This document shows positions 1 to 64,000 of a stretch of DNA of 64,000 bases, one piece after another; within the stretch, counting starts at the first letter, position 1; each line of letters begins with the position of its first letter. Below the pieces are notes generated by a model. The model saw only the letters and a list, made by a program, of their open reading frames with translations. It did not search any database and was not told the DNA's origin. The stretch comes from an uncultured Anaerolineae bacterium. GTDB taxonomy: Bacteria > Chloroflexota > Anaerolineae > Promineifilales > Promineifilaceae. The stretch covers positions 16,217-80,216 of the forward strand of contig CALEAD010000010.1 of assembly GCA_937943625.1 (NCBI GenBank). The letters run 5' to 3'. The position numbers were made by a program, and so were the translations under genes.

Positions 1-2
1 TC

Positions 3-641
3 TTCCATTTTCGTGGCCCAGAAGCCGCAACAGAAACAGCAGAAAGCGAAACGGCCGAAACCCTAAAACCCTACCTGCGCACAAAATCCCCTTTTGGCGC
101 GGGAAAAGATGCGCTGACGATAAGCACCATCTACAATTTGCCTGAATTCGACACCTTGGGCCACCACACCGCGCTGACATTGAGCAGCCTGAAGGGGCAA
201 CTGCTCGAAGGAAACATTTTTATCTGGAATCCCGGCCAGGGACATCTGCCCATTTACGTGCAGCGCCAGGCAGGCACACGGCTCAGCTCGCTGACACTGG
301 GCGGCCGCGATGCGCTGAGCCTGGCTATTAGCCGCGCCAATCTGCTGGCGCAGGGAATCGAGGCCACGCGCCTGCATCTGCAACATGCTGCGCACATTCT
401 GCAAGCAAACGGCCGTCGCTATGACTGGCTGATTGTGTACCCAGATGTTGACCCTGGCATGCCCTGGGAGCAGTTATTGCTGCCCGCCCTGGCAGAGCGG
501 CTGAAGGAAAACGGCCGTTTGCTCATCACCACCCGCAGCGCCTTTGCCTTTCGGATGCTCGCCGGCAAACCCGCTGCCCTGCGCCTGGTGAGCGACCGCA
601 AAAAACAAGGGTTCCGTGCCCTGCTTTACCAACGGGGCTGA
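3..641 (+). CDS. Class I SAM-dependent methyltransferase-like protein, 5' partial
   Basis: The reading frame is open from the window edge (base 3) to the stop at 641; the listed start at 138 is only an internal TTG, so the N-terminus lies outside. The visible part has a glycine-rich NPGQGHLPIY segment that fits SAM-binding motif I, an acidic-hydrophobic stretch (DWLIVYPDVD) where motif IV of RsmC/RlmG-type RNA methyltransferases lies, and a helix-strand segment typical of the end of a Rossmann fold (LKENGRLLITT). The usual NPP catalytic tetrapeptide is not seen, so substrate and activity are uncertain. It converges with the oxidoreductase gene on the other strand, whose stop is 22 bases away. 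Confidence 0.55.
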   Translation, partial: FHFRGPEAATETAESETAETLKPYLRTKSPFGAGKDALTISTIYNLPEFDTLGHHTALTLSSLKGQLLEGNIFIWNPGQGHLPIYVQRQAGTRLSSLTLGGRDALSLAISRANLLAQGIEATRLHLQHAAHILQANGRRYDWLIVYPDVDPGMPWEQLLLPALAERLKENGRLLITTRSAFAFRMLAGKPAALRLVSDRKKQGFRALLYQRG

Positions 642-663
642 TGACCGTTCACAATTGCCCAAA

Positions 664-2307
664 TTAGCGCAGCCACCCGCCTTCCCCCCACCGCTGCGCA
701 ATTTTGGCTTGCAGCGCCTGCGGCCATTGACTGACGTCTTCAGCCGGGTAAACGGGCAGCTCTGGCCCTTGCTGGCGCAGCAAATCAGCCGTGCGGCAGC
801 GCAAAATCCCTCTGGACGCCGCCAGCCCCGAAGCAGTTACACCGGACACGCCATGCGACAGCGTGCTGGCGCCGCACAGCCACAGCCCTTCAATGGGCGC
901 CTGGGCGGGGAAGGAAAACGGCCCCATTTGCCAGGGGGTCTTGGCCGTGCCATACAGGCTGCCCTGGTGCGCCGCCAGGTAATGCCGGTTGGTCAGCGGC
1001 GTGCCCAGTTCACAAAAGACCACGCGCGCGCGGATGCCGGGCACAATTTCCTCAACGGTGGCCAACATCTTCTCCGCCAGCGACGCCTTGAGCGCGCGGT
1101 ATTCGGCGTCGCGCGCCCCTTCCGGCTGATGCGCCCATTTCCAGAAAGGGTCGTAATTGACAAACGTGAACGCCTCCAGCGTGTGGTGGCCGCTATGCAT
1201 CTTGCTGGGGTCTTTCAGCGTGGTCACGGTGAGAAAAAGCGCATCGGCGCGCGGGCTGTGTAAAATGGTGCCTGCCAGGCCATCCCGATAGAGCTGGTCT
1301 ACGTCCGTGTGGCGGTAGAACCAGATATTGCCCGAATCCAGACCGGCGGCGCGCAAATCCATGTCTACGGCAAAGAACAGGCTGAGTGCCGAGACGGAAT
1401 AGGTCGTGCGGTTTAGCTTGCGCCGCAGCGACCAGGGCAGGTTTTCGCGGCCAATCAGCTTGCCAAAAGTCATTTCCGGGTCGGCATTGCTGACGACGTG
1501 CCGCGCCGTCAGGCGACTGCCATCTGCCAGCTGCACGCCGCTGACTCTGCCATCTTGCAATAGAATGCGCTGTACGGCCGTTGCCAGGCGCAGCTCTCCC
1601 CCTGCCCGCTTCAGCGCGCGCGTAAAGGCGCGGGGAATGGCGAAGGCGCCGCCCAGGGGGTAATAGCCGCCGTCAAAGTAGTGGTGCGTAACGCCCAGGT
1701 GCACTGGCGCCGAAACCTGTGAAGGCGGCAGGCCATGATCGCCAGACTGGGCGGAGAGAATCGCCTTCAGGAAGGGATCGCGCACAAAATGATCAATCAC
1801 AGCCTGCCCGGTGCGCAGCGCCCAACGCGCCAGGGTGCGCAATTGCAGCAGATCGGCGGGGCCGCGCAGGTGCGCCGCGCGCCGCAGGTCAGCTTGCAGC
1901 GCGTCTATGGTGGCAAAGTAGCCATCTATGCCTGTCGCTTCCTGGGGGAACCGCTCTTTCAGGCGGCTGGCGAAGTTGTCGCGCCCCTTGGGGATGCTAA
2001 AGCGCTCGCCGCCGGCCAGTACGTGGTCAAAGCCGTCTGGGTTTAGCTCGCAGAAGGCTAGGTCTTGGGAAACGCCTAGCCCTTCGTAGATGGCGCGCAT
2101 TTGCCCCCCAGCCCCAATGCCGCCAATGTAATGCACGCCGGGGCTAAAGCGATACCCTTCCAGGGTGAAGGAGTGCGTCCAGCCACCGGGCACTTCGTGC
2201 TGCTCGCAAACCAGCACTTTTTGGCCAGCCTGCGCCAGGGCAACGGCCGTTGTCAGCCCCCCTGCCCCAGAACCAATGACGATGGTGTCGTAATCATATG
2301 TTGACAT
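664..2307 (-). CDS. FAD-dependent phytoene desaturase / carotenoid isomerase-like oxidoreductase
   Basis: A 547-residue protein beginning with a dinucleotide-binding fold (VIGSGAGGLTTAVALAQAGQ followed by an acidic residue and VPGG), the signature of the CrtI/CrtISO/RetSat flavoprotein group. GVHYIGG near residue 60 and the C-terminal GLWLCGASTLSHGVSG block (second FAD-binding region) also fit. The family desaturates, isomerises or reduces carotenoids and retinoids; the exact substrate cannot be told from sequence. It is the last gene of a leftward run, 45 bases after purA. Its length is normal for the family and no other carotenoid gene is present here. Confidence 0.8.
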   Translation of the reverse strand: MSTYDYDTIVIGSGAGGLTTAVALAQAGQKVLVCEQHEVPGGWTHSFTLEGYRFSPGVHYIGGIGAGGQMRAIYEGLGVSQDLAFCELNPDGFDHVLAGGERFSIPKGRDNFASRLKERFPQEATGIDGYFATIDALQADLRRAAHLRGPADLLQLRTLARWALRTGQAVIDHFVRDPFLKAILSAQSGDHGLPPSQVSAPVHLGVTHHYFDGGYYPLGGAFAIPRAFTRALKRAGGELRLATAVQRILLQDGRVSGVQLADGSRLTARHVVSNADPEMTFGKLIGRENLPWSLRRKLNRTTYSVSALSLFFAVDMDLRAAGLDSGNIWFYRHTDVDQLYRDGLAGTILHSPRADALFLTVTTLKDPSKMHSGHHTLEAFTFVNYDPFWKWAHQPEGARDAEYRALKASLAEKMLATVEEIVPGIRARVVFCELGTPLTNRHYLAAHQGSLYGTAKTPWQMGPFSFPAQAPIEGLWLCGASTLSHGVSGVTASGLAASRGILRCRTADLLRQQGPELPVYPAEDVSQWPQALQAKIAQRWGEGGWLR

Positions 2308-2352
2308 AAACTATAAAAGCGTGTGGAATGAAGTGTGAACACTCTCCAATCC

Positions 2353-3651
2353 CTATTCTTCCCCCACCCAGATCGTCTGCGCGCGCGCCGGGCCAACGGA
2401 GATGATGCTGACAGGAATGCCGAGCTGCGCGGCAATGAAGGTGACGTACCCCTGCGCGTTGGCGGGCAGGTCGGCAAAGCGGCGCACGTGCGTAATCTCC
2501 TCTGACCAGCCGGGTAGGGTGTGGAAAATGGGCCGGCAGCGCGCCAGCAGGCGCAAATCGGTGGGGAACTGCTCCAGGCGACGGCCGTTTACCTCATAGG
2601 CCACGCAAACCGGCAGCTCTGGCAGGCCGCTGAGAATATCCAGCTTGGTCAGCGCCAGGTGGGTCAGCCCGTTGACGCGCCGCGCGTGGCGCAAAATGAG
2701 CAAATCCAGCCAGCCCACGCGGCGCGGCCGGCCGGTGGTGGTGCCATATTCGTCCCAGGGATTGGCGCCTGTGCCGCGCAACCGCATTGCCATCTCTCCC
2801 GTCAGCTCGGTGGGGAACGGGCCGCTGCCCACGCGGGAAGTAAACACCTTGGCCACCCCTAGCACCTGGCCTACTTCCCTGGGGCCCACGCCCAGCCCTG
2901 TCAGGGCACCGCCAGCGGTTGGGGAGGAGCTGGTCACAAAGGGATAGGTACCGTGATCAATATCCAGCAGCGTGCCCTGTGCCCCTTCGGCAAGCACAGT
3001 ACGGCCGTTGCGCAGCGCCTCGTCCAGCCAGACAGAGCCATCAACCAGGTAGGGTGCCAACCGCTGGGCGTAAGCGGCATACTCTGCTGCTACTGCGGTA
3101 GCGTCAAGCGGCTCTGCGCCGTAAATCTGGCGCAGCGTTTTATTGTGCATTGCCACGTGCGCATAAATGGCCTCCGCCAACGCTTCTGGGTCAGCCAGCA
3201 AGCCGGCTCGTAGCCCGACGCGGCTCACCTTATCGGTATAAGCGGGGCCAATGCCGCGCAGGGTTGTGCCAATGGCATCGCCACCGCGCTCTTGTTCCAC
3301 TGCTTTATCCAGGGCAATGTGGGCAGGTGTAATCAGGTGCGCATTTTCGCTGAGTTTCAGGCAAGCGGGCGTCACATTGACGCCTCTGGCGGCCAGGGCA
3401 TCCATCTCTTGCAGCATCACCCTGGGGTTCACCACCACGCCATTGCCAATGAGGCAGGTAACGGCCGGGTGAATGATGCCAGAAGGGATGAGGTGTAGCT
3501 TAAATACTTCGCTGCCAATCGTTACGGTATGGCCGGCATTATCGCCGCCGCTGTAGCGGGCAACAATATCTGCTTGCGCGGCGAGCAGGTCGGTGATGCG
3601 GCCTTTGCCTTCATCGCCCCACTGCGCGCCAATGACAATGTTCAGGGGCAT
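2353..3651 (-). CDS. purA: Adenylosuccinate synthetase
   Basis: Joins IMP and aspartate using GTP to form adenylosuccinate, the first committed step from IMP to AMP, in the cytoplasm. The ORF track runs further upstream, but the proper start is the ATG at 3651: it gives MPLNIVIGAQWGDEGKGRI, the canonical N-terminus with the GDEGKG GTP-binding loop, a normal length of 432 residues, and a GAGGAA ribosome site six bases upstream. The family blocks for IMP binding (GGDNAGHTV, GIGPAYTDK) and TTTGRPRRVGWLD are present. The 77 upstream residues of the listed ORF look non-coding. It sits 149 bases downstream of the L,D-transpeptidase gene on the same strand. Confidence 0.97.
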   Translation of the reverse strand: MPLNIVIGAQWGDEGKGRITDLLAAQADIVARYSGGDNAGHTVTIGSEVFKLHLIPSGIIHPAVTCLIGNGVVVNPRVMLQEMDALAARGVNVTPACLKLSENAHLITPAHIALDKAVEQERGGDAIGTTLRGIGPAYTDKVSRVGLRAGLLADPEALAEAIYAHVAMHNKTLRQIYGAEPLDATAVAAEYAAYAQRLAPYLVDGSVWLDEALRNGRTVLAEGAQGTLLDIDHGTYPFVTSSSPTAGGALTGLGVGPREVGQVLGVAKVFTSRVGSGPFPTELTGEMAMRLRGTGANPWDEYGTTTGRPRRVGWLDLLILRHARRVNGLTHLALTKLDILSGLPELPVCVAYEVNGRRLEQFPTDLRLLARCRPIFHTLPGWSEEITHVRRFADLPANAQGYVTFIAAQLGIPVSIISVGPARAQTIWVGEE

Positions 3652-3800
3652 GAGGTTCCTCGCTAACTGCGCCTGTTGGAAACTGGGGCTGTGACTGCCG
3701 ACCAGCGACTGCAGGCTGCCTTGCCTCTCTGGTATTGCGATTGGCGGTCTGCCGTCGGCGGTCGAAAAAGTGTCAAGAGCATCTGAACCGTGCTCTAATT

Positions 3801-4898
3801 CTAATAATGAACATTCACCAACGTACCAATGCTGGCCCAGTAGAAGAGCCACTCGGCATCTGAGGTGCGCATGTTGACACAACCATGGCTCATGGGTGTG
3901 CCAAAGTTGTTGTGCCAGAACGTGCCGTGTAGCGCGTAATCCTTGTAGAAGTACATGACGTAGGGCACATTTTCCAGGTAATAGTTATAGCCCAGGCGAC
4001 GGCCGTCCATTGTCTGACTGGTGTAGGTGAGATAAATGCGAAACTGGCCAGTGACGGTGGGCGTGCGCGCCAGGCCACTGGAAATGAGGGTGGTTAATAC
4101 GGGCACATCCCCTTCGTAGGCGGTGAGGGTTTGCGTGGTCAGGTTCACGTCTATCCAACGCTCTTTGGGGCCAACGCCAAAGGGGCGCGTAACAGGGCCG
4201 CGCTGCTCGGCAACAAAGGTGGGCACGGGGGTGTTCGTGGGCGTTGGCGTGGGGGTGGGCGTCGGCGTTAACGTCCAGGTGGCGCGCGGCCCCTGGCTTT
4301 GCAGGTTGATGGGCTTTGGCAGCAAGACAGCGGTCGTGGGGGTAGCCGTTGGCGTGGGGGAGGGAGCAAGGGTTTCTGGTTGGGGCGGCAATTGGGAAAC
4401 GGCCGTTGCCTCTGCCGCAATCAGCCTCTCCTGCCCACCCTGCGCCGCCAGCACCCACGCAGGTGATGGGGTAACCACCACGCCACGCATTTCGGCTTCC
4501 ACTTGCGGCGGCACTGCCAGCCGCCATGCCCCCGCCATAAGCAACAGCAGCAAAACAGCCAGCACACCCACACTCCCCCAGCGCAGAAACGGCCGTTGCC
4601 ACCAGGCCATCTCGCTTTCTCCAGACTGTTCAGCAGGGGCAGACACCTGCGCCACCCGCGCCTGCGCCCAGGCCATGGCTTTTTGTACGGTAGGTGAAGT
4701 GGGATTGAGGGCTGCGGCACGTTGTACATAGGCAACGGCCGTTTGCGGGTTAGCGGTCACGCTGGCCAGCAGCAGCCAGGCTGCCACCTGCTGCGGATTC
4801 TGCTGCAAAACCTGCTGCAACAGACGCCGCGCCTCTCCTCGTTGCCCCTGTTGGATCGCCTGCTGCGCCTGACGCAGCAAGGCCGCTTCCTGGTTCAT
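3801..4898 (-). CDS. L,D-transpeptidase (YkuD) with TPR-like N-terminus and membrane anchor
   Basis: Predicted to cross-link peptidoglycan or attach proteins to it outside the membrane. The C-terminal YkuD domain ends with SHGCVNM, holding the catalytic Cys and His. Residues 1-85 form TPR-like helices (RQAQQAIQQGQRGEARRL and ALNPTSPTVQ), followed by one membrane segment (GVLAVLLLLLMAGAW) and a Thr/Pro-rich linker (TPTPTPTPTPTNTP) leading to the catalytic domain. The start at 4898 (MNQEAALL) is preferred over the upstream ATG because a GGGGGAAG ribosome site lies just ahead. The amidase gene ends 11 bases upstream on the same strand, suggesting one wall-remodelling transcript. A TPR region on the cytoplasmic side is unusual for this family. 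Confidence 0.9.
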   Translation of the reverse strand: MNQEAALLRQAQQAIQQGQRGEARRLLQQVLQQNPQQVAAWLLLASVTANPQTAVAYVQRAAALNPTSPTVQKAMAWAQARVAQVSAPAEQSGESEMAWWQRPFLRWGSVGVLAVLLLLLMAGAWRLAVPPQVEAEMRGVVVTPSPAWVLAAQGGQERLIAAEATAVSQLPPQPETLAPSPTPTATPTTAVLLPKPINLQSQGPRATWTLTPTPTPTPTPTNTPVPTFVAEQRGPVTRPFGVGPKERWIDVNLTTQTLTAYEGDVPVLTTLISSGLARTPTVTGQFRIYLTYTSQTMDGRRLGYNYYLENVPYVMYFYKDYALHGTFWHNNFGTPMSHGCVNMRTSDAEWLFYWASIGTLVNVHY

Positions 4899-4909
4899 TC
4901 TTCCCCCTG

Positions 4910-5689
4910 CTACGGGCGGCGCAAAAAGCACAGCACCCCATCTGTAATGCCAGCGGCAGGAATATAAGAATCTGTCGTCAGCATCTTCCGGTCTAAATTC
5001 ATAAAGCCAGTTTCAATGATAATGGCCGGAACCCCACGCGCAATTTTGCGGAAGGCGTGATAATCAGTCATGTGTGGCGTAATCGTGTTTGCGTGATAGA
5101 TCATGCCCGTCGTGCGCTGATACGCCTCCTCCACGCAAATCGAAAGCGCGCTGGAATCGGTGAACGAAGAGCCAGCGATCTTAAAGCCGGTGGCCAGATC
5201 ATTGTAGTAAACGCAAGAATCGGCGTGAATCGAAATCAGCGCCGTACCATAATAGTTGTTCAGGCGCGGGTCGAACTCATCCAGCAGTTCCGTGTAAATG
5301 CCCCTGGCCAAAAGCTGCGCCTGTACCTGCTGCGCAATGTCGCTGTTTACTTGCAGCTCCGTCAGCCCATCCTCACACACAGCGCCGCTATCGCTGTTGC
5401 GGTGGCCAACAATAATGCCAATCCGCAGCGGGCCAGGGCTTTGCGCCAGCCGCTGTGTGACCGGCTTCTCCGGGACAGCTTTGTAAATGGGCGCAGATAG
5501 CCCCCCACCCTCTTCGGGGGCAACCGCAGCGGCCAGGCTGCTCTCCGGTGGGCTAAAGAACCAATAGACTGTCAGCATCCCCGCTGCGGCCAGCACGACA
5601 AAGATCAACAGTGGCAAAGAAGTCATCAGCGGCGATGGCAGCAACGGCCGTTTTCCTGGCGACATCTGGCGTTTATACTCGCAGTACAT
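4910..5689 (-). CDS. N-acetylmuramoyl-L-alanine amidase (Amidase_3 type), membrane-anchored
   Basis: Zinc amidase predicted to cut the bond between N-acetylmuramic acid and L-alanine in peptidoglycan. After a basic N-terminus there is one hydrophobic segment (LLIFVVLAAAGMLTVYWFF), then the catalytic domain. Zinc and catalytic positions are recognisable: GH in IIVGHRNSDSGA, Glu in DGLTELQVN, His in SIHADS and Glu in IIIETGFMN. The domain is short, so this is a minimal enzyme. Start is the ATG at 5689 or the Met eight codons later. It is the first gene of a leftward set with the L,D-transpeptidase. Confidence 0.88.
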   Translation of the reverse strand: MYCEYKRQMSPGKRPLLPSPLMTSLPLLIFVVLAAAGMLTVYWFFSPPESSLAAAVAPEEGGGLSAPIYKAVPEKPVTQRLAQSPGPLRIGIIVGHRNSDSGAVCEDGLTELQVNSDIAQQVQAQLLARGIYTELLDEFDPRLNNYYGTALISIHADSCVYYNDLATGFKIAGSSFTDSSALSICVEEAYQRTTGMIYHANTITPHMTDYHAFRKIARGVPAIIIETGFMNLDRKMLTTDSYIPAAGITDGVLCFLRRP

Positions 5690-6029
5690 GACCTTATTTT
5701 ACACGCAATGTCAACATAAGAAAATGAAAAGCGAGTATAAGAAAAGCGCAAACAAGTTTGGCGTGAAGCTGACAAGCTGCTAAAACCCAGCTTAGCTGGT
5801 CAGCCAATCAGCCAGTCAGCCGCAAAGCTGATAGGCCAACAGGCTGAAAAAGTGATCAGCCAGACAAAAAGCTAAGCAAACGATAACCAACATACCATAT
5901 TTTCATCTATGCCCTATAATTAATGAACGGAACTATCCATGTGGCGCGCTGTTTGGTCATTTCCTCACAACCCAACACCAAACCAATCACCACCACATCA
6001 AAATCTGTCATGAGGAGCTAATAAAATAT
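5690..6029 (+). promoter_or_regulatory. Spacer between amidase and ftsH, with a possible ftsH -10 box
   Basis: A 340-base spacer between divergent genes. The part from about 5765 to 5875 is built of degenerate AGCTG/CAGCC words; a similar stretch ends before the kinase gene at 31153-31197. A TATAAT hexamer at 5915-5920, about 110 bases ahead of ftsH, is a plausible -10 box, but no good -35 hexamer is seen at standard spacing. A GAGGAG ribosome site lies 12 bases ahead of the ftsH ATG. No ORF here looks coding. Confidence 0.4.
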
Positions 6030-7946
6030 ATGGATGACCAGAACTCCAACAACGAACAGCGTCCCGGCATTCCCGCCTGGGTCTGGATACTCGGCCTGTT
6101 CGCCGTCATCTTAGGCCTCAACTTCTTTCTCAACAACCGCCTTTCTAGCGCCTCGCGCGTTGGCCTCACCGAAGCGATGGACATGGTGAAAGCAGGCCAG
6201 GTGTCGCAGATGACCTTGACGGGCAGCCGGCTGCAGCTCACGCGCGACGATGGAAGCGAGGTCTTTACCACCGTTGACCCACGTGGCCGCCTGGAAGAGA
6301 CACTGGCCTACTACGGCGTTACCGCCGAAGTGCTGCGTACCAATAAGGTAGAGATAACGGTCAACGATCAGACCGTTTGGCAAACCCTGCTCAGTATCGT
6401 GCTGACGATTGGTCCATTCTTGCTGCTGATATGGCTCTTCACGCGCGGCTTCCGCCAGATGCAGGGGGGGGGTGGTAACAGCATTTTTGGCTTTGGCCGC
6501 AGCCGCGCCAAAAACCTGACCGACGCCAATCGCCCCACCGTCACATTTGAAGACGTGGCCGGCGTGGAAGAAGCCAAATTGGAGCTGCAAGAAGTGGTGC
6601 AGTTTTTGCGCGAGCCGGAAAAATTTGTACAGGTAGGCGCACGTATTCCCAAGGGCGTTTTGATGGTAGGGCCTCCTGGCACGGGCAAGACGCTGCTGGC
6701 ACGCGCCGTCGCGGGCGAAGCAGGCGTGCCCTTCTTCCACATTTCTGGCTCCGAGTTTGTGGAGATGTTTGTGGGTGTGGGCGCCAGCCGTGTGCGAGAC
6801 CTGTTCGATAAAGCGAAACAATCCGCCCCCTCCATCGTCTTTGTGGACGAAATTGATGCTGTTGGCCGGCAGCGCGGCGCCGGGCTGGGCGGGGGACACG
6901 ACGAGCGCGAGCAAACCCTGAATCAGATCTTGGTCGAGATGGACGGCTTCGACAACGAAACAAACGTCATCGTGATGGCCGCCACTAACCGTGCAGACAT
7001 TCTCGATCCGGCGCTCTTGCGTCCTGGGCGCTTCGATCGCAAAGTGTTCGTAGACCTACCAGACATCAAAGGGCGGGAAAAAATCCTCAAAGTTCACGCG
7101 CGCGGCAAGCCCATTGCCAAAGAGGTAAACTTTGACGACATGGCGCGCCTGACGGCCGGTTTCTCTGGCGCCGACCTGGAAAACTTGATCAACGAGGCGG
7201 CCATCTTTGCGGCGCGGCGCAACCGACGCACCATTGGCCTGCTAGAGTTCCAGGATGCCTTTGACCGCGTAGTGATGGGGCCAGAGCGCAAAAGCCGGGT
7301 AATGAGTCCTGAAGACAAAGAAACGGTGGCCTATCACGAAGCAGGTCACGCCGTTGTCAGCTTCCACCTGGTACACACGGACCCGGTACAAAAGATCACC
7401 ATCGTGCCGCGTGGGCGCGCGGGCGGCTACGTGATGCCGCTGCCAGAAGACCGCTTTGTCTACAGCCGCGAATACTTTGAAGACCGCATAGCCATGGCCC
7501 TGGGCGGGCGCGCCGCAGAAGAGGTATTCTTTGGCCGCATTACCACCGGTGCCTCGAATGATTTGCAGCAGGCAACGCGCATGGCGCGCGCCATGGTGAT
7601 GGAATATGGCATGTCGGAACGGCTGGGGCTGCCCACCTACGGTGAAAATTCCAGCAACCCATTCCTGGGGCGTGAATTTGGCTGGGGCATGGGTGGCCGT
7701 GACTACAGCGAGCAGGCGGCGCAAGTGATTGATGAGGAAGTGAAGCGCATCCTGTCGGATAACTACAATCGTGCCCTGACCATCATCCGCGAGAACCGGC
7801 ACAAGATGGAGCGCCTGGCCAGGGCGCTGATGGAAGTGGAGACGCTAGATCGCGCTGAGTTTGAGCGCATTATGAATGCCGATATGCCGCTAGAGCTGCC
7901 CGCAGCGCTGGAACTGGAGCCGGTGCAGCTAGAGGCAGCGGATTAA
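6030..7946 (+). CDS. ftsH: ATP-dependent zinc metalloprotease FtsH
   Basis: Membrane-bound AAA+ protease that degrades unassembled membrane proteins and short-lived regulators. The 638 residues show the full architecture: membrane segment near residue 15-35, short extracytoplasmic domain, second membrane segment ([18 protein letters not shown]), AAA domain with Walker A GPPGTGKT and Walker B IVFVDEID, second-region-of-homology arginines in RPGRFDRKV, and the zinc site HEAGH in the protease domain. Start at 6030 has a GAGGAG site 12 bases upstream. Unlike most neighbours, the gene has no ACGGCCGT octamer over 1.9 kb. A strong terminator follows. Confidence 0.98.
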
Positions 7947-8001
7947 GATGCCTTTTCGGTTTGCTGAACCGGGTCGCTTTTTCGCTCTTTCACTTTCTGA
8001 C

Positions 8002-8031
8002 GCCCCCCGCTAAAATCGGGGGGTGTTTTTT
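8002..8031 (+). terminator. Rho-independent terminator after ftsH
   Basis: The arms GCCCCCCG and CGGGGGGT pair across a 7-base loop and are followed by G then six T. It lies 56 bases after the ftsH stop codon. Confidence 0.85.
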
Positions 8032-8033
8032 AT

Positions 8034-8131
8034 GCTGGACACTGGTGTTTTTGCTGGCTGCCGGAGTAGCGCAATTTGCCAAAATCGCGTTGCGGCGCCA
8101 GAGGCCAACGCCAATTTCGCCAGACTCCAGG
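8034..8131. repeat. REP-like intergenic repeat, copy 1
   Basis: First of three related elements of about 70-100 bases, the others at 18412 and 33423. Shared words include CTGGACACTG, a TTTTTGCTG stretch, TAGCGC, TTTGCCAAAATCGC, GCGCCAGAGG and TTTCGCCAGAC. The centre can form a stem around GCC. All three lie just after the 3' end of a rightward gene. Confidence 0.75.
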
Positions 8132-8144
8132 TTTATGGTGTGTG

Positions 8145-8933
8145 ATGGATGATTATCTGACTCTGCAACAAGATGGCGCGGTGCTGACGGTGGCACTGAA
8201 TCGCCCGCAAAGCCATAACGCACTCAGCCCAGCGCTGATTGCGGCGCTGACGGAGACATTTCGCGCCCTGAATGGGCGTAACGATGTGCGTGTGGTGGTG
8301 CTGACGGGCAACGGCCGTTCCTTTTGTGCCGGCGCCGACCTGAATGTGATGCGCGCCGCCGCCGATTACACCTTTGCCGAGAATCTGGCCGACGGCCGCG
8401 CAATTTTTGATCTAATGGAGGCGGTAGACGGCTGCGCCAAACCGGTCATTGGCCGCATCAATGGCGCGGCAATTGGCGGCGGCGCCGGGCTGGTAAGCTG
8501 CTGCGATGTTGTGGTAGCAGCCGAACGCGCTACCTTTGCCTTTAGCGAAGTACGCCTGGGCATTGTGCCCGCTGTCATTTCGCCCTTTGTGCTGGCCAAA
8601 ATTGGCGTGGCCAACGGCCGTGAACTGTTCCTGACCGGCGAACGCTTTAGCGCGCAACGCGCCAAAGAGGTGGGGCTGGTGCAGCACGTTGTGCCAGAAA
8701 CAGAGCTGGATGCGGCCGTAGCCGAACGGATAACGCAACTGCTCCAGGCGGCCCCAGGGGCGCAAACGGCCGTCAAGTCTCTCATCCGCACCGTCGCCTA
8801 TCAGCCCAAAACGGCCGTGCGCGACCTCACCGCCAACCTGATTGCCGAGCGCCGCGCCAGTGCTGAAGGGCGCGAAGGCATGAGCGCCTTCTTGCAAAAA
8901 CGGCCGCCCTGGTGGCAAGAGCAGCATGATTAA
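8145..8933 (+). CDS. Enoyl-CoA hydratase/isomerase family protein
   Basis: Crotonase-fold enzyme expected to act on an acyl-CoA thioester, most simply hydrating enoyl-CoA in fatty-acid or related breakdown. The start at 8145 ([11 protein letters not shown]) gives 262 residues, the usual family size; the upstream part of the ORF lies in a repeat element. The oxyanion-hole segments are present: [11 protein letters not shown] and [16 protein letters not shown]. Family Glu positions are less clear, so isomerase or other crotonase chemistry is possible. Its stop overlaps the next gene by 8 bases, indicating translational coupling. Confidence 0.88.
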
Positions 8934-9807
8934 CCCGACAACAAAACCAACCCCCGTTTCCTCTAGCTCTGGCTCCAGCTTATCCAGTAGCGCCGCAGCC
9001 GAAGCCAGGGTCGTCGCCGCCACGGAGTGGCCGCACACGCGCCAGAGTCTAGCCGCTGATTTGCGCGCCCTGGGCGTGCGGCCTGGCATGACGCTGTTGG
9101 TTCACGCCTCGCTCAAAAGTTTGGGCTGGGTCAATGGCGGCCCGGTTCCCGTCATTCAGGCTTTGCAAGACGTGTTGACACCGCAGGGCACGCTGGTGAT
9201 GCCCGCGCACACCGGCGACTGCTCCGACCCGGCGCTGTGGGTGAACCCGCCCATCCCCAAGGCGTGGCACAAGCTGGTGCGCGACACCATGCCTGCGTTT
9301 GACCCGCGCTGCACCCCAACGCGCGGCATGGGCGCAATTGCCGAATTATTCCGCACCTGGCCTGACGTGCAGCGCAGCAATCATCCCCAGCTTTCTTTTG
9401 CCGCCTGGGGGCGCCATGCCGCTTTCGTCACGGCCGATCACAGCCTGGCAAATGGCCTGGGCGAAGGCTCCCCGCTGGCGCGTGTGTATGACCTGGACGG
9501 GTTTGTGCTGTTTTTGGGCACGGGCTTTGCCACCAACACCTCCTTTCACCTGGCGGAATACCGCGCCAATGCGCGCCCGCCGGTGACGCTGGGCGCACCC
9601 GTGTGCGATGAGGCGGGCGACTCCATCTGGGTGACGTTTAGCGATATTGACTTTAACGACTCTATTTTTCCCGCCATTGGCGCAGAGTTCGAGGCAACGG
9701 GCGCAGTCACAGTCGGGCAGGTGGGTTCCGCCATCTGTCGCCTGTTTGCACAGCGCGCGGCGGTAGATTTTGCGGTAAACTGGCTACGCGAAGTCTACCA
9801 CCTTTAA
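8926..9807 (+). CDS. AAC(3)-family N-acetyltransferase
   Basis: The 293-residue protein matches the antibiotic N-acetyltransferase (AAC(3)/YokD-type) fold: [16 protein letters not shown] near residue 50, [37 protein letters not shown], and [17 protein letters not shown], which carries the His expected at the acetyl-CoA site. Some members acetylate the 3-amino group of aminoglycosides, but many chromosomal ones have unknown substrates, so resistance should not be assumed. The first 30 residues are Ser/Thr-rich and not conserved. The start overlaps the hydratase stop by 8 bases. Confidence 0.88.
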
Positions 9808-9845
9808 CCACCCCTGCTGGCAACGAGTGGAACAAATAAACGCAT

Positions 9846-9890
9846 GAGTTGGCCGTCGGCGGTCGGCGGCCATTTTCAAGGGAACCAATC
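9846..9890 (+). promoter_or_regulatory. Repeated leader module before accC
   Basis: GGCCGTCGGCGGTC followed by CATTTTCAAGGGAA and the ATG. The same ATTTTCA(A/T)GGGA block with a preceding GCGGTC word occurs before the CooC-like gene (43250-43273) and mtnP (54380-54419), with weaker versions before 16538 and 28382. AAGGGA serves as ribosome site. Any further regulatory role is inference. Confidence 0.5.
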
Positions 9891-11426
9891 ATGGCATTAT
9901 TCCAGAAAATTTTAGTGGCGAACCGGGGAGAAATTGCGCAGCGGATTTTTGCCGCCTGCCGCGAGTTGGGCATTACGGCCGTTGCCGTCTATTCCGAAGC
10001 AGACGCAGGGGCAGCCTGGCTGCGCCTGGCGGATGAGTGTTACCCCCTGGGCGGCATTAGCGCCGCCGATTCTTACCTGAACCAGCAAAAGGTGTTGGAT
10101 ACGGCCGTTGCCTGCGGCGCAGAGGCCATTCACCCTGGCTACGGCTTCCTGAGCGAGAATGCCAGCTTTGCGCGCGCCTGCGCGGCGCGCGGGCTAATTT
10201 TCATTGGCCCCAGTCCAGAGGCAATGGAAATGCTGGGCAGCAAAGCGGCAGCACGGGTGCTGGCGCAGCGCACTGGTGTACCCGTTGTGCCAGGCGTAGA
10301 TGGGGCGGGCAAGAGCGAGGCAGAATTGCAAACGGCCGCGACCGCTATTGGCTATCCGGTGCTGATCAAGGCCAGCGCCGGGGGGGGCGGCAAGGGAATG
10401 CGCGTGGTGTGGCAGGAGGGCGAGTTTGCCGACGCGGCGCGCGCGGCACGGCAAGAGGCGCTTTCCGCGTTTGGCGATGACCACATTTTGCTGGAAAAGT
10501 ATTTCCGCGAAATTCATCACGTGGAAATCCAGATTCTGGCCGACGCGCATGGCCGTGTGCTACACCTGTTCGAGCGCGAATGTTCCATCCAGCGGCGGCA
10601 TCAAAAAATCATCGAGGAAAGCCCCGCGCCGGTCATCCGCAACGCCGACCTGCGCCAGCGCATGGCACAGGCGGCCGTTTCCCTGGCAGCAGCGGCCGGT
10701 TATACCAATGCGGGCACGGTGGAGTTTATTGTAGACGGCCGTACCGATGAATTTTACTTTCTGGAAATGAACACGCGCCTGCAAGTAGAACATCCCGTCA
10801 CAGAGATGGTTACAGGGCTAGACCTGGCCGCCTGGCAAATTCGCATTGCGGCCGGCGAGCCGCTGCCCTTTGCCCAGGATTCGCTGACGCAGCGCGGGCA
10901 CGCCATTGAGTGCCGCGTCTATGCCGAAGACCCGGCGCATCACTTCTTGCCCTCCATTGGCAAAATTGCTGGCTACCGCGCCCCCGGCGGCCCCGGCGTG
11001 CGCGTGGATGATGGCATTGCCACCGGCGCAGAGGTGACGCCCTACTATGACCCAATGTTGGCGAAGGTAATTACCTGGGGGCACGACCGCACTGAGGCCA
11101 TTGCCAAGATGCGACGAGCGCTGCACGAGATGGTGGTGCTGGGGGTGACGACGAATATCCCGTACCTGCTGGCGATTTTACAGGAGGAAGCGTTTGTCAA
11201 CGGCCGTACCAGCACCAGCTACCTGGCCGAACACATGGCGGGCTGGACGCCGCAGCAGGCGCTATCGGACGCAGACTGGGTGGCGCTGGCGGCGGTAGAG
11301 CTGCTGCGTGGGCGCGGCAAAGCGGGCGCGCGTCCTGCTGTTACTGCCACCACCGCACAGCCTGACCCGTGGACGGCCGTTGGCGAGTTCCGCAACGTGG
11401 GGGGAAGAGGGGAAATTGGGAATTAG
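9891..11426 (+). CDS. accC: Acetyl/propionyl-CoA carboxylase, biotin carboxylase subunit
   Basis: ATP-dependent carboxylation of the biotin carried by a carrier protein, the first half-reaction of acyl-CoA carboxylases. Start is the ATG at 9891 (MALFQKILVANRGEIA) behind an AAGGGA site; the listed ORF begins earlier in a repeat module. Seen: the N-terminal LVANRGEIAQRIF, the glycine-rich ATP lid KASAGGGGKGM, ERECSIQRRHQK, and the catalytic block EMNTRLQVEHPVTEM. At 511 residues it is longer than typical AccC (about 450) with an extra C-terminal tail, but too short to carry a biotinyl domain. No carboxyltransferase or carrier gene is adjacent. Confidence 0.93.
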   Translation: MALFQKILVANRGEIAQRIFAACRELGITAVAVYSEADAGAAWLRLADECYPLGGISAADSYLNQQKVLDTAVACGAEAIHPGYGFLSENASFARACAARGLIFIGPSPEAMEMLGSKAAARVLAQRTGVPVVPGVDGAGKSEAELQTAATAIGYPVLIKASAGGGGKGMRVVWQEGEFADAARAARQEALSAFGDDHILLEKYFREIHHVEIQILADAHGRVLHLFERECSIQRRHQKIIEESPAPVIRNADLRQRMAQAAVSLAAAAGYTNAGTVEFIVDGRTDEFYFLEMNTRLQVEHPVTEMVTGLDLAAWQIRIAAGEPLPFAQDSLTQRGHAIECRVYAEDPAHHFLPSIGKIAGYRAPGGPGVRVDDGIATGAEVTPYYDPMLAKVITWGHDRTEAIAKMRRALHEMVVLGVTTNIPYLLAILQEEAFVNGRTSTSYLAEHMAGWTPQQALSDADWVALAAVELLRGRGKAGARPAVTATTAQPDPWTAVGEFRNVGGRGEIGN

Positions 11427-11462
11427 AGATTAGTGTGCTGGTCGCTAACCCCAATCTCTAAT
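11422..11462. terminator. Bidirectional hairpin between convergent genes
   Basis: A perfect 10-base inverted repeat ATTAGAGATT / AATCTCTAAT with a 21-base loop, lying between accC (stop inside the left arm) and the convergent lamin-tail gene. There is no clear T run, so termination is only likely. Confidence 0.45.
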
Positions 11463-11468
11463 CCTTCG

Positions 11469-13343
11469 TCACCTACGCCGCCAGGCAACGGCCGTACTGC
11501 CCAGCAGCAGCGCCAACACCATCAGCAACAGCCAGGGCAGCGTGGCGCTGTTGGCCGAGAACGTGGAGAGGGAAACGGCCGTTGGCGTGCTGCCGTCGCT
11601 GATCGTCCAGAAAGAGAACTGGCTTTGTGGCACATTTGCCAGCAAGAGATTGTTATTGAGTTCGTTGCGGGTGTAGGAACCGGCGCTAACGACCGTCCAA
11701 TTGGGGGCACAGGGTAGCGCGGCGCAGCGATAAAAAGCCGTGTTCGCCTCATTGATGCCGTTCAACTCAACCGTTTCATAACGCATTTGCACATCCACCT
11801 CCAGTCCTGTGCAGTTGGTAAGCGTAAAATCTACGTACCGGTCAACGCCTGTGAATGGCACATTGCTGAAGGAGTGATTCCCTACCATTTTGGCACGCAC
11901 TGTACAGCCTGCGCCCCCTGCACCAGAAGCGGTCGTAGTCATGCGCAGCCAGGGGTTCGTGCTTGCATCATCCTCCCCAAAGAAGTTATAGGTTGTGCTG
12001 TTTGCCGCAAGATTATGGGTAAACCAACCTACGCGGCTGCCATACGTATCGGGTGCGCGGTTGGCGTCGGTCGTGGCAAAGCGAGTATGGGCGTAGAGGA
12101 AGCGCGTGCCAGGATGGAATCCATTCGGGTTCTCTGGCGGCCAGGCATTAAAGAACTGGCAAGAGCTATTAGACAGCCAGAGGTAAAAACCCACAGGGCT
12201 TGTGTCCTCATTGCTGGCAAAAACGGCCGACTTTCGCAACTTCACCTCATAGTGCCCACCTGCACCGGAGAAATCATAGTCACCCGGCTCTGCCGGATTA
12301 AAGGCGTTTTGGTCCCAGGCGCTGCCATTCCAGCCCCAGCTTTCGCGTATGTAGCTGCTTTGCCGGTTGACCAGAATGTAGTCGGGCTTGTTTTCATCAG
12401 GAAAGACAGCGCCACAGCGATCGGCCGTGCTGCCACCCCCCGTGTTAGTCGTCTCGTTTGTGGGGTCAATATCAATGCCGATCATGAAGAAGTCTGCACT
12501 GCCAAACCCACCGCGAACGCCAAAGTACCAGAAATCATCGTCCCAGGTAATGCCAAAAGTCGTGCCGTTCGCCGTACCCAGTAACCCTCTGCGCCATTCC
12601 GCTTCCGTGATATTGCCATCCAGAGTAATGGTGGTGTAACTGACGCAGCTATTGAGGGAGGAAGCAGTGTTGCGTGGCGCGGGTGCACCAGAAGAGAAAT
12701 CGGCGTTGTTATTATCTGTATCCTGACAGCCACCCACATTGCGCAAAGCTGCGGTCGTATTGCTTAAAGTAGGCGCGGCGCTACTGCCTTCATAAAAGTT
12801 AGCGTTGCCATACCCCACCAGATCAATAATTCGCGCCAATTGCGCCGCATTACAAGCCATTGACCCACCATTGCAGCCCAAAGACGTTGTGCCCGTTACC
12901 AAAGCCACTTTGCCATCTGTGGCAGACAGGTTAATTGGCGAGGAATCTATATGATCGGGTGTGGGCAAAGGAGAACCTGCACTCCCCCCAGATGCCTGTT
13001 GTACCAGATAGTATTGGCCGGCCCCAAGCGTTACATTGGGAAGTTCGGTTAGTTGCGCTGTACTAGCACCAAAGTTACCCGTTCCGGTGGCGCTAGCATA
13101 TTGCAGGGAAAGGCCATTCAGGGAAATGGGCGCACTGCCGCTGTTGAAAATTTCGATGAAGTCGTGAGTGTAGGGCGCACCGCTGTTGCCTCCCCCACCA
13201 TATACCTGGCTGATGCGCAGGTTGCGGGCGTAGGGAAAGGAAGCCTGGGCAACGGCCGTTTCCGTCCCGACTCCCCACATCATTGCTACGAACGCCAGAA
13301 ACAAATAGAGACTCAACTGACTGTAAACAATTTGCTTTTTCAC
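11469..13343 (-). CDS. Exported lamin-tail-domain protein with C-terminal membrane anchor
   Basis: The GTG at 13343 is chosen as start because GGAGG lies six bases upstream and the protein then begins KKQIVYSQLSLYLFLAFVA, a signal peptide ending near AVAQA. Residues 35-190 form a lamin-tail domain (LRISQVYGGGGNSG, DFIEIFNSG, LNGLSLQY), a beta-sandwich common in secreted bacterial proteins. The middle region (TITLDGNITEAEWRRG, WDDDFWYFGV) resembles carbohydrate-binding or DOMON-like sandwich domains of exported proteins. The C-terminus, PTAVSLSTF then TLPWLLLMVLALLLG and WRRR, is a single-pass anchor with a basic stop. No enzymatic residues are recognised. It is divergent from the protease at 13831. 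Confidence 0.75.
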   Translation of the reverse strand: MKKQIVYSQLSLYLFLAFVAMMWGVGTETAVAQASFPYARNLRISQVYGGGGNSGAPYTHDFIEIFNSGSAPISLNGLSLQYASATGTGNFGASTAQLTELPNVTLGAGQYYLVQQASGGSAGSPLPTPDHIDSSPINLSATDGKVALVTGTTSLGCNGGSMACNAAQLARIIDLVGYGNANFYEGSSAAPTLSNTTAALRNVGGCQDTDNNNADFSSGAPAPRNTASSLNSCVSYTTITLDGNITEAEWRRGLLGTANGTTFGITWDDDFWYFGVRGGFGSADFFMIGIDIDPTNETTNTGGGSTADRCGAVFPDENKPDYILVNRQSSYIRESWGWNGSAWDQNAFNPAEPGDYDFSGAGGHYEVKLRKSAVFASNEDTSPVGFYLWLSNSSCQFFNAWPPENPNGFHPGTRFLYAHTRFATTDANRAPDTYGSRVGWFTHNLAANSTTYNFFGEDDASTNPWLRMTTTASGAGGAGCTVRAKMVGNHSFSNVPFTGVDRYVDFTLTNCTGLEVDVQMRYETVELNGINEANTAFYRCAALPCAPNWTVVSAGSYTRNELNNNLLLANVPQSQFSFWTISDGSTPTAVSLSTFSANSATLPWLLLMVLALLLGSTAVAWRRR

Positions 13344-13830
13344 ACTCGTCCTCCAAGAATCATCGTATACAGCCACCCCCATGCCAACGAACAGCAAAAA
13401 CAAGCGCGCTTGCACACCTGGCCAAATTGTAGTGCCTACCTGCTGGCCAGGCAGCAGTCAATAGATTAGAAAATGGTTAAACAACCCGGCGCGCAATCAG
13501 CGCTAGTGGTGCTTACCCTCTCTTTTGCATCCTTTGTGCATGCTCCATGTTACGCTGCGTGCTGCGCGCTGAGCGAGGGCAAAATTTCACAAAATTTAAA
13601 TACTGTTTGAAACAGTTTTGCGAAATAATTTCCTGTTGAAATCTGGTGGGGGGATTCCTTCGTTAAATTAAAGTGCATTGCGCACCTTATCTTAATCTCT
13701 CGTAACGGCATGTTATGTCATGTTCATTAAGGTACTACCCAAAGAAGCAGTCTGTCGTCTGCGTTCCACCGTCAGTCGTCTGCGGTCCGCCGTCAACAAC
13801 TATCACATTCAAACTATCGAGGAATGTAAC
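13344..13830. promoter_or_regulatory. Divergent spacer with perfect palindrome ACTGTTTGAAACAGT
   Basis: The 487-base spacer separates two divergent exported-protein genes. From 13570 to 13700 it is markedly A/T-rich. At 13602-13616 lies ACTGTTTGAAACAGT, a perfect 7+1+7 palindrome that would suit a dimeric repressor. A CCGTCAGTCGTCTGCGGTC-type repeat sits at 13745-13800. No clear -35/-10 pair or coding ORF was found. Confidence 0.45.
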
Positions 13831-15786
13831 ATGAACAGGTACAAACAGACAAGATACACCCTAATCATCATCATCGTTCTCAGCTTGTCCTCTGCCATCC
13901 TGGCGTCTAGCCAAAGCCAGCAAGCAAAGGCGCAAACTAACCAGAGTGCCGCTGGTCACACCACTTTTGCGCGCGTCACGTTGCCAGACGAGCCGGTTGT
14001 GCTGCCCGCTGTAGAGAGCAAGCATCTGGCGCCATACTCCGGGTTAGACGGCCGTTTGCAAACCCTGCTCTCCCTCTACGGCAGCTCCGATGACGCCTCG
14101 TGGGGCGCAACCGCCGAACTCCTCATAGACAACGCGGGCAAGGTACTGGCCGAAGTACGCGCCAATCCCGACGCCCCCACACTAACGCGCCAGGTGCTGG
14201 AAGGCCAGGGAGGGGTCATTCGCCATCACAACGCCCCTGGCCTCTACGAAGCATGGCTGCCTATTCCTAAACTGGCCAAACTGGCCGACGACGCCAACAT
14301 CTACTTCATCCAGCCCGCACGCCTGGTGCAGCCCCAGGTTGGCGCCAGCACCAGCCAGGCTGTGGCCGCCAGCTTTGCCAACATCTGGCACAGCAGCGGC
14401 ATGACCGGCGCCGGGCGCACCATCGCCATCATAGACACCTTCAACAACACCGGTGGGCAAATTGCCGCCTTGCAAGCCAGCGGCGACTGGCCGCCCCCCA
14501 GCCAGCTCACCACCATTCGCGTGGGCAGCGGCACCTTCGGCAGCGGCGGCAACAATCACGGCAATGCCGTGCTAGAAATTGTGTATGATATGGCGCCTGG
14601 TGCTACCTACCTGGCCTATGACGTGACCACCGTCGGCGACTGGGTGAGCGCCATTGGCCAGGCCACAGCCGCCGGCGCGCACATTATCTCCGCTTCCCTG
14701 AGCGCGCCACTAGATGGCATTGGCGATGGCTCCGCCCTGCCTGGCTCGGTAGCAGAGGCAGCGGCAGTGGCGCGCGCTGCAGGCGTGCTGCTGGTAAATG
14801 CCGCCGGCAACTACCGCGAAGACCATTGGGGCGGGTTGTACAACAATCACGCCACTATCAATAACACGCACGACTGGGGCGCAGGCGGCAACCTGAACCT
14901 GAGCCCCTATTGCCTGCCCAATGGCTACACGGTGGCCGTTGACCTGTTTTGGGATGATTGGGTGAACGTGAACCACGACTATGACCTATACCTGTATCGC
15001 TACAACAACATAGGCTGGGTGGTGGCTGCCTCATCTTTAGCCTGGCAAAATGGGGGCCCAGGGCAGCGCCCCCAAGAGGCAATTCGCTACACTCTGCCCA
15101 ACGGCACGCGCAATAATCCGTTTGGCTGCCCCACCAATACCCACGTGGTGGGCGTGCAGGTGCGCCGGCATAGTGCGCCGACGAACCGCAATTTGCAGGT
15201 ATTCACGAACATGGGGCTGGTGCTGAATGTGCCGGCGCGCAGCCTGGGCTTCCCGGCTGATTCCCCCAACGTGCTGGCAACAACGGCCGTTGCCTATACC
15301 ACCCTGGCACAAGAAGCCTACAGCTCCGAAGGACCAATTCTTGCCCCTGGCGGGGGTCTGCCCCTGGGCACAGAAAACCCTAAGCCAGACTTTGCCAGCT
15401 TTGGCAGCGGCACAGACACGCAGAGCTATGGCGCCAGTGCATTTGCGGGCACATCAGCGGCAACGGCACACCTAGCCGGTTGGGCGGCGCTGGTGTGGCA
15501 AGCAAACCCCAGCTTCAACGTCAGCCAGGTGGAGACGCGCATGAGAGAAATTGCCGCCAGCGCGTATGGACCATATAACAATGATCTAGGTACCGCCGGA
15601 CACGATTTTCAGCATGGGTATGGGCTGGCGCGCTTCTTGTTTTCGCCAACGGCCGTTTCCTTGCAAACAATCGCCCAACAAACAGCGCAACCGTCACTAC
15701 CTCTGCTACTCGTTCTGCTGCTGCTTGCGCCCACACTCTATGGGTTGTGGCGCAGGCTGAGCGGCAAAAGCAATCGCTATAGCTGA
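13831..15786 (+). CDS. Subtilisin-like (S8) serine protease, exported and membrane-anchored
   Basis: Extracellular serine protease. The ATG at 13831 follows a GAGGAA site and gives a signal peptide (RYTLIIIIVLSLSSAILAS). The catalytic triad is visible: Asp in TIAIIDTFNN, His in NNHGNAVLEIVYD, and Ser in FAGTSAATAHLAGW; the oxyanion Asn is in VNAAGNYREDHWGG. An insert of about 150 residues between Asn and Ser (LDLFWDDW-like beta region) matches S8 enzymes with an embedded pre-peptidase-type domain. The C-terminus, PTAVSLQT then a hydrophobic stretch and LWRRLSGK, mirrors the anchor of the divergent lamin-tail protein, suggesting both are displayed together. Confidence 0.9.
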   Translation: MNRYKQTRYTLIIIIVLSLSSAILASSQSQQAKAQTNQSAAGHTTFARVTLPDEPVVLPAVESKHLAPYSGLDGRLQTLLSLYGSSDDASWGATAELLIDNAGKVLAEVRANPDAPTLTRQVLEGQGGVIRHHNAPGLYEAWLPIPKLAKLADDANIYFIQPARLVQPQVGASTSQAVAASFANIWHSSGMTGAGRTIAIIDTFNNTGGQIAALQASGDWPPPSQLTTIRVGSGTFGSGGNNHGNAVLEIVYDMAPGATYLAYDVTTVGDWVSAIGQATAAGAHIISASLSAPLDGIGDGSALPGSVAEAAAVARAAGVLLVNAAGNYREDHWGGLYNNHATINNTHDWGAGGNLNLSPYCLPNGYTVAVDLFWDDWVNVNHDYDLYLYRYNNIGWVVAASSLAWQNGGPGQRPQEAIRYTLPNGTRNNPFGCPTNTHVVGVQVRRHSAPTNRNLQVFTNMGLVLNVPARSLGFPADSPNVLATTAVAYTTLAQEAYSSEGPILAPGGGLPLGTENPKPDFASFGSGTDTQSYGASAFAGTSAATAHLAGWAALVWQANPSFNVSQVETRMREIAASAYGPYNNDLGTAGHDFQHGYGLARFLFSPTAVSLQTIAQQTAQPSLPLLLVLLLLAPTLYGLWRRLSGKSNRYS

Positions 15787-15915
15787 CGGCCGACGGCCAA
15801 CCGCTGACGGCAGGCACAGCGGTTGGCCCGTCAACAAATGGTCGAACACTTTACCAGGACGTTGTGAATCAGGATCGGGCCAACCGATAAACAAACCCAG
15901 TAACTAACCAGCTTC

Positions 15916-16407
15916 ATGACCCAACTCCCGCCTACACCAGTCCGCCGCCCCTGGTCTGTACGCGCCATTACCTGGCTGCTGCTGGGGCAGGCTACGTTGC
16001 TCCTCACGCTCGCCGTCTGGCAGGCGATAGAAGCCTACGAAAGCGTCATAGCAGCAACAGCGCTTCTCAATCAGCTGATCCTGTTGCTACACACGCTCAC
16101 ACTCACGGCCGTTTTCCTGCTACTGCTGGTCGCTTTGCTGGCGTTCGGCCGTCTCTGGCCGCGTGGTTGGGGCTACGCCATGCTGGCGCAAGGCGTTTCG
16201 CTGGCACTCACCCTGGCACAGCACTTTCGCGGCCGCGAAGCATACACCCACCCACTCATGCTGCTTGGCATCTTCATGGTCATCTACCTGCATCATCCAG
16301 ACGTGCAAGCCACTTTTCAGGTGCGGCCAACGCAAACCGACAACGGAGAAGAGAGCCTGCTATTTGCCGCAGAGGCTTCACCAGTTGCTGCCGACCACCA
16401 TGAATGA
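15916..16407 (+). CDS. Small membrane protein of unknown function
   Basis: A 163-residue protein with four likely membrane helices: ITWLLLGQATLLLTLAVW, ALLNQLILLLHTLTLTAVF, a helix around AMLAQGVSLALTL, and LMLLGIFMVIYL. The C-terminal 35 residues are acidic and probably cytoplasmic. No family is recognised. Plausible coding is supported by the hydrophobic periodicity and by its position between two real genes on the same strand; no strong ribosome site is seen. Confidence 0.6.
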   Translation: MTQLPPTPVRRPWSVRAITWLLLGQATLLLTLAVWQAIEAYESVIAATALLNQLILLLHTLTLTAVFLLLLVALLAFGRLWPRGWGYAMLAQGVSLALTLAQHFRGREAYTHPLMLLGIFMVIYLHHPDVQATFQVRPTQTDNGEESLLFAAEASPVAADHHE

Positions 16408-16537
16408 GAACCGTGCCACGGCTTTCCCAACCACATACCCGTCGCGCAAGTTTGGCAACCTGGGCTACGCATACAACTATCTGTGATCAGCCGTCAGCGG
16501 TCGGCCATCAGCAGTCTATTTCCAAGAGGGTTCTGAG

Positions 16538-18415
16538 ATGAAAGAGGAACAGGCGCGCTGGTTGTTGCGCCGTTTTGAACCGGTTATTCGCTATACAAAA
16601 GGAGAGCAGTTCTTCCCAATGGATGTAGCCCGCTTTGTGCAGGCGTGCAGCCTCTGGGTGCAACAGCCCAATCAGCTGCCAGAAATGCTCATCCCTACCG
16701 GTGAATTAACGCTGGAACGACTGGCCGAACCGCGCGCACATGGTCCGCGCGCCATCTATTTTATGAAGCTGGTAGAGCCGCCAGAGTTAATGGAGCTGGC
16801 CGCACAGCGCGTGAAGGAGGGGTGGTCAACCAGGCACAAACTGGCGCGCTTCCCGGCACGATTCCCGGCACGATTCCCAGAACGCTTCCACGCCGGGCCG
16901 GGGCGGTTGGCGCGCGTCGGCTATGCCTCGCGTCTAGTAGATGCGCTTTTTTCCCTCAGCCTGCTGGCGCGCGGGCGCGTACCGGGCGATAGCGCCGCCG
17001 CAGCCGCCCTGGCCTATCAGCGCATTCTGGCAAGCACCCACGCCGCAGAATGGTATCGCTATTACGGCCGTGTCCTGCGCCAACAGGGGTGGACCATTCT
17101 GCAATACTGGTTCTTCTACCCTTTCAACGATTGGCGCTCCGGCTTTTATGGCGCCAACGATCACGAAGGAGATTGGGAAAAGGTCTCTTTGTACCTATAC
17201 GAAAACGAGCAGGGCGAATTGTGCCCAGAATGGGCCGCTTATGCCATGCACGATGCCAGCGGCAGTGATCTACGCCGCCGCTGGGATGACCCAGAGCTAG
17301 AGAAAATCGGCGAGCACCCCATCATCTACGCTGGGGCAGGCTCACACGCCAATTACTTTCAACCCGGCGAGTACCTGACCGAACTGGCGCTGCCGTTTCT
17401 GGCGCCCGTAGCACAATTGGCCGACCGGCTGCAGCGCACCTGGGAACGCAGCATTTGGGGCCAACCAACGCAAGCGCGTTGGTCGCGGCAGAGCATTTTT
17501 CGCGTGCCGTTTGTAGACTATGCGCGCGGTGATGGATTGGCCATTGGCCCTGGGCAGGCGCAAACCTGGGCAGAGCCAATCCTGCTCAACCCTCCTCCCC
17601 CCTGGGTGACGCAGTATCGCGGGCTGTGGGGGCTATACGCAAACGATCCTTTTTCCGGAGAAGATGCGCCCGCAGGCCCGATGTATCAGCGCGATGGCAC
17701 AATGCGTCGCGCCTGGTTTGCGCCGCTGGCCTGGGCGGGGCTGGATCGCACGCTGCCGCCGCCACAAAGGCTGGCACGCGTACAGGCGCGCCTGGCGGAG
17801 ATCCGGGCACGACAAGAAGAAACGGCCGTACACATCCAAACCACAACGGAACAGCTCACCGGTCTCGGTGTGGAGATACAGGCCATTCAAGATAAGCCCC
17901 ATCTGCGTCGGCTGTTGCAAGAGAAGGTGAAAGCGGAAACGGCCGTTTCCGCCGAACTTACCACCCTGCGCGCCCAGCTTGCCAACGACGCCTCGCTAGC
18001 CGAGTCGCTTACTCTGTACCTGACGCAACTTCAGGCAGGCGTGCGCGAGCCCCCACGCGCTCACATTCGGCATCACTACCACGCCACTACCGAAGCGGGT
18101 ATGCGCCTGAGTCGCTTCGCCGAGGCATGGGCGGCATTGAGCATCGGCCTGCTGATGATCGGCTTTGTGCTGCTGGCGCTGTTCGCGCGCGAATACCTGC
18201 TGCTCGGCCTGACATCGCTGCTGGCCGTTGTCCTGTTCGTGGAAGCCAGCGCCCGCCGCAGCCTGACGCGCCTGATTGCGAGCCTGACCAATCTCCTGGC
18301 CTTTGTCGCCAGTCTGGTGTTGCTGTGGCAATACTTCTGGCAAATTGTCGTCGCTCTGGCGCTGATCGCAGGCAGCTACATCATGTGGGAAAATATCCGT
18401 GAGTTGAGGCAGTAG
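16538..18415 (+). CDS. Vps62/DUF946-like protein with coiled coil and C-terminal membrane segments
   Basis: Residues about 165-290 contain LQYWFFYPFNDWRSGF, NDHEGDWEKVSLYLY and IIYAGAGSHANYF, which match the conserved core (HEGDWE and SHA.YF) of the Vps62/DUF946 family known mostly from fungi and plants and of unknown biochemical function. A helical, probably coiled-coil segment follows (residues 410-510), then a Gly/Ser-free membrane region with about four helices from residue 530. The start ATG at 16538 has GAGGG upstream. The combination of this core with a coiled coil and membrane anchor is not one I recognise. Function unknown. Confidence 0.65.
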   Translation: MKEEQARWLLRRFEPVIRYTKGEQFFPMDVARFVQACSLWVQQPNQLPEMLIPTGELTLERLAEPRAHGPRAIYFMKLVEPPELMELAAQRVKEGWSTRHKLARFPARFPARFPERFHAGPGRLARVGYASRLVDALFSLSLLARGRVPGDSAAAAALAYQRILASTHAAEWYRYYGRVLRQQGWTILQYWFFYPFNDWRSGFYGANDHEGDWEKVSLYLYENEQGELCPEWAAYAMHDASGSDLRRRWDDPELEKIGEHPIIYAGAGSHANYFQPGEYLTELALPFLAPVAQLADRLQRTWERSIWGQPTQARWSRQSIFRVPFVDYARGDGLAIGPGQAQTWAEPILLNPPPPWVTQYRGLWGLYANDPFSGEDAPAGPMYQRDGTMRRAWFAPLAWAGLDRTLPPPQRLARVQARLAEIRARQEETAVHIQTTTEQLTGLGVEIQAIQDKPHLRRLLQEKVKAETAVSAELTTLRAQLANDASLAESLTLYLTQLQAGVREPPRAHIRHHYHATTEAGMRLSRFAEAWAALSIGLLMIGFVLLALFAREYLLLGLTSLLAVVLFVEASARRSLTRLIASLTNLLAFVASLVLLWQYFWQIVVALALIAGSYIMWENIRELRQ

Positions 18416-18478
18416 CGTAGCGCGATTTTTGCCAAATCGCGCTACGGCGCCAGCGGTCAGCACAAATCTCGCCAGTTA
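18412..18478. repeat. REP-like intergenic repeat, copy 2
   Basis: Shorter copy of the element at 8034 and 33423. It contains a perfect hairpin TAGCGCGATTT / AAATCGCGCTA with a 5-base loop, followed by GGCGCCAGCGGTCAGC and TCTCGCCAGTTAA. It starts within the stop codon of the upstream gene and lies between two convergent genes, so it may act as a terminator. Confidence 0.7.
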
Positions 18479-21400
18479 ATTGGTGCGGCGGCCCAAAGGC
18501 AACCCCAACACCAACATCGGCAAACCCACGAACATGGTCGTCAGCCAGGCAGGCGGCACAGCTGCCGCTGGTGCGACCGGTGCGGCCGGAACGGCCGCTT
18601 CCGGGGTCGTTGGTTTGATGATGAGCGGCAGGTAAAGGGCGAACCCTTCTTCCTCGGCCAGCACCACCGTCACTGTCACCGTATCCATGAGGCCCAGGGA
18701 AACATCGTCGGGGGTGTACAGCTCCGCGCCGATGGCGTACACGCCGGGCAGCAGCTCGACGGTGGTATCATAGGCAAGAACCGCCCCCTGATCCACACCG
18801 TTCAGCAGCAGGTGCCAGTGCCCATCGGTGGGAATGATAAAGTCGGTAGTGGTGATGAGAACAGGAATGGTAACGGCCGTACCGTCGGTGCTGGTAAACA
18901 CCTCGCCGTTCGTGGGCACCAGAATGGTAACGGTGGGCGTGGGCGGCACAACCGGCACAACCACTGTCACCGTCACCGTGTCCATGATGCCCAGGGAAAC
19001 GTGGTCGAGGGTGTACAGCTCCGCGCCAATGGCGTACACGCCGGGCAGCAGCTCGACGGTGGTATCATAGGCAAGAACCGCCCCCTGATCCACACCGTTC
19101 AGCAGCAGGTGCCAGTGCCCATCGGTGGGAATGATAAAGTCGGTAGTGGTGATGAGAACGGGAATGGTAACGGCCGTACCGTCCGTACTGGTGAACACCT
19201 CGCCATTCGTGGGCGTCACAATCGTCACCGTGGGCGTCACAATCGTGTACATCGCCAACCCCACAATCACCGGGTCATGGTCAGAAGCGCGGAACGGTTC
19301 AGGACTATACCACTCCAGGATTTGCTGCGCCGACTTGAACTCCGTGTTGTAATCCAGCGCGCGCGGCTCATCGGCGTTGGTGTGCCAAGCTGTGGCGCCC
19401 GTCACCATGGGCAGCAAACTCGCGCTGGCCAGGACATGGTCCAGATGACCGGCCTGCCCGCTAAAAACATAGGTATACGCTTCATCGCCGTAGAAGAAGC
19501 GCAGCAGGTCCGTATAGCCCACACCCGTCAGCGCCATAATCGGGTCTTCCATGGCATAAGAGTTCATGTCACCGATGACCAGGTAGCGGTTTGTGCCACT
19601 GCCGGTAGGATCAGTTGCCAGGTAGTCGGCTAACGCCTGCGCAGCCCCCAGGCGCGTCAGGTTGCAGTTGCCCTGACCATCGCCAACGTCGGGGTCGCCC
19701 ACGTCATCACAGGCAGAGCCTTTCGATTTGAGATGGCTGACGGCTACCGTCACGCGCTCACCCGTGCTATTTTCCTCAAAGGTCTGAATCAGCGTGGGGC
19801 GGTTTTTGGTATCCAGGAAGCGCGGGTCTACGCTGCTATCAAGAATGACATAGGAGCCAAAGGGGGTCACCGTAGCCGGTTTGTAAATGAAGGCGAGCTT
19901 GATGGCATCGGTGCCGATAACGCCCGTGTTGACATAGGCATAGGTACCTGCGCCCGCCAGATCGTTCAGGCCAGCCACCAGGTCAATCAGCGCCTCATCG
20001 GCCACGTGGTTTTCGATCTCAATCAGCCCTACCACATCGGCATCTATTGCCAGCAGGGTGTTCAGGATTTTGGCGCGCTGCCGCTCGAACTCAAAGGGGG
20101 TGTTGGCGCCACGACAACCCATGTTTTGCGCTGGCCCGCAGATGGGCGCGCCGGTGTCTAGCGTGGTGAAGTAGTTGAGGACGTTGAAACTGGCTATGCG
20201 CACTGTGCCGCTGACAACATCGGGCATTTGCGGGCGCACGGCCGTATTTTCAAAGAGTACTGTGCCCACTGGCTGTATGCGATAATTGTTGGCGCGATAA
20301 TCGAGCACGCCCGTCAGCGCCGGCACGACTGCGCCGGTGCGCAGGGTATTGGTATAGGTAAGACCAGGATCAGGGTAGATGACGGTGGCCGGGTTTTGCA
20401 CATTCAGACCATCGTCCAGCATAATGCGACTGCGATTGTTCAAATCTTGCAGCGCCAGGGCGGGCACACCGGGAGCCACCAGGTTGGTGGGGGCCCACAG
20501 GCGGTCATTGACCGACAGCACCAGCTCACCAAAGCGCGCCAGGTTGTAATGCTCGGTCACCACCAGCTCTTGCGTAAAGGAGAGTAGCATCCCCTCGACC
20601 GCTTCCCAATCCATCATGCTGCTTACGGGCAGCGTCACCTGGGCAGGCGTCACGCTTTGTCCGGAGGCGCACACGGCCAGGTTGGTCACCGAAGCGACCT
20701 GGGTGAGGTTATTGAACTCGGCAGCCGTGCCGCGCACGCGCACCAGGTCGCCGGGGGATACTGTCTGCAGCGCTGAGCCGAAGACGAATATGCCCTCGGA
20801 GGTGGCAGGATCACCGTCTACGCGCTCGTCTCGCTCTTGCAGGAAGAAGCCGTTGAACTGCCCCGTGCCCTGGTAAGAACCGACAACGACGGCTTCGACG
20901 ACGACGGTTGTGCCAAAGATGGGGGTAGTCGCGCCACTGCCCTGGATGAAGTGAATGGGAACGGCCGTGTTACCGCAAGCGCCAAAAGCCGGCGCCGGGC
21001 CGACGGTAAAGCTAAAGCGGTAATCCGTCAGCATATTCAGCCCGGCACCATTCGTTACCTGGTTTGCCAGCACGGCCACGCTGCAAATTTCGCCAAAGGC
21101 AAAAGGTGCAGCCGGCGTCAGGGTATAGATATTTGTCGGGCCGGCAGGGGTGCTGCTGGCGTTTATGGCACCGCTGATGCTGCAATTGATGGTAAACCAG
21201 TTGCTTGTCACCGTCACCGGCTCGCTAAACTGGATGGTGATGAGCGTATCGGTCAGCACGTTAGTGGCATTGTTGAGCGGGGTCGTTTGCAGCACAAACG
21301 GGTTATCCACAAAGAGGCGCAGGTCGGCCACGCTGCGCGGCTTCACCTGGAAAGTGGTTTGGAACTGTGTGCTAAAGCCAACCACACCCAGCATATCCCC

Positions 21401-24400
21401 ATTCTGGATGCCCAGGTTGCATAGGTTAATGCCGGTTGCCGACTCGATACGCACGGTCGCGGGGCCGCTGCCATCGTTGAGCGTGATGTTGTAGGCAGTG
21501 CCACAGGTAGCGGGCATATTGCCCACCACGCCTTCAATTTCAACCAGCCATCCTTCGCTCACGCCGCTGGCCACCGCGCCGGTAGTGTAGGTAATGGGCG
21601 CCACAGGCGCGCCGGGGCCAAGCACGTCCAGGTAGAGAACGGGCGCCACCATTTGTTCCTGGTTGTTAAAGCTGCCGCGCGTGGCGACCATGCGCAGGGT
21701 GTCGCCCAGGGCGATTGGTGTGGCGGGAATGAAGAAGGCGGCAATCCCACCGCTGGCGTCCTGGAAAGCCCATTCGGGGGCATTGTTCCAGGTGTTGTTG
21801 GTGGCAATGACCTGCCCCTCCAGGGCAAAAATCTGGCCGTTGCTGCCAGCGCGGGCGTTGGCAATGGGGACGACGGTATAGATGTTGGTGGTGACAACGG
21901 CCGTATTGTTCGCCGGGTTGTCATCAGGGCTGCTGCTGCTGACAACGGCCGTGCTGGTCACGGGCGTGCCATTCGCCAGATTGCCCGCCACGGTCGCGGT
22001 CAGGTTCACGGTCAGGGCAAAATCTGGCGGCACATCCCCCAAGTGCCAGACGTAAACGCCCGGCGCCGGGTTATCGGGCACAATGCCGCTATCGTCGCTA
22101 AGATAGGAAAGCCCGGCGCTGAAGGTATTGGTAAAGGTGAAGTTGGCAGCAACGGCCGTACTGTTATTGCGCAACTCGACAGCATACGTGACCGTTTCAT
22201 TGCCAAAGCCCAGGGCTGGCCCAGTCGCCGTGACGCTCACATCCACATCATGCGTTAGCTGGTAAATCACCGTACTGCCATTCTGCTCATGGCTCACTAC
22301 CAACAAGGGGAAGCCGGTGGGGCTATTGGCACTATCAATGAAGAGGACCCCTTCGGGGCTGATGTCATCCTGCACGCCATTACTGTCCAGGTCTTGGGGC
22401 GCAATGTAATAGGCAAAGAAGGGGGCCTGGGGATCGGTTATATCGTAAATCACCACCCCGCCCGTACGCTCTAGACCCACGAAGACATAGAGACGGCCGT
22501 TAACTACCCCTTTGGCAATCCCTTCCGGTTCTGGCCCTTTATTATCACTGCGCGTATCAAAATCTGCTTCAGTGCCGTTATTGGTGTTAAAGTATTGTGG
22601 CACAAACAGCGCTGTCAGCTCTTCCAATTCACTCCCACTGTCATACACCAGGTTCCCGGTACTGCCATTCCAAATCGAGAAAGAGCGGGCGCCATAAGTG
22701 TAAATGGCATCATAATCCCCGTCATCATCAATATCGCCATCAATGGCAGAAACAGTCAGGCGACCCAGATTGCTGTTCAGCTTCAAAGTGGCCGCATTGG
22801 GGAAAACGGTTGGGTCCAGCACATAGGCCGCATTGTTGACGCGAATCTCCTCCAGGCGCGCATCCCCTTCGTTCGCTGTTAGCAGGTACGGTATGCCATC
22901 CACGACGTAAACGGCAATGGCATCGGGCATATACATGCCAAAAACAGGCCAGTTGCCGATGTTGATGGCGGGGCCATTGCCAGGGCCGTCGCGGTCGCTG
23001 GGGTCAAAGGCATTGCCGCTCAGGCTGTGATCCTTAAAGCCAAGAGGCAAGATCGTGGTAATGGTCATTGCCTGTATGTCCACAATCGCCAGGGCATTGG
23101 CTTCTTGCAGCGAGACCCAGGCTGTCAGGCCATCAGGAGAAACCGCGATGTATTCAGGCTCCACATCTTCAGCCACAGTTTTGCCTGGGAAGATGCGCAC
23201 GTCGGGGTGAATTGTATCGGTCGTAAAGTGGGTAAAGCCCAGGGTCACAACCGTTGCCCCGGCCACGCCATTGCTCATATCAATGACGCTCACCGAGCCT
23301 TCGGGGTCAATTGCGCCATCCGGTTCTCCCTCATTGGCCACCAGGATTTTCTGCCCATCGGGCGTGTAGGTGAGCATGTCTGGCAAAGCACCTACGGTGA
23401 CCTGCCCCAGGTAACTGCCGCTGCGGTCGAAGAAGACGACTTCACCAGGCAAGGTCTTGGTAATCGCCTCGACGGCCACTGCGACAATGCCATCATAAAC
23501 GGCCACACTATTGGCGCCCGCACCGTAAGGGGTGATGGGAATGGTAAACAGCAGAGAGGGATTGGCGGGATCGTTGATGTCGAGAATTTCCATAAAGCTC
23601 CCACCTGTGACGACATAGAGTGTCTGGCTGACGGAGTCATGCGCAGCTATTTCCGAGCCGCTGCCCATAAAGCTCCCCAGACGCTGCACGGTGAAGGCGT
23701 CGGTAATGGGAAAAGCAGGCAGAGCCAGGTAGGTGGCTGTGGCTGTACGATTGTTTACGCTGCCAACGGCCGTTACCGTATTCACCACCTGGCCGTTGTC
23801 CACCAAATTGGTCACCACAAAGGTGAAGGTAATAGCCGTGCTGGCACTAATTGGTCCACTCCAGGTCAGTTCGTTCGCCACAATTGCTGCACCAGTCGGC
23901 TGTTCCAGCCAGTAGGCAAACTGCACCTGCGCCGGCAGCGTATCGGTGAGGGTCACCAACGGGTCATCGGCATCGCCAATGTTTGCCGCCACAATCTGGT
24001 ACGTCACCAACTCCTGCGGAGCCACGCCATAATCAGGATCGGCCGTTTTGCTCAGGCTCAGGTTTGGCGTGGGGGGTAGGGATTGAATGACAATATCATC
24101 AATGCCGACCCATTCATCGGCACCGGGAGCATTGGTGGTCATGATGCGAAGTTGCACCAGCGGCTGATTGTTAGCATCAGGTGGCAAAATCACGGAAACA
24201 GGCGTCACCAACTCTGCCAGATTTGGCCCGGTTGTGGCGTCTGCCACATACCCTTCAGGGATATTCGTAAAGTTGCCGCTGTTGCCCACACGGTAATGAA
24301 GCGCCACTTGCTGCACCGCGTTATCCGCTGAGCCATCAATATCACGCAAGTTATAAGAAACCTGGATATTACTCTGACCAGTCGTATCAATGTGGATGAG

Positions 24401-24814
24401 AATGAATGGCGCATCGGCCGTGCCAGAGCCTTGCAAAGCCACCACGGAATCAGCAATCTCAAACTCGGCCACACCGCCGGTGGTGAGCGTATTTGGGTTT
24501 AAGCGGTTGGCCATCACATTGACAGGGGTTGTGGTGCCATCTACTAAAATCGTCTGCGGATCAGTGCCGGTGCCTGTGGTCAGATCATCGCCACGATAAC
24601 CAGTGATCCCAGGCACGCCTGCCCAATCATTATCCACCGTGATCAGGCTGGTATTGCTCCAGTCCTGGAAAAATGGCAACGTCTGGTATGCGTTGTCTTC
24701 AGGGGCTGCCGAAGCGTCTGGCATGAGGGCAGCAAAAAAGACAAAAAGAAGCAGAAAAGCCAAAACCAATGGGGTTATAACTTTCCAGGCTGGGTTGAGG
24801 TGTTTAGCCTGCAT
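18476..24814 (-). CDS. Giant secreted multidomain endonuclease/phosphatase (ExeM/NucH-like)
   Basis: The ATG at 24814 has GGAGG five bases upstream and starts a signal peptide (VITPLVLAFLLLFVFFAAL), giving 2112 residues; the listed ORF adds 85 unlikely residues. Domain order: N-terminal beta-sandwich; DUF11 repeat (LSLSKTADPDYG); a choice-of-anchor-I/PhoX-like propeller (residues 400-900); second DUF11; OB-type YhcR domains; bacterial Ig-like domain; then an endonuclease/exonuclease/phosphatase domain with all hallmark residues (ASFNVLNYF, VGLIEIENH, AVSHLKSKG, VIGDMNSY, ASDHDPVIV). Two near-identical 99-residue repeats and an anchor (WLTTMFVGLPMLVLGLP, RRTN) end it. Probably degrades extracellular DNA to gain nucleotides or phosphate (inference). 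Confidence 0.9.
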   Translation of the reverse strand: MQAKHLNPAWKVITPLVLAFLLLFVFFAALMPDASAAPEDNAYQTLPFFQDWSNTSLITVDNDWAGVPGITGYRGDDLTTGTGTDPQTILVDGTTTPVNVMANRLNPNTLTTGGVAEFEIADSVVALQGSGTADAPFILIHIDTTGQSNIQVSYNLRDIDGSADNAVQQVALHYRVGNSGNFTNIPEGYVADATTGPNLAELVTPVSVILPPDANNQPLVQLRIMTTNAPGADEWVGIDDIVIQSLPPTPNLSLSKTADPDYGVAPQELVTYQIVAANIGDADDPLVTLTDTLPAQVQFAYWLEQPTGAAIVANELTWSGPISASTAITFTFVVTNLVDNGQVVNTVTAVGSVNNRTATATYLALPAFPITDAFTVQRLGSFMGSGSEIAAHDSVSQTLYVVTGGSFMEILDINDPANPSLLFTIPITPYGAGANSVAVYDGIVAVAVEAITKTLPGEVVFFDRSGSYLGQVTVGALPDMLTYTPDGQKILVANEGEPDGAIDPEGSVSVIDMSNGVAGATVVTLGFTHFTTDTIHPDVRIFPGKTVAEDVEPEYIAVSPDGLTAWVSLQEANALAIVDIQAMTITTILPLGFKDHSLSGNAFDPSDRDGPGNGPAINIGNWPVFGMYMPDAIAVYVVDGIPYLLTANEGDARLEEIRVNNAAYVLDPTVFPNAATLKLNSNLGRLTVSAIDGDIDDDGDYDAIYTYGARSFSIWNGSTGNLVYDSGSELEELTALFVPQYFNTNNGTEADFDTRSDNKGPEPEGIAKGVVNGRLYVFVGLERTGGVVIYDITDPQAPFFAYYIAPQDLDSNGVQDDISPEGVLFIDSANSPTGFPLLVVSHEQNGSTVIYQLTHDVDVSVTATGPALGFGNETVTYAVELRNNSTAVAANFTFTNTFSAGLSYLSDDSGIVPDNPAPGVYVWHLGDVPPDFALTVNLTATVAGNLANGTPVTSTAVVSSSSPDDNPANNTAVVTTNIYTVVPIANARAGSNGQIFALEGQVIATNNTWNNAPEWAFQDASGGIAAFFIPATPIALGDTLRMVATRGSFNNQEQMVAPVLYLDVLGPGAPVAPITYTTGAVASGVSEGWLVEIEGVVGNMPATCGTAYNITLNDGSGPATVRIESATGINLCNLGIQNGDMLGVVGFSTQFQTTFQVKPRSVADLRLFVDNPFVLQTTPLNNATNVLTDTLITIQFSEPVTVTSNWFTINCSISGAINASSTPAGPTNIYTLTPAAPFAFGEICSVAVLANQVTNGAGLNMLTDYRFSFTVGPAPAFGACGNTAVPIHFIQGSGATTPIFGTTVVVEAVVVGSYQGTGQFNGFFLQERDERVDGDPATSEGIFVFGSALQTVSPGDLVRVRGTAAEFNNLTQVASVTNLAVCASGQSVTPAQVTLPVSSMMDWEAVEGMLLSFTQELVVTEHYNLARFGELVLSVNDRLWAPTNLVAPGVPALALQDLNNRSRIMLDDGLNVQNPATVIYPDPGLTYTNTLRTGAVVPALTGVLDYRANNYRIQPVGTVLFENTAVRPQMPDVVSGTVRIASFNVLNYFTTLDTGAPICGPAQNMGCRGANTPFEFERQRAKILNTLLAIDADVVGLIEIENHVADEALIDLVAGLNDLAGAGTYAYVNTGVIGTDAIKLAFIYKPATVTPFGSYVILDSSVDPRFLDTKNRPTLIQTFEENSTGERVTVAVSHLKSKGSACDDVGDPDVGDGQGNCNLTRLGAAQALADYLATDPTGSGTNRYLVIGDMNSYAMEDPIMALTGVGYTDLLRFFYGDEAYTYVFSGQAGHLDHVLASASLLPMVTGATAWHTNADEPRALDYNTEFKSAQQILEWYSPEPFRASDHDPVIVGLAMYTIVTPTVTIVTPTNGEVFTSTDGTAVTIPVLITTTDFIIPTDGHWHLLLNGVDQGAVLAYDTTVELLPGVYAIGAELYTLDHVSLGIMDTVTVTVVVPVVPPTPTVTILVPTNGEVFTSTDGTAVTIPVLITTTDFIIPTDGHWHLLLNGVDQGAVLAYDTTVELLPGVYAIGAELYTPDDVSLGLMDTVTVTVVLAEEEGFALYLPLIIKPTTPEAAVPAAPVAPAAAVPPAWLTTMFVGLPMLVLGLPLGRRTN
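18665..19240. repeat. Two near-identical 297-bp tandem repeats inside the nuclease gene
   Basis: Bases from 18665 repeat with period 297, encoding two 99-residue beta-sandwich modules (NGEVFTSTDGTAVTIPVLIT and DGHWHLLLNGVDQGAVLAYD in both). Only a few substitutions separate the copies, mostly at the module edges, so the duplication is recent or kept uniform by gene conversion. Confidence 0.9.
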
Positions 24815-25660
24815 ATGTTCCTCCATGAGTGGGCAAGCCAGTTCAGCGATGAAAAAGAAGCGATTGCATGAACTGAATTGCAAAAAAAGATCGCAGAAAA
24901 ATTGTTTGCATGTACGCGAGCAATGATAACAACTGAGTCTATCCTGAAAATAGACCGCCAACGGCAAGCTACCAACCAGCTGACCCGCGCTACAGTCATG
25001 GTGGTCGGCGCAGCCGGTGAACGCTCTCTTGAATTTTGTCCTAGGATTTGCAAGAGACGTCGAGAACACCAGGTGGTTTTGCGCTCTGCGCGGCTAGTAG
25101 TTACAAGCCGTTAGTAAATGTGCCCTGCTAATCATATCATCACAGAACCAATTGCAAATGGTTTGTCTGTTATGGTTTTGTTAACCATTTTTGATCACAA
25201 CGGACGCCGTTCCGTAGCCGGGGGGAGTTCATCACCCGGCAATTATGAGCCTGCCGTCAGGGCAGGACAGGTGAACCAACGCCACCCATGCCCCTCCTCC
25301 GCAAGCGGGGGAAGGGGGTTGGAGGATGGGGGCAGCTATCCGTCAGCTCATTCATCTGCCACATAGCGCCTGACAAAGCATAAACTTGCTTAACTTGTCA
25401 CCAATAGGCTGATATAAAAAATGTGCAGCCCGTTCAAGGCGGCGCGTGAACGCGTGCGAGCGTATTTTTTCAGAGCAGACGCCGATTTGCAACCGGTAGT
25501 TGGCGGCACACAAGCCAAATTGAGAATTGCTGATTGGCTGATTGGAATTGCTGTTGCTTGTTACCCGCTGCTTTCTTATAGTATAGTTAGGGGGTAAAAG
25601 CGTGTTATTTAACAGTTGTTGCCTGCCCGGCGCATACCTGAATTTTTGTGGAGGATGATC
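24815..25660. other. Long spacer between divergent genes
   Basis: An 846-base spacer between the nuclease and molybdenum hydroxylase genes. The short ORFs here (24878, 25118) show no recognisable protein. Small stem-loops are visible, for example CCTGCC-GTCA-GGGCAGG near 25250 and a C-rich/G-rich pair around 25290-25320. The right end holds the likely promoter of the hydroxylase. Nothing else is recognised. Confidence 0.5.
25554..25582 (+). promoter_or_regulatory. Likely sigma-70-type promoter for the molybdenum hydroxylase
   Basis: TTGCTT at 25554-25559 and TATAGT at 25577-25582 with a 17-base spacer, about 80 bases ahead of the start codon at 25661, in an otherwise A/T-rich stretch. Confidence 0.5.
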
Positions 25661-28267
25661 ATGCAATTTAAGCTAAACGGCCGTCTCATTACCTACGACG
25701 GTGACCCCGAACTCCCCCTACTCACTTACCTGCGCGAGCGCGAAGGCATTCTTTCCCCTAAAAACGGCTGCGCGCCGCAGGCGGCCTGCGGCGCGTGTAC
25801 GGTAGACCTGAACGGCAAAGCGGTTCTCTCCTGCGTCACGCCGATGAAAAAGGTAGAGGGTGGCAGCGTGCTGACAATTGAGGGACTGGGCGAATATCGC
25901 CAGCAGGTGTATGCCAACGCCTTTGTCGCCAAAGGGGGCGTGCAGTGCGGCTTTTGCATCCCCGGCATTGTGATGCAGGCCAACGCCCTGATCAACAAAA
26001 ACCCCGACCCTTCGGTGGACGAGATTGAAAAGGCGCTGACGCCTAATTTGTGCCGCTGCACCGGCTACAAAAAGATCATCGAGTCCATTCAATATGCCGC
26101 CGAAGCAATCCGCAAAGAAGAAGAGATTCCTACGCCCAATGGCAATGGCGCCATTGGCGCACGCGCACCCAAGTATAAGGCGCAGGCGCTGGTGCTGGGG
26201 CAGCACACCTATACTGACGACGTGCGTATGCCGGGCATGGTGTATGGCGTGCTGAAGTTTGGCGCCTATCCCCGCGCCATCGTCAAAAAGATAGACACGA
26301 GTAAAGCGGAAGCGCTGGAAGGGGTGCTGCGTGTCTTTACGGCCAGAGATGTGCCGGGCGGCCGTTTTATTGGCCTGATCAAGCAGGATTGGCCGCTAAT
26401 GGTGGCCGAAGGGGAGACAACGCGCTATGTGGGCGATGTGCTGGCAGGCGTCACGGCCGTTTCCGAGGAGATTGCACGCCAGGCAGTAGCGCTCATTGAG
26501 GTGACGTATGAGGTGCTGGAGCCGGTAACTGACATGCACCGCGCCCTGGAGCCAGACGCACCGCAAATTCATGACTTTGCGCCAGGTAATGTATTGAGTG
26601 TTTCTAAAACCAGCCGGGGCAACGTGGCCGAGGCGGAAGCCAAGTCGGCCTACATTGTTCAAGGGGTCTACGAGACGCAGTGGATTGAACATGGGTTTAT
26701 GGAGCCGGAAACGGCCGTTGCCTACCCAGTCAGTGCCCCCCACCCCGTCAAAATCGAAGTGCTCTCGCAAAGCCAGGGCGTCTATGAAGACCGCGCACAA
26801 ATTGCCAAACTCTTGGGGTTGCGCGAAGAAGAAGTACGCGTCATCCTCATGCCCAACGGCGGCGGCTTCGGCGGCAAAGAAGACCTGAGCGTACAGGGAC
26901 ACGCGGCGCTGATGGCTTACCACCTGGGCATGCCCGTCAAGGTGCGCCTGACGCGCGACGAATCCATCCTCATGCACCCCAAGCGCCACCCTATCTGGAT
27001 GGATTACCGCATTGGCTGCGACGCGCAGGGCAAACTCACCTTTGTGCAGGTAAAATTTATCGGCGACACGGGCGCCTATGCCTCCGTGGGCGCCAAGGTG
27101 CTAGAACGCTCCGCCGGGCACGCCACCGGCGCATACAGTGTGCCGGTGACCGATGTGGTGGCAACGGCCGTTTACACCAACAACATCCCCTGCGGCGCCA
27201 TGCGCGGCTTTGGCGTCAACCAGGCCACCTTCGGCCTGGAAAGCCTGATAGACGAACTGTGCGAAAAGGGTGGCTTCGACCGCTGGCAATTCCGCTACGA
27301 CAACGCCCTGCAAGATGGCGACATGACCGCCACCGGCCAGGTCATCGAAGGCGGCGCTGGCGCGCGCGCCACCCTGCTCGCCGTCAAAGACGCCTTCTAC
27401 AGCGCCAAATATACCGGTCTGGCCTGCGGCCTCAAAAACACCGGCATCGGCAACGGCATGCCCGACGCCGCCTCCGCCCAGGTCACCATTGTCGCCCCGG
27501 ACAAAGTCATCATCGATCATGGCTGGACCGAAATGGGGCAAGGCGTCAACACCATTGCCGTACAGGTCGTCTGCCAGGAAACCGGCATAGACCCGCGCCT
27601 CATCGAAGTGCGCATTGACACCACCGCCGAGCAAGAAGCGGGCATGACCACCGCCAGCCGCGCCACCTCGCTGGTGGGCAACGCCCTCATAGACGCCTGC
27701 AAAGAGCTGAAGAAAGACCTGCAAACGCACACCCTGGCCGACCTGGTGGGCAAAAGCTATCGCGGCGCCTGGGTTGTGGATTGGACGACAAAGCCGGGGG
27801 CCATGGTCGAGAAAGTGTACACCCACTACTCCTACAGCTACGCCAGCCAGGTGGTCATTCTGGACGAAGACGGCCAGATTGAGAAAATCGTTGCCGCGCA
27901 CGATGCGGGTAAAATCTTCAACCCCACTCTGTTTGAGGGGCAGCTAGAGGGGTCGCTGCACATGGGGCTGGGCTATGCCATCAGCGAAGAATTCCAGATG
28001 GAAAATGGCTACCCCAAAAGCACGCGCCTGCGCAACATGGGCATCTTGCGCGCCAAAGAGACGCCCGCGTTCGAGATTATCGGCGTGGAAGTGCCCGACC
28101 CCTACGGACCTTACGGCGCAAAGGGGGTGGGCGAGATTGGCCTGGTGCCAACGGCCGCGGCCGTCGGCAATGCGCTCTACCAGTTTGATGGCATCCGCCG
28201 CACAAAGCTGCCTATGGCGCTGCCCAAAAAACAGCGCAAAGTGGTAAAAGCTCAGGCGACAATCTAA
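25661..28267 (+). CDS. Molybdenum hydroxylase (aldehyde oxidoreductase / xanthine dehydrogenase family) with fused 2Fe-2S domains
   Basis: Hydroxylates an aldehyde or heterocycle at a molybdopterin centre and passes electrons through two 2Fe-2S clusters. Start ATG 25661 follows GGAGG by six bases; 868 residues. Residues 1-75 are the plant-type ferredoxin domain (NGCAPQAACGACTVDL); 75-160 the helical 2Fe-2S domain (CGFCIPGIVM, LCRCTGYKKI); from about 175 the molybdopterin domains, with GGGFGGKEDLSVQ, AMRGFGVNQ and the catalytic Glu in KGVGEIGLVPTAA. There is no FAD domain, as in the single-chain aldehyde oxidoreductase (Mop) type. No maturation gene is adjacent. Substrate cannot be assigned. 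Confidence 0.9.
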   Translation: MQFKLNGRLITYDGDPELPLLTYLREREGILSPKNGCAPQAACGACTVDLNGKAVLSCVTPMKKVEGGSVLTIEGLGEYRQQVYANAFVAKGGVQCGFCIPGIVMQANALINKNPDPSVDEIEKALTPNLCRCTGYKKIIESIQYAAEAIRKEEEIPTPNGNGAIGARAPKYKAQALVLGQHTYTDDVRMPGMVYGVLKFGAYPRAIVKKIDTSKAEALEGVLRVFTARDVPGGRFIGLIKQDWPLMVAEGETTRYVGDVLAGVTAVSEEIARQAVALIEVTYEVLEPVTDMHRALEPDAPQIHDFAPGNVLSVSKTSRGNVAEAEAKSAYIVQGVYETQWIEHGFMEPETAVAYPVSAPHPVKIEVLSQSQGVYEDRAQIAKLLGLREEEVRVILMPNGGGFGGKEDLSVQGHAALMAYHLGMPVKVRLTRDESILMHPKRHPIWMDYRIGCDAQGKLTFVQVKFIGDTGAYASVGAKVLERSAGHATGAYSVPVTDVVATAVYTNNIPCGAMRGFGVNQATFGLESLIDELCEKGGFDRWQFRYDNALQDGDMTATGQVIEGGAGARATLLAVKDAFYSAKYTGLACGLKNTGIGNGMPDAASAQVTIVAPDKVIIDHGWTEMGQGVNTIAVQVVCQETGIDPRLIEVRIDTTAEQEAGMTTASRATSLVGNALIDACKELKKDLQTHTLADLVGKSYRGAWVVDWTTKPGAMVEKVYTHYSYSYASQVVILDEDGQIEKIVAAHDAGKIFNPTLFEGQLEGSLHMGLGYAISEEFQMENGYPKSTRLRNMGILRAKETPAFEIIGVEVPDPYGPYGAKGVGEIGLVPTAAAVGNALYQFDGIRRTKLPMALPKKQRKVVKAQATI

Positions 28268-28381
28268 GGCCCAGGCGTGGTTCGCCATTTAACGACCGAC
28301 CACCGACAGCCGACTGCATTCCAGAAGTCAATAACAATCTGCCGCCAGCCGTCTGCGGTCACCCTCAAGGGAGATAGAAAT

Positions 28382-30037
28382 ATGACCTTGCACCCATTGG
28401 CGGGCAAGCCAGCCCCGCCTGAACTGCTCGTGAATATCCCCCGGCTAGTGTCTGCTTACTACACGCAACAGCCCGACCCCGATGATGCGGTACAATTGGT
28501 GTCGTTTGGCACGTCTGGCCATCGCGGCACGTCGCTCGAAGGAAAGTTTAACGAGGCGCACATCGCCGCCATTGCCCAAGCAATTGTGGTGTATCGCCAG
28601 GAGATGAGTATTGATGGCCCACTGTTTGTGGGCATGGATACGCACGCGCTGAGTGAACCGGCATTGGCAACGGCCGTTTCCGTTTTTGCCGCCAATGGGG
28701 TCGAAGTGATGATCCAGGCCGGCCTGGGCTACACCCCCACCCCCGTAATCAGCCACGCCATTCTCACCTACAACCGCAACCGGCAAAGTGGTCTGGCCGA
28801 TGGCGTCGTCATCACCCCCAGCCACAACCCCCCTGAAGATGGTGGCTTTAAGTACAACCCCCCCTCCGGCGGCCCGGCCGACACCCACATCACCAAAGTG
28901 ATCCAAAACCGCGCAAATGACCTGCTGCGGCAAAAGCTGCACGGTGTGCGGCAAATGCCCTTTGTCCAAGCACTGCGTGCCAGCAATGTGCACCACTACG
29001 ATTACGTCACCCCCTACGTGCGCGATCTGAGCAGCGTGATTGACCTACCTGCCATCGCCGCCGCCGGGCTGAAAATTGGCGTAGACCCCATGGGGGGCGC
29101 TGGCCTTGCCTACTGGCATCCTATGGCAGACATGTATGGGCTAAACCTAGAGGTGGTGAACACGACCGTTGACCCTACCTTCCGCTTTATGACCGTAGAC
29201 AAGGATGGCAAAATCCGCATGGACTGCTCCTCTCCCTATGCGATGGCCAGCCTGATTGCTCTAAAGGAAAAGTTCGACATCGCCTTTGGCAACGACCCGG
29301 ATTATGACCGACACGGCATTGTCACACGCAGCGTTGGGCTGATGAACCCCAACCATTATCTCGCTGTCGCCATCTGGTACCTCTTTCAGAATCGCCCTGG
29401 CTGGCAACCAGACGCCGCCGTGGGCAAAACCCTCGTCTCCAGCTCGATAATAGACCGCGTGGCTGCCCACCTAGGTCGCCCCCTGGCCGAAGTGCCGGTT
29501 GGCTTTAAGTATTTTGTCGAGGGACTGCTGAACGGCCGTTACGGTTTCGGCGGCGAAGAGAGCGCCGGGGCTTCTTTTCTGCGCCTAGATGGCACCGTGT
29601 GGACAACAGACAAAGACGGCATCATCATGGACCTGCTGGCAGCAGAGATTACGGCCAAAACAGGACGCGACCCTGGCGAGCATTATCGCGCCTTAGAGGA
29701 ACGGTTTGGCAGCCCCGTCTACGAACGCAGCGATGTGGCCGCCAGTGCAGCGCAAAAGGCAGCACTGGCCAGCCTCTCGCCGAGCATGGTGACAGCCACC
29801 GAGTTAGCAGGCGAACCCATTGTGGCAAAATTAACACACGCCCCGGCCAATGGCGCGCCCATCGGCGGCCTGAAAGTGGTGACAGAAAATGGCTGGTTTG
29901 CCGCACGGCCGTCTGGCACAGAAGAAATTTACAAAATCTACGCCGAAAGCTTTAAGGGAGGCGACCACCTGCGCCAGGTGCAGGCCGAGGCACAAGCCAT
30001 CGTCCAGGCCACCTTTGCCCAGGCTGGCCTGAGCTAG
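28382..30037 (+). CDS. pgm: Phosphoglucomutase (alpha-D-glucose phosphate-specific)
   Basis: Interconverts glucose-1-phosphate and glucose-6-phosphate, linking glycolysis with sugar-nucleotide and storage-polymer synthesis. The true start is the ATG at 28382 ([16 protein letters not shown]), behind CAAGGGAG; the 35 upstream residues of the ORF read through repeats. Seen: [10 protein letters not shown], the phosphoserine loop [16 protein letters not shown], a metal-binding loop ([10 protein letters not shown]), sugar-binding [10 protein letters not shown] and the phosphate-binding [13 protein letters not shown]. Its 551 residues fit the bacterial Pgm type. Confidence 0.95.
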
Positions 30038-30213
30038 AACGAGAGGGAGGGTGGGAACGAGAACAAGAGCAGGAGTGTAAAAAGAGTAGCTAAATGGGCA
30101 GGGTGCATCAAGCTGCACAGGAGTTTGCAAATTTTCCAGAATAAACACGGAGGGTACGAAGAAATCACAGGCCACTAATCACTCCCCGCTAGCCACTATC
30201 CACTGGAACTACT

Positions 30214-31155
30214 ATGTACGGAGACATCAAACTCTTCGCCGGGTCTGGTTGCCCAGAACTGGCCAAAAAAATCGCTGACTATATCGGCATTCCCCTTAGC
30301 CCCTGGGACATTATCCAATTTCCCAATGACAACATCATGGTGCGCCTGCATGGCAGCGTGCGCGGGCAAGATGTGTACATCATCCAGAGCCACACGCGCC
30401 CGGTACATCGCAACATCATGGAAATGCTGATCGCCATAGATTGCCTGAACCGCGACTCTGCCGGACGCATCACCGTTGTTTGCCCCTTCATGGCCTACGC
30501 GCAAAGTGACAAAAAAGACCAACCGCGCATCCCCATCACTGCCCGCCTGCTGGCCGACATGATTGAGGTAGCCGGCGCCGACCGCTGGATGACGATTGAC
30601 CTGCACTCCGGGCAAATTCAAGGCTTCTATAAAATCCCCGGCGATTCGCTGACGGCGTTTCACATCATTGCCAGCTATTTCAAGCAGAAGAACCTGGATG
30701 CAGTGGTGGTAACGCCTGATCTGGGCTACGCCAAACGGGGACGCAATTACGCCGCCGAACTCGATTTGCCCCTGGCCTTTGTGGAAAAGCGGCGCATCGG
30801 CAATGAGGCCAAACGCGAGGCGCTGACGCTGATTGGCGAGGTGGTGGGCAAAGATGTGATCATTGTGGATGACCTGGTGGATACGGGCGGCTCTATTCAG
30901 CAAGCGGTCACGCTGGTGAAGGAACGTGGCGCGCGCGACGTGTATGTGGGCTTTACGCACCCCATCCTTTCCAACCCGGCCACGGAACGGCTGGGCAGCC
31001 TGCCGGTAAAAGAGTACGTGACGACGGACACGCTGCCCATCCCGCCGGAAAAGCTGCTGCCCAATATGACGGTGCTGACGGTAGCGGAGCTTTTGGGTGA
31101 GGTGATTATGCGCACACACGAGGGGCGCAGCGTGGGTGAATTGTTTAATGAGTAA
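30214..31155 (+). CDS. prs: Ribose-phosphate pyrophosphokinase
   Basis: Makes PRPP from ribose-5-phosphate and ATP, the precursor for purine, pyrimidine, NAD, His and Trp synthesis. The 313 residues are collinear with bacterial PRPP synthases: LFAGSGCPELAKKIA at the N-terminus, the flexible-loop segment CPFMAYAQSDKKDQPR, LHSGQIQGF, and the PRPP loop VIIVDDLVDTGGSI. The flexible loop differs from the usual PYxxYARQDRK, perhaps a lineage trait. No ACGGCCGT octamer lies in the gene. purA, the nicotinate phosphoribosyltransferase and uridine kinase genes elsewhere in the window use related metabolites. Confidence 0.95.
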   Translation: MYGDIKLFAGSGCPELAKKIADYIGIPLSPWDIIQFPNDNIMVRLHGSVRGQDVYIIQSHTRPVHRNIMEMLIAIDCLNRDSAGRITVVCPFMAYAQSDKKDQPRIPITARLLADMIEVAGADRWMTIDLHSGQIQGFYKIPGDSLTAFHIIASYFKQKNLDAVVVTPDLGYAKRGRNYAAELDLPLAFVEKRRIGNEAKREALTLIGEVVGKDVIIVDDLVDTGGSIQQAVTLVKERGARDVYVGFTHPILSNPATERLGSLPVKEYVTTDTLPIPPEKLLPNMTVLTVAELLGEVIMRTHEGRSVGELFNE

Positions 31156-31200
31156 GTCAGCCAGTAACCGGTAAGGCTGAAGGCCGACAGGCTAAAAACT

Positions 31201-32124
31201 ATGAACTATTTTATAGCCATTGAAGGCGTGATTGGCGTGGGGAAAACTACGCTGGCGCGCAGGCTGCAAAGCTACTTTGCTAATGCCACTCTTTTGCTGG
31301 AAGTCTTCGAGGAGAATCCGTTTCTTTCCCATTTTTATCAGGACCGGGAGCGATATGCGTTCCAGACGCAGCTTTTTTTCTTGCTCAGCCGCTACCACCA
31401 GCAAAATCGGGCGGTGCCGGAGGCGCTGAAGCGCGGCCCGCTGATTTCGGATTATACGTTTGCCAAGGATGAGCTGTTTGCCTGGCTGAACTTGAAGGAT
31501 GATGAGCTGGCAATGTACGGCCGTGTTCATGCGGCCCTAAGTGAGAAAATTCCTAAACCCAGCCTGATTGTCTACCTGAAGGCAGCGCACGAGGTGGTGA
31601 TGCGCCGCATTGCCCTGCGCGACCGCCCTTACGAACGGGATATGGACCCAAACTACATTCGTGAGCTGGCTGCTGCCTATGAGGCGTGGCTGGCCAATCA
31701 GCATGACGCGCCAGTGCTGACGATTGACGTAAGCGAGCTGGACTTCCTCGCCGGCGCAGACGACCTGGCCTACGTGGTAGACCAGGTGAAAGGGGCGCTG
31801 GCACAACTGCCAACGGCCGTTTCCCCATCTGCCTCTTCTTTCACCGCTGCACGGCCGTCCGACACGGACACGCAGCCCACCACGGCAACCCTGCTGCTGA
31901 ACTACCTGCAGCTCATGCAGCAAGTGGGTGGGCTGGCAGGAGAGCTGGCGCGCATTTCGCAGCAGGCCTATGAACCGGAGGACGGCCGTTTCTCCGCCAG
32001 CACCCATGCGCAGCTGATTGCTGCCAACCGCCCGGCTCTGCAGCGCGAGCTAACCAGCCTGTGGCAAAACACCCTGCGCCTGGCCAAAAGCGCAGGCGTT
32101 GAGCTGGGGGATGATGAATTGTGA
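31201..32124 (+). CDS. Deoxynucleoside kinase with an extra C-terminal helical domain
   Basis: Phosphorylates deoxynucleosides for dNTP salvage. Residues 1-205 match the dGK/dAK group: P-loop IEGVIGVGKTTLA, a Glu-containing EVFEENPFL, the substrate-site segment SDYTFAKDEL, and the lid RIALRDRPYERDM. Unusually, a Pro/Ser-rich linker is followed by about 90 residues of helix (LLLNYLQLMQQVGGLAGELA), whose pattern recalls the first helix of MazG-like pyrophosphohydrolases, but the metal-binding glutamates of EVGEL are replaced. The gene lies 45 bases after prs; both serve nucleotide supply. Overall length, 307, is about 90 above the family norm. Confidence 0.85.
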   Translation: MNYFIAIEGVIGVGKTTLARRLQSYFANATLLLEVFEENPFLSHFYQDRERYAFQTQLFFLLSRYHQQNRAVPEALKRGPLISDYTFAKDELFAWLNLKDDELAMYGRVHAALSEKIPKPSLIVYLKAAHEVVMRRIALRDRPYERDMDPNYIRELAAAYEAWLANQHDAPVLTIDVSELDFLAGADDLAYVVDQVKGALAQLPTAVSPSASSFTAARPSDTDTQPTTATLLLNYLQLMQQVGGLAGELARISQQAYEPEDGRFSASTHAQLIAANRPALQRELTSLWQNTLRLAKSAGVELGDDEL

Positions 32125-32157
32125 ATCGTGAACGGGAGCTTGCCCCTTTTCACAAAC

Positions 32158-32301
32158 AGGCATGGTTCAAGCTACCTTTACAATTTGACCGCTGACCATC
32201 AACTGCCGGCTGCGATTTTGCCAATGATGGGCGGTCTGGCGTCAGCCGTCTGCGGTCAAAAATTTGTAAAGCATCGTTTCCAGAGAAGCTAAACCATGCC
32301 C
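32158..32301. mobile_element. MITE-like element A (144 bp)
   Basis: Ends are AGGCATGGTTCA and TAAACCATGCCC, an inverted pair. Inside are further inverted segments (TTTACAATTTGACCGC against GCGGTCAAAAATTTGTAAAG) and a TCAGCCGTCTGCGGTC word. Flanking ACAAAC and ACGAAC could be a 6-bp target duplication with one change. No protein is encoded. Related elements: 42766 and 48046. Confidence 0.7.
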
Positions 32302-32336
32302 ACGAACCACTAACACGCTCCACAAAAGAGGTGCTC

Positions 32337-33422
32337 ATGAAACTCGGCATCATTGGCCTGCCACAATCAGGCAAAACGACCATTTACAACGCCCTGACCA
32401 AAGGGGATACGCCCATTGGTCACAGCACGGGGCGCTTTGAGGTGCTGACGGCCGTTGTAGACGTACACGACGCGCGTGTAGACACCCTCAGCGCCATGTT
32501 CAAACCACAAAAAACAACCTATGCGCGCATCACCTACACGGCCGTTGACGGCCTAAAAAAAAGCGGCGGCGAAGGCAGCAGCCTCAGCGGCGAGCTGCTC
32601 AACCACCTGGCAGGGCTGGATGGTTTTGTGCACGTCGTGCGCGCCTTTCCCAGCGAGCTGGTTCCCCACCCCGACGGCAGCGTCAACCCCGCGCGTGACC
32701 TGGCCGCGCTGGATACAGAGTTTTTGCTCAACGACCTGAGCATTGTCGAGCGTCGCCTGGAAAAGCTGGAAGGTGGCTTGCAGCGCGGCGCGTTCAAGAA
32801 CAAGGCAGAGGCGCAAAAAGAACTGGCGCTTTTCCAGCAACTGCACGAGACGCTAGCAGCAGAACGGCCGTTGCGCGCCCTGACCCTGGATGAGGAAGCA
32901 CAAAAAATGGTGCGCGGCTATGGCCTACTCACCCTCAAGCCCACCATTGTCATCCTCAACATTGGCGACAACCAGGCAGAAGTGACCCTGGATTACAACT
33001 ATCCGCACACCATCGTCACCAACCTGCGCGGCAAGCTAGAAATGGAGCTGGCACAACTCAGCCGCGCCGGGGACACCGAATCGCTGGAACTGTTCATGGG
33101 GGAATACAACATCACGGAGCTGAGCCTGGACCGCATCATTCGCCTGAGCTATGAACTGATGGGGCTGCAATCCTTCTTTACCGTAGGCGAAGATGAGGTA
33201 CGCGCCTGGACGATCCGGCGTGGGGCAACGGCCGTTGAAGCAGCCGGCATCATCCACACCGACCTGGCCAAAGGATTCATTCGCGCTGAAACCATCAGCT
33301 ATGATGACCTGGTGGCCCTGGGGGGGCTGGCGCAGGCGCGCGCCGCCGGTAAGCTGCGCCAGGAAGGCAAAACCTACATTGTGCAAGATGGGGACGTGAT
33401 CAACATCAAGTTCAATCTGTAA
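32337..33422 (+). CDS. ychF: Redox-regulated ATPase/GTPase YchF (OLA1 family)
   Basis: Universally conserved, ribosome-associated P-loop NTPase of the Obg superfamily that prefers ATP. The ATG at 32337 is preferred over the GTG six bases earlier because AGAGG sits just ahead. Seen: P-loop GLPQSGKTTIYNAL, a Thr-rich switch I region, a long central helical insertion (residues 120-200) and the C-terminal TGS-like domain with FFTVGEDEVRAWTIRRG and GFIRAE, AGKLRQEGKTYIVQDGD. The G4 element reads NIGDNQ where the family has NxxE, consistent with relaxed nucleotide choice. A REP-like repeat follows. Confidence 0.95.
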   Translation: MKLGIIGLPQSGKTTIYNALTKGDTPIGHSTGRFEVLTAVVDVHDARVDTLSAMFKPQKTTYARITYTAVDGLKKSGGEGSSLSGELLNHLAGLDGFVHVVRAFPSELVPHPDGSVNPARDLAALDTEFLLNDLSIVERRLEKLEGGLQRGAFKNKAEAQKELALFQQLHETLAAERPLRALTLDEEAQKMVRGYGLLTLKPTIVILNIGDNQAEVTLDYNYPHTIVTNLRGKLEMELAQLSRAGDTESLELFMGEYNITELSLDRIIRLSYELMGLQSFFTVGEDEVRAWTIRRGATAVEAAGIIHTDLAKGFIRAETISYDDLVALGGLAQARAAGKLRQEGKTYIVQDGDVINIKFNL

Positions 33423-33523
33423 CTGGACACTGCCGTTTTTGCTGTTAGCCAGTGTAGCGCGTTTGCCAAAATCGCCTTACTGCACCAGAGGTCAGCGCAA
33501 ATTTCCCCAGACGCCAGTTAACT
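33423..33523. repeat. REP-like intergenic repeat, copy 3
   Basis: Begins at the ychF stop with CTGGACACTGCCGTTTTTGCTG and continues with TAGCGCGTTTGCCAAAATCGC, CACCAGAGGTCAGCGC and TTTCCCCAGACGCCAGTTAAC. It aligns along its length with copy 1 at 8034. Confidence 0.75.
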
Positions 33524-33640
33524 TGTAACCACTCACATTAATATTTGACCCTCCCGAAAAAAGGTCAACTCGTTCAAAAAGTGGCATTGCTTGACATAAT
33601 GTGATAAAATAGAGGCATATTCTTTACAGGAAAATAGCCT

Positions 33641-35362
33641 ATGTTTCGTGAAAATAAGCAGCAACAACAACCCAGTTTCTTCAACAGCGACTTCCTGATG
33701 CCCGATAAAATGCGCCAGCAATTGCACGGTTCCTGGGCCGGTGTGTTCCGCACAGAGGTCTTCATGAACATCCCCGAAGATCGTTTCGCTGTCTTGTACA
33801 GCGAAACAGATTCGCGCCCCAACGCGCCCATCAACGTTTTGGTCGGCGGAGAGATGCTCAAAGACGGGTTCGGTTGGAGCGATGAAGAATTGGAACGGCA
33901 TTTGCAATTCGACCTGCAAACCCGGTATGCGCTTGGGTTGGACGACCTGACCCAAAGCGTGCCGACGCTGCGGACATTCCAAAACCATCGGCGGCGTGTC
34001 CGAGAACATGCTGAACGCAGCGGCGAAAACCTGTATGAGGTTGTCTTTCAGGTAGTCACCGACAAGCAGATAAAGCAGTTGACACTGAAAGTGGGCTGGC
34101 AGCGGATGGATAGCACCCAATTGTTGAGCAATATCGCTTTGGGCAGTCGTTTGGAGTTGGTTTTGCGCGTCTTGCAGCAAGGGGTAGCGGCCTTGTCGGA
34201 GGAGCGACAGGCAATCTGGCGACAAGAACACGCGCCGTATGTGGACAAACAACCGCGCCATATCTGTTATCGGCTGAAAAACGAAGAAGTGCCGGCCTAT
34301 TTGCAGCAAACGGGGCAGTTGCTGGTCTCCTTGTTGTCGGAGTTGGAGAGACAGGAAGAGGCAGCCAACGCCAGAGCGTTGGTGGCGCGGGTGCTGCGCG
34401 AGCAGTATCAAATAGAAGATGGCGAAAAAATCACGCTGCGCCAGGCAAAGGACGTGGCCGCCGACAGTTTGCAATCGCCCCATGACCCCGAAGCGACATA
34501 CCGGGAGAAAAACGGTGAACGGTATCGGGGCTATGTCGCCAACATCAGCGAAACGTGCGACCCAGAAAACCCGGTGCAGCTGATCACCAGCGTGCAAATA
34601 GCCAGCAACAATACCGATGACAGTGAATTGTTGGCCCAATCGTTGGACGAGCAGGCTGAACGAGGGCACAAGATAGACAAAATGACGGTAGACGGGGGCT
34701 ATACCGGACCGAAAGCGGAAGAAGCGTGCGACGCACATGGCGCAGAATTGCATCCATCGCGGGTACGCGGCGGTAAATCTCAAGGGGAGAAGTGGGGTTG
34801 GGAGAAATATAGTTGGCAGGTGACAGAGGAGGGCGTGCCAGAACAGGTCAGTTGTCCGCAGGGGGAACTGGCTATTTTGGAGCCGGGGCGTAAAGAGGGG
34901 CGCTGGGTGGCGCGATTTGCGGAAGATACTTGTTCGGCGTGCCCCTTTTTCCAAAAGGGATGTCGGGTGGAGGTGCGTAAGCGCAGCGGTCCGACATTGT
35001 TGGTCACAAAGCGGGCTATTCAGGTGGCCGTGTTGCACCAGCGGGCGACAAAGGAAAACAATGGGATTCGGGCAGGCGTAGAAGCGACGATACGCTCGGT
35101 CAAGCATGTTTTTGCCGGGGGGAAGCTGCCAGTGCGCGGCTTGATTCGGTCGCAGATGGTCGTTTTGGGGTCGGCATTGGTCGTCAATGTCCATCGTCTG
35201 GCTCGTTACTATTTCGAACAGGCTTCGCAGTTGGATGAAAATGGGTCTGAGATTTCTATTTTGTCTCTATTTTTGTTGCTGATAGCCCATTTGACGGCCG
35301 TTTCCCATCGTTTGGGCGCTATTTTCGAGCGGCGATGGGTTCTTCAAACCAATGTCGCCTGA
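33641..35362 (+). CDS. IS1182-family transposase
   Basis: A 573-residue DDE transposase. The N-terminus (FNSDFLMPDKMRQQ, GRPNAPINVLVG-like DSRPNAPINVLVGGEML) and the segment MDSTQLLSNIALGSRLEL followed by TVDGGYTGPKAEE match IS1182/IS5-group transposases, with the catalytic acidic residues in MDST and TVDGGY. A Cys cluster (CSACPFFQKGC) typical of this family is present near residue 430, followed by the conserved ATIRSVKHVFAGGKLPVRG. The frame is intact, so the element may be active. One ACGGCCGT lies near the 3' end. Confidence 0.93.
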   Translation: MFRENKQQQQPSFFNSDFLMPDKMRQQLHGSWAGVFRTEVFMNIPEDRFAVLYSETDSRPNAPINVLVGGEMLKDGFGWSDEELERHLQFDLQTRYALGLDDLTQSVPTLRTFQNHRRRVREHAERSGENLYEVVFQVVTDKQIKQLTLKVGWQRMDSTQLLSNIALGSRLELVLRVLQQGVAALSEERQAIWRQEHAPYVDKQPRHICYRLKNEEVPAYLQQTGQLLVSLLSELERQEEAANARALVARVLREQYQIEDGEKITLRQAKDVAADSLQSPHDPEATYREKNGERYRGYVANISETCDPENPVQLITSVQIASNNTDDSELLAQSLDEQAERGHKIDKMTVDGGYTGPKAEEACDAHGAELHPSRVRGGKSQGEKWGWEKYSWQVTEEGVPEQVSCPQGELAILEPGRKEGRWVARFAEDTCSACPFFQKGCRVEVRKRSGPTLLVTKRAIQVAVLHQRATKENNGIRAGVEATIRSVKHVFAGGKLPVRGLIRSQMVVLGSALVVNVHRLARYYFEQASQLDENGSEISILSLFLLLIAHLTAVSHRLGAIFERRWVLQTNVA

Positions 35363-35615
35363 TGGTGTCAGTTCTCAACCGATTAACGGTTGAGGCTTTT
35401 TTCAGAAGAGTCATGTATAGTTGTTCCAATTCATCTACATCTATGTCATTGTCCACGATTTGCTGGGCTAACTTATCTATCTCATCACTGGTGAGTTGTA
35501 TGGAAGTAGATTCTGAATTGTCTTGCGCCATGGTTGGTTTGATTGACAATACCAACACAAGAACTGGAACGAACAATACTGCCGTCAGCAAACTAAATAT
35601 CTTTGATTTTAACAT
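35319..35615 (-). pseudogene. IS-truncated exported protein, paralog of the protein at 38280
   Basis: The start is the second ATG (MLKSKIFSLLTAVLF), nine bases inside the listed ORF, because AAGGAG lies at proper distance. The signal peptide and the upstream DNA closely resemble those of the gene at 38280 (LKSKI..LL.AVLF..VLVL.LS.K.T.AQ). The native part ends at DELEQLYMTLL (base 35404); the remaining residues (KKASTVNRL...) are read from the inserted IS1182 element. The mature remnant is small, acidic and helical. No remainder of the gene is seen beyond the left end of the IS, so adjacent DNA seems lost. It might still be expressed as a short exported peptide. Confidence 0.75.
35374..35402 (+). 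terminator. Terminator of the IS1182 transposase gene
   Basis: CTCAACCG and CGGTTGAG form an 8-base stem around ATTAA, followed by GC and six T. It overlaps the right end of the element. Confidence 0.8.
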
Positions 35616-35681
35616 TTGTAACATTCTCCTTGTTCAAAACTAAATGGTTAAGTTTGTAAAGGGTTTAGCTAAACCAAAGTT

Positions 35682-35740
35682 ATTGTAGTACACCAATGTA
35701 ACAGTCATGTTACGGTTATGTAACAGTTGTGTAACAGTTC
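35682..35740 (-). promoter_or_regulatory. Four 11-bp TGTAACA repeats and -10 box (copy 1)
   Basis: Consecutive 11-mers at 35697-35740: TGTAACAGTCA, TGTTACGGTTA, TGTAACAGTTG, TGTAACAGTTC. On the minus strand they end 9 bases upstream of TACAAT (35682-35687), a likely -10 box, so they cover the -35 position, as in PhoB/OmpR-type activator sites. The palindrome GGTTTAGCTAAACC follows at 35662-35675. The same layout stands ahead of the paralog at 38280. Confidence 0.75.
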
Positions 35741-35873
35741 GAATGGGGTGTTATACTGCTCACCCTTGATAATGTCCCATTTGTCTCGTATAAAAAGGGG
35801 ACAAACTCTAGTCCGATCAGTATATTTGGTTGGGGCAGGTTTGCTGGCAAGAAGTGTGGCTGGCAATGAGGGG

Positions 35874-36956
35874 TTATCGTGTTGTGGGGGGCAGGATGGG
35901 TAGGGTGAAGGTAATGGTTGTGCCTGTTTGGTCATCTGTGGTGTTACTTTCTATGAATAGTTTGCCGTTATGCTGCCTTACAATCTCATCCACAATAGCC
36001 AGCCCCAGCCCGCTTCCCGGCACATCCCGTCGCGCCCGATAAAATTGTTGGGTGAGATGGGGTAAATGTTCGGCGGAAATCCCCGCGCCCGTATCGGTGA
36101 TTTGGCATTGAACCGTGTCGGCAACGGCCGTTAGCGAAACAGTAACAGAATCGCCAGGCTGACAATATTTGATGGCATTGTCCAATAAATTGATAAACAG
36201 CTGCTTCAATTTGTCGGGATTGCCTAAAACAGGCGGGATAGGCGGGTCAAGGTGAAAATTGAGCTGAATACCCTCCTTTTCAGCCAGCAAAATCAATTCT
36301 GCAATCGCCTCTTCCGCTACTAAAATGATGTCTACGCTGAGTTTAGCCATTTGGGCGACAGCCTTTAACCGCCCCAAATCCAGTGTGCCGCTAATCAAAT
36401 GATTGAGGCGCTGGGTTTGTTGGTGGACGATTTCTAATGAATGTTTTTGCACGTCTTCGGGCACATTTTCCGAGCGGGAAACTTCCAGATGAGACAAAAT
36501 GGAGGTAAGCGGCGTTCTCAGTTCATGGGAAACATTGCTCCAGTAAAGGTGCATCTCCATTTCGCGCTGCCGCTGTTCGCTGACATCGCGCAACAAAACC
36601 AGATTGAAGGCGCCAAAGCGCCCAATCCAGACATCCAATGTTGACTGTGGTGAGGGGGATAAGGGGAACTGCTGCACGGCCGTGTCCTGTTTTATTTTTT
36701 GGAGGAGGTGGGTGTAAACGGCCGTTGTCGCCATCTCCTGCTCCACCTGCAACAATCGGTACGCCTTCCGATTGGCAAACCGCAGAGAGTCAGACGAAGA
36801 CAACAGGATAATTCCCAATGGAAAAGATTGCCAGACCGTATAGTGTTCATCATCATCCAAGGCGCGACGACGGGAAATTACCCAAGCTAACCAGAATAAG
36901 CCAAACAACAGCAACAGCAACAAAAAAAGCGCCAGCTTGAAATCAACAACCAACAT
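35874..36956 (-). CDS. Membrane sensor histidine kinase
   Basis: Autophosphorylating kinase of a two-component pair. One membrane helix near the N-terminus (LALFLLLLLLFGLFWLAWVI), then a cytoplasmic PAS-like segment (residues 40-125), the dimerisation box with phospho-acceptor His (SNVSHELRTPLTSI), and the ATP-binding domain with N box LLDNAIKYC, G1 DTGAGIS and G2 GSGLGLAIV. There is no extracellular sensor domain, so the signal is probably sensed in the membrane or cytoplasm or through a partner. It lies 8 bases after the response regulator. It carries three ACGGCCGT sites while the adjoining regulator has none. Confidence 0.93.
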   Translation of the reverse strand: MLVVDFKLALFLLLLLLFGLFWLAWVISRRRALDDDEHYTVWQSFPLGIILLSSSDSLRFANRKAYRLLQVEQEMATTAVYTHLLQKIKQDTAVQQFPLSPSPQSTLDVWIGRFGAFNLVLLRDVSEQRQREMEMHLYWSNVSHELRTPLTSILSHLEVSRSENVPEDVQKHSLEIVHQQTQRLNHLISGTLDLGRLKAVAQMAKLSVDIILVAEEAIAELILLAEKEGIQLNFHLDPPIPPVLGNPDKLKQLFINLLDNAIKYCQPGDSVTVSLTAVADTVQCQITDTGAGISAEHLPHLTQQFYRARRDVPGSGLGLAIVDEIVRQHNGKLFIESNTTDDQTGTTITFTLPILPPTTR

Positions 36957-36964
36957 GGCAGCAA

Positions 36965-37664
36965 TTATTGCTCATTCGGACAAACAAGACGATAGCCAAA
37001 CCCCCGTATCGTTAGCAATAGTTCGGGATTTTTAGGGTCATCTTCAATTTTTGCCCGCAGGCGTTGTATATGAACATCAATCGTGAATCGTGCGCGTATT
37101 CGCATCGCCCCCTTCATCTCCCCAAATGGTACGCAGCAACGTTTCCCGCCCAAGGACCCGCCCTTTTCCCTGCATCAGCAAAGATAGCAATTCAAATTCC
37201 GTTGTCGTTAATGTTATTTCATCCCCGCTGCGCCGTACGATTTTATCGTCAATCAAGAGTTCAATCGGGCCGCAAACCAACTCGGCGCGTCCCTGCTGCT
37301 TTACAAGACGTAACAATGCCCGCACCTGAGCCAGTAATTCTTGTGGTTTGTACGGTTTGGTCATATACGCATCCGCCCCCAGGTCAAGACCAATCACTTT
37401 TTCTTGCAAAGTGTCTTTAGCGGTAAGCATCAAGATAGGCGTATAGCGCGGCTGTTCACGGATATGTTGGCAAATTTGGTAGCCATCAATATCGGGCAAC
37501 ATAATATCCAAAACAACCAGATCAGGCTTGAGCGCGATTTTTTCCAGCGCTTCCTGACCGGTATGCGCCAGAATCGTTTCATAACCTGCCTGAACGAAGG
37601 AATAATTCAACGCTGAAGTGATGGTGGGTTCATCATCCACAACTAAAATGGTATGGTTGGTCAC
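36965..37664 (-). pseudogene. OmpR/PhoB-type response regulator, frameshifted by a 7-bp tandem duplication
   Basis: The receiver domain is intact: VVDDE, phospho-acceptor Asp in LVVLDIMLPD, Thr in LMLTAKD and Lys in TKPYKP. The winged-helix domain begins ([13 protein letters not shown]) but the frame stops at 37077 after DANTRTIHD. The rest is in the next frame: [16 protein letters not shown] and [12 protein letters not shown], ending at 36965. At 37079-37092 the sequence AATCGTG occurs twice in tandem (CACGATT twice on the coding strand). Removing one copy gives [17 protein letters not shown], the expected recognition helix. As read, the product lacks DNA binding. It could be an off state of a slippage switch, a recent mutation or an assembly error. 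Confidence 0.9.
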
Positions 37665-37673
37665 AAATCCGTC

Positions 37674-38141
37674 CTAATTTTCTGCCTTCGAAGGAAATGT
37701 TTGTTCAAACAGGTCGGTTTCCCAGCGGCGGTCATTCCCAGTCCCATAAACGCCTATATCATCGCCTCCCCAACCTATATAACGTTTAGCATATACCTCA
37801 ACAACGCTATCATTACGCAAATGAACCCACAACATCGGATACCATTTAGCAAAATATGCAGGCCTTGAATAGGTAAGCGTTATTGCATCAGGATAACTGA
37901 CCGATGGAGCACGTTCTACGGGATTTCCAAGAATTGCAACGACTTCTTCTTCTGTCATTCCATTCTGCACGGCGCGGATTGACTCAACTGTAATCCCCTC
38001 GGCTAACCAGCTGACCCTGTGAGTAATCCGCCAACCTATGGCGATAACAAATATGCATAATATAAATAAAGATATGACAATTCTCAAACGACCCGCTTTA
38101 AAAAATGGCGCTGGTGATTGTACTTGATGTTGATTTATCAT
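37674..38141 (-). CDS. Membrane-anchored protein with BamE/SmpA-like fold
   Basis: A 155-residue protein: cytoplasmic N-terminus, one membrane helix (IVISLFILCIFVIAIGW), then an extracytoplasmic domain. SIRAVQNGMTEEEVVAILGNP is the classic start of the SmpA/OmlA (BamE-like) fold, found in many small envelope proteins. Ahead of the response regulator by 10 bases on the same strand, it is probably the first gene of a three-gene operon with regulator and kinase. The kinase lacks a sensor domain, so this protein could be its signal-input partner (inference). Confidence 0.7.
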   Translation of the reverse strand: MINQHQVQSPAPFFKAGRLRIVISLFILCIFVIAIGWRITHRVSWLAEGITVESIRAVQNGMTEEEVVAILGNPVERAPSVSYPDAITLTYSRPAYFAKWYPMLWVHLRNDSVVEVYAKRYIGWGGDDIGVYGTGNDRRWETDLFEQTFPSKAEN

Positions 38142-38202
38142 TGCCTACACCTTCCCTACTATACATCAGGTTATACCCTAACATGCCTATGACAAAACAA
38201 CG

Positions 38203-38266
38203 AGACCAACTCCAGATAGCTTTTGGTCTTTAAACCATCATGTTCTGGAATTGGTCTGGCTTTTTT
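38203..38266. terminator. Long inverted repeat after the exported-protein gene
   Basis: AGACCAACTCCAGA (38203-38216) pairs with TCTGGAATTGGTCT (38244-38257), 13 of 14 bases, with GGCTTTTTTA to the right. It lies just after the stop of the leftward gene at 38280 and before the BamE-like gene; either strand could use it as a terminator. Confidence 0.5.
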
Positions 38267-38279
38267 ATAGAATACTTAT

Positions 38280-38939
38280 TTAATTGAGTGGACTATTGGG
38301 CCAATCACTCATGCTACACGGGTTCACCCATTTAGGACATGCGCCGGCAGCACATGCAGTTGCGTTATAACATACCTCCCAAGATTCAGCGCTATGAAAA
38401 GTCGCTGTACTGCCATTTACGACTTTGTACGCATTACAACTTCCCCAAGAACTTCTATAAATGCCATCAATTTCCTGTATCGTTGGATTAGCCCAAATAA
38501 GCGAGCTGCTGGTTTCAGGTTTTACCGAGTATTTCGCTCCATATTGACCAGGGTTTGAAAAATTCCATACCACTCTACCTGGACGCCATACGGGGGCATA
38601 ACACAAACTCAATACCGTTGCTCCTTCAACATCGCTATCAGTAGTGTCATGTGTTATTTGGATACCCAGTAGCTCAGCCTTTTCACTTTCATCTTCTGCA
38701 ATCAATTTTGCCAGTTCATCAGCCGATAATGACTGCTCGCGTAACAATTTCTCATACCTCGTTACTAATTCTGCCAGTTCCTTATCATCCTCCATTTCGT
38801 TTTTCAATTCTTCACATACAAGTTTGGAATTGCTATCCGAATCTTGTTGTGCCTCAGTTGATTTAACTGATAAGGTCAGGACAAGAACAAAAAGAAATAA
38901 CACTGCCACAAGCAAACCCACTATCTTTGATTTTAACAT
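38280..38939 (-). CDS. Exported protein of unknown function, Cys- and Trp-rich C-terminus
   Basis: The ATG at 38939 (MLKSKIVGLLVAVLF) is used because AAGGAG lies 9 bases upstream; the protein has 219 residues. After a signal peptide (cut near STEAQ) come an acidic helical segment (residues 30-90, KNEMEDDKELAELVTRYEKL) and a C-terminal domain with YSVKPETSSSLIWANPT and six cysteines (SWGSCNAYKV, WEVCYNATACAAGACPKW, NPCSM), suggesting disulphides outside the cell. No family recognised. The signal peptide and upstream region are shared with the truncated paralog at 35319. The upstream repeats imply control by the adjacent two-component system. Confidence 0.7.
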   Translation of the reverse strand: MLKSKIVGLLVAVLFLFVLVLTLSVKSTEAQQDSDSNSKLVCEELKNEMEDDKELAELVTRYEKLLREQSLSADELAKLIAEDESEKAELLGIQITHDTTDSDVEGATVLSLCYAPVWRPGRVVWNFSNPGQYGAKYSVKPETSSSLIWANPTIQEIDGIYRSSWGSCNAYKVVNGSTATFHSAESWEVCYNATACAAGACPKWVNPCSMSDWPNSPLN

Positions 38940-39002
38940 CTTCACATTCTCCTTAAAACTAAATTGGTTCAATTTGTAAAAGGTTTAGCTAACCCGAAAA
39001 AA

Positions 39003-39061
39003 ATTGTACTTCATCAATGTTACAATCGTGCAACAGCCATGTAACAGTTGTGTAACAACCC
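39003..39061 (-). promoter_or_regulatory. Four 11-bp TGTAACA repeats and -10 box (copy 2)
   Basis: Consecutive 11-mers at 39018-39061: TGTTACAATCG, TGCAACAGCCA, TGTAACAGTTG, TGTAACAACCC. They lie 9 bases from a minus-strand TACAAT (39003-39008), the same spacing as copy 1, with GGTTTAGCTAACCC at 38982-38995 near the expected transcription start. Confidence 0.75.
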
Positions 39062-39097
39062 AAAATATCGTCAATTTCCGGGAATTGTGGGTTTGGC

Positions 39098-39408
39098 TGT
39101 CAAATTACACCCGTCAATGTACCACCCATTTACACCCATGATGTACCACCCATTTACGGCCGTAACGTACCACCCGCAACACCAACAACCATCCCCCATC
39201 CACAAAAACAAAATCAATAACAACCGATTCCTATAAGGTGGGCCAGCTTCAAGTGGCTACATCAATCTTCACCTCCTCCTCCAACCGTTGCCGGCCGCGT
39301 GCCCGAAAACTCGCTCCCTGAATCACCAACACCTCCACATGATGCGCCAGCCGGTCCAACCCCGCCGCCGCCAGCAACGGATTACCAAACAAGCCCGGCC
39401 ACTCATGT
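39098..39408 (-). mobile_element. IS21-family relic (one end plus 3' end of istB)
   Basis: The end begins TGTCAAATTACACCC and carries three 24-bp-spaced copies of a TGTACCACCC(ATTTAC) word (from 39118, 39142 and 39166), like the multiple terminal repeats of IS21 elements. Then comes the stop of istB. The remainder of the element is gone: a second transposon starts at 39406. Confidence 0.7.
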
Positions 39409-39411
39409 TAG
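39249..39411 (-). pseudogene. istB: istB C-terminal fragment
   Basis: Read leftward, the frame gives HEWPGLFGNPLLAAAGLDRL, AHHVEVLVIQGASFRARGR and EEEVKIDVAT then a stop. This matches the C-terminus of IS21 helper ATPase IstB (LFG.P..A.A.LDRL.HH). The upstream part, with the ATPase motifs, is missing because another transposon begins at 39406. Confidence 0.75.
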
Positions 39412-39461
39412 CGGCCGAGCTAAATGAAGACGAACGGCCGAATTAAATCAAAGAACGATGG

Positions 39462-39496
39462 GCAAAAAAAACGGGCTGCTGGAGCAGCCCGTTTTC
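39462..39496 (-). terminator. Terminator after the transposon ATPase gene
   Basis: ACGGGCTGCT and AGCAGCCCGT form a perfect 10-base stem around GG. On the minus strand a run of eight T follows; the other side also has TTTT, so it may work both ways. Confidence 0.85.
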
Positions 39497-39514
39497 CATC
39501 CCTAGACCAGGGGT

Positions 39515-40321
39515 TCAGTTCCGGTCCATGTCGGCGATAACCTTGCGAATGGTGGTTTCGTCAATCACCTCCTTCTTATCAATCATGCCCGCCAGAAGGG
39601 CCGTCGTACAAACCAGGTTAATCTGACGGGGGACCCCCTTGGTGTAATCAAAGATACGCGCCATGGCATCGTCAGTAAAAAGGGGGGTTCCGTGGTGGCC
39701 GGCCAATTGCAGGTGATGCTTGATGTAAGCGATGCAGTTTTGCAGGTCGAGGGGCGGCAGATGGTAGCGCACCGAGAGGCGCTGGTAGAAGGCCTGGTTG
39801 GTCGAAAGGCGTAGCAGGTCACGCAAGTTGGGCTGACCCACCAGGACAAGGGCGGCCAGAGATTGACTATCCATTTGGTCGGCAATAAGCAGGCGAAACT
39901 GCTCAAAAGCGTGGGGTGGCAAAAGATGTGCCTCATCAATGACCAACAGGGGGAAGCGGCGCTTGCTCTGGGTCAGGTCGGCCAGGGCAGCGCGGATGGC
40001 GGCCACTTGACGCGGACGGCTGAAGGGGGGCTGATGGTGCAGCGCCGCCAGGATGTCGCGGTAGAGACCGGCCATGCCGACCGTCGGGTTTGACAGATAA
40101 AGAACCAGAAAGCGATTCGGGTCGAGACGGGCCGTGAAGGCGCGCATGGCGGTGGATTTGCCAGCGCCGATGTCGCCGGTAACCAGACCTAGCCCTTGCT
40201 GGCGCAGCAGAAAGGTCAGGCGGGCGGCCATCTCCTGCTGGGGCTGGCTGACAAAGAGGTCATCGGGGGCGATGTCACGTTCAAAAGGCAGACGGGTGAA
40301 GCCATAAAACTCCTGATACAT
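39515..40321 (-). CDS. TniB/ExeA-like AAA ATPase of the transposon
   Basis: A 268-residue AAA+ ATPase: Walker A GDIGAGKSTAMRAF, Walker B PLLVIDEAHLL, sensor-like VLVGQPNLRDLL, arginine-finger region YQRLSVRYHLPPL. Such proteins partner DDE transposases in Tn5053/Tn7/Mu-like systems and help select target DNA. N-terminal MYQEFYGFTRLPFERDI is the conserved ExeA/TniB start. GAGGAAA provides a ribosome site. It starts two bases after the transposase stop codon, so the two are coupled. This gene looks intact although its transposase is broken. Confidence 0.88.
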   Translation of the reverse strand: MYQEFYGFTRLPFERDIAPDDLFVSQPQQEMAARLTFLLRQQGLGLVTGDIGAGKSTAMRAFTARLDPNRFLVLYLSNPTVGMAGLYRDILAALHHQPPFSRPRQVAAIRAALADLTQSKRRFPLLVIDEAHLLPPHAFEQFRLLIADQMDSQSLAALVLVGQPNLRDLLRLSTNQAFYQRLSVRYHLPPLDLQNCIAYIKHHLQLAGHHGTPLFTDDAMARIFDYTKGVPRQINLVCTTALLAGMIDKKEVIDETTIRKVIADMDRN

Positions 40322-40323
40322 GG

Positions 40324-41711
40324 TTAGTTTTCCTCCATTTCTTCTGGTTGGGGGGTCGAGTTGTCCAACAGGCGGGCAAATTGCAAGTCGCCGGCTTCCT
40401 GTTGGCGCAGCTGCTGGTATTCAGCGCGCAAAGCGGCCAGGTAATCGAGCGATGATTTGGCCGGGGGTGGCGCTGGTGGGTCAGTGACCAGGCGCTGCAC
40501 CGCCAGGCGCCGCTGCCGCCCCTGGGTCACCATGACAGCCCTTCCCAGGTGACGGCCGTCCAGGTAGAGGTCCAGTTGGGAGAGGTCGAAGGGGTCGAAG
40601 CGCAATTCCAGGGTGCGGCCCGCCAGATGGGCATCCACCCGGTAGGTATTGCCCTGCAGGGCAATCGTCGCGTCCTTGCGCACCTTGCGCGTCTCGCGCC
40701 AGAGAAAGGCCGTTTGTAACGCGCGGGCATCGACGGTGCGGACCTGGTCCAGGCCAGCCTGGAAGCGGGCAAGCGGCGTCTGGTCGGTTTCGCGATGCTC
40801 ACGCCGGTGGTAGATGCAGTCCAGCCAGGCCCAAAACGATTCATTGAGTTCGGCCAGGGTCGCAATCTGGGAGACCTCGACTTCAGGCATAAATTGTAGG
40901 CGAACCGTTTCGAAGAAACGCTCCTGTTTGCCTTTGACTCCGGCGAGTAGGGGGCCGTTTGGATACGCTGGATGCCCAGGGTGGCGCAGGCAGCGGCGAA
41001 CTGGTTCGCCGAATAAACTTGACCGTTGTCCACGTAGATAGCCTGGGGCACCCCGCGCCGCAAAACCGCCACCTTCAGGACCCGCTCCAGGCGGGGCAGC
41101 GCTTCATCCCAGAAAAATTCGGCGTGGGGCACCAGACGGCTGTGGTCGTCCAGAAAACAGAAGAGGTGGGCCCGCCGCTTCTTGCCCGCCACCTCCGGGT
41201 CAGGCAGCCACGGCCCCACCATCGCGTCCCCTTGCCAGAGGGAATTGCTGTGTTCCCGTTCAAAACGGCGATAGGCGCGGCTGGCCTGGCCGAGTAGGCG
41301 ACGGCTGTGGCCGCGCTGGCGCAGTTGGGTGGTTAAGGTATGGGCGTTGATAGGCTGGCCCAGCTTGAGGTTCGGGTCGCGTTGCAACAATTCCACCAGC
41401 ATAGGCGTCGTCCGCGCTGGCTGTTCGGCGCGCAGGGCGATGGCCGCTGCCAAGACCTCTGGCGGAAAGGCGCGGACCGCGCCCTTATCGGCGCGGGACT
41501 GGGGGCGCAAAGCGTCAAAGCCGCCTGCCCGGTAGAGCGCCAGATAGCGGCGCAGGGTCGAAACGCTGACGCGGCCGCGGCGGGAGTAAGGAATCTGGTA
41601 CGTTTTGCCGGCGACCTGGCGCAAGCTCGCCTCCAGTTGGCCGGGGTGTTTGGCGACGAAGAGTTTTCCCCATCCTACCGCATTCTGTTCGATGCCAACA
41701 CGCGCCATCAC
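40324..41711 (-). pseudogene. Mu/TniA-type DDE transposase, frameshifted and N-terminally altered
   Basis: Two overlapping frames make one protein. The first (from 41711) has a helix-turn-helix region (VSVSTLRRYLALYRAGGFDA) and the integrase core (WQGDAMVGPW, FLDDHSRLV, AIYVDNGQVY, APYSPESK). The second (to 40324) starts at MPEVEVSQIATLAEL and holds the Mu-type C-terminal domain. Inserting one G in AAAGGCAAAC near 40938 would restore ESKGKQERFFETVRLQF across the junction. The lost base lies in a G run, so sequencing error is possible. Residues before about AKHPGQLEASL do not look like the family, suggesting truncation near 41660. Confidence 0.85.
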
Positions 41712-41789
41712 CTGCCCACAGACACCTGCGCCATCATTGGCAGTACCCTGACGCGGCGACTGATAAAGGGGTATAATCCGGCAAAATGA
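41665..41789 (+). other. Possible 3' fragment of an unidentified rightward gene
   Basis: The plus-strand frame ending at 41789 finishes YRILFDANTRHHLPTDTCAI and IGSTLTRRLIKGY, which reads like a real protein C-terminus and overlaps the doubtful N-terminal part of the transposase. It may be host DNA interrupted by the transposon. I do not recognise the family. Confidence 0.25.
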
Positions 41790-41912
41790 GTAAACGCTGA
41801 GTGAGTTAGTTGGTTGGTTAGTTGGTTAGTGAATCAACCGGTAACAACCAATCAATGTTCCCAAACGAACAAAGTGGTTACAGACAACAGAAAGGAGAGA
41901 AAATAGATAACT

Positions 41913-42758
41913 ATGAGCAACACTGAACTCCGTATTGACGCCCTGCTGCCGGCCGACATGGCGCGCAAAGCAGAATACGTTGGCGTCAGCAAATCTGAAG
42001 CGCCTATTCTAAGCATGTTTTCTCTGTCGGTATTGGCCGGCGCCTTCATATCCATGGGAGCCATTTTTGCCACCACGGTCACCGCTGGCACATCTGGTGA
42101 ATGGCCATATGGCGTTACCCGCCTGCTGAGCGGCCTGGTCTTTTGCCTGGGGCTGATTCTGGTCATTGTGGGCGGCGCAGAGCTGTTCACTGGCAACAAC
42201 CTGATCGTGATGGCCTGGGCCAGTGGCAAGGTGACTACCCGCGCAATGCTACGTAACTGGGTCATTGTATACACGGGCAACTTTGTGGGGGCTATTGGAA
42301 CGGCCGTACTCATCTTCCTGAGCAAACAATACACCTTTGGCGGCGGGACTGTTGGTCGTGCCGCCCTCAGCATTGCCAACAGCAAATCTGGGCTGGATTT
42401 CTTCCAGGCGCTGGTTCTTGGCATCCTGTGCAACGCCCTGGTTTGCCTGGCCGTCTGGCTTACCTTCAGCGCCCGCAGCACCGTGGACAAAATCGCCGCC
42501 ATCATCTTCCCCATTACCGCTTTCGTCGCTGCCGGCTTTGAGCACAGCATTGCCAATATGTATTTCATCCCAATTGGCCTGTTCATCAACATGTTCGATC
42601 CCACCTTCACCGCTGCCACCGGCCTGGATTTGCCTCACCTGACCTGGGGCGCATTTTTTATCAACAACCTCATTCCGGTCACCATTGGCAATATCATCGG
42701 CGGCACGGTACTGGTAGCGGCCGTTTATTGGTCCGTGTTCTTGCGCGGCAAGAGATAA
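41913..42758 (+). CDS. Formate/nitrite transporter (FNT) family channel
   Basis: Inner-membrane pentameric channel for formate, nitrite or related small anions. The 281 residues give six membrane helices with FNT hallmarks: AGAFISMGAIFATTV, GGAELFTGNNLIVMAW, NWVIVYTGNFVGAIG, ILCNALVCLAVWLTF, GFEHSIANMYFIPIG (central His and Asn) and NLIPVTIGNIIGG. AGGAG lies 15 bases ahead of the start, rather far. FocA and NirC types cannot be separated here. Downstream are an AsnC-type domain and CooC-like remnants, suggesting a one-carbon or CO context (inference). Confidence 0.95.
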   Translation: MSNTELRIDALLPADMARKAEYVGVSKSEAPILSMFSLSVLAGAFISMGAIFATTVTAGTSGEWPYGVTRLLSGLVFCLGLILVIVGGAELFTGNNLIVMAWASGKVTTRAMLRNWVIVYTGNFVGAIGTAVLIFLSKQYTFGGGTVGRAALSIANSKSGLDFFQALVLGILCNALVCLAVWLTFSARSTVDKIAAIIFPITAFVAAGFEHSIANMYFIPIGLFINMFDPTFTAATGLDLPHLTWGAFFINNLIPVTIGNIIGGTVLVAAVYWSVFLRGKR

Positions 42759-42765
42759 CAATTTA

Positions 42766-42872
42766 GGGCATGGTTCATCTTCTCTAGAAACGGTGTTTGA
42801 CAAATTTCTGACCAAAGCAGTCTGCGGTCCACAGTCTGCGGTCAAATTCCAAAGGTCGCTTGAACCATGCCC
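42766..42872. mobile_element. MITE-like element B (107 bp) with 6-bp target duplication
   Basis: Perfect 12-base terminal inverted repeats GGGCATGGTTCA / TGAACCATGCCC, flanked on both sides by AATTTA (42760-42765 and 42873-42878), the expected mark of transposition. Inside are TCTCTAGAAACGG, GACAAATTTCTGACC and two GCAGTCTGCGGTC words. It starts 7 bases after the FNT stop codon and encodes no protein. Confidence 0.85.
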
Positions 42873-42912
42873 AATTTAGGGATTAAAAAATAGAAACTGG
42901 AGACTAAGACCC

Positions 42913-43143
42913 ATGAAAGCTTACATTCTGATCAATATCCGCGTTGGCAGCGTAAGCGAAGTCGTGCGCCACCTGCGCCGCGTGCCAAACGTTGTTGAGG
43001 CAAACATGACCTTTGGCCCCTATGATGCTGTAGCCATTGTAGAATCAGACGATGTCAATCACCTGGGACGTATCCTCGCCGATGAAATTCAGCCCATTCC
43101 CGGCATCACCGAAACGCTCACCTGCCTGGCAGTGCAGGTGTAG
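42913..43143 (+). CDS. Stand-alone Lrp/AsnC ligand-binding (RAM) domain protein
   Basis: The 76-residue product is just the small-molecule-binding domain of Lrp/AsnC regulators: AYILINIRVGSVSEVVRHL, then a V..A.MTFGPYDAVAIVE strand-helix pattern and a C-terminal strand (ETLTCLAVQV). It lacks the DNA-binding helix-turn-helix. Such single-domain proteins bind amino acids or act as subunits that modulate enzymes or full-length regulators. It is located between a MITE and the CooC-like genes. Confidence 0.88.
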   Translation: MKAYILINIRVGSVSEVVRHLRRVPNVVEANMTFGPYDAVAIVESDDVNHLGRILADEIQPIPGITETLTCLAVQV

Positions 43144-43273
43144 CCACGCGCCATCAAGACCCAAGGGTTTCTCTGCAAACTGCTGACCGCTGACCGCCGA
43201 GCAGACTACAGAATATTCCTGGCCGTCGGCGGTCAGCAGTCTGTGGTTGGCGGTCATTTTCATGGGAGACTTC

Positions 43274-44052
43274 ATGAAATTAGCAGCGGCAAAGGGGGCG
43301 TAAGCAAAACCACGCTGGCGGCGCTGCCGGCGCAGGTGTACGCCGACCAGGGAAGGGACGTGCTGGCGGTAGACGCTGAGCCGGCGCCCTGCCTGGCGGG
43401 CGCGCTGGGCTTTCCACCTGAGCTGCGCGCCAGGCTCAGCCCTATTGCGGAAATGAATGCGCTCATTGCAGAACGCACTGGCGCCAAACCAGGTACAGTG
43501 GGCGGCTTTTTCACCCTCAACCCGCGCGTGGATGATCTGCCAGAACGGTTTAGCGTCAAGCATCGCGGCGTGCGGCTGCCGGAAATGGGCGCCGTAGACC
43601 TGGGCGGGCGCGGCTGCATTTGCCCAGAAAGCGCCATGTTAAAGACGCTCTTCACCCACCTGCCCTTCGGCGATGACGAGGTGCTGATTCTGGATATGTA
43701 CGCAGGGGTGGAGCATTTGGGGCGCGCGACGGTGGATTTTGTGGACACCATGATCATTGTCGCGGAGCCAACAAAGCGGAGTTTGGGCACAGCCGGGCAA
43801 ATTAAAAAGCTCGCCCACGACATTGGCCTGACGCGGCTGTGGCTGATGGGCAATAAAGTGCGCAATGAGGAGGAAGCTGCCTTCTTGCACGCAAACACGC
43901 CTGGCCTCCCTATCCTCGGCATTCTCCCCGCCGACCCGGCTGTGCAAGAGGCTGAGCGCCTGGGTACGGCCGTTTATGACCACGTACCGGCTTTGCGACA
44001 GGCTGCCGCAAAATTAGCCGCAAAATTAGCGCAGGACTACTTGACCACTTGA
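43274..44052 (+). pseudogene. CooC-like nickel-insertion ATPase, start region frameshifted
   Basis: A strong start (GGGAG then ATG at 43274) reads MKLAAAKGA and stops at once; the true frame continues as SGKGGVSKTTLAALPAQVYA, so one base (or four) is missing right after MKLA. The rest is a MinD/CooC-type ATPase: VLAVDAEPA, the CxC metal motif in GRGCICPESAM, DMYAGVEHLGR and PTKRSLGTAGQIKKLA. The deviant Walker A has Ser for Gly (KGGVSKTT) and DAEPAPC differs from the usual DADP-N, so activity is doubtful. CooC proteins load nickel into CO dehydrogenase; no such enzyme is in the window. Confidence 0.75.
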
Positions 44053-44096
44053 CCACCGGACCACTTGACTACTGGACTACTTGACTGCAAGACTAG
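44041..44096. repeat. Degenerate 16-bp tandem repeat between the CooC-like genes
   Basis: About three and a half units of GACCACTTGACCACCG, GACCACTTGACTACTG, GACTACTTGACTGCAA, then GACTA. The repeat starts within the last codons of the first CooC-like frame and fills the spacer to the second. Confidence 0.7.
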
Positions 44097-44114
44097 AGAG
44101 TGGAGACAAAAGAG

Positions 44115-44902
44115 TTGACAACCACCATCGCCCTGGCAGGCAAAGGCGGCGTGGGCAAAGCCACCGTCGCCGCCATGATCATCAAATACCTGGCTCATAC
44201 GCAGCCCGGTGCCATCCTGGCCATTGACGCTGACCCAGCAGCAACCTGAATATGGTGCTGGGGCTGGAGCTGGAATGGAAGGTAGGCGACATCCGCGCAG
44301 GGATGCTGAGCAAGGTCAAAGAGTCTCTGTTGGCGGACGGCGCGGCAATGGACAGCATTGATGGCGGGCTGACCAAACGTGAATATCTCAATTATGAGAT
44401 ACGTTCAGCCATTGCCGAAGGCGACCGGGTAGATCTGATTGCCATGGGGCGCTCCGAAAGGCCGGGCTGTTACTGCGCCGTCAACCACAATTTGCGTGAA
44501 GTGGTAGACGCCATCAGCAAAAATTATCGTTACGTAGTGATAGACAACGAAGCGGGCATGGAACACCTCAGCCACCGCACCACGCGCGGCGTGCAGCACC
44601 TGATACTGGTCAGCGACCCCACGCAGCGGGGCATTGTCGCCGCCGAGCGCATTGCTTCTTTCCGGCACGAGCTGGATATTCGTATCGAAAATACCTATCT
44701 GGTGCTCAATCGCCTGCACGGTGACCTGCCAGAACCCTTACAGCAGCGCATTGGCCGGATGGATATTCCGCTCCTGGGCATCATTCTCGATGATGCGGAG
44801 CTGGCAGCGTTTGAATACAATGCACGGCCGTTTCTCGAACTGCCCGACCATTCACCCGTGTATACGGCCGTTGCCGACATGCTGCGCACCATTGGCCTCT
44901 AG
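44115..44902 (+). pseudogene. Second CooC-like ATPase, frameshifted after codon 43
   Basis: From TTG 44115 the frame reads TTTIALAGKGGVGKATVAAM and AILAIDADPAAT then stops at 44247. One extra A at GCAGCAACCTG would continue as AANLNMVLGLELEWKVGDIR, the frame that runs to 44902. This part has the CooC CxC motif (ERPGCYCAVNHNLREV), VIDNEAGMEHLSHRT and LVSDPTQRGIVAAERI. Walker A has Ala for Thr (KGGVGKAT). The lost base is in an A run and may be sequencing error. It is a divergent relative of the preceding gene, with the membrane-protein gene following after four bases. Confidence 0.8.
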
Positions 44903-44906
44903 CCCC

Positions 44907-47900
44907 ATGCGCCCCCCTGCGCCGCGCTTCCCTGCACCATTTTCATTGCCCCAGCCCGGGCAAATACACCGCCTGGGCGCGGGCGTGCTGCTTTTCTTAC
45001 TGGCACTGCCGGCGCTATTTCCCCTCTTCAGCCGTCAGCTTAGCGACGGCTATGACAACGTATTTCACCTGTGGCGCGCCGTCCAAATAGAGGCGCTGCT
45101 GCGCGAAGGGGCGTTGTACAGCCGCTGGGCGCCACACATGGCGCAAGGATTTGGCTATCCCCTCTTTCAGTTTCAGGCGCCGCTTTCCGCCTACGCCGCC
45201 GCGGTGCTGCACCTGCTGGGGCTGGATTGGCCGCTGGCGCTAAACGCCACCTTTGCCCTGACGCTGCTGCTTTCAGCAGGCAGCATGGCGCTGCTGGGGC
45301 GGGCGCTATGGGGCGAAATGGGTGGGTGGCTAACGGCCGTAGCCTATCTCTACGCACCTTACCATGCCTACGTCGTTTTCTATCGCGGTAGCCTTTCCGA
45401 AAGCACAGCCTGGGTTTTTGCGCCGTTGGTCTTGTGGGGTATGTGGGTGTGGGTACATCAGGGAGAGCGCATGGGGTTGGCAACGGCCGTTTTCGCCCAG
45501 ATTGCCCTCATGCTCAGCCACGAACCCACCGCCTACGCCTTGTATCCCCTGTTTTTGCTCTGGCCGCTGGCCGCCGCGCCAACGGCCATGTGGCGACAGC
45601 GCCTTCTTCATTACCTGCCCTTGCTGCTAGGGCTGACTGGCAGCGCCTTCTTCTGGCTGCCAGCGCTGCTCGAGCGCCGCTTCGTACAGTTCCAGCGCAT
45701 TGCCAGCGACTGGCCCTTCCGCTACTTCGACAACTTCCTGCCCCTGGGCGAACTGCTGGCACTGCCCCGTCGCGCCGACCCCCTCTGGTTCAACGATTGG
45801 CCGCCGCGCGCCCTGGGCGGGCTGCTGCTGGCGCTGGCGGCAGTAGGGCTGCTGCTGGCCTGGCAGCGCCGGCGATCCTTGCGTCCCCTGCTGCTCCTGT
45901 TGGCGCTGGCGTTGGGCGGCTACAGCTTCATGACCCTGCCCGCCAGCGAAGTGCTCTGGCGAGCGCTACCGCCGCTACAAGCCTTCACCCCCTGGCGCTT
46001 TGTCACCCAGGCCAGCCTGTGCGCGGCGCTGCTTGTGGGCGGGCTGGCGCTGAATTCCGCGCGCGGCTGGCGGCAGGCCGTCAGCTATGGCACACTGGCG
46101 CTGCTGCTGCTGGCGCACCTGGGCTGGTTTGTGCCGCGCCACACTCCGGCTCCGGCAGATACCAGTCTGGCGGGCATGATCGCCTGGGAAGCGGCCAGCG
46201 GCACACTGGGCACAACCGCCAAAAATGAGCTGCTGCCTATCTGGGTCCAAAATGTCACGTCGCCGCCAACGGCCGTTGCCCCCTGGCAGGCGCGTCTTGA
46301 CCCTGCTACCCTGCCCGATGGCGCCGTGCTGCACCGCGCCACCTATGCGCCACTGCACGCCACCATTGAGCTGGAAACGGCCGTACCCTTCACCGCTACC
46401 TACCAAGCCCTCTACTTCCCCGGCTGGCAGGCCACGCTCAACGGCACGGCCGTTGCCATTGCCCCTACGCCGCAAAGCGGCCTGATAACCATCCCTATCC
46501 CTGCCGGACGGCACACCCTGGCCGTGCGCTTTGGCGAAACGCCACTGCGCCAGGCGGCTAATGGGCTGTCCCTGCTGGCGTTGCTGGCGCTGGCTGGGGT
46601 GTTGTGGTGGGGCAAACGGCCGTTTGTGACACCAAATACCGACTATGCGCAAAATAAAGCGACCGTGTCGTTGCCCACGCTTCTAGGCGTAGCGACGCTG
46701 CTGCTGCTGGCGCGCCTGCTGCTGGAACTGCCCGCCCTCCCTCTGCGCCACAGCCGCCTACAGGCTGATGGGCAGCTCACTGGCCTGGCTGAGACGCAGC
46801 GCCACTTGTTTGGCGGGCAGGTCGCCTTACTCGGTTGGGACCCTATCGCCATGCGGCTGCGCGCCGATGAGCCGCTGCGCCTGAAGCTGTACTGGCGCGC
46901 CCTGCAGCCGCTAGCAACCGATTATCGCGTAGGCGTGGTGCTGGTAGACGCACAGGGGCGGCGCTGGTCAGAAGCGGGGCTGCGCGACGAGCGCTGGCAT
47001 CGCAATCCGCCCCCCACCCCTCTGTGGCCCACAGAGCAATACGTGACGACGGCCTATCTGGCAGATTTGCTGCCGGGCACACCGCCAGGCACATACCAGA
47101 TTCAGCTGAGCCTGTTTACGCGGGAAACGCTGGAACCGCTAACGGTAGCAACGGCCGTTGACCGGCCCATTGGTCCTTACCTCACCCTGGGCAGTGTGCA
47201 GGTGCTGCCGCCGCGCCGTCCGCCCACCGATTTGCGCCCGCAGTTTCCGCTGACGTTTACGGCAGGCGCGCTGCGCCTGTGGGGGGCGCAGGTAGACCGT
47301 GCCCAGGCTGCGCCAGGCGACCCGGCCCTGGTGACGCTGTTTTGGTCTGCCGCACCGCAGCAGGAAACGGCCGTTGCTCTGCGCCTGCTCGATGAACAAG
47401 AAATGGTAGTACACGAGTGGGCGCTGACGCTGCCGGCGCTGCCAGACGGCGTTTGGCGCAAACAGGTGCTGCTAAAATTGCCGCTGGCGCTGGCAAACGG
47501 CCGTTACACCTGGCAGCTTGGCGCAGCAAACGGCTCGGCCGTCACCTGGGGTAGCCTGGAAATCAATGCCCCCGCGCGCCAGATGAGCGCCCCGCCAATG
47601 GCGCAGCACGTGGGGCAAGCACTGGGGCAGGACGGCGCAGCACTGGCGACACTGGTAGGCTACACGGCTGCACCCGAAGCGCCACAGCCTGGGGAAACCC
47701 TCACACTCACGCTGGTCTGGCGCGCTGAGCAGGAGATGGCAGAAAGTTACCACGTTTTTGTCCATCTGCTAACCGCAGACGGCACATTGGTAGCCCAGGC
47801 AGATGGGCAGCCGGCAGGGTGGAGCCGGCCCACAACGGGCTGGCTGCCCGGAGAATATCTGCGCGACGTGCACGCGCTGCATCTGCCGGCTGACTTGCTG

Positions 47901-48011
47901 CCGGGGGAGTACACGCTACTGGTGGGGCTGTATGTGCCGGGAAACGGCCGTCTGACCACCGCCGATGGGCGCGATGCGCTGGCGCTAACGCCAATAAAAT
48001 TGGCTGAGTAA
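44907..48011 (+). CDS. Large polytopic membrane protein (6-PTP-synthase-related/GT-C-like) with extracytoplasmic beta domains
   Basis: The ATG at 44907 lies four bases after the CooC-like stop; the listed ORF starts earlier inside that gene. The product has 1034 residues. Residues 15-500 hold about ten membrane helices and the conserved DGYDNVFHLWRAVQIEALL and SRWAPHMAQGFGYPLFQF, typical of the membrane family annotated as 6-pyruvoyl-tetrahydropterin-synthase-related, which resembles GT-C glycosyltransferases (acidic residues in the first loop). A YFPGWQA...NG beta domain near 490-560 matches that of YfhO-type proteins. Another membrane pair and two beta-sandwich regions follow (LPGTPPGTYQIQL; LPADLLPGEYTLLVGLY). 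Probably acts in envelope glycan assembly (inference). Confidence 0.8.
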   Translation: MRPPAPRFPAPFSLPQPGQIHRLGAGVLLFLLALPALFPLFSRQLSDGYDNVFHLWRAVQIEALLREGALYSRWAPHMAQGFGYPLFQFQAPLSAYAAAVLHLLGLDWPLALNATFALTLLLSAGSMALLGRALWGEMGGWLTAVAYLYAPYHAYVVFYRGSLSESTAWVFAPLVLWGMWVWVHQGERMGLATAVFAQIALMLSHEPTAYALYPLFLLWPLAAAPTAMWRQRLLHYLPLLLGLTGSAFFWLPALLERRFVQFQRIASDWPFRYFDNFLPLGELLALPRRADPLWFNDWPPRALGGLLLALAAVGLLLAWQRRRSLRPLLLLLALALGGYSFMTLPASEVLWRALPPLQAFTPWRFVTQASLCAALLVGGLALNSARGWRQAVSYGTLALLLLAHLGWFVPRHTPAPADTSLAGMIAWEAASGTLGTTAKNELLPIWVQNVTSPPTAVAPWQARLDPATLPDGAVLHRATYAPLHATIELETAVPFTATYQALYFPGWQATLNGTAVAIAPTPQSGLITIPIPAGRHTLAVRFGETPLRQAANGLSLLALLALAGVLWWGKRPFVTPNTDYAQNKATVSLPTLLGVATLLLLARLLLELPALPLRHSRLQADGQLTGLAETQRHLFGGQVALLGWDPIAMRLRADEPLRLKLYWRALQPLATDYRVGVVLVDAQGRRWSEAGLRDERWHRNPPPTPLWPTEQYVTTAYLADLLPGTPPGTYQIQLSLFTRETLEPLTVATAVDRPIGPYLTLGSVQVLPPRRPPTDLRPQFPLTFTAGALRLWGAQVDRAQAAPGDPALVTLFWSAAPQQETAVALRLLDEQEMVVHEWALTLPALPDGVWRKQVLLKLPLALANGRYTWQLGAANGSAVTWGSLEINAPARQMSAPPMAQHVGQALGQDGAALATLVGYTAAPEAPQPGETLTLTLVWRAEQEMAESYHVFVHLLTADGTLVAQADGQPAGWSRPTTGWLPGEYLRDVHALHLPADLLPGEYTLLVGLYVPGNGRLTTADGRDALALTPIKLAE

Positions 48012-48045
48012 CCACCCAGGTAACAAAATCAGGGGATAAACAAAA

Positions 48046-48192
48046 AGGCGTGGTTCACACTTTCTAGACTTTCTAGAAACGGCGCTTTACCATTTCCTGC
48101 CCGCAAGCAGTTGACGGCAGATCGCCCATCACTGGCAAAATCGCGGTCAGTAACCGGCGGTCAAATTTGTAAAGATCATCGGCAGCATGCCC
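48046..48192. mobile_element. MITE-like element C (147 bp)
   Basis: Left end AGGCGTGGTTCA, right end GCAGCATGCCC, so the terminal repeats have diverged. Internal words match elements A and B: TTTCTAGAAACGGCGCTTTACC, GCGGTCAAATTTGTAAAG. No target duplication is clear. Confidence 0.65.
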
Positions 48193-48239
48193 ATTTGTGC
48201 CAGAAGTGGACCGCTCAGCAACCAACAACGCGCGTATTA

Positions 48240-48872
48240 CTATGACGACCCCAGTAACAATTCTCGCAGCCGCGAGACTACCAGGGCCATAGCCACTTCA
48301 TTCTCTCCTCCGTGCGGAATAATGATGTCGGCAAACTGCTTGCTTGGCTCGACAAACTTCATGTGCATGGGGCGCACTGTCGTCAGGTATTGCTCAATCA
48401 CGGAATCAAGCGAACGGCCGCGTTCTTCCATATCCCGCTTCAAGCGGCGAATGAAGCGCACGTCGTCGGCTGTGTCCACAAAAATTTTAATATCCATCAG
48501 CTCGCGTAGCTTCCGTTTGGTGAAGATGAGAATGCCATCTACCAGGATAATGGGGCTGGGTTCTACCAAAACGGTATCGGCCGTGCGGCGGTGCAGCGTA
48601 AAGTCGTAGACGGGCACTTCTACTGGTTTACCCGCCAGCAGCATCTTGATGTGATGGATCAGCAGCTTGTTTTCCAGTGAGCGGGGATGATCATAGTTTT
48701 GCTGCTTGCGCTCTTCCAGCGTCAGGTGGGGATTGTCGCGGTAATAGGCATCGTGGGGTAAGTAGGCTACGGTGGATGCGCCGACAGCCCGCAGCACGTT
48801 ACGCGCCACGGTTGTTTTGCCTGAAGCCGTCCCCCCGGCAACGCCAAACACAATCGGTCGCTGTTTTTTCAT
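48240..48872 (-). CDS. udk: Uridine kinase
   Basis: Phosphorylates uridine and cytidine to their monophosphates in pyrimidine salvage. The 210 residues carry P-loop GVAGGTASGKTTVA, LPHDAYYRD, NYDHPRSLENKLL with VPVYDFTLHRRT, and LVDGILIFTKRKLRELMD, all family signatures. Length is normal. It is leftward and not adjacent to other genes of the pathway; a tRNA gene on the same strand lies about 100 bases upstream. Confidence 0.95.
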   Translation of the reverse strand: MKKQRPIVFGVAGGTASGKTTVARNVLRAVGASTVAYLPHDAYYRDNPHLTLEERKQQNYDHPRSLENKLLIHHIKMLLAGKPVEVPVYDFTLHRRTADTVLVEPSPIILVDGILIFTKRKLRELMDIKIFVDTADDVRFIRRLKRDMEERGRSLDSVIEQYLTTVRPMHMKFVEPSKQFADIIIPHGGENEVAMALVVSRLRELLLGSS

Positions 48873-48972
48873 AAACGCCCTTGTCTGGGTTGTGTTGTCT
48901 CCTGCGCGGCTAAATGAGGCGTGCAGCAGACAAAAAAATACCCCGGTACTCTTACCAGGGCGGTATTTAGAA

Positions 48973-49045
48973 AGCCACCCAAGGGACTTGAACCCTTAAC
49001 CTACGCTTTACGAAAGCGCCGCTCTGCCGATTGAGCTAGGGTGGC
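48973..49045 (-). tRNA. tRNA-Thr (anticodon CGU)
   Basis: The minus strand folds as a complete cloverleaf: acceptor GCCACCC/GGGTGGC, D arm GCTC...GAGC, anticodon stem GCGCT/AGCGT with loop TTCGTAA (anticodon CGT in DNA), and T arm AAGGG-TTCAAGT-CCCTT, ending in discriminator T without encoded CCA. It reads ACG threonine codons. Confidence 0.95.
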
Positions 49046-49113
49046 GAAGTAGGAGGATTATAGCAATGCGTGGGTTAGTTGACAAACAGCCGTTGCTGCT
49101 TAGCGCACCTGCC

Positions 49114-49944
49114 TCACCCGCTGCCGGTGGCGATGGGCAAGCCAGGTGTGCGGCTCCACTCGCTCCAGGAACCAACGTAAAGACGGCCGTTGCCCAGGCC
49201 TGCGTGCGCCATAGCCAGCAAATTGACACAGGCCGACACACCGGAGCCACAATAGAAGGTAGCTTCTGTGGGACGGTCGCCTAAAACGACCGTTAGCTGC
49301 GCACGCAACTGTTGCGGAGGCAGGAAACGGCCGTTTTCCTGCCAGTTTCGCGCAAAGGGATAATTGATCGCCCCCGGAATGTGCCCCGCCTGCGCGTCAA
49401 TTGGCTCTAATTCCCCACGATACCGCGCTTCGTCGCGCGAATCAAGCAAAAGCGGCACATCAGGCACCTCGGCCAGCGTCACCAGCCATTCGCGGCGCGG
49501 CGCGCCCACAAACCGGCGGGGCGCATTCTGCTGCTCACCGGCCACAACCGGCAACCCTGCTTCCGTCCAGGCTGCCCATCCCCCATCCAGCAGCGCCACC
49601 GCGTCATGCCCCATATAGCGCAGCATCCACCAGAGGCGGCTGGCAATCATGCCACCCCCGTCATCATACACCACCACCTGGGTGCTGGCGTTTATGCCCA
49701 TGCAGCCAAAGCGTTCGCAAAGGCTTTCTGGCGTCGGCAGCGGGTGACGGCCGTTATCTGTTACCGGCGGGCCGCTCAAATCTTCATCCAGGTGGGCATA
49801 AATGGCCCCAGGCACGTGCCCAGCCAGATAGGCGCGCCGGCCAGCGGCCGTATCTGCCAGGCTGAAGCGGCAATCTACAATCACCCAACCGGCGTCTGAC
49901 AGATGGGCGTGCAGGGTCAGGGGGTCAATCAGAGTTGTATACAT
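49114..49944 (-). CDS. Sulfurtransferase (thiosulfate / 3-mercaptopyruvate type), two rhodanese domains
   Basis: Transfers sulfur to cyanide or a thiol acceptor through a cysteine persulfide. Start is the Met at 49944 (MYTTLIDPLTLHAHL); the ORF extends upstream only by overlapping the next gene. There are two rhodanese domains: residues 1-140 (VIVDCRFSL, HVPGAIYAHLDEDLSG, VVVYDDGGGMIASRLWWML, inactive) and 150-276 with the catalytic loop FYCGSGVSACVNL. The loop CGSGVSA is close to that of mercaptopyruvate/thiosulfate enzymes. It lacks an obvious ribosome site; its start is 31 bases after the stop of the upstream leftward gene. Confidence 0.92.
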   Translation of the reverse strand: MYTTLIDPLTLHAHLSDAGWVIVDCRFSLADTAAGRRAYLAGHVPGAIYAHLDEDLSGPPVTDNGRHPLPTPESLCERFGCMGINASTQVVVYDDGGGMIASRLWWMLRYMGHDAVALLDGGWAAWTEAGLPVVAGEQQNAPRRFVGAPRREWLVTLAEVPDVPLLLDSRDEARYRGELEPIDAQAGHIPGAINYPFARNWQENGRFLPPQQLRAQLTVVLGDRPTEATFYCGSGVSACVNLLAMAHAGLGNGRLYVGSWSEWSRTPGLPIATGSG

Positions 49945-49975
49945 AGGAGACAGGGGTGCCGAGCGTGGAACGATG

Positions 49976-52246
49976 TTATGAGCCTGGCGTGGCGGTGGGG
50001 AAGATGGGCGGGGGCGCAATTGTGGGCGGCGGCGGCACCGTCGGCCAGATTGGCGTGGGGGTTGGCGTGGGCAGCGGGGTAGGCGTTTGCGTGGGCGTCG
50101 GTGTGGGGGTGAAGAAAGGTGTGGGCGTCGGCACGGCCGAGTCCCAGGCAAAGAGAATGGGCTGTGCGCTGCTCTCCGCCACCACTTGCTGCCCGCGCTC
50201 CAGCCGCACCTGCCACGAGTATGCGCCCGGCTCCAGCCAGCCCAACTGCGCATATGCGGCCACCGGCAATTCATACAGCGTGCCCAGGGTTGGCGTATTT
50301 ACTGCGCCTAACGGCAGCGCCTGTCGCCCTTGCCACAAATAAACGACAAAGGCTTCTCCCTCTTGCAAGGGCAGGGGCCAGTTCCAGCGGTATGCAACTT
50401 CCGCAGTAAAGAAGGCTTCGCTTTCGGCCGTTGGCTGGCTCAGGCGCAACAGGGGCAATGCGCGCGGACCGTAGAGATTGCCAAATTCGGCCGTCCAGTA
50501 CCAGACGTTTGGCGCGCCAAAGTTGAGCGTGTATCCCACCCCTACGTCGGTAGCAAAGCGGTTGAGAATAATGCGACGATGCGAGGGGCTGTTCACCCAA
50601 AAAGCCACTGCTTCATAGGGGTGCTCAAAGCCCCAGGCTGTCGCCTCACCAGCATAAGCTCCGATATACCCGTAGGTCATTAACCGCTCTGCCGGGTAAG
50701 AGCCGTCGGCGCCAATGTGGCCAGTGTAGCTAAAGCGCGCCATGTCGTTGGCGTGCTGCTGCGCCGCCAGGTTCAGGGCATAGCTCTGGGTAAGCGGTGG
50801 CAGTTCAAAACGTGCGCGCGCCTCATTGATGTAGAAAAGCAGTTGTTCTGCCGGGGAGAGGGTCTCTGGCAAGGGCAGCGGCTGCAGCACGAATGGCTCG
50901 CCCAGTTCCACTGGTTCCAGGTCAAGTGCGTAGAGATCGCCTTCTAGTAGCCAGGCGTCCCCTGCGTTTGACTGCACAATCAGCGGGAGGTAAACGGCCG
51001 AATTTGTCAACGCGCCCGGCTCAACGTAAATCCAGCGGCCAACGGCCGTCTCGCCAAATTCATTGCTGGCTGTAAGCAAAATGTAGTGGTTCCCTCCCTG
51101 GCGATAGGCGTGTGTCACGTTACTGCCCTGGTAATAACGGCCGTCGCCCATGTCCCACACATATTGCTGCACCGTCTCATCGCCAAACGCCTGCGCCACA
51201 AAAGGCTGCCCGGCAGGCACACTTTGCGGCACAACCAGGTCCGCAACGGGGGGATTACCCACCTGCACCACGCCATAAGCCTCAGAACGGCCGTAATCAT
51301 TACTAATGGTCAGTTGTACCAGGTAATGCCCCGGCGCACTATAGCTGTGCGTGGGGTTTGCCACTGTGGCCACCTGGCCATCGCCAAACTGCCATTGGTA
51401 GGCCAGCGGCGGCTGCCCGCCGCTCTCGTTAACAAATGTGACCGGCTGGCCAACCGCCACCTGCCAATCAGCAGCACTGAAGCGCGCGGCCGGATGCGGC
51501 ACCACCGTAATCAAGTGCGTGCGTGCTACCTGTTGCAGCGGGTTTGCCACCTCCAGCGTCACCTGATAGACGCCAGCCGCGGCGTAGAGCACCGTTGGAT
51601 CATTAACAGTCAGACGACGGCCGTCGCCCAAACTCCAGCTTTGCACAAATGGCCCAGAGCCGCCCAGCACCGGCTGTAAGGAAATCGGCTGACCGAGTGA
51701 GACCTGTGTCAGCGGCGTCACCAGGTTGATGTGCGGCGGCAACCCTACCCAGGCAGTCAGCGCCAGCCGCTGCGCACCCCCCTGTGCCGCCGTCGCCAGC
51801 GCCGCATTGGGCCATAGCTGGGCTACAATTTGCTGTTCTGGGAAAAGCAGGTCGGCCGTTTCGGCGCGCAGTGGCAGCAGCAGCTCTTGCACGCCGCTGC
51901 CCAACGGCGCAACCGGCTGCCAGGTAAACAAGCCCGTCTGCACATTTTGGGTCACGCCGGGCAGCAACGTGTTAAACTGCAAGCGCAGCGTAGGCGGCAG
52001 TTGCAGCATCACCAACGGTGTAGCATTCTCGCTTTGGCGGTTAAGCAAACGCACAGAGAGGGTTGTCGTATCACCAGGAGTCAGCACAGGGGGTTGCAGC
52101 GTCAGCTCCAGCAGAAATGGCCCATCCAGGCGAGCGTAGCCGCTGTAAGCTGGCAGATTGGTGGCGGCCGTTTCCCAGCGCCACATGCCTACAGCGCTCA
52201 AAGCCAATATCACGCCTGCTAAAAGCCACCATCGTCCTTTGCACAC
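49976..52246 (-). CDS. Exported protein with PKD domains and an SCP/CAP domain
   Basis: The 756 residues begin with a signal/anchor helix (WWLLAGVILALSAVGMW). Residues 45-175 form a beta-sandwich; three PKD-type domains follow (ISLGDGRR..., YQWQFGDGQVATV, YVWDMGDGRYYQG). Residues 455-600 are an SCP/CAP domain: LLFYINEARARFELPPL, LNLAAQQHANDMA, SYTGHIGADG, WVNSPSHRRIILN, with the two His and Glu residues that line the usual CAP cavity. The C-terminal tail is Thr/Pro-rich (TPTPTPTQTPTPLPTPTPTP) and has no anchor. The CAP role in bacteria is not settled; a surface or wall-associated function is likely. Confidence 0.85.
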   Translation of the reverse strand: MCKGRWWLLAGVILALSAVGMWRWETAATNLPAYSGYARLDGPFLLELTLQPPVLTPGDTTTLSVRLLNRQSENATPLVMLQLPPTLRLQFNTLLPGVTQNVQTGLFTWQPVAPLGSGVQELLLPLRAETADLLFPEQQIVAQLWPNAALATAAQGGAQRLALTAWVGLPPHINLVTPLTQVSLGQPISLQPVLGGSGPFVQSWSLGDGRRLTVNDPTVLYAAAGVYQVTLEVANPLQQVARTHLITVVPHPAARFSAADWQVAVGQPVTFVNESGGQPPLAYQWQFGDGQVATVANPTHSYSAPGHYLVQLTISNDYGRSEAYGVVQVGNPPVADLVVPQSVPAGQPFVAQAFGDETVQQYVWDMGDGRYYQGSNVTHAYRQGGNHYILLTASNEFGETAVGRWIYVEPGALTNSAVYLPLIVQSNAGDAWLLEGDLYALDLEPVELGEPFVLQPLPLPETLSPAEQLLFYINEARARFELPPLTQSYALNLAAQQHANDMARFSYTGHIGADGSYPAERLMTYGYIGAYAGEATAWGFEHPYEAVAFWVNSPSHRRIILNRFATDVGVGYTLNFGAPNVWYWTAEFGNLYGPRALPLLRLSQPTAESEAFFTAEVAYRWNWPLPLQEGEAFVVYLWQGRQALPLGAVNTPTLGTLYELPVAAYAQLGWLEPGAYSWQVRLERGQQVVAESSAQPILFAWDSAVPTPTPFFTPTPTPTQTPTPLPTPTPTPIWPTVPPPPTIAPPPIFPTATPGS

Positions 52247-52397
52247 ACCGGCAGTGTATCAAAGTTAGCAAGCGTTAACAAGCCATTTTGCCCGCCCGTT
52301 GTTATAATGGTACGGTTTGTAAGAACTGACACATCTTGGAAAGCCGGGAAAAGCGGCAACTTCCTAACCAATCAGCTCTGGGAAATTGGGTATTTGC

Positions 52398-54218
52398 ATG
52401 AGTGCAACACGCGAGAAAAAAAACGGCCGTTTCCGATTCCCCCTCTTCCGCCGCCAGGAAAAATGGGTGGAAATCACCGGCTACCGCGTTGGTGGCCTTC
52501 AGCTCGACGAACCCATCTTCATTCACGCAGATGCGCTGGTCGTTGGCCATATCATCGCCCCAAAAATCCAGGTAGCCGGGCTGGTTAATGGCTCCACGGC
52601 CGCTTTGGAAACACACATTTTACCCGGCGGGCAAATTTGGGGAGACGTGTACACAGAGCAGCTACACCTGGAACCGGGTGGCAAACTGCAAGGGTGGACG
52701 CGCGCCCTCAACGACGAAACATATCAACAGATACGCAACACTGGCAGCGTGCCCGAAATAGATGTCAGTCAACCTCCTGATTCGCTGCCAGGTGAAACCC
52801 CAGAACAGCTGGCGCCCCTATATACAGCAGCGCAGATTGGCCTACTACGCAGCCTACAAGCAGAAGCGGCCACAGCACTGGCTGCACGGGCAGAGCTAGA
52901 GCAAAGCTTTAACCAGCGACTACAAGAAGTGGCTGGGGAAACGGCCGCCAAAGTCACTTACCTGGCTGAACGGATGGAACAGCTACAAAACGAGCTACAA
53001 CATGCGGAGCGTGTAGTAAACACCTACCAGGACACCGTGAGTGCCCGTGAAGCTCAACTGGAACGACAAAGCAACGAGTTAGCAATTGCCCGTGAACTAC
53101 TAGAAGAGCGCAGTATCGCGTTAGAAGAGCTCAAATTGGAAAGCGCCAATCAAGCTGTGGCCATTTCTGAGCTAAAGGTAAAGAAACTGGCGCTGGAAGA
53201 GCGCCTGCGCGCGGCGCAAAATCAGGTCGAGGAGCTGACACAACGGGTCAATGGGTTGGAAATTGCCCTACAAACCAGCGTGACACACGCCGCAGAACAA
53301 GAAGACGCGCTAATACGCTGGCAAGAGTTGGCCAGCGCCACGGAAAAACGCGCAAATGCGCTGGATGGTGAGCTGAAACTGGCACAGGCACAACTGGCAG
53401 AAAACGGCCGTCTCATCGAAACACTGCAAGAACAGCGCCGCCAGGCAGAAAAAGCATGGGAGGAGGCGCTCGAAGAGCTAGACGCGCTGCGCCAACGCGA
53501 TACAGCCTTGCTGCCCAGTGAGGCCGAAAGATTAATGACCAGGATCAACGAGCTGGAGGCACAAGTAAACCATATTCCTACCCTCGAGGCAGAAATAGCG
53601 GCGCTACAAGCAGAGGTGCAAGAGCTAGAAAACACAATACGAGAGCTAGAAGACACAGCACAGGAACAAGAAGACTATCTGCTCTGGTACAAAGCAAACC
53701 TGACCACCAGCCTGCATGACCTGGACAAGCTACGCCAGTTAAACGAAGAACAGGCGCAGCAATTAACAGCCATGCAAACAGAGCTGGCAAACCTGAAAAA
53801 CAACCTGGTGGCACAACAAAAAGAAAGCAAACGCTGGCAGCAGCGTGCCGTGCAGGCACGTGACCTGCTGCAAAAACGAGGTGAGATGCTCGCGCGCTTG
53901 CAGCAAAAACAGCAGCAAATGGAAGAAATAGCGCGTCGCGCTGAGAACCAGTTAAACGGGTACGAACAGGAGCTGGCGCATTATTTGAAGGAAATTCAAC
54001 GCCAGGGGCGGCAACTGGCCGAGGCGCGTAGCCTGCTTAGTGAGCGCGATCTGGCTCTGAAGCAGGCAGAAGCCAGAATAGCCAACCAGGCAGAAACCCT
54101 GTCTGAGTTCAAGCAACTGGCCGGCAAGCGTATCCAGAGCCTGCAAGCAGAGCTAACCCATACCAAACAGCAACTTCAGAACGCTATGTCTGTCCTTGAG
54201 CGCCGCAAACAAAAGTAA
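52398..54218 (+). CDS. Bactofilin-domain protein with a very long coiled coil
   Basis: The start at ATG 52398 (MSATREKKNGRF) is preferred over the listed TTG. Residues about 25-105 are a bactofilin-like right-handed beta-helix: IFIHADALVVGHIIAPKI, QVAGLVNGSTAALETH, PGGQIWGDVYTEQLHL. Bactofilins are polymer-forming scaffold proteins that organise cell shape and wall synthesis. Residues 145-606 are almost uninterrupted heptads rich in Glu, Gln, Leu and Ala (QLQNELQHAERVVNTYQ, LEERLRAAQNQVEELTQ). No membrane segment. Ordinary bactofilins are 100-200 residues, so this is an unusual fusion that may form a filament or spacer. It starts about 150 bases from the divergent PKD/SCP gene. Confidence 0.8.
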   Translation: MSATREKKNGRFRFPLFRRQEKWVEITGYRVGGLQLDEPIFIHADALVVGHIIAPKIQVAGLVNGSTAALETHILPGGQIWGDVYTEQLHLEPGGKLQGWTRALNDETYQQIRNTGSVPEIDVSQPPDSLPGETPEQLAPLYTAAQIGLLRSLQAEAATALAARAELEQSFNQRLQEVAGETAAKVTYLAERMEQLQNELQHAERVVNTYQDTVSAREAQLERQSNELAIARELLEERSIALEELKLESANQAVAISELKVKKLALEERLRAAQNQVEELTQRVNGLEIALQTSVTHAAEQEDALIRWQELASATEKRANALDGELKLAQAQLAENGRLIETLQEQRRQAEKAWEEALEELDALRQRDTALLPSEAERLMTRINELEAQVNHIPTLEAEIAALQAEVQELENTIRELEDTAQEQEDYLLWYKANLTTSLHDLDKLRQLNEEQAQQLTAMQTELANLKNNLVAQQKESKRWQQRAVQARDLLQKRGEMLARLQQKQQQMEEIARRAENQLNGYEQELAHYLKEIQRQGRQLAEARSLLSERDLALKQAEARIANQAETLSEFKQLAGKRIQSLQAELTHTKQQLQNAMSVLERRKQK

Positions 54219-54419
54219 AAATGGTGCGCAGGCATCCCTGCCGGCCGCGCCCGGACAAGCTGTCCGTGCCCCATTTTCAGGACAGAGTTCATGAGTGGGG
54301 CACACCACCACGAATGAAAATGTAGCACAGGTTAGCAAACCTGCGCATACTAACCAGGTTTGGCAACCTGGTCTACACTTACAGGCGGCGGTCGGCATTC
54401 ATTTTCAAGGGAGAAGCAC
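54219..54419 (+). promoter_or_regulatory. Spacer before mtnP with stem-loops and the leader module
   Basis: Contains ACCAGGTT-TGGC-AACCTGGT (perfect 8-base stem, about 54353-54372) and a nearby ACAGGTTAGCAAACCTG. A TTTGGCAACCTGG(T/G)CTAC(A/G)C word also occurs at 16450-16470, likewise ahead of a gene. It ends with GGCGGTCGGCATTCATTTTCAAGGGAG, the leader module seen before accC and the CooC-like gene. Confidence 0.5.
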
Positions 54420-55304
54420 ATGACAATTACCGAATTTGCTGTGATTGGCGGCAGTGGTCTGTACCACATGCCAGACTTGCATGATGTGGCCGAAGTGACG
54501 CCAGACACCCCATTTGGGCCTCCTTCAGATGCCATCATTTTGGGTACGCTACACGGCCGTCGCATTGCCTTTCTACCTCGTCATGGGCGCGGGCACATCT
54601 TTAGCCCCAGTGAAATTCCCTACCGTGCCAACATCTATGCCCTAAAGAGCCTGGGCGTGCGCTACATCGTCAGCATCAGCGCCTGCGGTTCCCTGCGCGA
54701 GGATTACGCTCCCGGCCATATTGTTGTGCCCGATCAGCTCTTTGACCACACGCGCAAGCGCGAAAGTAGCTTTTTTGGCGGAGGCGTGGTTGCGCACATC
54801 AGTGCCGCACATCCTTTTTCGCCAGAAATGAACCGCGTCATTGCCCGGGCCACGCGCGCTGTTGGCGGCGTTGTGCACGAAGGGGGAACATTCATCACCA
54901 TAGAGGGGCCACGTTTTAGCACGAAAGGGGAATCACATACCTACCGGCAGTGGGGGATGAGCTTGATTGGCATGACAACCAGCCCGGAGGCTTACCTGGC
55001 GCTGGAAGCGGAAATTGCCTATGGCGTGATGGCGCACGTCACCGATTATGATGTGTGGCATGAAAGTGAAGAATCGGTTACGGTGGAGGCGGTCATTCGC
55101 GTCTTGCAGCAGAACACGGCTTTGGCGCAGCGCGCCATCAACCAGATGGTGGCAACAATGGCAGAATGGACGGGTGAATTTGCTGCGCATTCGGCCCTGC
55201 GCCAGGCTATCATTACTGACCCGGCGCGTATTCCCGCCACCGCGCGGCAAAAGTTGGCACTGTTGATAGAGAAGTATTTGCCGCCATCCGGTCAACAGGA
55301 TTAG
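54420..55304 (+). CDS. mtnP: S-methyl-5'-thioadenosine phosphorylase
   Basis: Phosphorolysis of methylthioadenosine to adenine and methylthioribose-1-phosphate in methionine salvage. The start ATG at 54420 follows GGGAG by seven bases; 294 residues. Family signatures: AVIGGSGLYHMPDL, LPRHGRGHIFSPSEIPYRAN, SISACGSLREDYAPG, FDHTRKRESSFF, TFITIEGPRFSTKGES, and the purine-site segment GMTTSPEAYLALEAEI, then VTDYDVWHE. SPE replaces the commoner NMPE in the catalytic segment but the Glu is kept. The SEDS-type gene starts three bases after its stop. Confidence 0.93.
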   Translation: MTITEFAVIGGSGLYHMPDLHDVAEVTPDTPFGPPSDAIILGTLHGRRIAFLPRHGRGHIFSPSEIPYRANIYALKSLGVRYIVSISACGSLREDYAPGHIVVPDQLFDHTRKRESSFFGGGVVAHISAAHPFSPEMNRVIARATRAVGGVVHEGGTFITIEGPRFSTKGESHTYRQWGMSLIGMTTSPEAYLALEAEIAYGVMAHVTDYDVWHESEESVTVEAVIRVLQQNTALAQRAINQMVATMAEWTGEFAAHSALRQAIITDPARIPATARQKLALLIEKYLPPSGQQD

Positions 55305-55307
55305 CGA

Positions 55308-57962
55308 TTGGGGATTGGTACTACCATTTTTGCAGGAATTGTTGAGGAAAACGGCCGTCGCGAGCGACTTTTGCTGCTGCTGGCAGCAATGTTTGTCTGG
55401 GTAAATGCTCTGGCGCTCAGCCTAGTGCGCACGGGCGGCCTGGCCTGGGCGCATCTGTGGGGGGCGGCCGTGTGGCTGCTGCTCATGGGCGGTGCGCACC
55501 TGCTGCTGGAGCGGCTACGCCCACAGCGCGACCCGGTGCTGCTGCCGCTGGTGGGGCTGCTCATGGGCTGGGGGATTCTGCTAATTGATCGCCTGGCTGC
55601 CAATTTTCTGGCGCGGCAGGTGCTGTGGGTGGCCGTGGGCACGGCCGTTTGTCTCCTCGTTACCCTGTTGCCGCGCAATCTCCGCTGGCTGCGCCGCTAT
55701 CGCTACACCTGGCTTATCAGCGGGCTGGCGCTATTAGCGGCCACGCTGATTTTCGGTGTGAACCCCACCGGTTTTGGCGCGGCCCTATGGCTACCTTTAC
55801 CTGGTCGCCTTTTCTTCTTCCAGCCCTCAGAGCTGTTAAAGCTGCTGCTGCTGGTCTTTCTGGCCAGCTACTTTGACGAGCGTGAGACCTTGTTGCGCCT
55901 GAGCCACCGCGCCGGGCCGTTGGCCCCCCTGCCCTACCTGGCTCCTTTACTGCTGATGTGGGGCTTTTGCATGGTGCTGCTGGTCTGGCAACAAGACCTG
56001 GGTGCGGCCGCGCTTTTTTTCATTTTGTTTCTGGCGTTACTCTACCTGGCTACGGGCAACAAGTGGTACGTGCTGGGAGGATTGGCGCTGCTGTTGTTGG
56101 CCGGGTTTATTGCCTATCACCTGTTTGCGGTGGTGGCGCTGCGCGTAGATGCGTGGTGGAACCCCTGGCCAGAGGCAGACAACCGCGCCTTTCAGATTGT
56201 GCAGTCGCTCTATGCCGTGGCTGCGGGGGGGGTATTGGGGCAGGGAATTGGCCAGGGCTTTCCCAATTATATTCCCGTTGTGCACTCTGATTTTGCTTTT
56301 GCTGCCATTGCCGAGGAGTGGGGCCTGGTAGGCAGCGTGGGGGTCGTGGCGCTCTTTGCCGTGCTGGCGCATCGGGGAATGCGAATTGCAATGATGGGCA
56401 AACGGCCGTTTCAGGTGTATCTGGCCGCCGGGATTGCCATTCTCTTTAGCTTCCAGGCGTTACTGATCATGGGTGGGGTCACCAGGCTGCTGCCGCTTAC
56501 CGGCATCACGCTCCCTTTTGTCAGCTATGGAGGCAGTTCCCTGCTAGTCAGCAGCATCATGATTGGTCTGTTGCTTTACCTTTCTACCAATGAGGTGAGC
56601 ACCTACTCCTCGCTTACTCCCCACCTGCAACGCCTCATGGTGTTGCTGCTGGGTGGATTTGCCCTGGTCGCCCTGGGGCTTTTCTTTTGGGGCACGCTAC
56701 GCGCAGAGGCGCTGCTGGCGCGCAGCGACAACCCGCGCCTGGTCGAGGCAGAACTGCGCATCCAGCGGGGCCGCATTGTAGACCGGCACGGCATTACCCT
56801 GGCGGAAAATGGGGGCACGCCGGCGCGGCAGCAGCGACAATACCCGTTTACGGCCGTTGGCCCGGCAGTGGGGTATTACAGCTTCCGCCACGGCACAGCC
56901 GGCGTAGAGGAGAGCTATAACGCCATTTTGCGCGGTGATGGCGCTCCTTTTTGGCTGGAGACGTGGCGCAAATGGCTGCACGAACCACAGCGTGGTCAGG
57001 ATATTCAACTGACACTAGACGCGGCATGGCAGCAAGAGGCAGATAGCTTGCTGGCCGCACACGCTGGCGCGCTGCTGCTGCTGGAACTGACCGAGGGAGG
57101 CAGCTTTGCGCAGGTGCGCGCCCTGGTCAGCCATCCTGGGTATGACCCAAACCGACTGGATGAGCAGTTTAGGGCGCTGGTGGCGGATGATGCGGCGCCA
57201 CTGTTGAACCGGGTGACGCAAGGGCAGTATCAACCAGGGCTGGCGCTGCAGCCATTTTTGCTGGCAGCCGCGCTCGATGGGGGCTTTTTGCGCCTGGATG
57301 AGGGTGTAACAAACATTAACCGGCCGGTGGCGCTGAATGGGACGCTGTTTCGCTGTGTCACACGGCCGTCATCTGACACTGCTACCTGGATGGATGTGCT
57401 CACCCACCGCTGCCCCGGCCCGATGCAAGAGCTAGGGCTGCTGCTGGGTGAAACTGAGCTAGAGCGCATGTTTGCGGCCTGGGGGTTCACGCAGCAACCA
57501 CAGCTCCCCCTGAACACCACCACAGCGCCGCAAGACCCGGCGCAAGACGTGGCATTGGCGGCCATTGGCCAGGATGTATTAACGCCGACGCCATTACAGA
57601 TAGGGCTGGCGCTGGCAGCATTGGCAAACAACGGCCGTTTTCCGGCGCTGCAATTGGTAACGGCCGTGCGGCACAACAACGCCTGGGTAGCAGAAACTGT
57701 GCCCCCAGATTATTCTGCGGCCGTTTCTGCCGGCGCGGCGCGCAGCGTGCGCCTGGCCCTATCGGTAAGCAATGACGTGGCAGAACACAGCGCCCTGGCT
57801 CTATCGGGCCCAGGCAAAAGCAGCAATGGCTGGTATCTGGCACTGGCACCGGCCGCGGCGCCGCGCTACGTGTTGGTAGTTGTGGTAGAAGATGTAGAGC
57901 GTGCCGAGGTCGCGGTGGCCATCGGCCGTGAGCTGTGGCAAAAGTTAGAGATGGGAGAGTAG
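55308..57962 (+). CDS. SEDS (FtsW/RodA) protein fused to a degenerate penicillin-binding domain
   Basis: An 884-residue protein, probably starting at TTG 55308, since AGGAT precedes it. Residues 1-430 are a ten-helix SEDS glycosyltransferase with WQQDLGAAALF, QSLYAVAAGGVLGQGIG, SDFAFAAIAEEWGLVG and GITLPFVSYGGSSLL. Residues 450-884 follow the class B PBP plan (RIQRGRIVDRHGITLAENGG, GTAGVEESYNAILRG), but the active-site SxxK is PGLALQPF where PGSxxKPF is normal, the SxN region is CPGP and the KTG motif is KSS. The transpeptidase is therefore predicted dead, leaving a fused regulatory partner for the polymerase. SEDS-PBP fusions exist in some bacteria; loss of the catalytic serine is the odd point. 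Confidence 0.9.
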   Translation: MGIGTTIFAGIVEENGRRERLLLLLAAMFVWVNALALSLVRTGGLAWAHLWGAAVWLLLMGGAHLLLERLRPQRDPVLLPLVGLLMGWGILLIDRLAANFLARQVLWVAVGTAVCLLVTLLPRNLRWLRRYRYTWLISGLALLAATLIFGVNPTGFGAALWLPLPGRLFFFQPSELLKLLLLVFLASYFDERETLLRLSHRAGPLAPLPYLAPLLLMWGFCMVLLVWQQDLGAAALFFILFLALLYLATGNKWYVLGGLALLLLAGFIAYHLFAVVALRVDAWWNPWPEADNRAFQIVQSLYAVAAGGVLGQGIGQGFPNYIPVVHSDFAFAAIAEEWGLVGSVGVVALFAVLAHRGMRIAMMGKRPFQVYLAAGIAILFSFQALLIMGGVTRLLPLTGITLPFVSYGGSSLLVSSIMIGLLLYLSTNEVSTYSSLTPHLQRLMVLLLGGFALVALGLFFWGTLRAEALLARSDNPRLVEAELRIQRGRIVDRHGITLAENGGTPARQQRQYPFTAVGPAVGYYSFRHGTAGVEESYNAILRGDGAPFWLETWRKWLHEPQRGQDIQLTLDAAWQQEADSLLAAHAGALLLLELTEGGSFAQVRALVSHPGYDPNRLDEQFRALVADDAAPLLNRVTQGQYQPGLALQPFLLAAALDGGFLRLDEGVTNINRPVALNGTLFRCVTRPSSDTATWMDVLTHRCPGPMQELGLLLGETELERMFAAWGFTQQPQLPLNTTTAPQDPAQDVALAAIGQDVLTPTPLQIGLALAALANNGRFPALQLVTAVRHNNAWVAETVPPDYSAAVSAGAARSVRLALSVSNDVAEHSALALSGPGKSSNGWYLALAPAAAPRYVLVVVVEDVERAEVAVAIGRELWQKLEMGE

Positions 57963-58011
57963 AGATTGGCAATTGGTGTTTGCACATGCTCTACCCTCCA
58001 TGCTTCGATCG

Positions 58012-59889
58012 TTACTTCCCCGTTTGCGCCGCCAGCATCATCAGTTCCTGGATGCGCGGCAGCATGTGCGCTGGATTGGGGTGCAGCCCTTCTTGCAACA
58101 GGGCGCTGTCATAAAGCTGCTCAATAGACATGTTGATGACGGGCGAATCGGGATGCTCTTCCACCAGCCTGGCCAGGCTTTCAATCAGCGGGTGCTGCCG
58201 GTTGATCTCCAAAATTTTCTTCGGCACTTCGTAGTTTTGATCCAGGTAACGATAGAGACGCTGCATTTCGCGGTTTTGCGCGTCTTTGGGTGAAACCAGG
58301 CGCACGGGGCTGTCTTTCAGCACCTTCGATTGGCGCACCTCGATCACGCGGTCGCCCAACGTCGTGACGCAACGCCCTACAAACAGGTTAAATGCTTTTT
58401 CGGAGAGGGTAGAAGTGGAAACGGCCGTTTCCCCATCATCGCCCAACTCCGGCAGCTCTAGCCCGGCATCATCAATGTTCTGGAACGGCTTCTCCTTGTA
58501 CGTGCCCATCAGCGGCGCAATCAGCGCATCCAGCGGATCAACCCAATACAACACCTCCAGGCCGCGCGCCTTAAACGGGTCCAGATGCGGACTGTTGGCA
58601 ATTGATTTGGCATCATCGCCAATCACGTAATAAATTGCCGTCTGCCCTTCCTTCATGCGCGCCACGTATTCATCCAGCGAAACCCATCCCTCGGCAGCCG
58701 AGGTGTAGTAACGCAAGAAGGGCATCACATCTTCTTTCGCCACCGGGTCGGTGGCAATGCCTTCCTTGAAGGCACGGCCGAATTCCTGCCAGAAAGTGGC
58801 ATATTTTTCCCGGTTCTCCTCCGCCAGTTTTTCCAACTCACGGAAGATGCGCTTCTGAATGGTTTTGCCCAGTTGGCGCATGATGCGGTTATTTTGCACC
58901 GTCTCGCGGCTGACGTTGAGGGGCAAATCTTCGCTATCCACCACGCCATCTATGTAACCCAACCATGGGGGCAACAGGTCAGTGCAGTATTCCTGGATAA
59001 GGACATTGTGCGAGTAAAGCATGAGGCCGGGCTCTTTGCGCGCCGCCAAAATGCCTGGCTCCCGCTTAGCAGGGATGAAAAGCAGCGCGCGCAGGTTCAC
59101 CGGCACGTCTGAGGAAAAGTGGATGGTCAGCAACGGCTCCTCAAACTCCATCGTCATCTGGCGGTAGAAGTTTTTATACTCATCGACCGTTACTTCTGCC
59201 GGGGATTTGCGCCACAGCGACTGCTGTTGGTTAGCCTGCTCTTCACCCACATAAATCGGGAAGCGCACAAAATCGGAATGCTTCTTCACAATCTGGCGCA
59301 GCTTCCAGGCATTGGCAAACTCCTCGGCATCCTTCTTCAGCGTGATGTGGATTTCCGTTCCTCGGTCGCTCTTTTCTGCGGTTTCGATGCGAAAGCTATC
59401 GCTGCCGTCGCACACCCAGGCGGCTGGCGCGGCCTCTGGCTGATAGCTGCGCGAAATGACGCGCACCTCATCCGCCGCCATAAAGACGGAATAGAAGCCC
59501 ACGCCAAACTGCCCGATCAGGTCATTGGGGTCTACTTTACCTTCGCCGACGCGGGCGAGAAATTCGCGCGCGCCAGATTGAGCGATGGTTCCCAGGTTAT
59601 ATCTCAGCTCTTCGGCCGTCATGCCGATGCCACTATCCCTAATCACAATGCGTTTAGGCTGGCCCTCTGCCACATCGGGCACGTCTATATGAATGGCCAA
59701 TTCTGCGTCTACGTCTAGCACCTCGCGGTTGGTCAACATTTCAAAGTGCATGCGCGTCAGGGCGTCGGAAGCGTTGGAGATGAGTTCACGCAGGAAGATG
59801 TCGCGGTCTTTGTAGAGGGAGTGGACAAGAATATGCAGCAGTTGCCTGATCTCAGCTTTGAAAGTGTAAGCCTGTGCTTGTTCGCTCAT
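58012..59889 (-). CDS. htpG: Molecular chaperone HtpG (Hsp90)
   Basis: ATP-dependent cytoplasmic Hsp90. The 625 residues match the family throughout: FKAEIRQLLHILVHSLYKDR at the N-terminus, ATP-lid motifs RELISNASDAL, IRDSGIGMT and GQFGVGFYSVFM, the middle-domain IQEYCTDLLPPWLGYIDGVVDSEDLPLN-type region with NVSRE, and the C-terminal dimerisation domain (HPDSPVINMSIEQLYDSALL). AGGAAAAACC ahead of the ATG is the ribosome site. It carries one ACGGCCGT at 58424. The gene is single with long spacers both sides. Confidence 0.97.
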   Translation of the reverse strand: MSEQAQAYTFKAEIRQLLHILVHSLYKDRDIFLRELISNASDALTRMHFEMLTNREVLDVDAELAIHIDVPDVAEGQPKRIVIRDSGIGMTAEELRYNLGTIAQSGAREFLARVGEGKVDPNDLIGQFGVGFYSVFMAADEVRVISRSYQPEAAPAAWVCDGSDSFRIETAEKSDRGTEIHITLKKDAEEFANAWKLRQIVKKHSDFVRFPIYVGEEQANQQQSLWRKSPAEVTVDEYKNFYRQMTMEFEEPLLTIHFSSDVPVNLRALLFIPAKREPGILAARKEPGLMLYSHNVLIQEYCTDLLPPWLGYIDGVVDSEDLPLNVSRETVQNNRIMRQLGKTIQKRIFRELEKLAEENREKYATFWQEFGRAFKEGIATDPVAKEDVMPFLRYYTSAAEGWVSLDEYVARMKEGQTAIYYVIGDDAKSIANSPHLDPFKARGLEVLYWVDPLDALIAPLMGTYKEKPFQNIDDAGLELPELGDDGETAVSTSTLSEKAFNLFVGRCVTTLGDRVIEVRQSKVLKDSPVRLVSPKDAQNREMQRLYRYLDQNYEVPKKILEINRQHPLIESLARLVEEHPDSPVINMSIEQLYDSALLQEGLHPNPAHMLPRIQELMMLAAQTGK

Positions 59890-60256
59890 GGTTTTTCCTC
59901 ACGTTGGTGCAATTTTAGGCATTATTCGGGCGCTATTTTAGCCAGAGGAAGTAAGAAGAACGTTAACAAGATAGGTTGGTGCCCATTCTGTTGTTGGTTG
60001 GCTTGACGGTTTGATGGTTGGTTAGCGCAAAACGACCTAGTTCGCGCTTTTTGGAAACGGCGCTTTACAATTTCTTAGCCGCAAACGACCAACCGCAGAC
60101 CTGCAGACTGGAAACAAATCTCAATCTGCTGTTCGCGCCGCTGTTCGCGGGCGGCAATCAAATGAACCATACCCTAAAAACTAACTATCAAACCAACCAA
60201 CCATCAATCTAGCTGAAGCGCCTTGCCCGTCACAAAGTGCGCAAGCAGCAGAACCA
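59890..60256. other. Spacer with a decayed MITE-like element
   Basis: A 367-base spacer. TTTGGAAACGGCGCTTTACAATTTCTTAGCCGC (from 60049) resembles the inner part of the MITE family, and TGAACCATACCC at 60163-60174 resembles its right end; the left end is missing. Outside are an inverted pair, GGTTTGATGGTTGGTTAG (60007-60024) and CTAACTATCAAACCAACC (60180-60197). The small ORF at 60018 is not convincing. Confidence 0.45.
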
Positions 60257-61609
60257 TCATAAGTAGGTCAGGTCCACTGGTTGCAAGTCTGGGTTGGGGG
60301 CGGCGCCGCGACCAACTTTTGCCATCTCCAGCCATCGCCCGTCCACTTTAATGCGCACGACGTCGGCGGTGAAGTCGGTGTTGGTCTCTTTGTCGTTGAG
60401 CAGCAGCGCGGAACCAACGCCGTAGATGTCGGCTGGCACCTTGAGCTTCTCGAAACGACTGATTTTTTCGGGGTTGAAGCCGCCCGTGGCAATGATGCGC
60501 ACGTTGCGGCAGTAGACTTGTGCCATTTCTTGCCGCGCGGGTGAAAGCGACCACTGCTGCCAGGCGCTATCTAGCGCCTGACGCACGTTGAAGACCAGGC
60601 GCGGAGTAACGCCGAGGTCAAGGGCGGGATCGCCTAGCGGAGGCACGCATTCATCGCGCATGTTGCCGCTGGTATCGAGGCGCACGCCAAAGAGGATGTA
60701 ACGCTGCGCTTCGGCTGTTTCGCCTTGCTCCATGAGCGTGGCATACTGGTCGAACATCGCTTTCAGGGTGCGCAGGCTATCGGTAATGGAGTCGTTGTTG
60801 AAGTCTACCAGAGCAATGCGGGGCACATCTGGGGGGATGTAGCGGGCGAAGGCCATCATGGCAGCGGCGGTGTCACCGAGGAAGCAGGCAATGGCGGCAT
60901 GGGCAATGGTTCCGCCGCCACCCCCGCCCCACCAGTCGCCCTGGGCATCGGTAGAGATAAACGGCCGTAACTGGCCCGCGTAATCCTCATTAAAGCGCGC
61001 CACGGCAATTTCGTAAGCGTAGCCATCGGCAGCCTGCACTTCGTGCAGGTCGAAACGCGCCGGAAAGAAGAGCACCGGCTTGCCCCTGGCGGCGCGCAAC
61101 ACGTTGTAAACATTGGTGGCAATGCGGCTGCCCCGGCTGAGGATGCCAAGCATGGGGGTCTCTAGCAGGGCAAAGTCTCGGTAACGTCCCTGAACTTTAA
61201 TAACGGGTTGCACGCGCAGCGGGTCGCCATCATAATGCACGGTGGCGCCATCGTGTACGGCCGTTACCGTCAGTCTGTCCCACGTTTCCACCCATGCGCC
61301 ATCCTCATCAAAGTAGCCAGTGCAGTGGCGCAGCATCGAAAGCGCCTTATCTACACCAACAACCACCGTTTTACCGGCGCGGCGTGTAAAAAACTGCATC
61401 TCCACTTCCAGGTCACCCACATTCAGGCCACGCGGGTCACGGCCAATGTCGCGCGCATATTCCCCCTGGTAACCAGCGTTTTGGCGCACACCATCTAACA
61501 TAATGAGAATGTTGGCAAAATACTTATCCGAATACCAGCCGCGCCGCATGCGCTCTATGTCTAGCTTAAACACTTTATTGGTTAGTCGTTGGCCGTTGAA
61601 AATACTCAT
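60257..61609 (-). CDS. Nicotinate phosphoribosyltransferase family protein
   Basis: Predicted to make nicotinate mononucleotide from nicotinate and PRPP for NAD salvage. The 450 residues are collinear with the NAPRTase family: RGWYSDKYFANILIML near the N-terminus, a conserved LLETPMLGILSRGSRIATN, ARFDLHEVQAADGYAYEIA, phosphate-binding RIALVDFNNDSITDSLRT, GVRLDTSGNMRDE, and IIATGGFNPEKI with GVGSALL. The family also contains nicotinamide-specific and uncharacterised relatives; the AADGY and WGGGGGG segments differ from PncB, so exact substrate is not certain. Sixty bases downstream of the GTPase gene on the same strand. Confidence 0.85.
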   Translation of the reverse strand: MSIFNGQRLTNKVFKLDIERMRRGWYSDKYFANILIMLDGVRQNAGYQGEYARDIGRDPRGLNVGDLEVEMQFFTRRAGKTVVVGVDKALSMLRHCTGYFDEDGAWVETWDRLTVTAVHDGATVHYDGDPLRVQPVIKVQGRYRDFALLETPMLGILSRGSRIATNVYNVLRAARGKPVLFFPARFDLHEVQAADGYAYEIAVARFNEDYAGQLRPFISTDAQGDWWGGGGGGTIAHAAIACFLGDTAAAMMAFARYIPPDVPRIALVDFNNDSITDSLRTLKAMFDQYATLMEQGETAEAQRYILFGVRLDTSGNMRDECVPPLGDPALDLGVTPRLVFNVRQALDSAWQQWSLSPARQEMAQVYCRNVRIIATGGFNPEKISRFEKLKVPADIYGVGSALLLNDKETNTDFTADVVRIKVDGRWLEMAKVGRGAAPNPDLQPVDLTYL

Positions 61610-61669
61610 GGACTACCTTATATACGTGAAATGGGCATGGCCTAATCTGGCCAAACACTTCTTTACAAT

Positions 61670-63001
61670 CTATTTGCCAAACTTTTGCCGCAACAAATCC
61701 ACCAAATTCGGCCGGCCAATCTCTTGCAGCTCGTAGCGTACACGCTGGCTGGGTAGGCGCATGTGAATCAGGCGCGCCAGGTCAATAGGTGTGGCCACAA
61801 TCACCACGTCCGCCGGAGTCTGGTTGATCGTTTCCTCCAGGTCACCGATTTGCGCCTTGCCATAGCCCATGGCGGGCAGCACATTACCGGTCGTGGGGTA
61901 CTTTTCATAGGTGGCGGCTATGGTGCGCGTAGCATAGGGGCGCGGGTCAATAATTTCCGCGGCGTCAAAGTAGTTGGCAGCCACCACGCCCGCGCCATAC
62001 GCCATTTCGCCGTGTGTTAGCGTGGGACCATCCTCCACCACCAGCACGCGCTTACCGCGAATGGCCGCCGGGTCGTCTACAAAAATAGGCGAGGCCGCCT
62101 TGACAATGACCGCCCTGGGGTTGACCTGGCGAATGTTTTGCTGCACAGTGACCACGTTTTGGTGATCGGCCGTGTCTACTTTATTGATCACCACCACGTC
62201 AGCCATGCGCAAATTCGTTTCACCGGGGTGGTAACGCAACTCGTGGCCAGGCCTGTGCGGGTCTGTCACCACAATGTGCAGGTCAGACTGGTAAAAGGGC
62301 ACGTCGTTGTTACCGCCATCCCAAATAATGATGTCCGCCTCAGCCTCAGCCTGGCGCAAAATTGCCTCATAATCTATGCCCGCGTAGATGACCGCACCCC
62401 GCTCCACGTAGGGTTCATACTCTTCGCGCTCTTCTATGGTGCAGTTGTGACGGTCCATATCCTCATAGCTGGCGAAACGCTGTACCGCCTGCGCTGCCAG
62501 GTCGCCATAGGGCATGGGATGGCGAATGGCCACCACACGCTGGTAGCCTAATTCATCCTGCAAAATAGAGAGGATGCGGCGCGAGGTCTGGCTTTTGCCG
62601 CAGCCGGTGCGCACGGCCCCCACAGAAACCAGCGGCTTGCTTGATTTTATAGCGGTCTGGCTGGCGCTGAGGAAGCGGAAGCTGGCGCCAGCAGCCAGTA
62701 CGCGGGAGGCCTGGTGCATGACAAATTCATGCGAAATATCGGAATAGGAAAAGACTACTTCATCAGCAGCGTGGATTTTGATCAGAGACTCTAGCTCTTC
62801 TTCGGGATGGATGGGAATGCCTGCGGGATAAAGCTCTCCGGCCAGTGCAGGGGGATAGATGCGACCTTCGATGTTGGGGATTTGTGTGGCGGTGAAGGCG
62901 ACGACGCGGTATTGTGGGTTATGGCGGTAGTAGGTGTTAAAGTTGTGAAAGTCGCGCCCGGCAGCGCCCATAATAATTACTTTGGTTGGCTGTGCAGTCA
63001 T
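61670..63001 (-). CDS. P-loop GTPase / cyclic 2,3-diphosphoglycerate synthetase-like protein
   Basis: The 443 residues start with a Rossmann-like segment (KVIIMGAAGRDFHNFNTYY) and have a P-loop-like GAVRTGCGKSQTSRRILSIL near residue 150, WDGGNNDVPFY, HPGETNLRMADVVVINKVD (NKxD guanine motif) and VLVVEDGPTLTHGEMAYGAG. These are signatures of the family annotated as cyclic 2,3-diphosphoglycerate synthetase; in non-thermophilic bacteria its real substrate is unknown. AGGAG eight bases ahead of the ATG. Probably cotranscribed with the phosphoribosyltransferase, 60 bases downstream. Confidence 0.82.
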   Translation of the reverse strand: MTAQPTKVIIMGAAGRDFHNFNTYYRHNPQYRVVAFTATQIPNIEGRIYPPALAGELYPAGIPIHPEEELESLIKIHAADEVVFSYSDISHEFVMHQASRVLAAGASFRFLSASQTAIKSSKPLVSVGAVRTGCGKSQTSRRILSILQDELGYQRVVAIRHPMPYGDLAAQAVQRFASYEDMDRHNCTIEEREEYEPYVERGAVIYAGIDYEAILRQAEAEADIIIWDGGNNDVPFYQSDLHIVVTDPHRPGHELRYHPGETNLRMADVVVINKVDTADHQNVVTVQQNIRQVNPRAVIVKAASPIFVDDPAAIRGKRVLVVEDGPTLTHGEMAYGAGVVAANYFDAAEIIDPRPYATRTIAATYEKYPTTGNVLPAMGYGKAQIGDLEETINQTPADVVIVATPIDLARLIHMRLPSQRVRYELQEIGRPNLVDLLRQKFGK

Positions 63002-63247
63002 AAGTATTCTCCTGAATGGTGGGTAAATAGTGCTAAACGGCCGTTGCGCAGCCGTTTACCTACCCATGATAGCAGAATCTTCCCAAGCTGTCAGGTTGGT
63101 AATGCTGGTGCAGCAATTCTAAATGTAGAACTTGCAACCAGAAGTAGATCGCGCTATACCATCACCAAAATCCGAAAAAGGGGTAATGTGATGGGGAAAA
63201 GGGCACGGTAGTGGTTAAATTATAACTGATGACTGTAAAATCATGCC

Positions 63248-63539
63248 ATGATTAGCAAAACAATAACTCACGAATGCACTCGTTGTTACTCGTTGTTACA
63301 GTCTGAACATTGTTAAGAACGGTCAAACGAAAAAGGGTAAACAAAAATTTCATTGCAAGGATTGTGGCGCTTACGGTACCCTTGACCCGGAGATAAAATA
63401 CACCCCTGAACGCAAAGAAGAAATTATGCGCGCTTATCATGAACGGTCAAGCCTGCGTGGCCTACAGCGTACTTTTGGGGTTGCTCGGCAAACCGTAGCC
63501 ATCTGGCTTAAAAAAAAGCCGCCGTCTTGCCACCCCTGA
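63248..63539 (+). pseudogene. insA: IS1 insA, interrupted by a 10-bp tandem duplication
   Basis: ATG 63248 reads MISKTITHECTRCYS and soon stops. ACTCGTTGTT occurs twice in tandem (63278-63297); removing one copy gives ECTRCYSLNIVKNGQTKKGK, the zinc-finger N-terminus of IS1 InsA, which then continues KFHCKDCGAYGT and the helix-turn-helix (RSSLRGLQRTFGVARQTVAI) to the stop at 63537. Near the end, A AAA AAG at 63512-63518 is a classic slippery heptamer for the -1 frameshift that makes the InsAB' transposase. Confidence 0.88.
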
Positions 63540-63985
63540 GCGAAACTATTGTGCCCAGCGAAGCAGACGATGCGCTTGAGTTGGACGAGTTGTGGTCATT
63601 TGTCGGTAGCAAAGAGAGCAAACGCTGGATTTGGATTGCCCTCTGTAGGCGTACCCGGCAAGTTGTCGCTTATTTTATTGGCGACCGTAGTGAAAAAAGT
63701 TGTTGGCGTCTCTGGAGTTGGATTCCTAAACCATATCGTCGCTGTCAGACTTACAGCGATTTTTGGGAAACGTACCAAGCCGTTTTTGGCACATTAGGCG
63801 CGGACCACCGATCGGTCGGCAAAGAGACCGGCGAGACAGCGCATGTAGAGCGGTGGAACAACACCCTGCGGCAACGGCTAGGGCGATTTGTTCGTAAGAC
63901 CTTATCCTTTTCCAAATCTGAGACATACCATGAAATTGCGTTACGTTTGTTTTTGCATGAGTATAATTTGGCCGTTATCAGTTGA
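63527..63985 (+). CDS. insB: IS1 transposase catalytic part (InsB)
   Basis: In the -1 frame relative to insA, probably made only as an InsAB' fusion by frameshifting at A AAA AAG. The catalytic region is visible: LELDELWSFVGSKESKRWIW (first Asp), YSDFWETYQAVFG and HVERWNNTLRQRLGRFVRKT with the final Glu. The frame runs intact to 63985, but the duplication in insA prevents normal fusion synthesis. Confidence 0.9.
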   Translation: MPPLSETIVPSEADDALELDELWSFVGSKESKRWIWIALCRRTRQVVAYFIGDRSEKSCWRLWSWIPKPYRRCQTYSDFWETYQAVFGTLGADHRSVGKETGETAHVERWNNTLRQRLGRFVRKTLSFSKSETYHEIALRLFLHEYNLAVIS

Positions 63986-64000
63986 AACTTAACCACTACC

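Follow-up and report, generated by a model that had tools for sequence, protein, structure and literature searches.

The repeat at positions 42767-42871 of the window (the whole 64,000-nucleotide stretch of Anaerolineae DNA analysed here), hereafter element B, is best explained as one copy of a family of miniature inverted-repeat transposable elements (MITEs) whose ends and inner boxes are constant while the hairpin cores between them differ from genome to genome. Taken as a whole, this explanation is given a probability of about 0.9. The finding is larger than that first described from the sequence of the window. The copies located in the window, all of them at intergenic positions, are as follows (HMM scores refer to the family model).

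42767-42871, plus strand: element B, 105 bp, a short copy with a truncated hairpin core; 88 bits
42759-42766: left target-site duplication of element B, CAATTTAG, an exact 8-bp direct repeat
42872-42879: right target-site duplication of element B, CAATTTAG, an exact 8-bp direct repeat
32159-32300 (contig C10:48375-48516), minus strand: full-length copy of 142 bp with the complete heptamer hairpin; 133 bits
48047-48191 (contig C10:64263-64407), plus strand: diverged copy with one degraded end; 79 bits
28268-28381, minus strand: relic with the core and one degraded end; 32 bits, model positions 44-138
60049-60174, plus strand: relic with an GGAAACGGCGCTTTACAA box and a right end with one mismatch (60163-60174), recognised from its sequence
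3672-3795, plus strand: degraded copy with core, box and right end TGAACCGTGCT; 32 bits, model positions 44-143, and recorded in the core census

The sequence-only reading had named the elements at 32158 and 48046 as members and those near 28273 and 60049 as relics, all of which agrees with this list; the copy at 3672-3795 had been overlooked. The same reading gave element B perfect 12-base ends (42766-42872) and a 6-bp duplication, AATTTA. The sequence does match over 12 bases, and AATTTA does stand on both sides, but the true terminal inverted repeats (TIRs) are 11 bp long (GGCATGGTTCA/TGAACCATGCC, no mismatches), the better boundary is 42767-42871 and the real duplication is the 8-bp CAATTTAG. 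AATTTA is the inner part of this repeat, and the supposed twelfth end base is its outermost base. When 12-bp ends were used, an exact 6-bp duplication was scored in 9 of 42 cases (against 0.17 expected); this figure was a boundary artefact, since one duplicated base per side had been counted as TIR, and it was replaced by the exact 8 bp obtained with 11-bp ends. The outer bases of the 8-bp repeats need not be complementary (e.g. AAAACGCG, CAACATTA). The 8-bp flanks of the full-length copy at 32159-32300, CACAAACA/CACGAACC, differ at two of eight positions; the ends of the copy at 48047-48191 carry one and three mismatches, and no duplication was recognisable in its flanks.

Element B is not alone in being duplicated at its target, the first point on which the earlier reading could have failed. 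With several genomes pooled, an exact 8-bp duplication was found in 74 of 125 end pairs (11-bp ends, at most one TIR mismatch), when re-pairing left and right flanks predicted 0.55. The copies were mostly gathered via their ends and hence are not random samples, although duplications played no part in their selection. The window's genome (G000) contributed 9 exact cases in 49 end pairs (17 of 49 with at most one mismatch), G015 50 in 82 and G009 7 in 11; none of the five end pairs of family f35 showed an 8-bp duplication. The duplicated target resembles (C/G)AAATTT(G/C).

Across all 89 contigs of the genome (4.09 Mb) there are 436 matches to GGCATGGTTCA at no more than one mismatch, compared with 28 for a reversed-pattern control; within the window the end pattern is not above chance (13 matches, 8.6 expected). 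When 23 copies were used to build a sequence model, it retrieved at least 151 copies from the genome. From these two figures the family is therefore estimated at ∼200 copies, degraded ones included. The elements measure 105–145 bp in G000 and 119 bp in G015, too short to encode a transposase.

When the flanks of 57 duplicated G015 copies were joined and then searched, a spanning pre-insertion paralogue was found for 12. Locus L216 matched its counterpart in L159 at 78 of 78 bases, and L185 its counterpart in L220 with 96.5% identity over 86. These pre-insertion sites are paralogous and lie inside other repeats. In G000, the copy at L255:1501-1623 sits within an older family member, the uninterrupted sequence being present in many others. 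That the element has transposed is shown by its empty sites, its precise ends and duplications of constant length; with inverted termini, high copy number, dispersed copies and no coding capacity, these bear out the earlier assignment to a MITE family. The intergenic position of the window copies would also suit a structured RNA or cis-regulatory hairpin kept by selection at gene ends, with no transposable element involved, and single copies fold better than shuffled sequences (z to −6.4 in the window). Most copies fold well because they are inverted repeats, however; the RNAalifold covariation term was −0.04, compensatory changes did not support a conserved structure, no Rfam family matched, and both copy age and interior differ by genome. 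Given the duplications and empty sites as well, selection on an RNA alone is extremely improbable.

The transposing element is asymmetric in build: an 11-bp TIR, a spacer of ∼6 bp, a CTTTACAAATTT box, the hairpin core, a AAATTTGTAAAG box, a spacer of ∼17 bp and the second 11-bp TIR. Read from the short-spacer end, the G000 consensus is GGCATGGTTCA-(AGCGAT)-CTTTACAATTT-[core]-AAATTTGTAAAG-(about 17 bp)-TGAACCATGCC, that of G009 is GGCATGGTTCA-AGTCAG-CTTGACAATT...AAAATTTGTAAAG-TTGGCTGCCAGGGAGCAG-TGAACCATGCC, and that of G015 is GGCATGGTTCA-GGTCAG-CTTTACAAATT...TGTTAAG-CACCGTTTGCCGACTTT-TGAACCACGCC. Ends and boxes are alike, and interiors different, in G000, G001, G009, G015, genus g22 and family f35; the ends and the inner CTTTACAA box are also common to other genera and to a second class, Chloroflexia, again with different interiors. 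A hairpin lies between the two boxes in every lineage, but its sequence varies. The core consists of GACCGC heptamer hairpins in G000 and genus g22, GGACGNA heptamers in G009, CTTCGACAGGCTCAGGACAG-type or TGTAGCCGCG repeats in G001 (a genome of the same genus as the window's), and CTCCACAG octamers in Chloroflexia (G437, G160); CTTCGACAGGCTCAG repeats represent another interior type outside the window's genome. In G015 the core is made of TGTAGG(A/G)CGATTTGGTAAATCG dimers, that is, GTAG-tagged REP dimers: a tag lies by a short stem-loop, copies are many and arranged as dimers, and many lack MITE ends. The sequence-only reading was right in that the copies share ends and inner words, but did not recognise the interior as a hairpin repeat in its own right, varying from one genome to the next.

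Some G015 loci depart from this build. At L294:11146 and L283:6961, 40-bp versions without boxes and core retain matching flanks (AGAAAAAG in L294); they either arose by deletion or represent a tiny movable form. At L156:5527 and L204:7095 a further small element, GGGTGTGTTTCA...TGAAACACACCC, lies in the REP hairpin within the MITE, making three nested layers, and in L156 it is bordered by an apparent 9-bp duplication, TTTGGTAAA. A head-to-tail tandem array of MITEs with 6-bp joints (CTCTAC) occupies L317:7606-8406 (C50), parts of it masked as N, and is flanked by the 8-bp repeat CTCTCTAC.

In both genomes examined in this respect (G000 in the window, and G015), hairpin cores also occur without MITE ends, alone or in another repeat. 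Such free cores, and the fit of the G015 cores to the GTAG-tag description, raise the question of whether the core is itself the mobile or selected unit (REP/BIME-like, and moved by a REP-associated tyrosine transposase), the GGCATGGTTCA ends being a preferred landing palindrome; REP dimers in host palindromes have been published for three species (PMC3733652). Against this, the 8-bp duplications border the ends and not the core, and genomes with unrelated cores have the ends in common. This contradicts the core as the sole mobile unit, and an account built on it is quite improbable. The core has moved jointly with the ends; it may move independently too.

For the MITE with exchangeable cores, a DDE transposase would supply movement in trans, as suggested by the constant stagger of the cut in an element that has no coding capacity. 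Conservation of the two inner boxes across genomes, one nearer its TIR than the other, marks them as putative binding sites for the transposase or a host factor. The resident hairpin repeat of each lineage would have lodged between the boxes and then been amplified together with the ends as one unit; this is the simplest account, given that the hairpin of G015 is also present without ends. No element whose centre is empty was found (directly joined boxes would read CTTTACAAATTTGTAAAG), so the insertion of the hairpin is something we infer rather than observe. The missing empty-centre ancestor is also compatible with a family of the same MITEs in which the interiors were rewritten rapidly in place, through slippage and hairpin-primed copying of short repeats, with no insertion of a resident hairpin. 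In G000, G009 and f35 the core is a fold-back of short tandem 7-mers or 8-mers, which slippage can expand and rewrite; the G015 core, however, is a REP dimer found elsewhere in the genome without ends, and that of G001 is a longer, differently built repeat. Rewriting in place is possible, above all for the heptamer cores, though unlikely as the general explanation. Returning to resident-hairpin insertion, we tentatively propose, at somewhat less than even odds, that the GGCATGGTTCA ends act as a general carrier: the transposase would mobilise any short palindrome between two CTTTACAA boxes, the ends would be inherited and the cargo exchangeable, and the resident hairpins of a lineage would be picked up and spread both inside a genome and from one Chloroflexota lineage to another.

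The heptamer hairpin is also part of another repeat, which ends in GGTCATTTTCAAGGGAG and lies just upstream of start codons (window positions 9868, 43252 and 54397; L007:958 on the minus strand, L008:423, L012:189, L061:327 and others). An ORF of at least 80 aa begins within 5–9 nt downstream at 12 of 17 unique sites, compared with 16% of random positions, and the repeat looks like a repeated 5′ leader with the ribosome-binding site. Some copies are hybrid, combining this repeat with the MITE's left half. The G015 counterpart, GCGCACCAAGAGG(A/G)ATGAAAATC[REP dimer]ATTTTCGTAGGAGTTCCCC, is partly tandem (L271:1-300, L278:1900-2100, L275:7590-7750) and repeats the pattern in which the host sequence stays constant and the hairpin changes.

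A complete transposon sharing the MITE's ends, suggested earlier as a check, was sought among the DDE_Tnp_1 genes of G000 and in ∼1.7 Mb of G015, and no autonomous partner with GGCATGGTTCA ends was found; in the G015 sequence, no end pair with a duplication surrounded a transposase gene. G000 has only two DDE_Tnp_1 matches, and the ends of both differ from those of the MITE. One is the window's own transposase gene (33641-35362, plus strand), a 573-aa ORF with DUF772 and DDE_Tnp_1_6 domains that is IS1182-like. For this, the one DDE transposase located in the window, the earlier statement that no window transposase has such ends holds. ORF clustering in 1.2 Mb of G015 revealed no multi-copy gene, and a search of G015 for insertion sequences by 8-bp duplication gave nothing convincing. 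Several candidates for an autonomous element were rejected: the inverted pair in L196 proved to be two MITEs, the 2.1-kb pair in L182 encloses ordinary genes, the 801-bp pair in L317 is the tandem array, the 1.6-kb pair in L312 has poor ends, and the match in Phycisphaerae L223 is probably due to chance.

An 8-bp target duplication and ends beginning GG are features of the ISL3, IS1595, IS256, IS6 and IS1 families. The present family is like them in both, and no member with GGCATGGTTCA ends was found. For IS6 the 8-bp duplication is documented (PMC7986276). Neither ISL3 nor IS1595 transposases had a single match in G000, G009 or G015, the main carriers, and derivation of the MITE from either was discarded. 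The parent may sit in unassembled repeats, belong to another transposase family, or be lost.

Among 400 sampled Chloroflexota genomes, the exact pattern was confined to two families, f35 and the window's own; in GTDB, the ends-plus-box pattern was found in Anaerolineae and Oscillochloris-type MAGs, among the matches listed. Viral contigs gave no matches to the pattern, and a G015 copy searched against plasmids gave none. In G015 the copies are young, with a mean pairwise identity of 94% among 61 of 119 bp; in G000 they look old, with 11 of 142 bp averaging 70% by ungapped comparison. Ends in G001 often lie 30–200 bp from contig ends and face outward (e.g. C48:32, C60:110, C121:90, C142:90; L135, L138), which suggests that near-identical copies broke this assembly.

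Bacterial MITEs such as Nezha, Chunjie, QMITE2 and MITEAba12 are well known (reviewed in PMC10969869). The present family resembles them in size, inverted ends, target duplications, non-coding nature, intergenic position and high copy number, but here one set of ends encloses unrelated interiors across genera and two classes. In the MITE BrickBuilt, described from Porphyromonas gingivalis (19 copies in one species; PMC4596501), tandem repeats likewise lie between a constant leader and tail and form a minisatellite of 23-bp units; the present units are of 7–8 bp or REP dimers, the copies number ∼200 and the interiors change between genomes. The REP dimers reported in host palindromes (A. variabilis GTAG-15, H. 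neapolitanus CGTC-1, T. roseum GTAG-23; PMC3733652) are also hairpin repeats in the middle of a conserved palindromic sequence, but each was described in one species and the host was not demonstrated to be a transposon, whereas here 8-bp duplications and several hairpin types are seen. A text search of the literature for the end 11-mer returned only unrelated papers. No earlier report of this family, or of constant MITE ends with varying hairpin cores across genera, was found in the open-licence literature searched; since only open-licence papers were covered, this absence is weak evidence.

Any search for the transposase will need the corrected boundaries, with 11-bp ends and an 8-bp duplication. 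The family accounts for hundreds of intergenic repeats in draft genomes of Anaerolineae and Chloroflexia, some of which probably break assemblies. It connects MITEs and REP-like hairpins, repeat classes usually treated apart, and provides a way for hairpin repeats to multiply and perhaps cross species.
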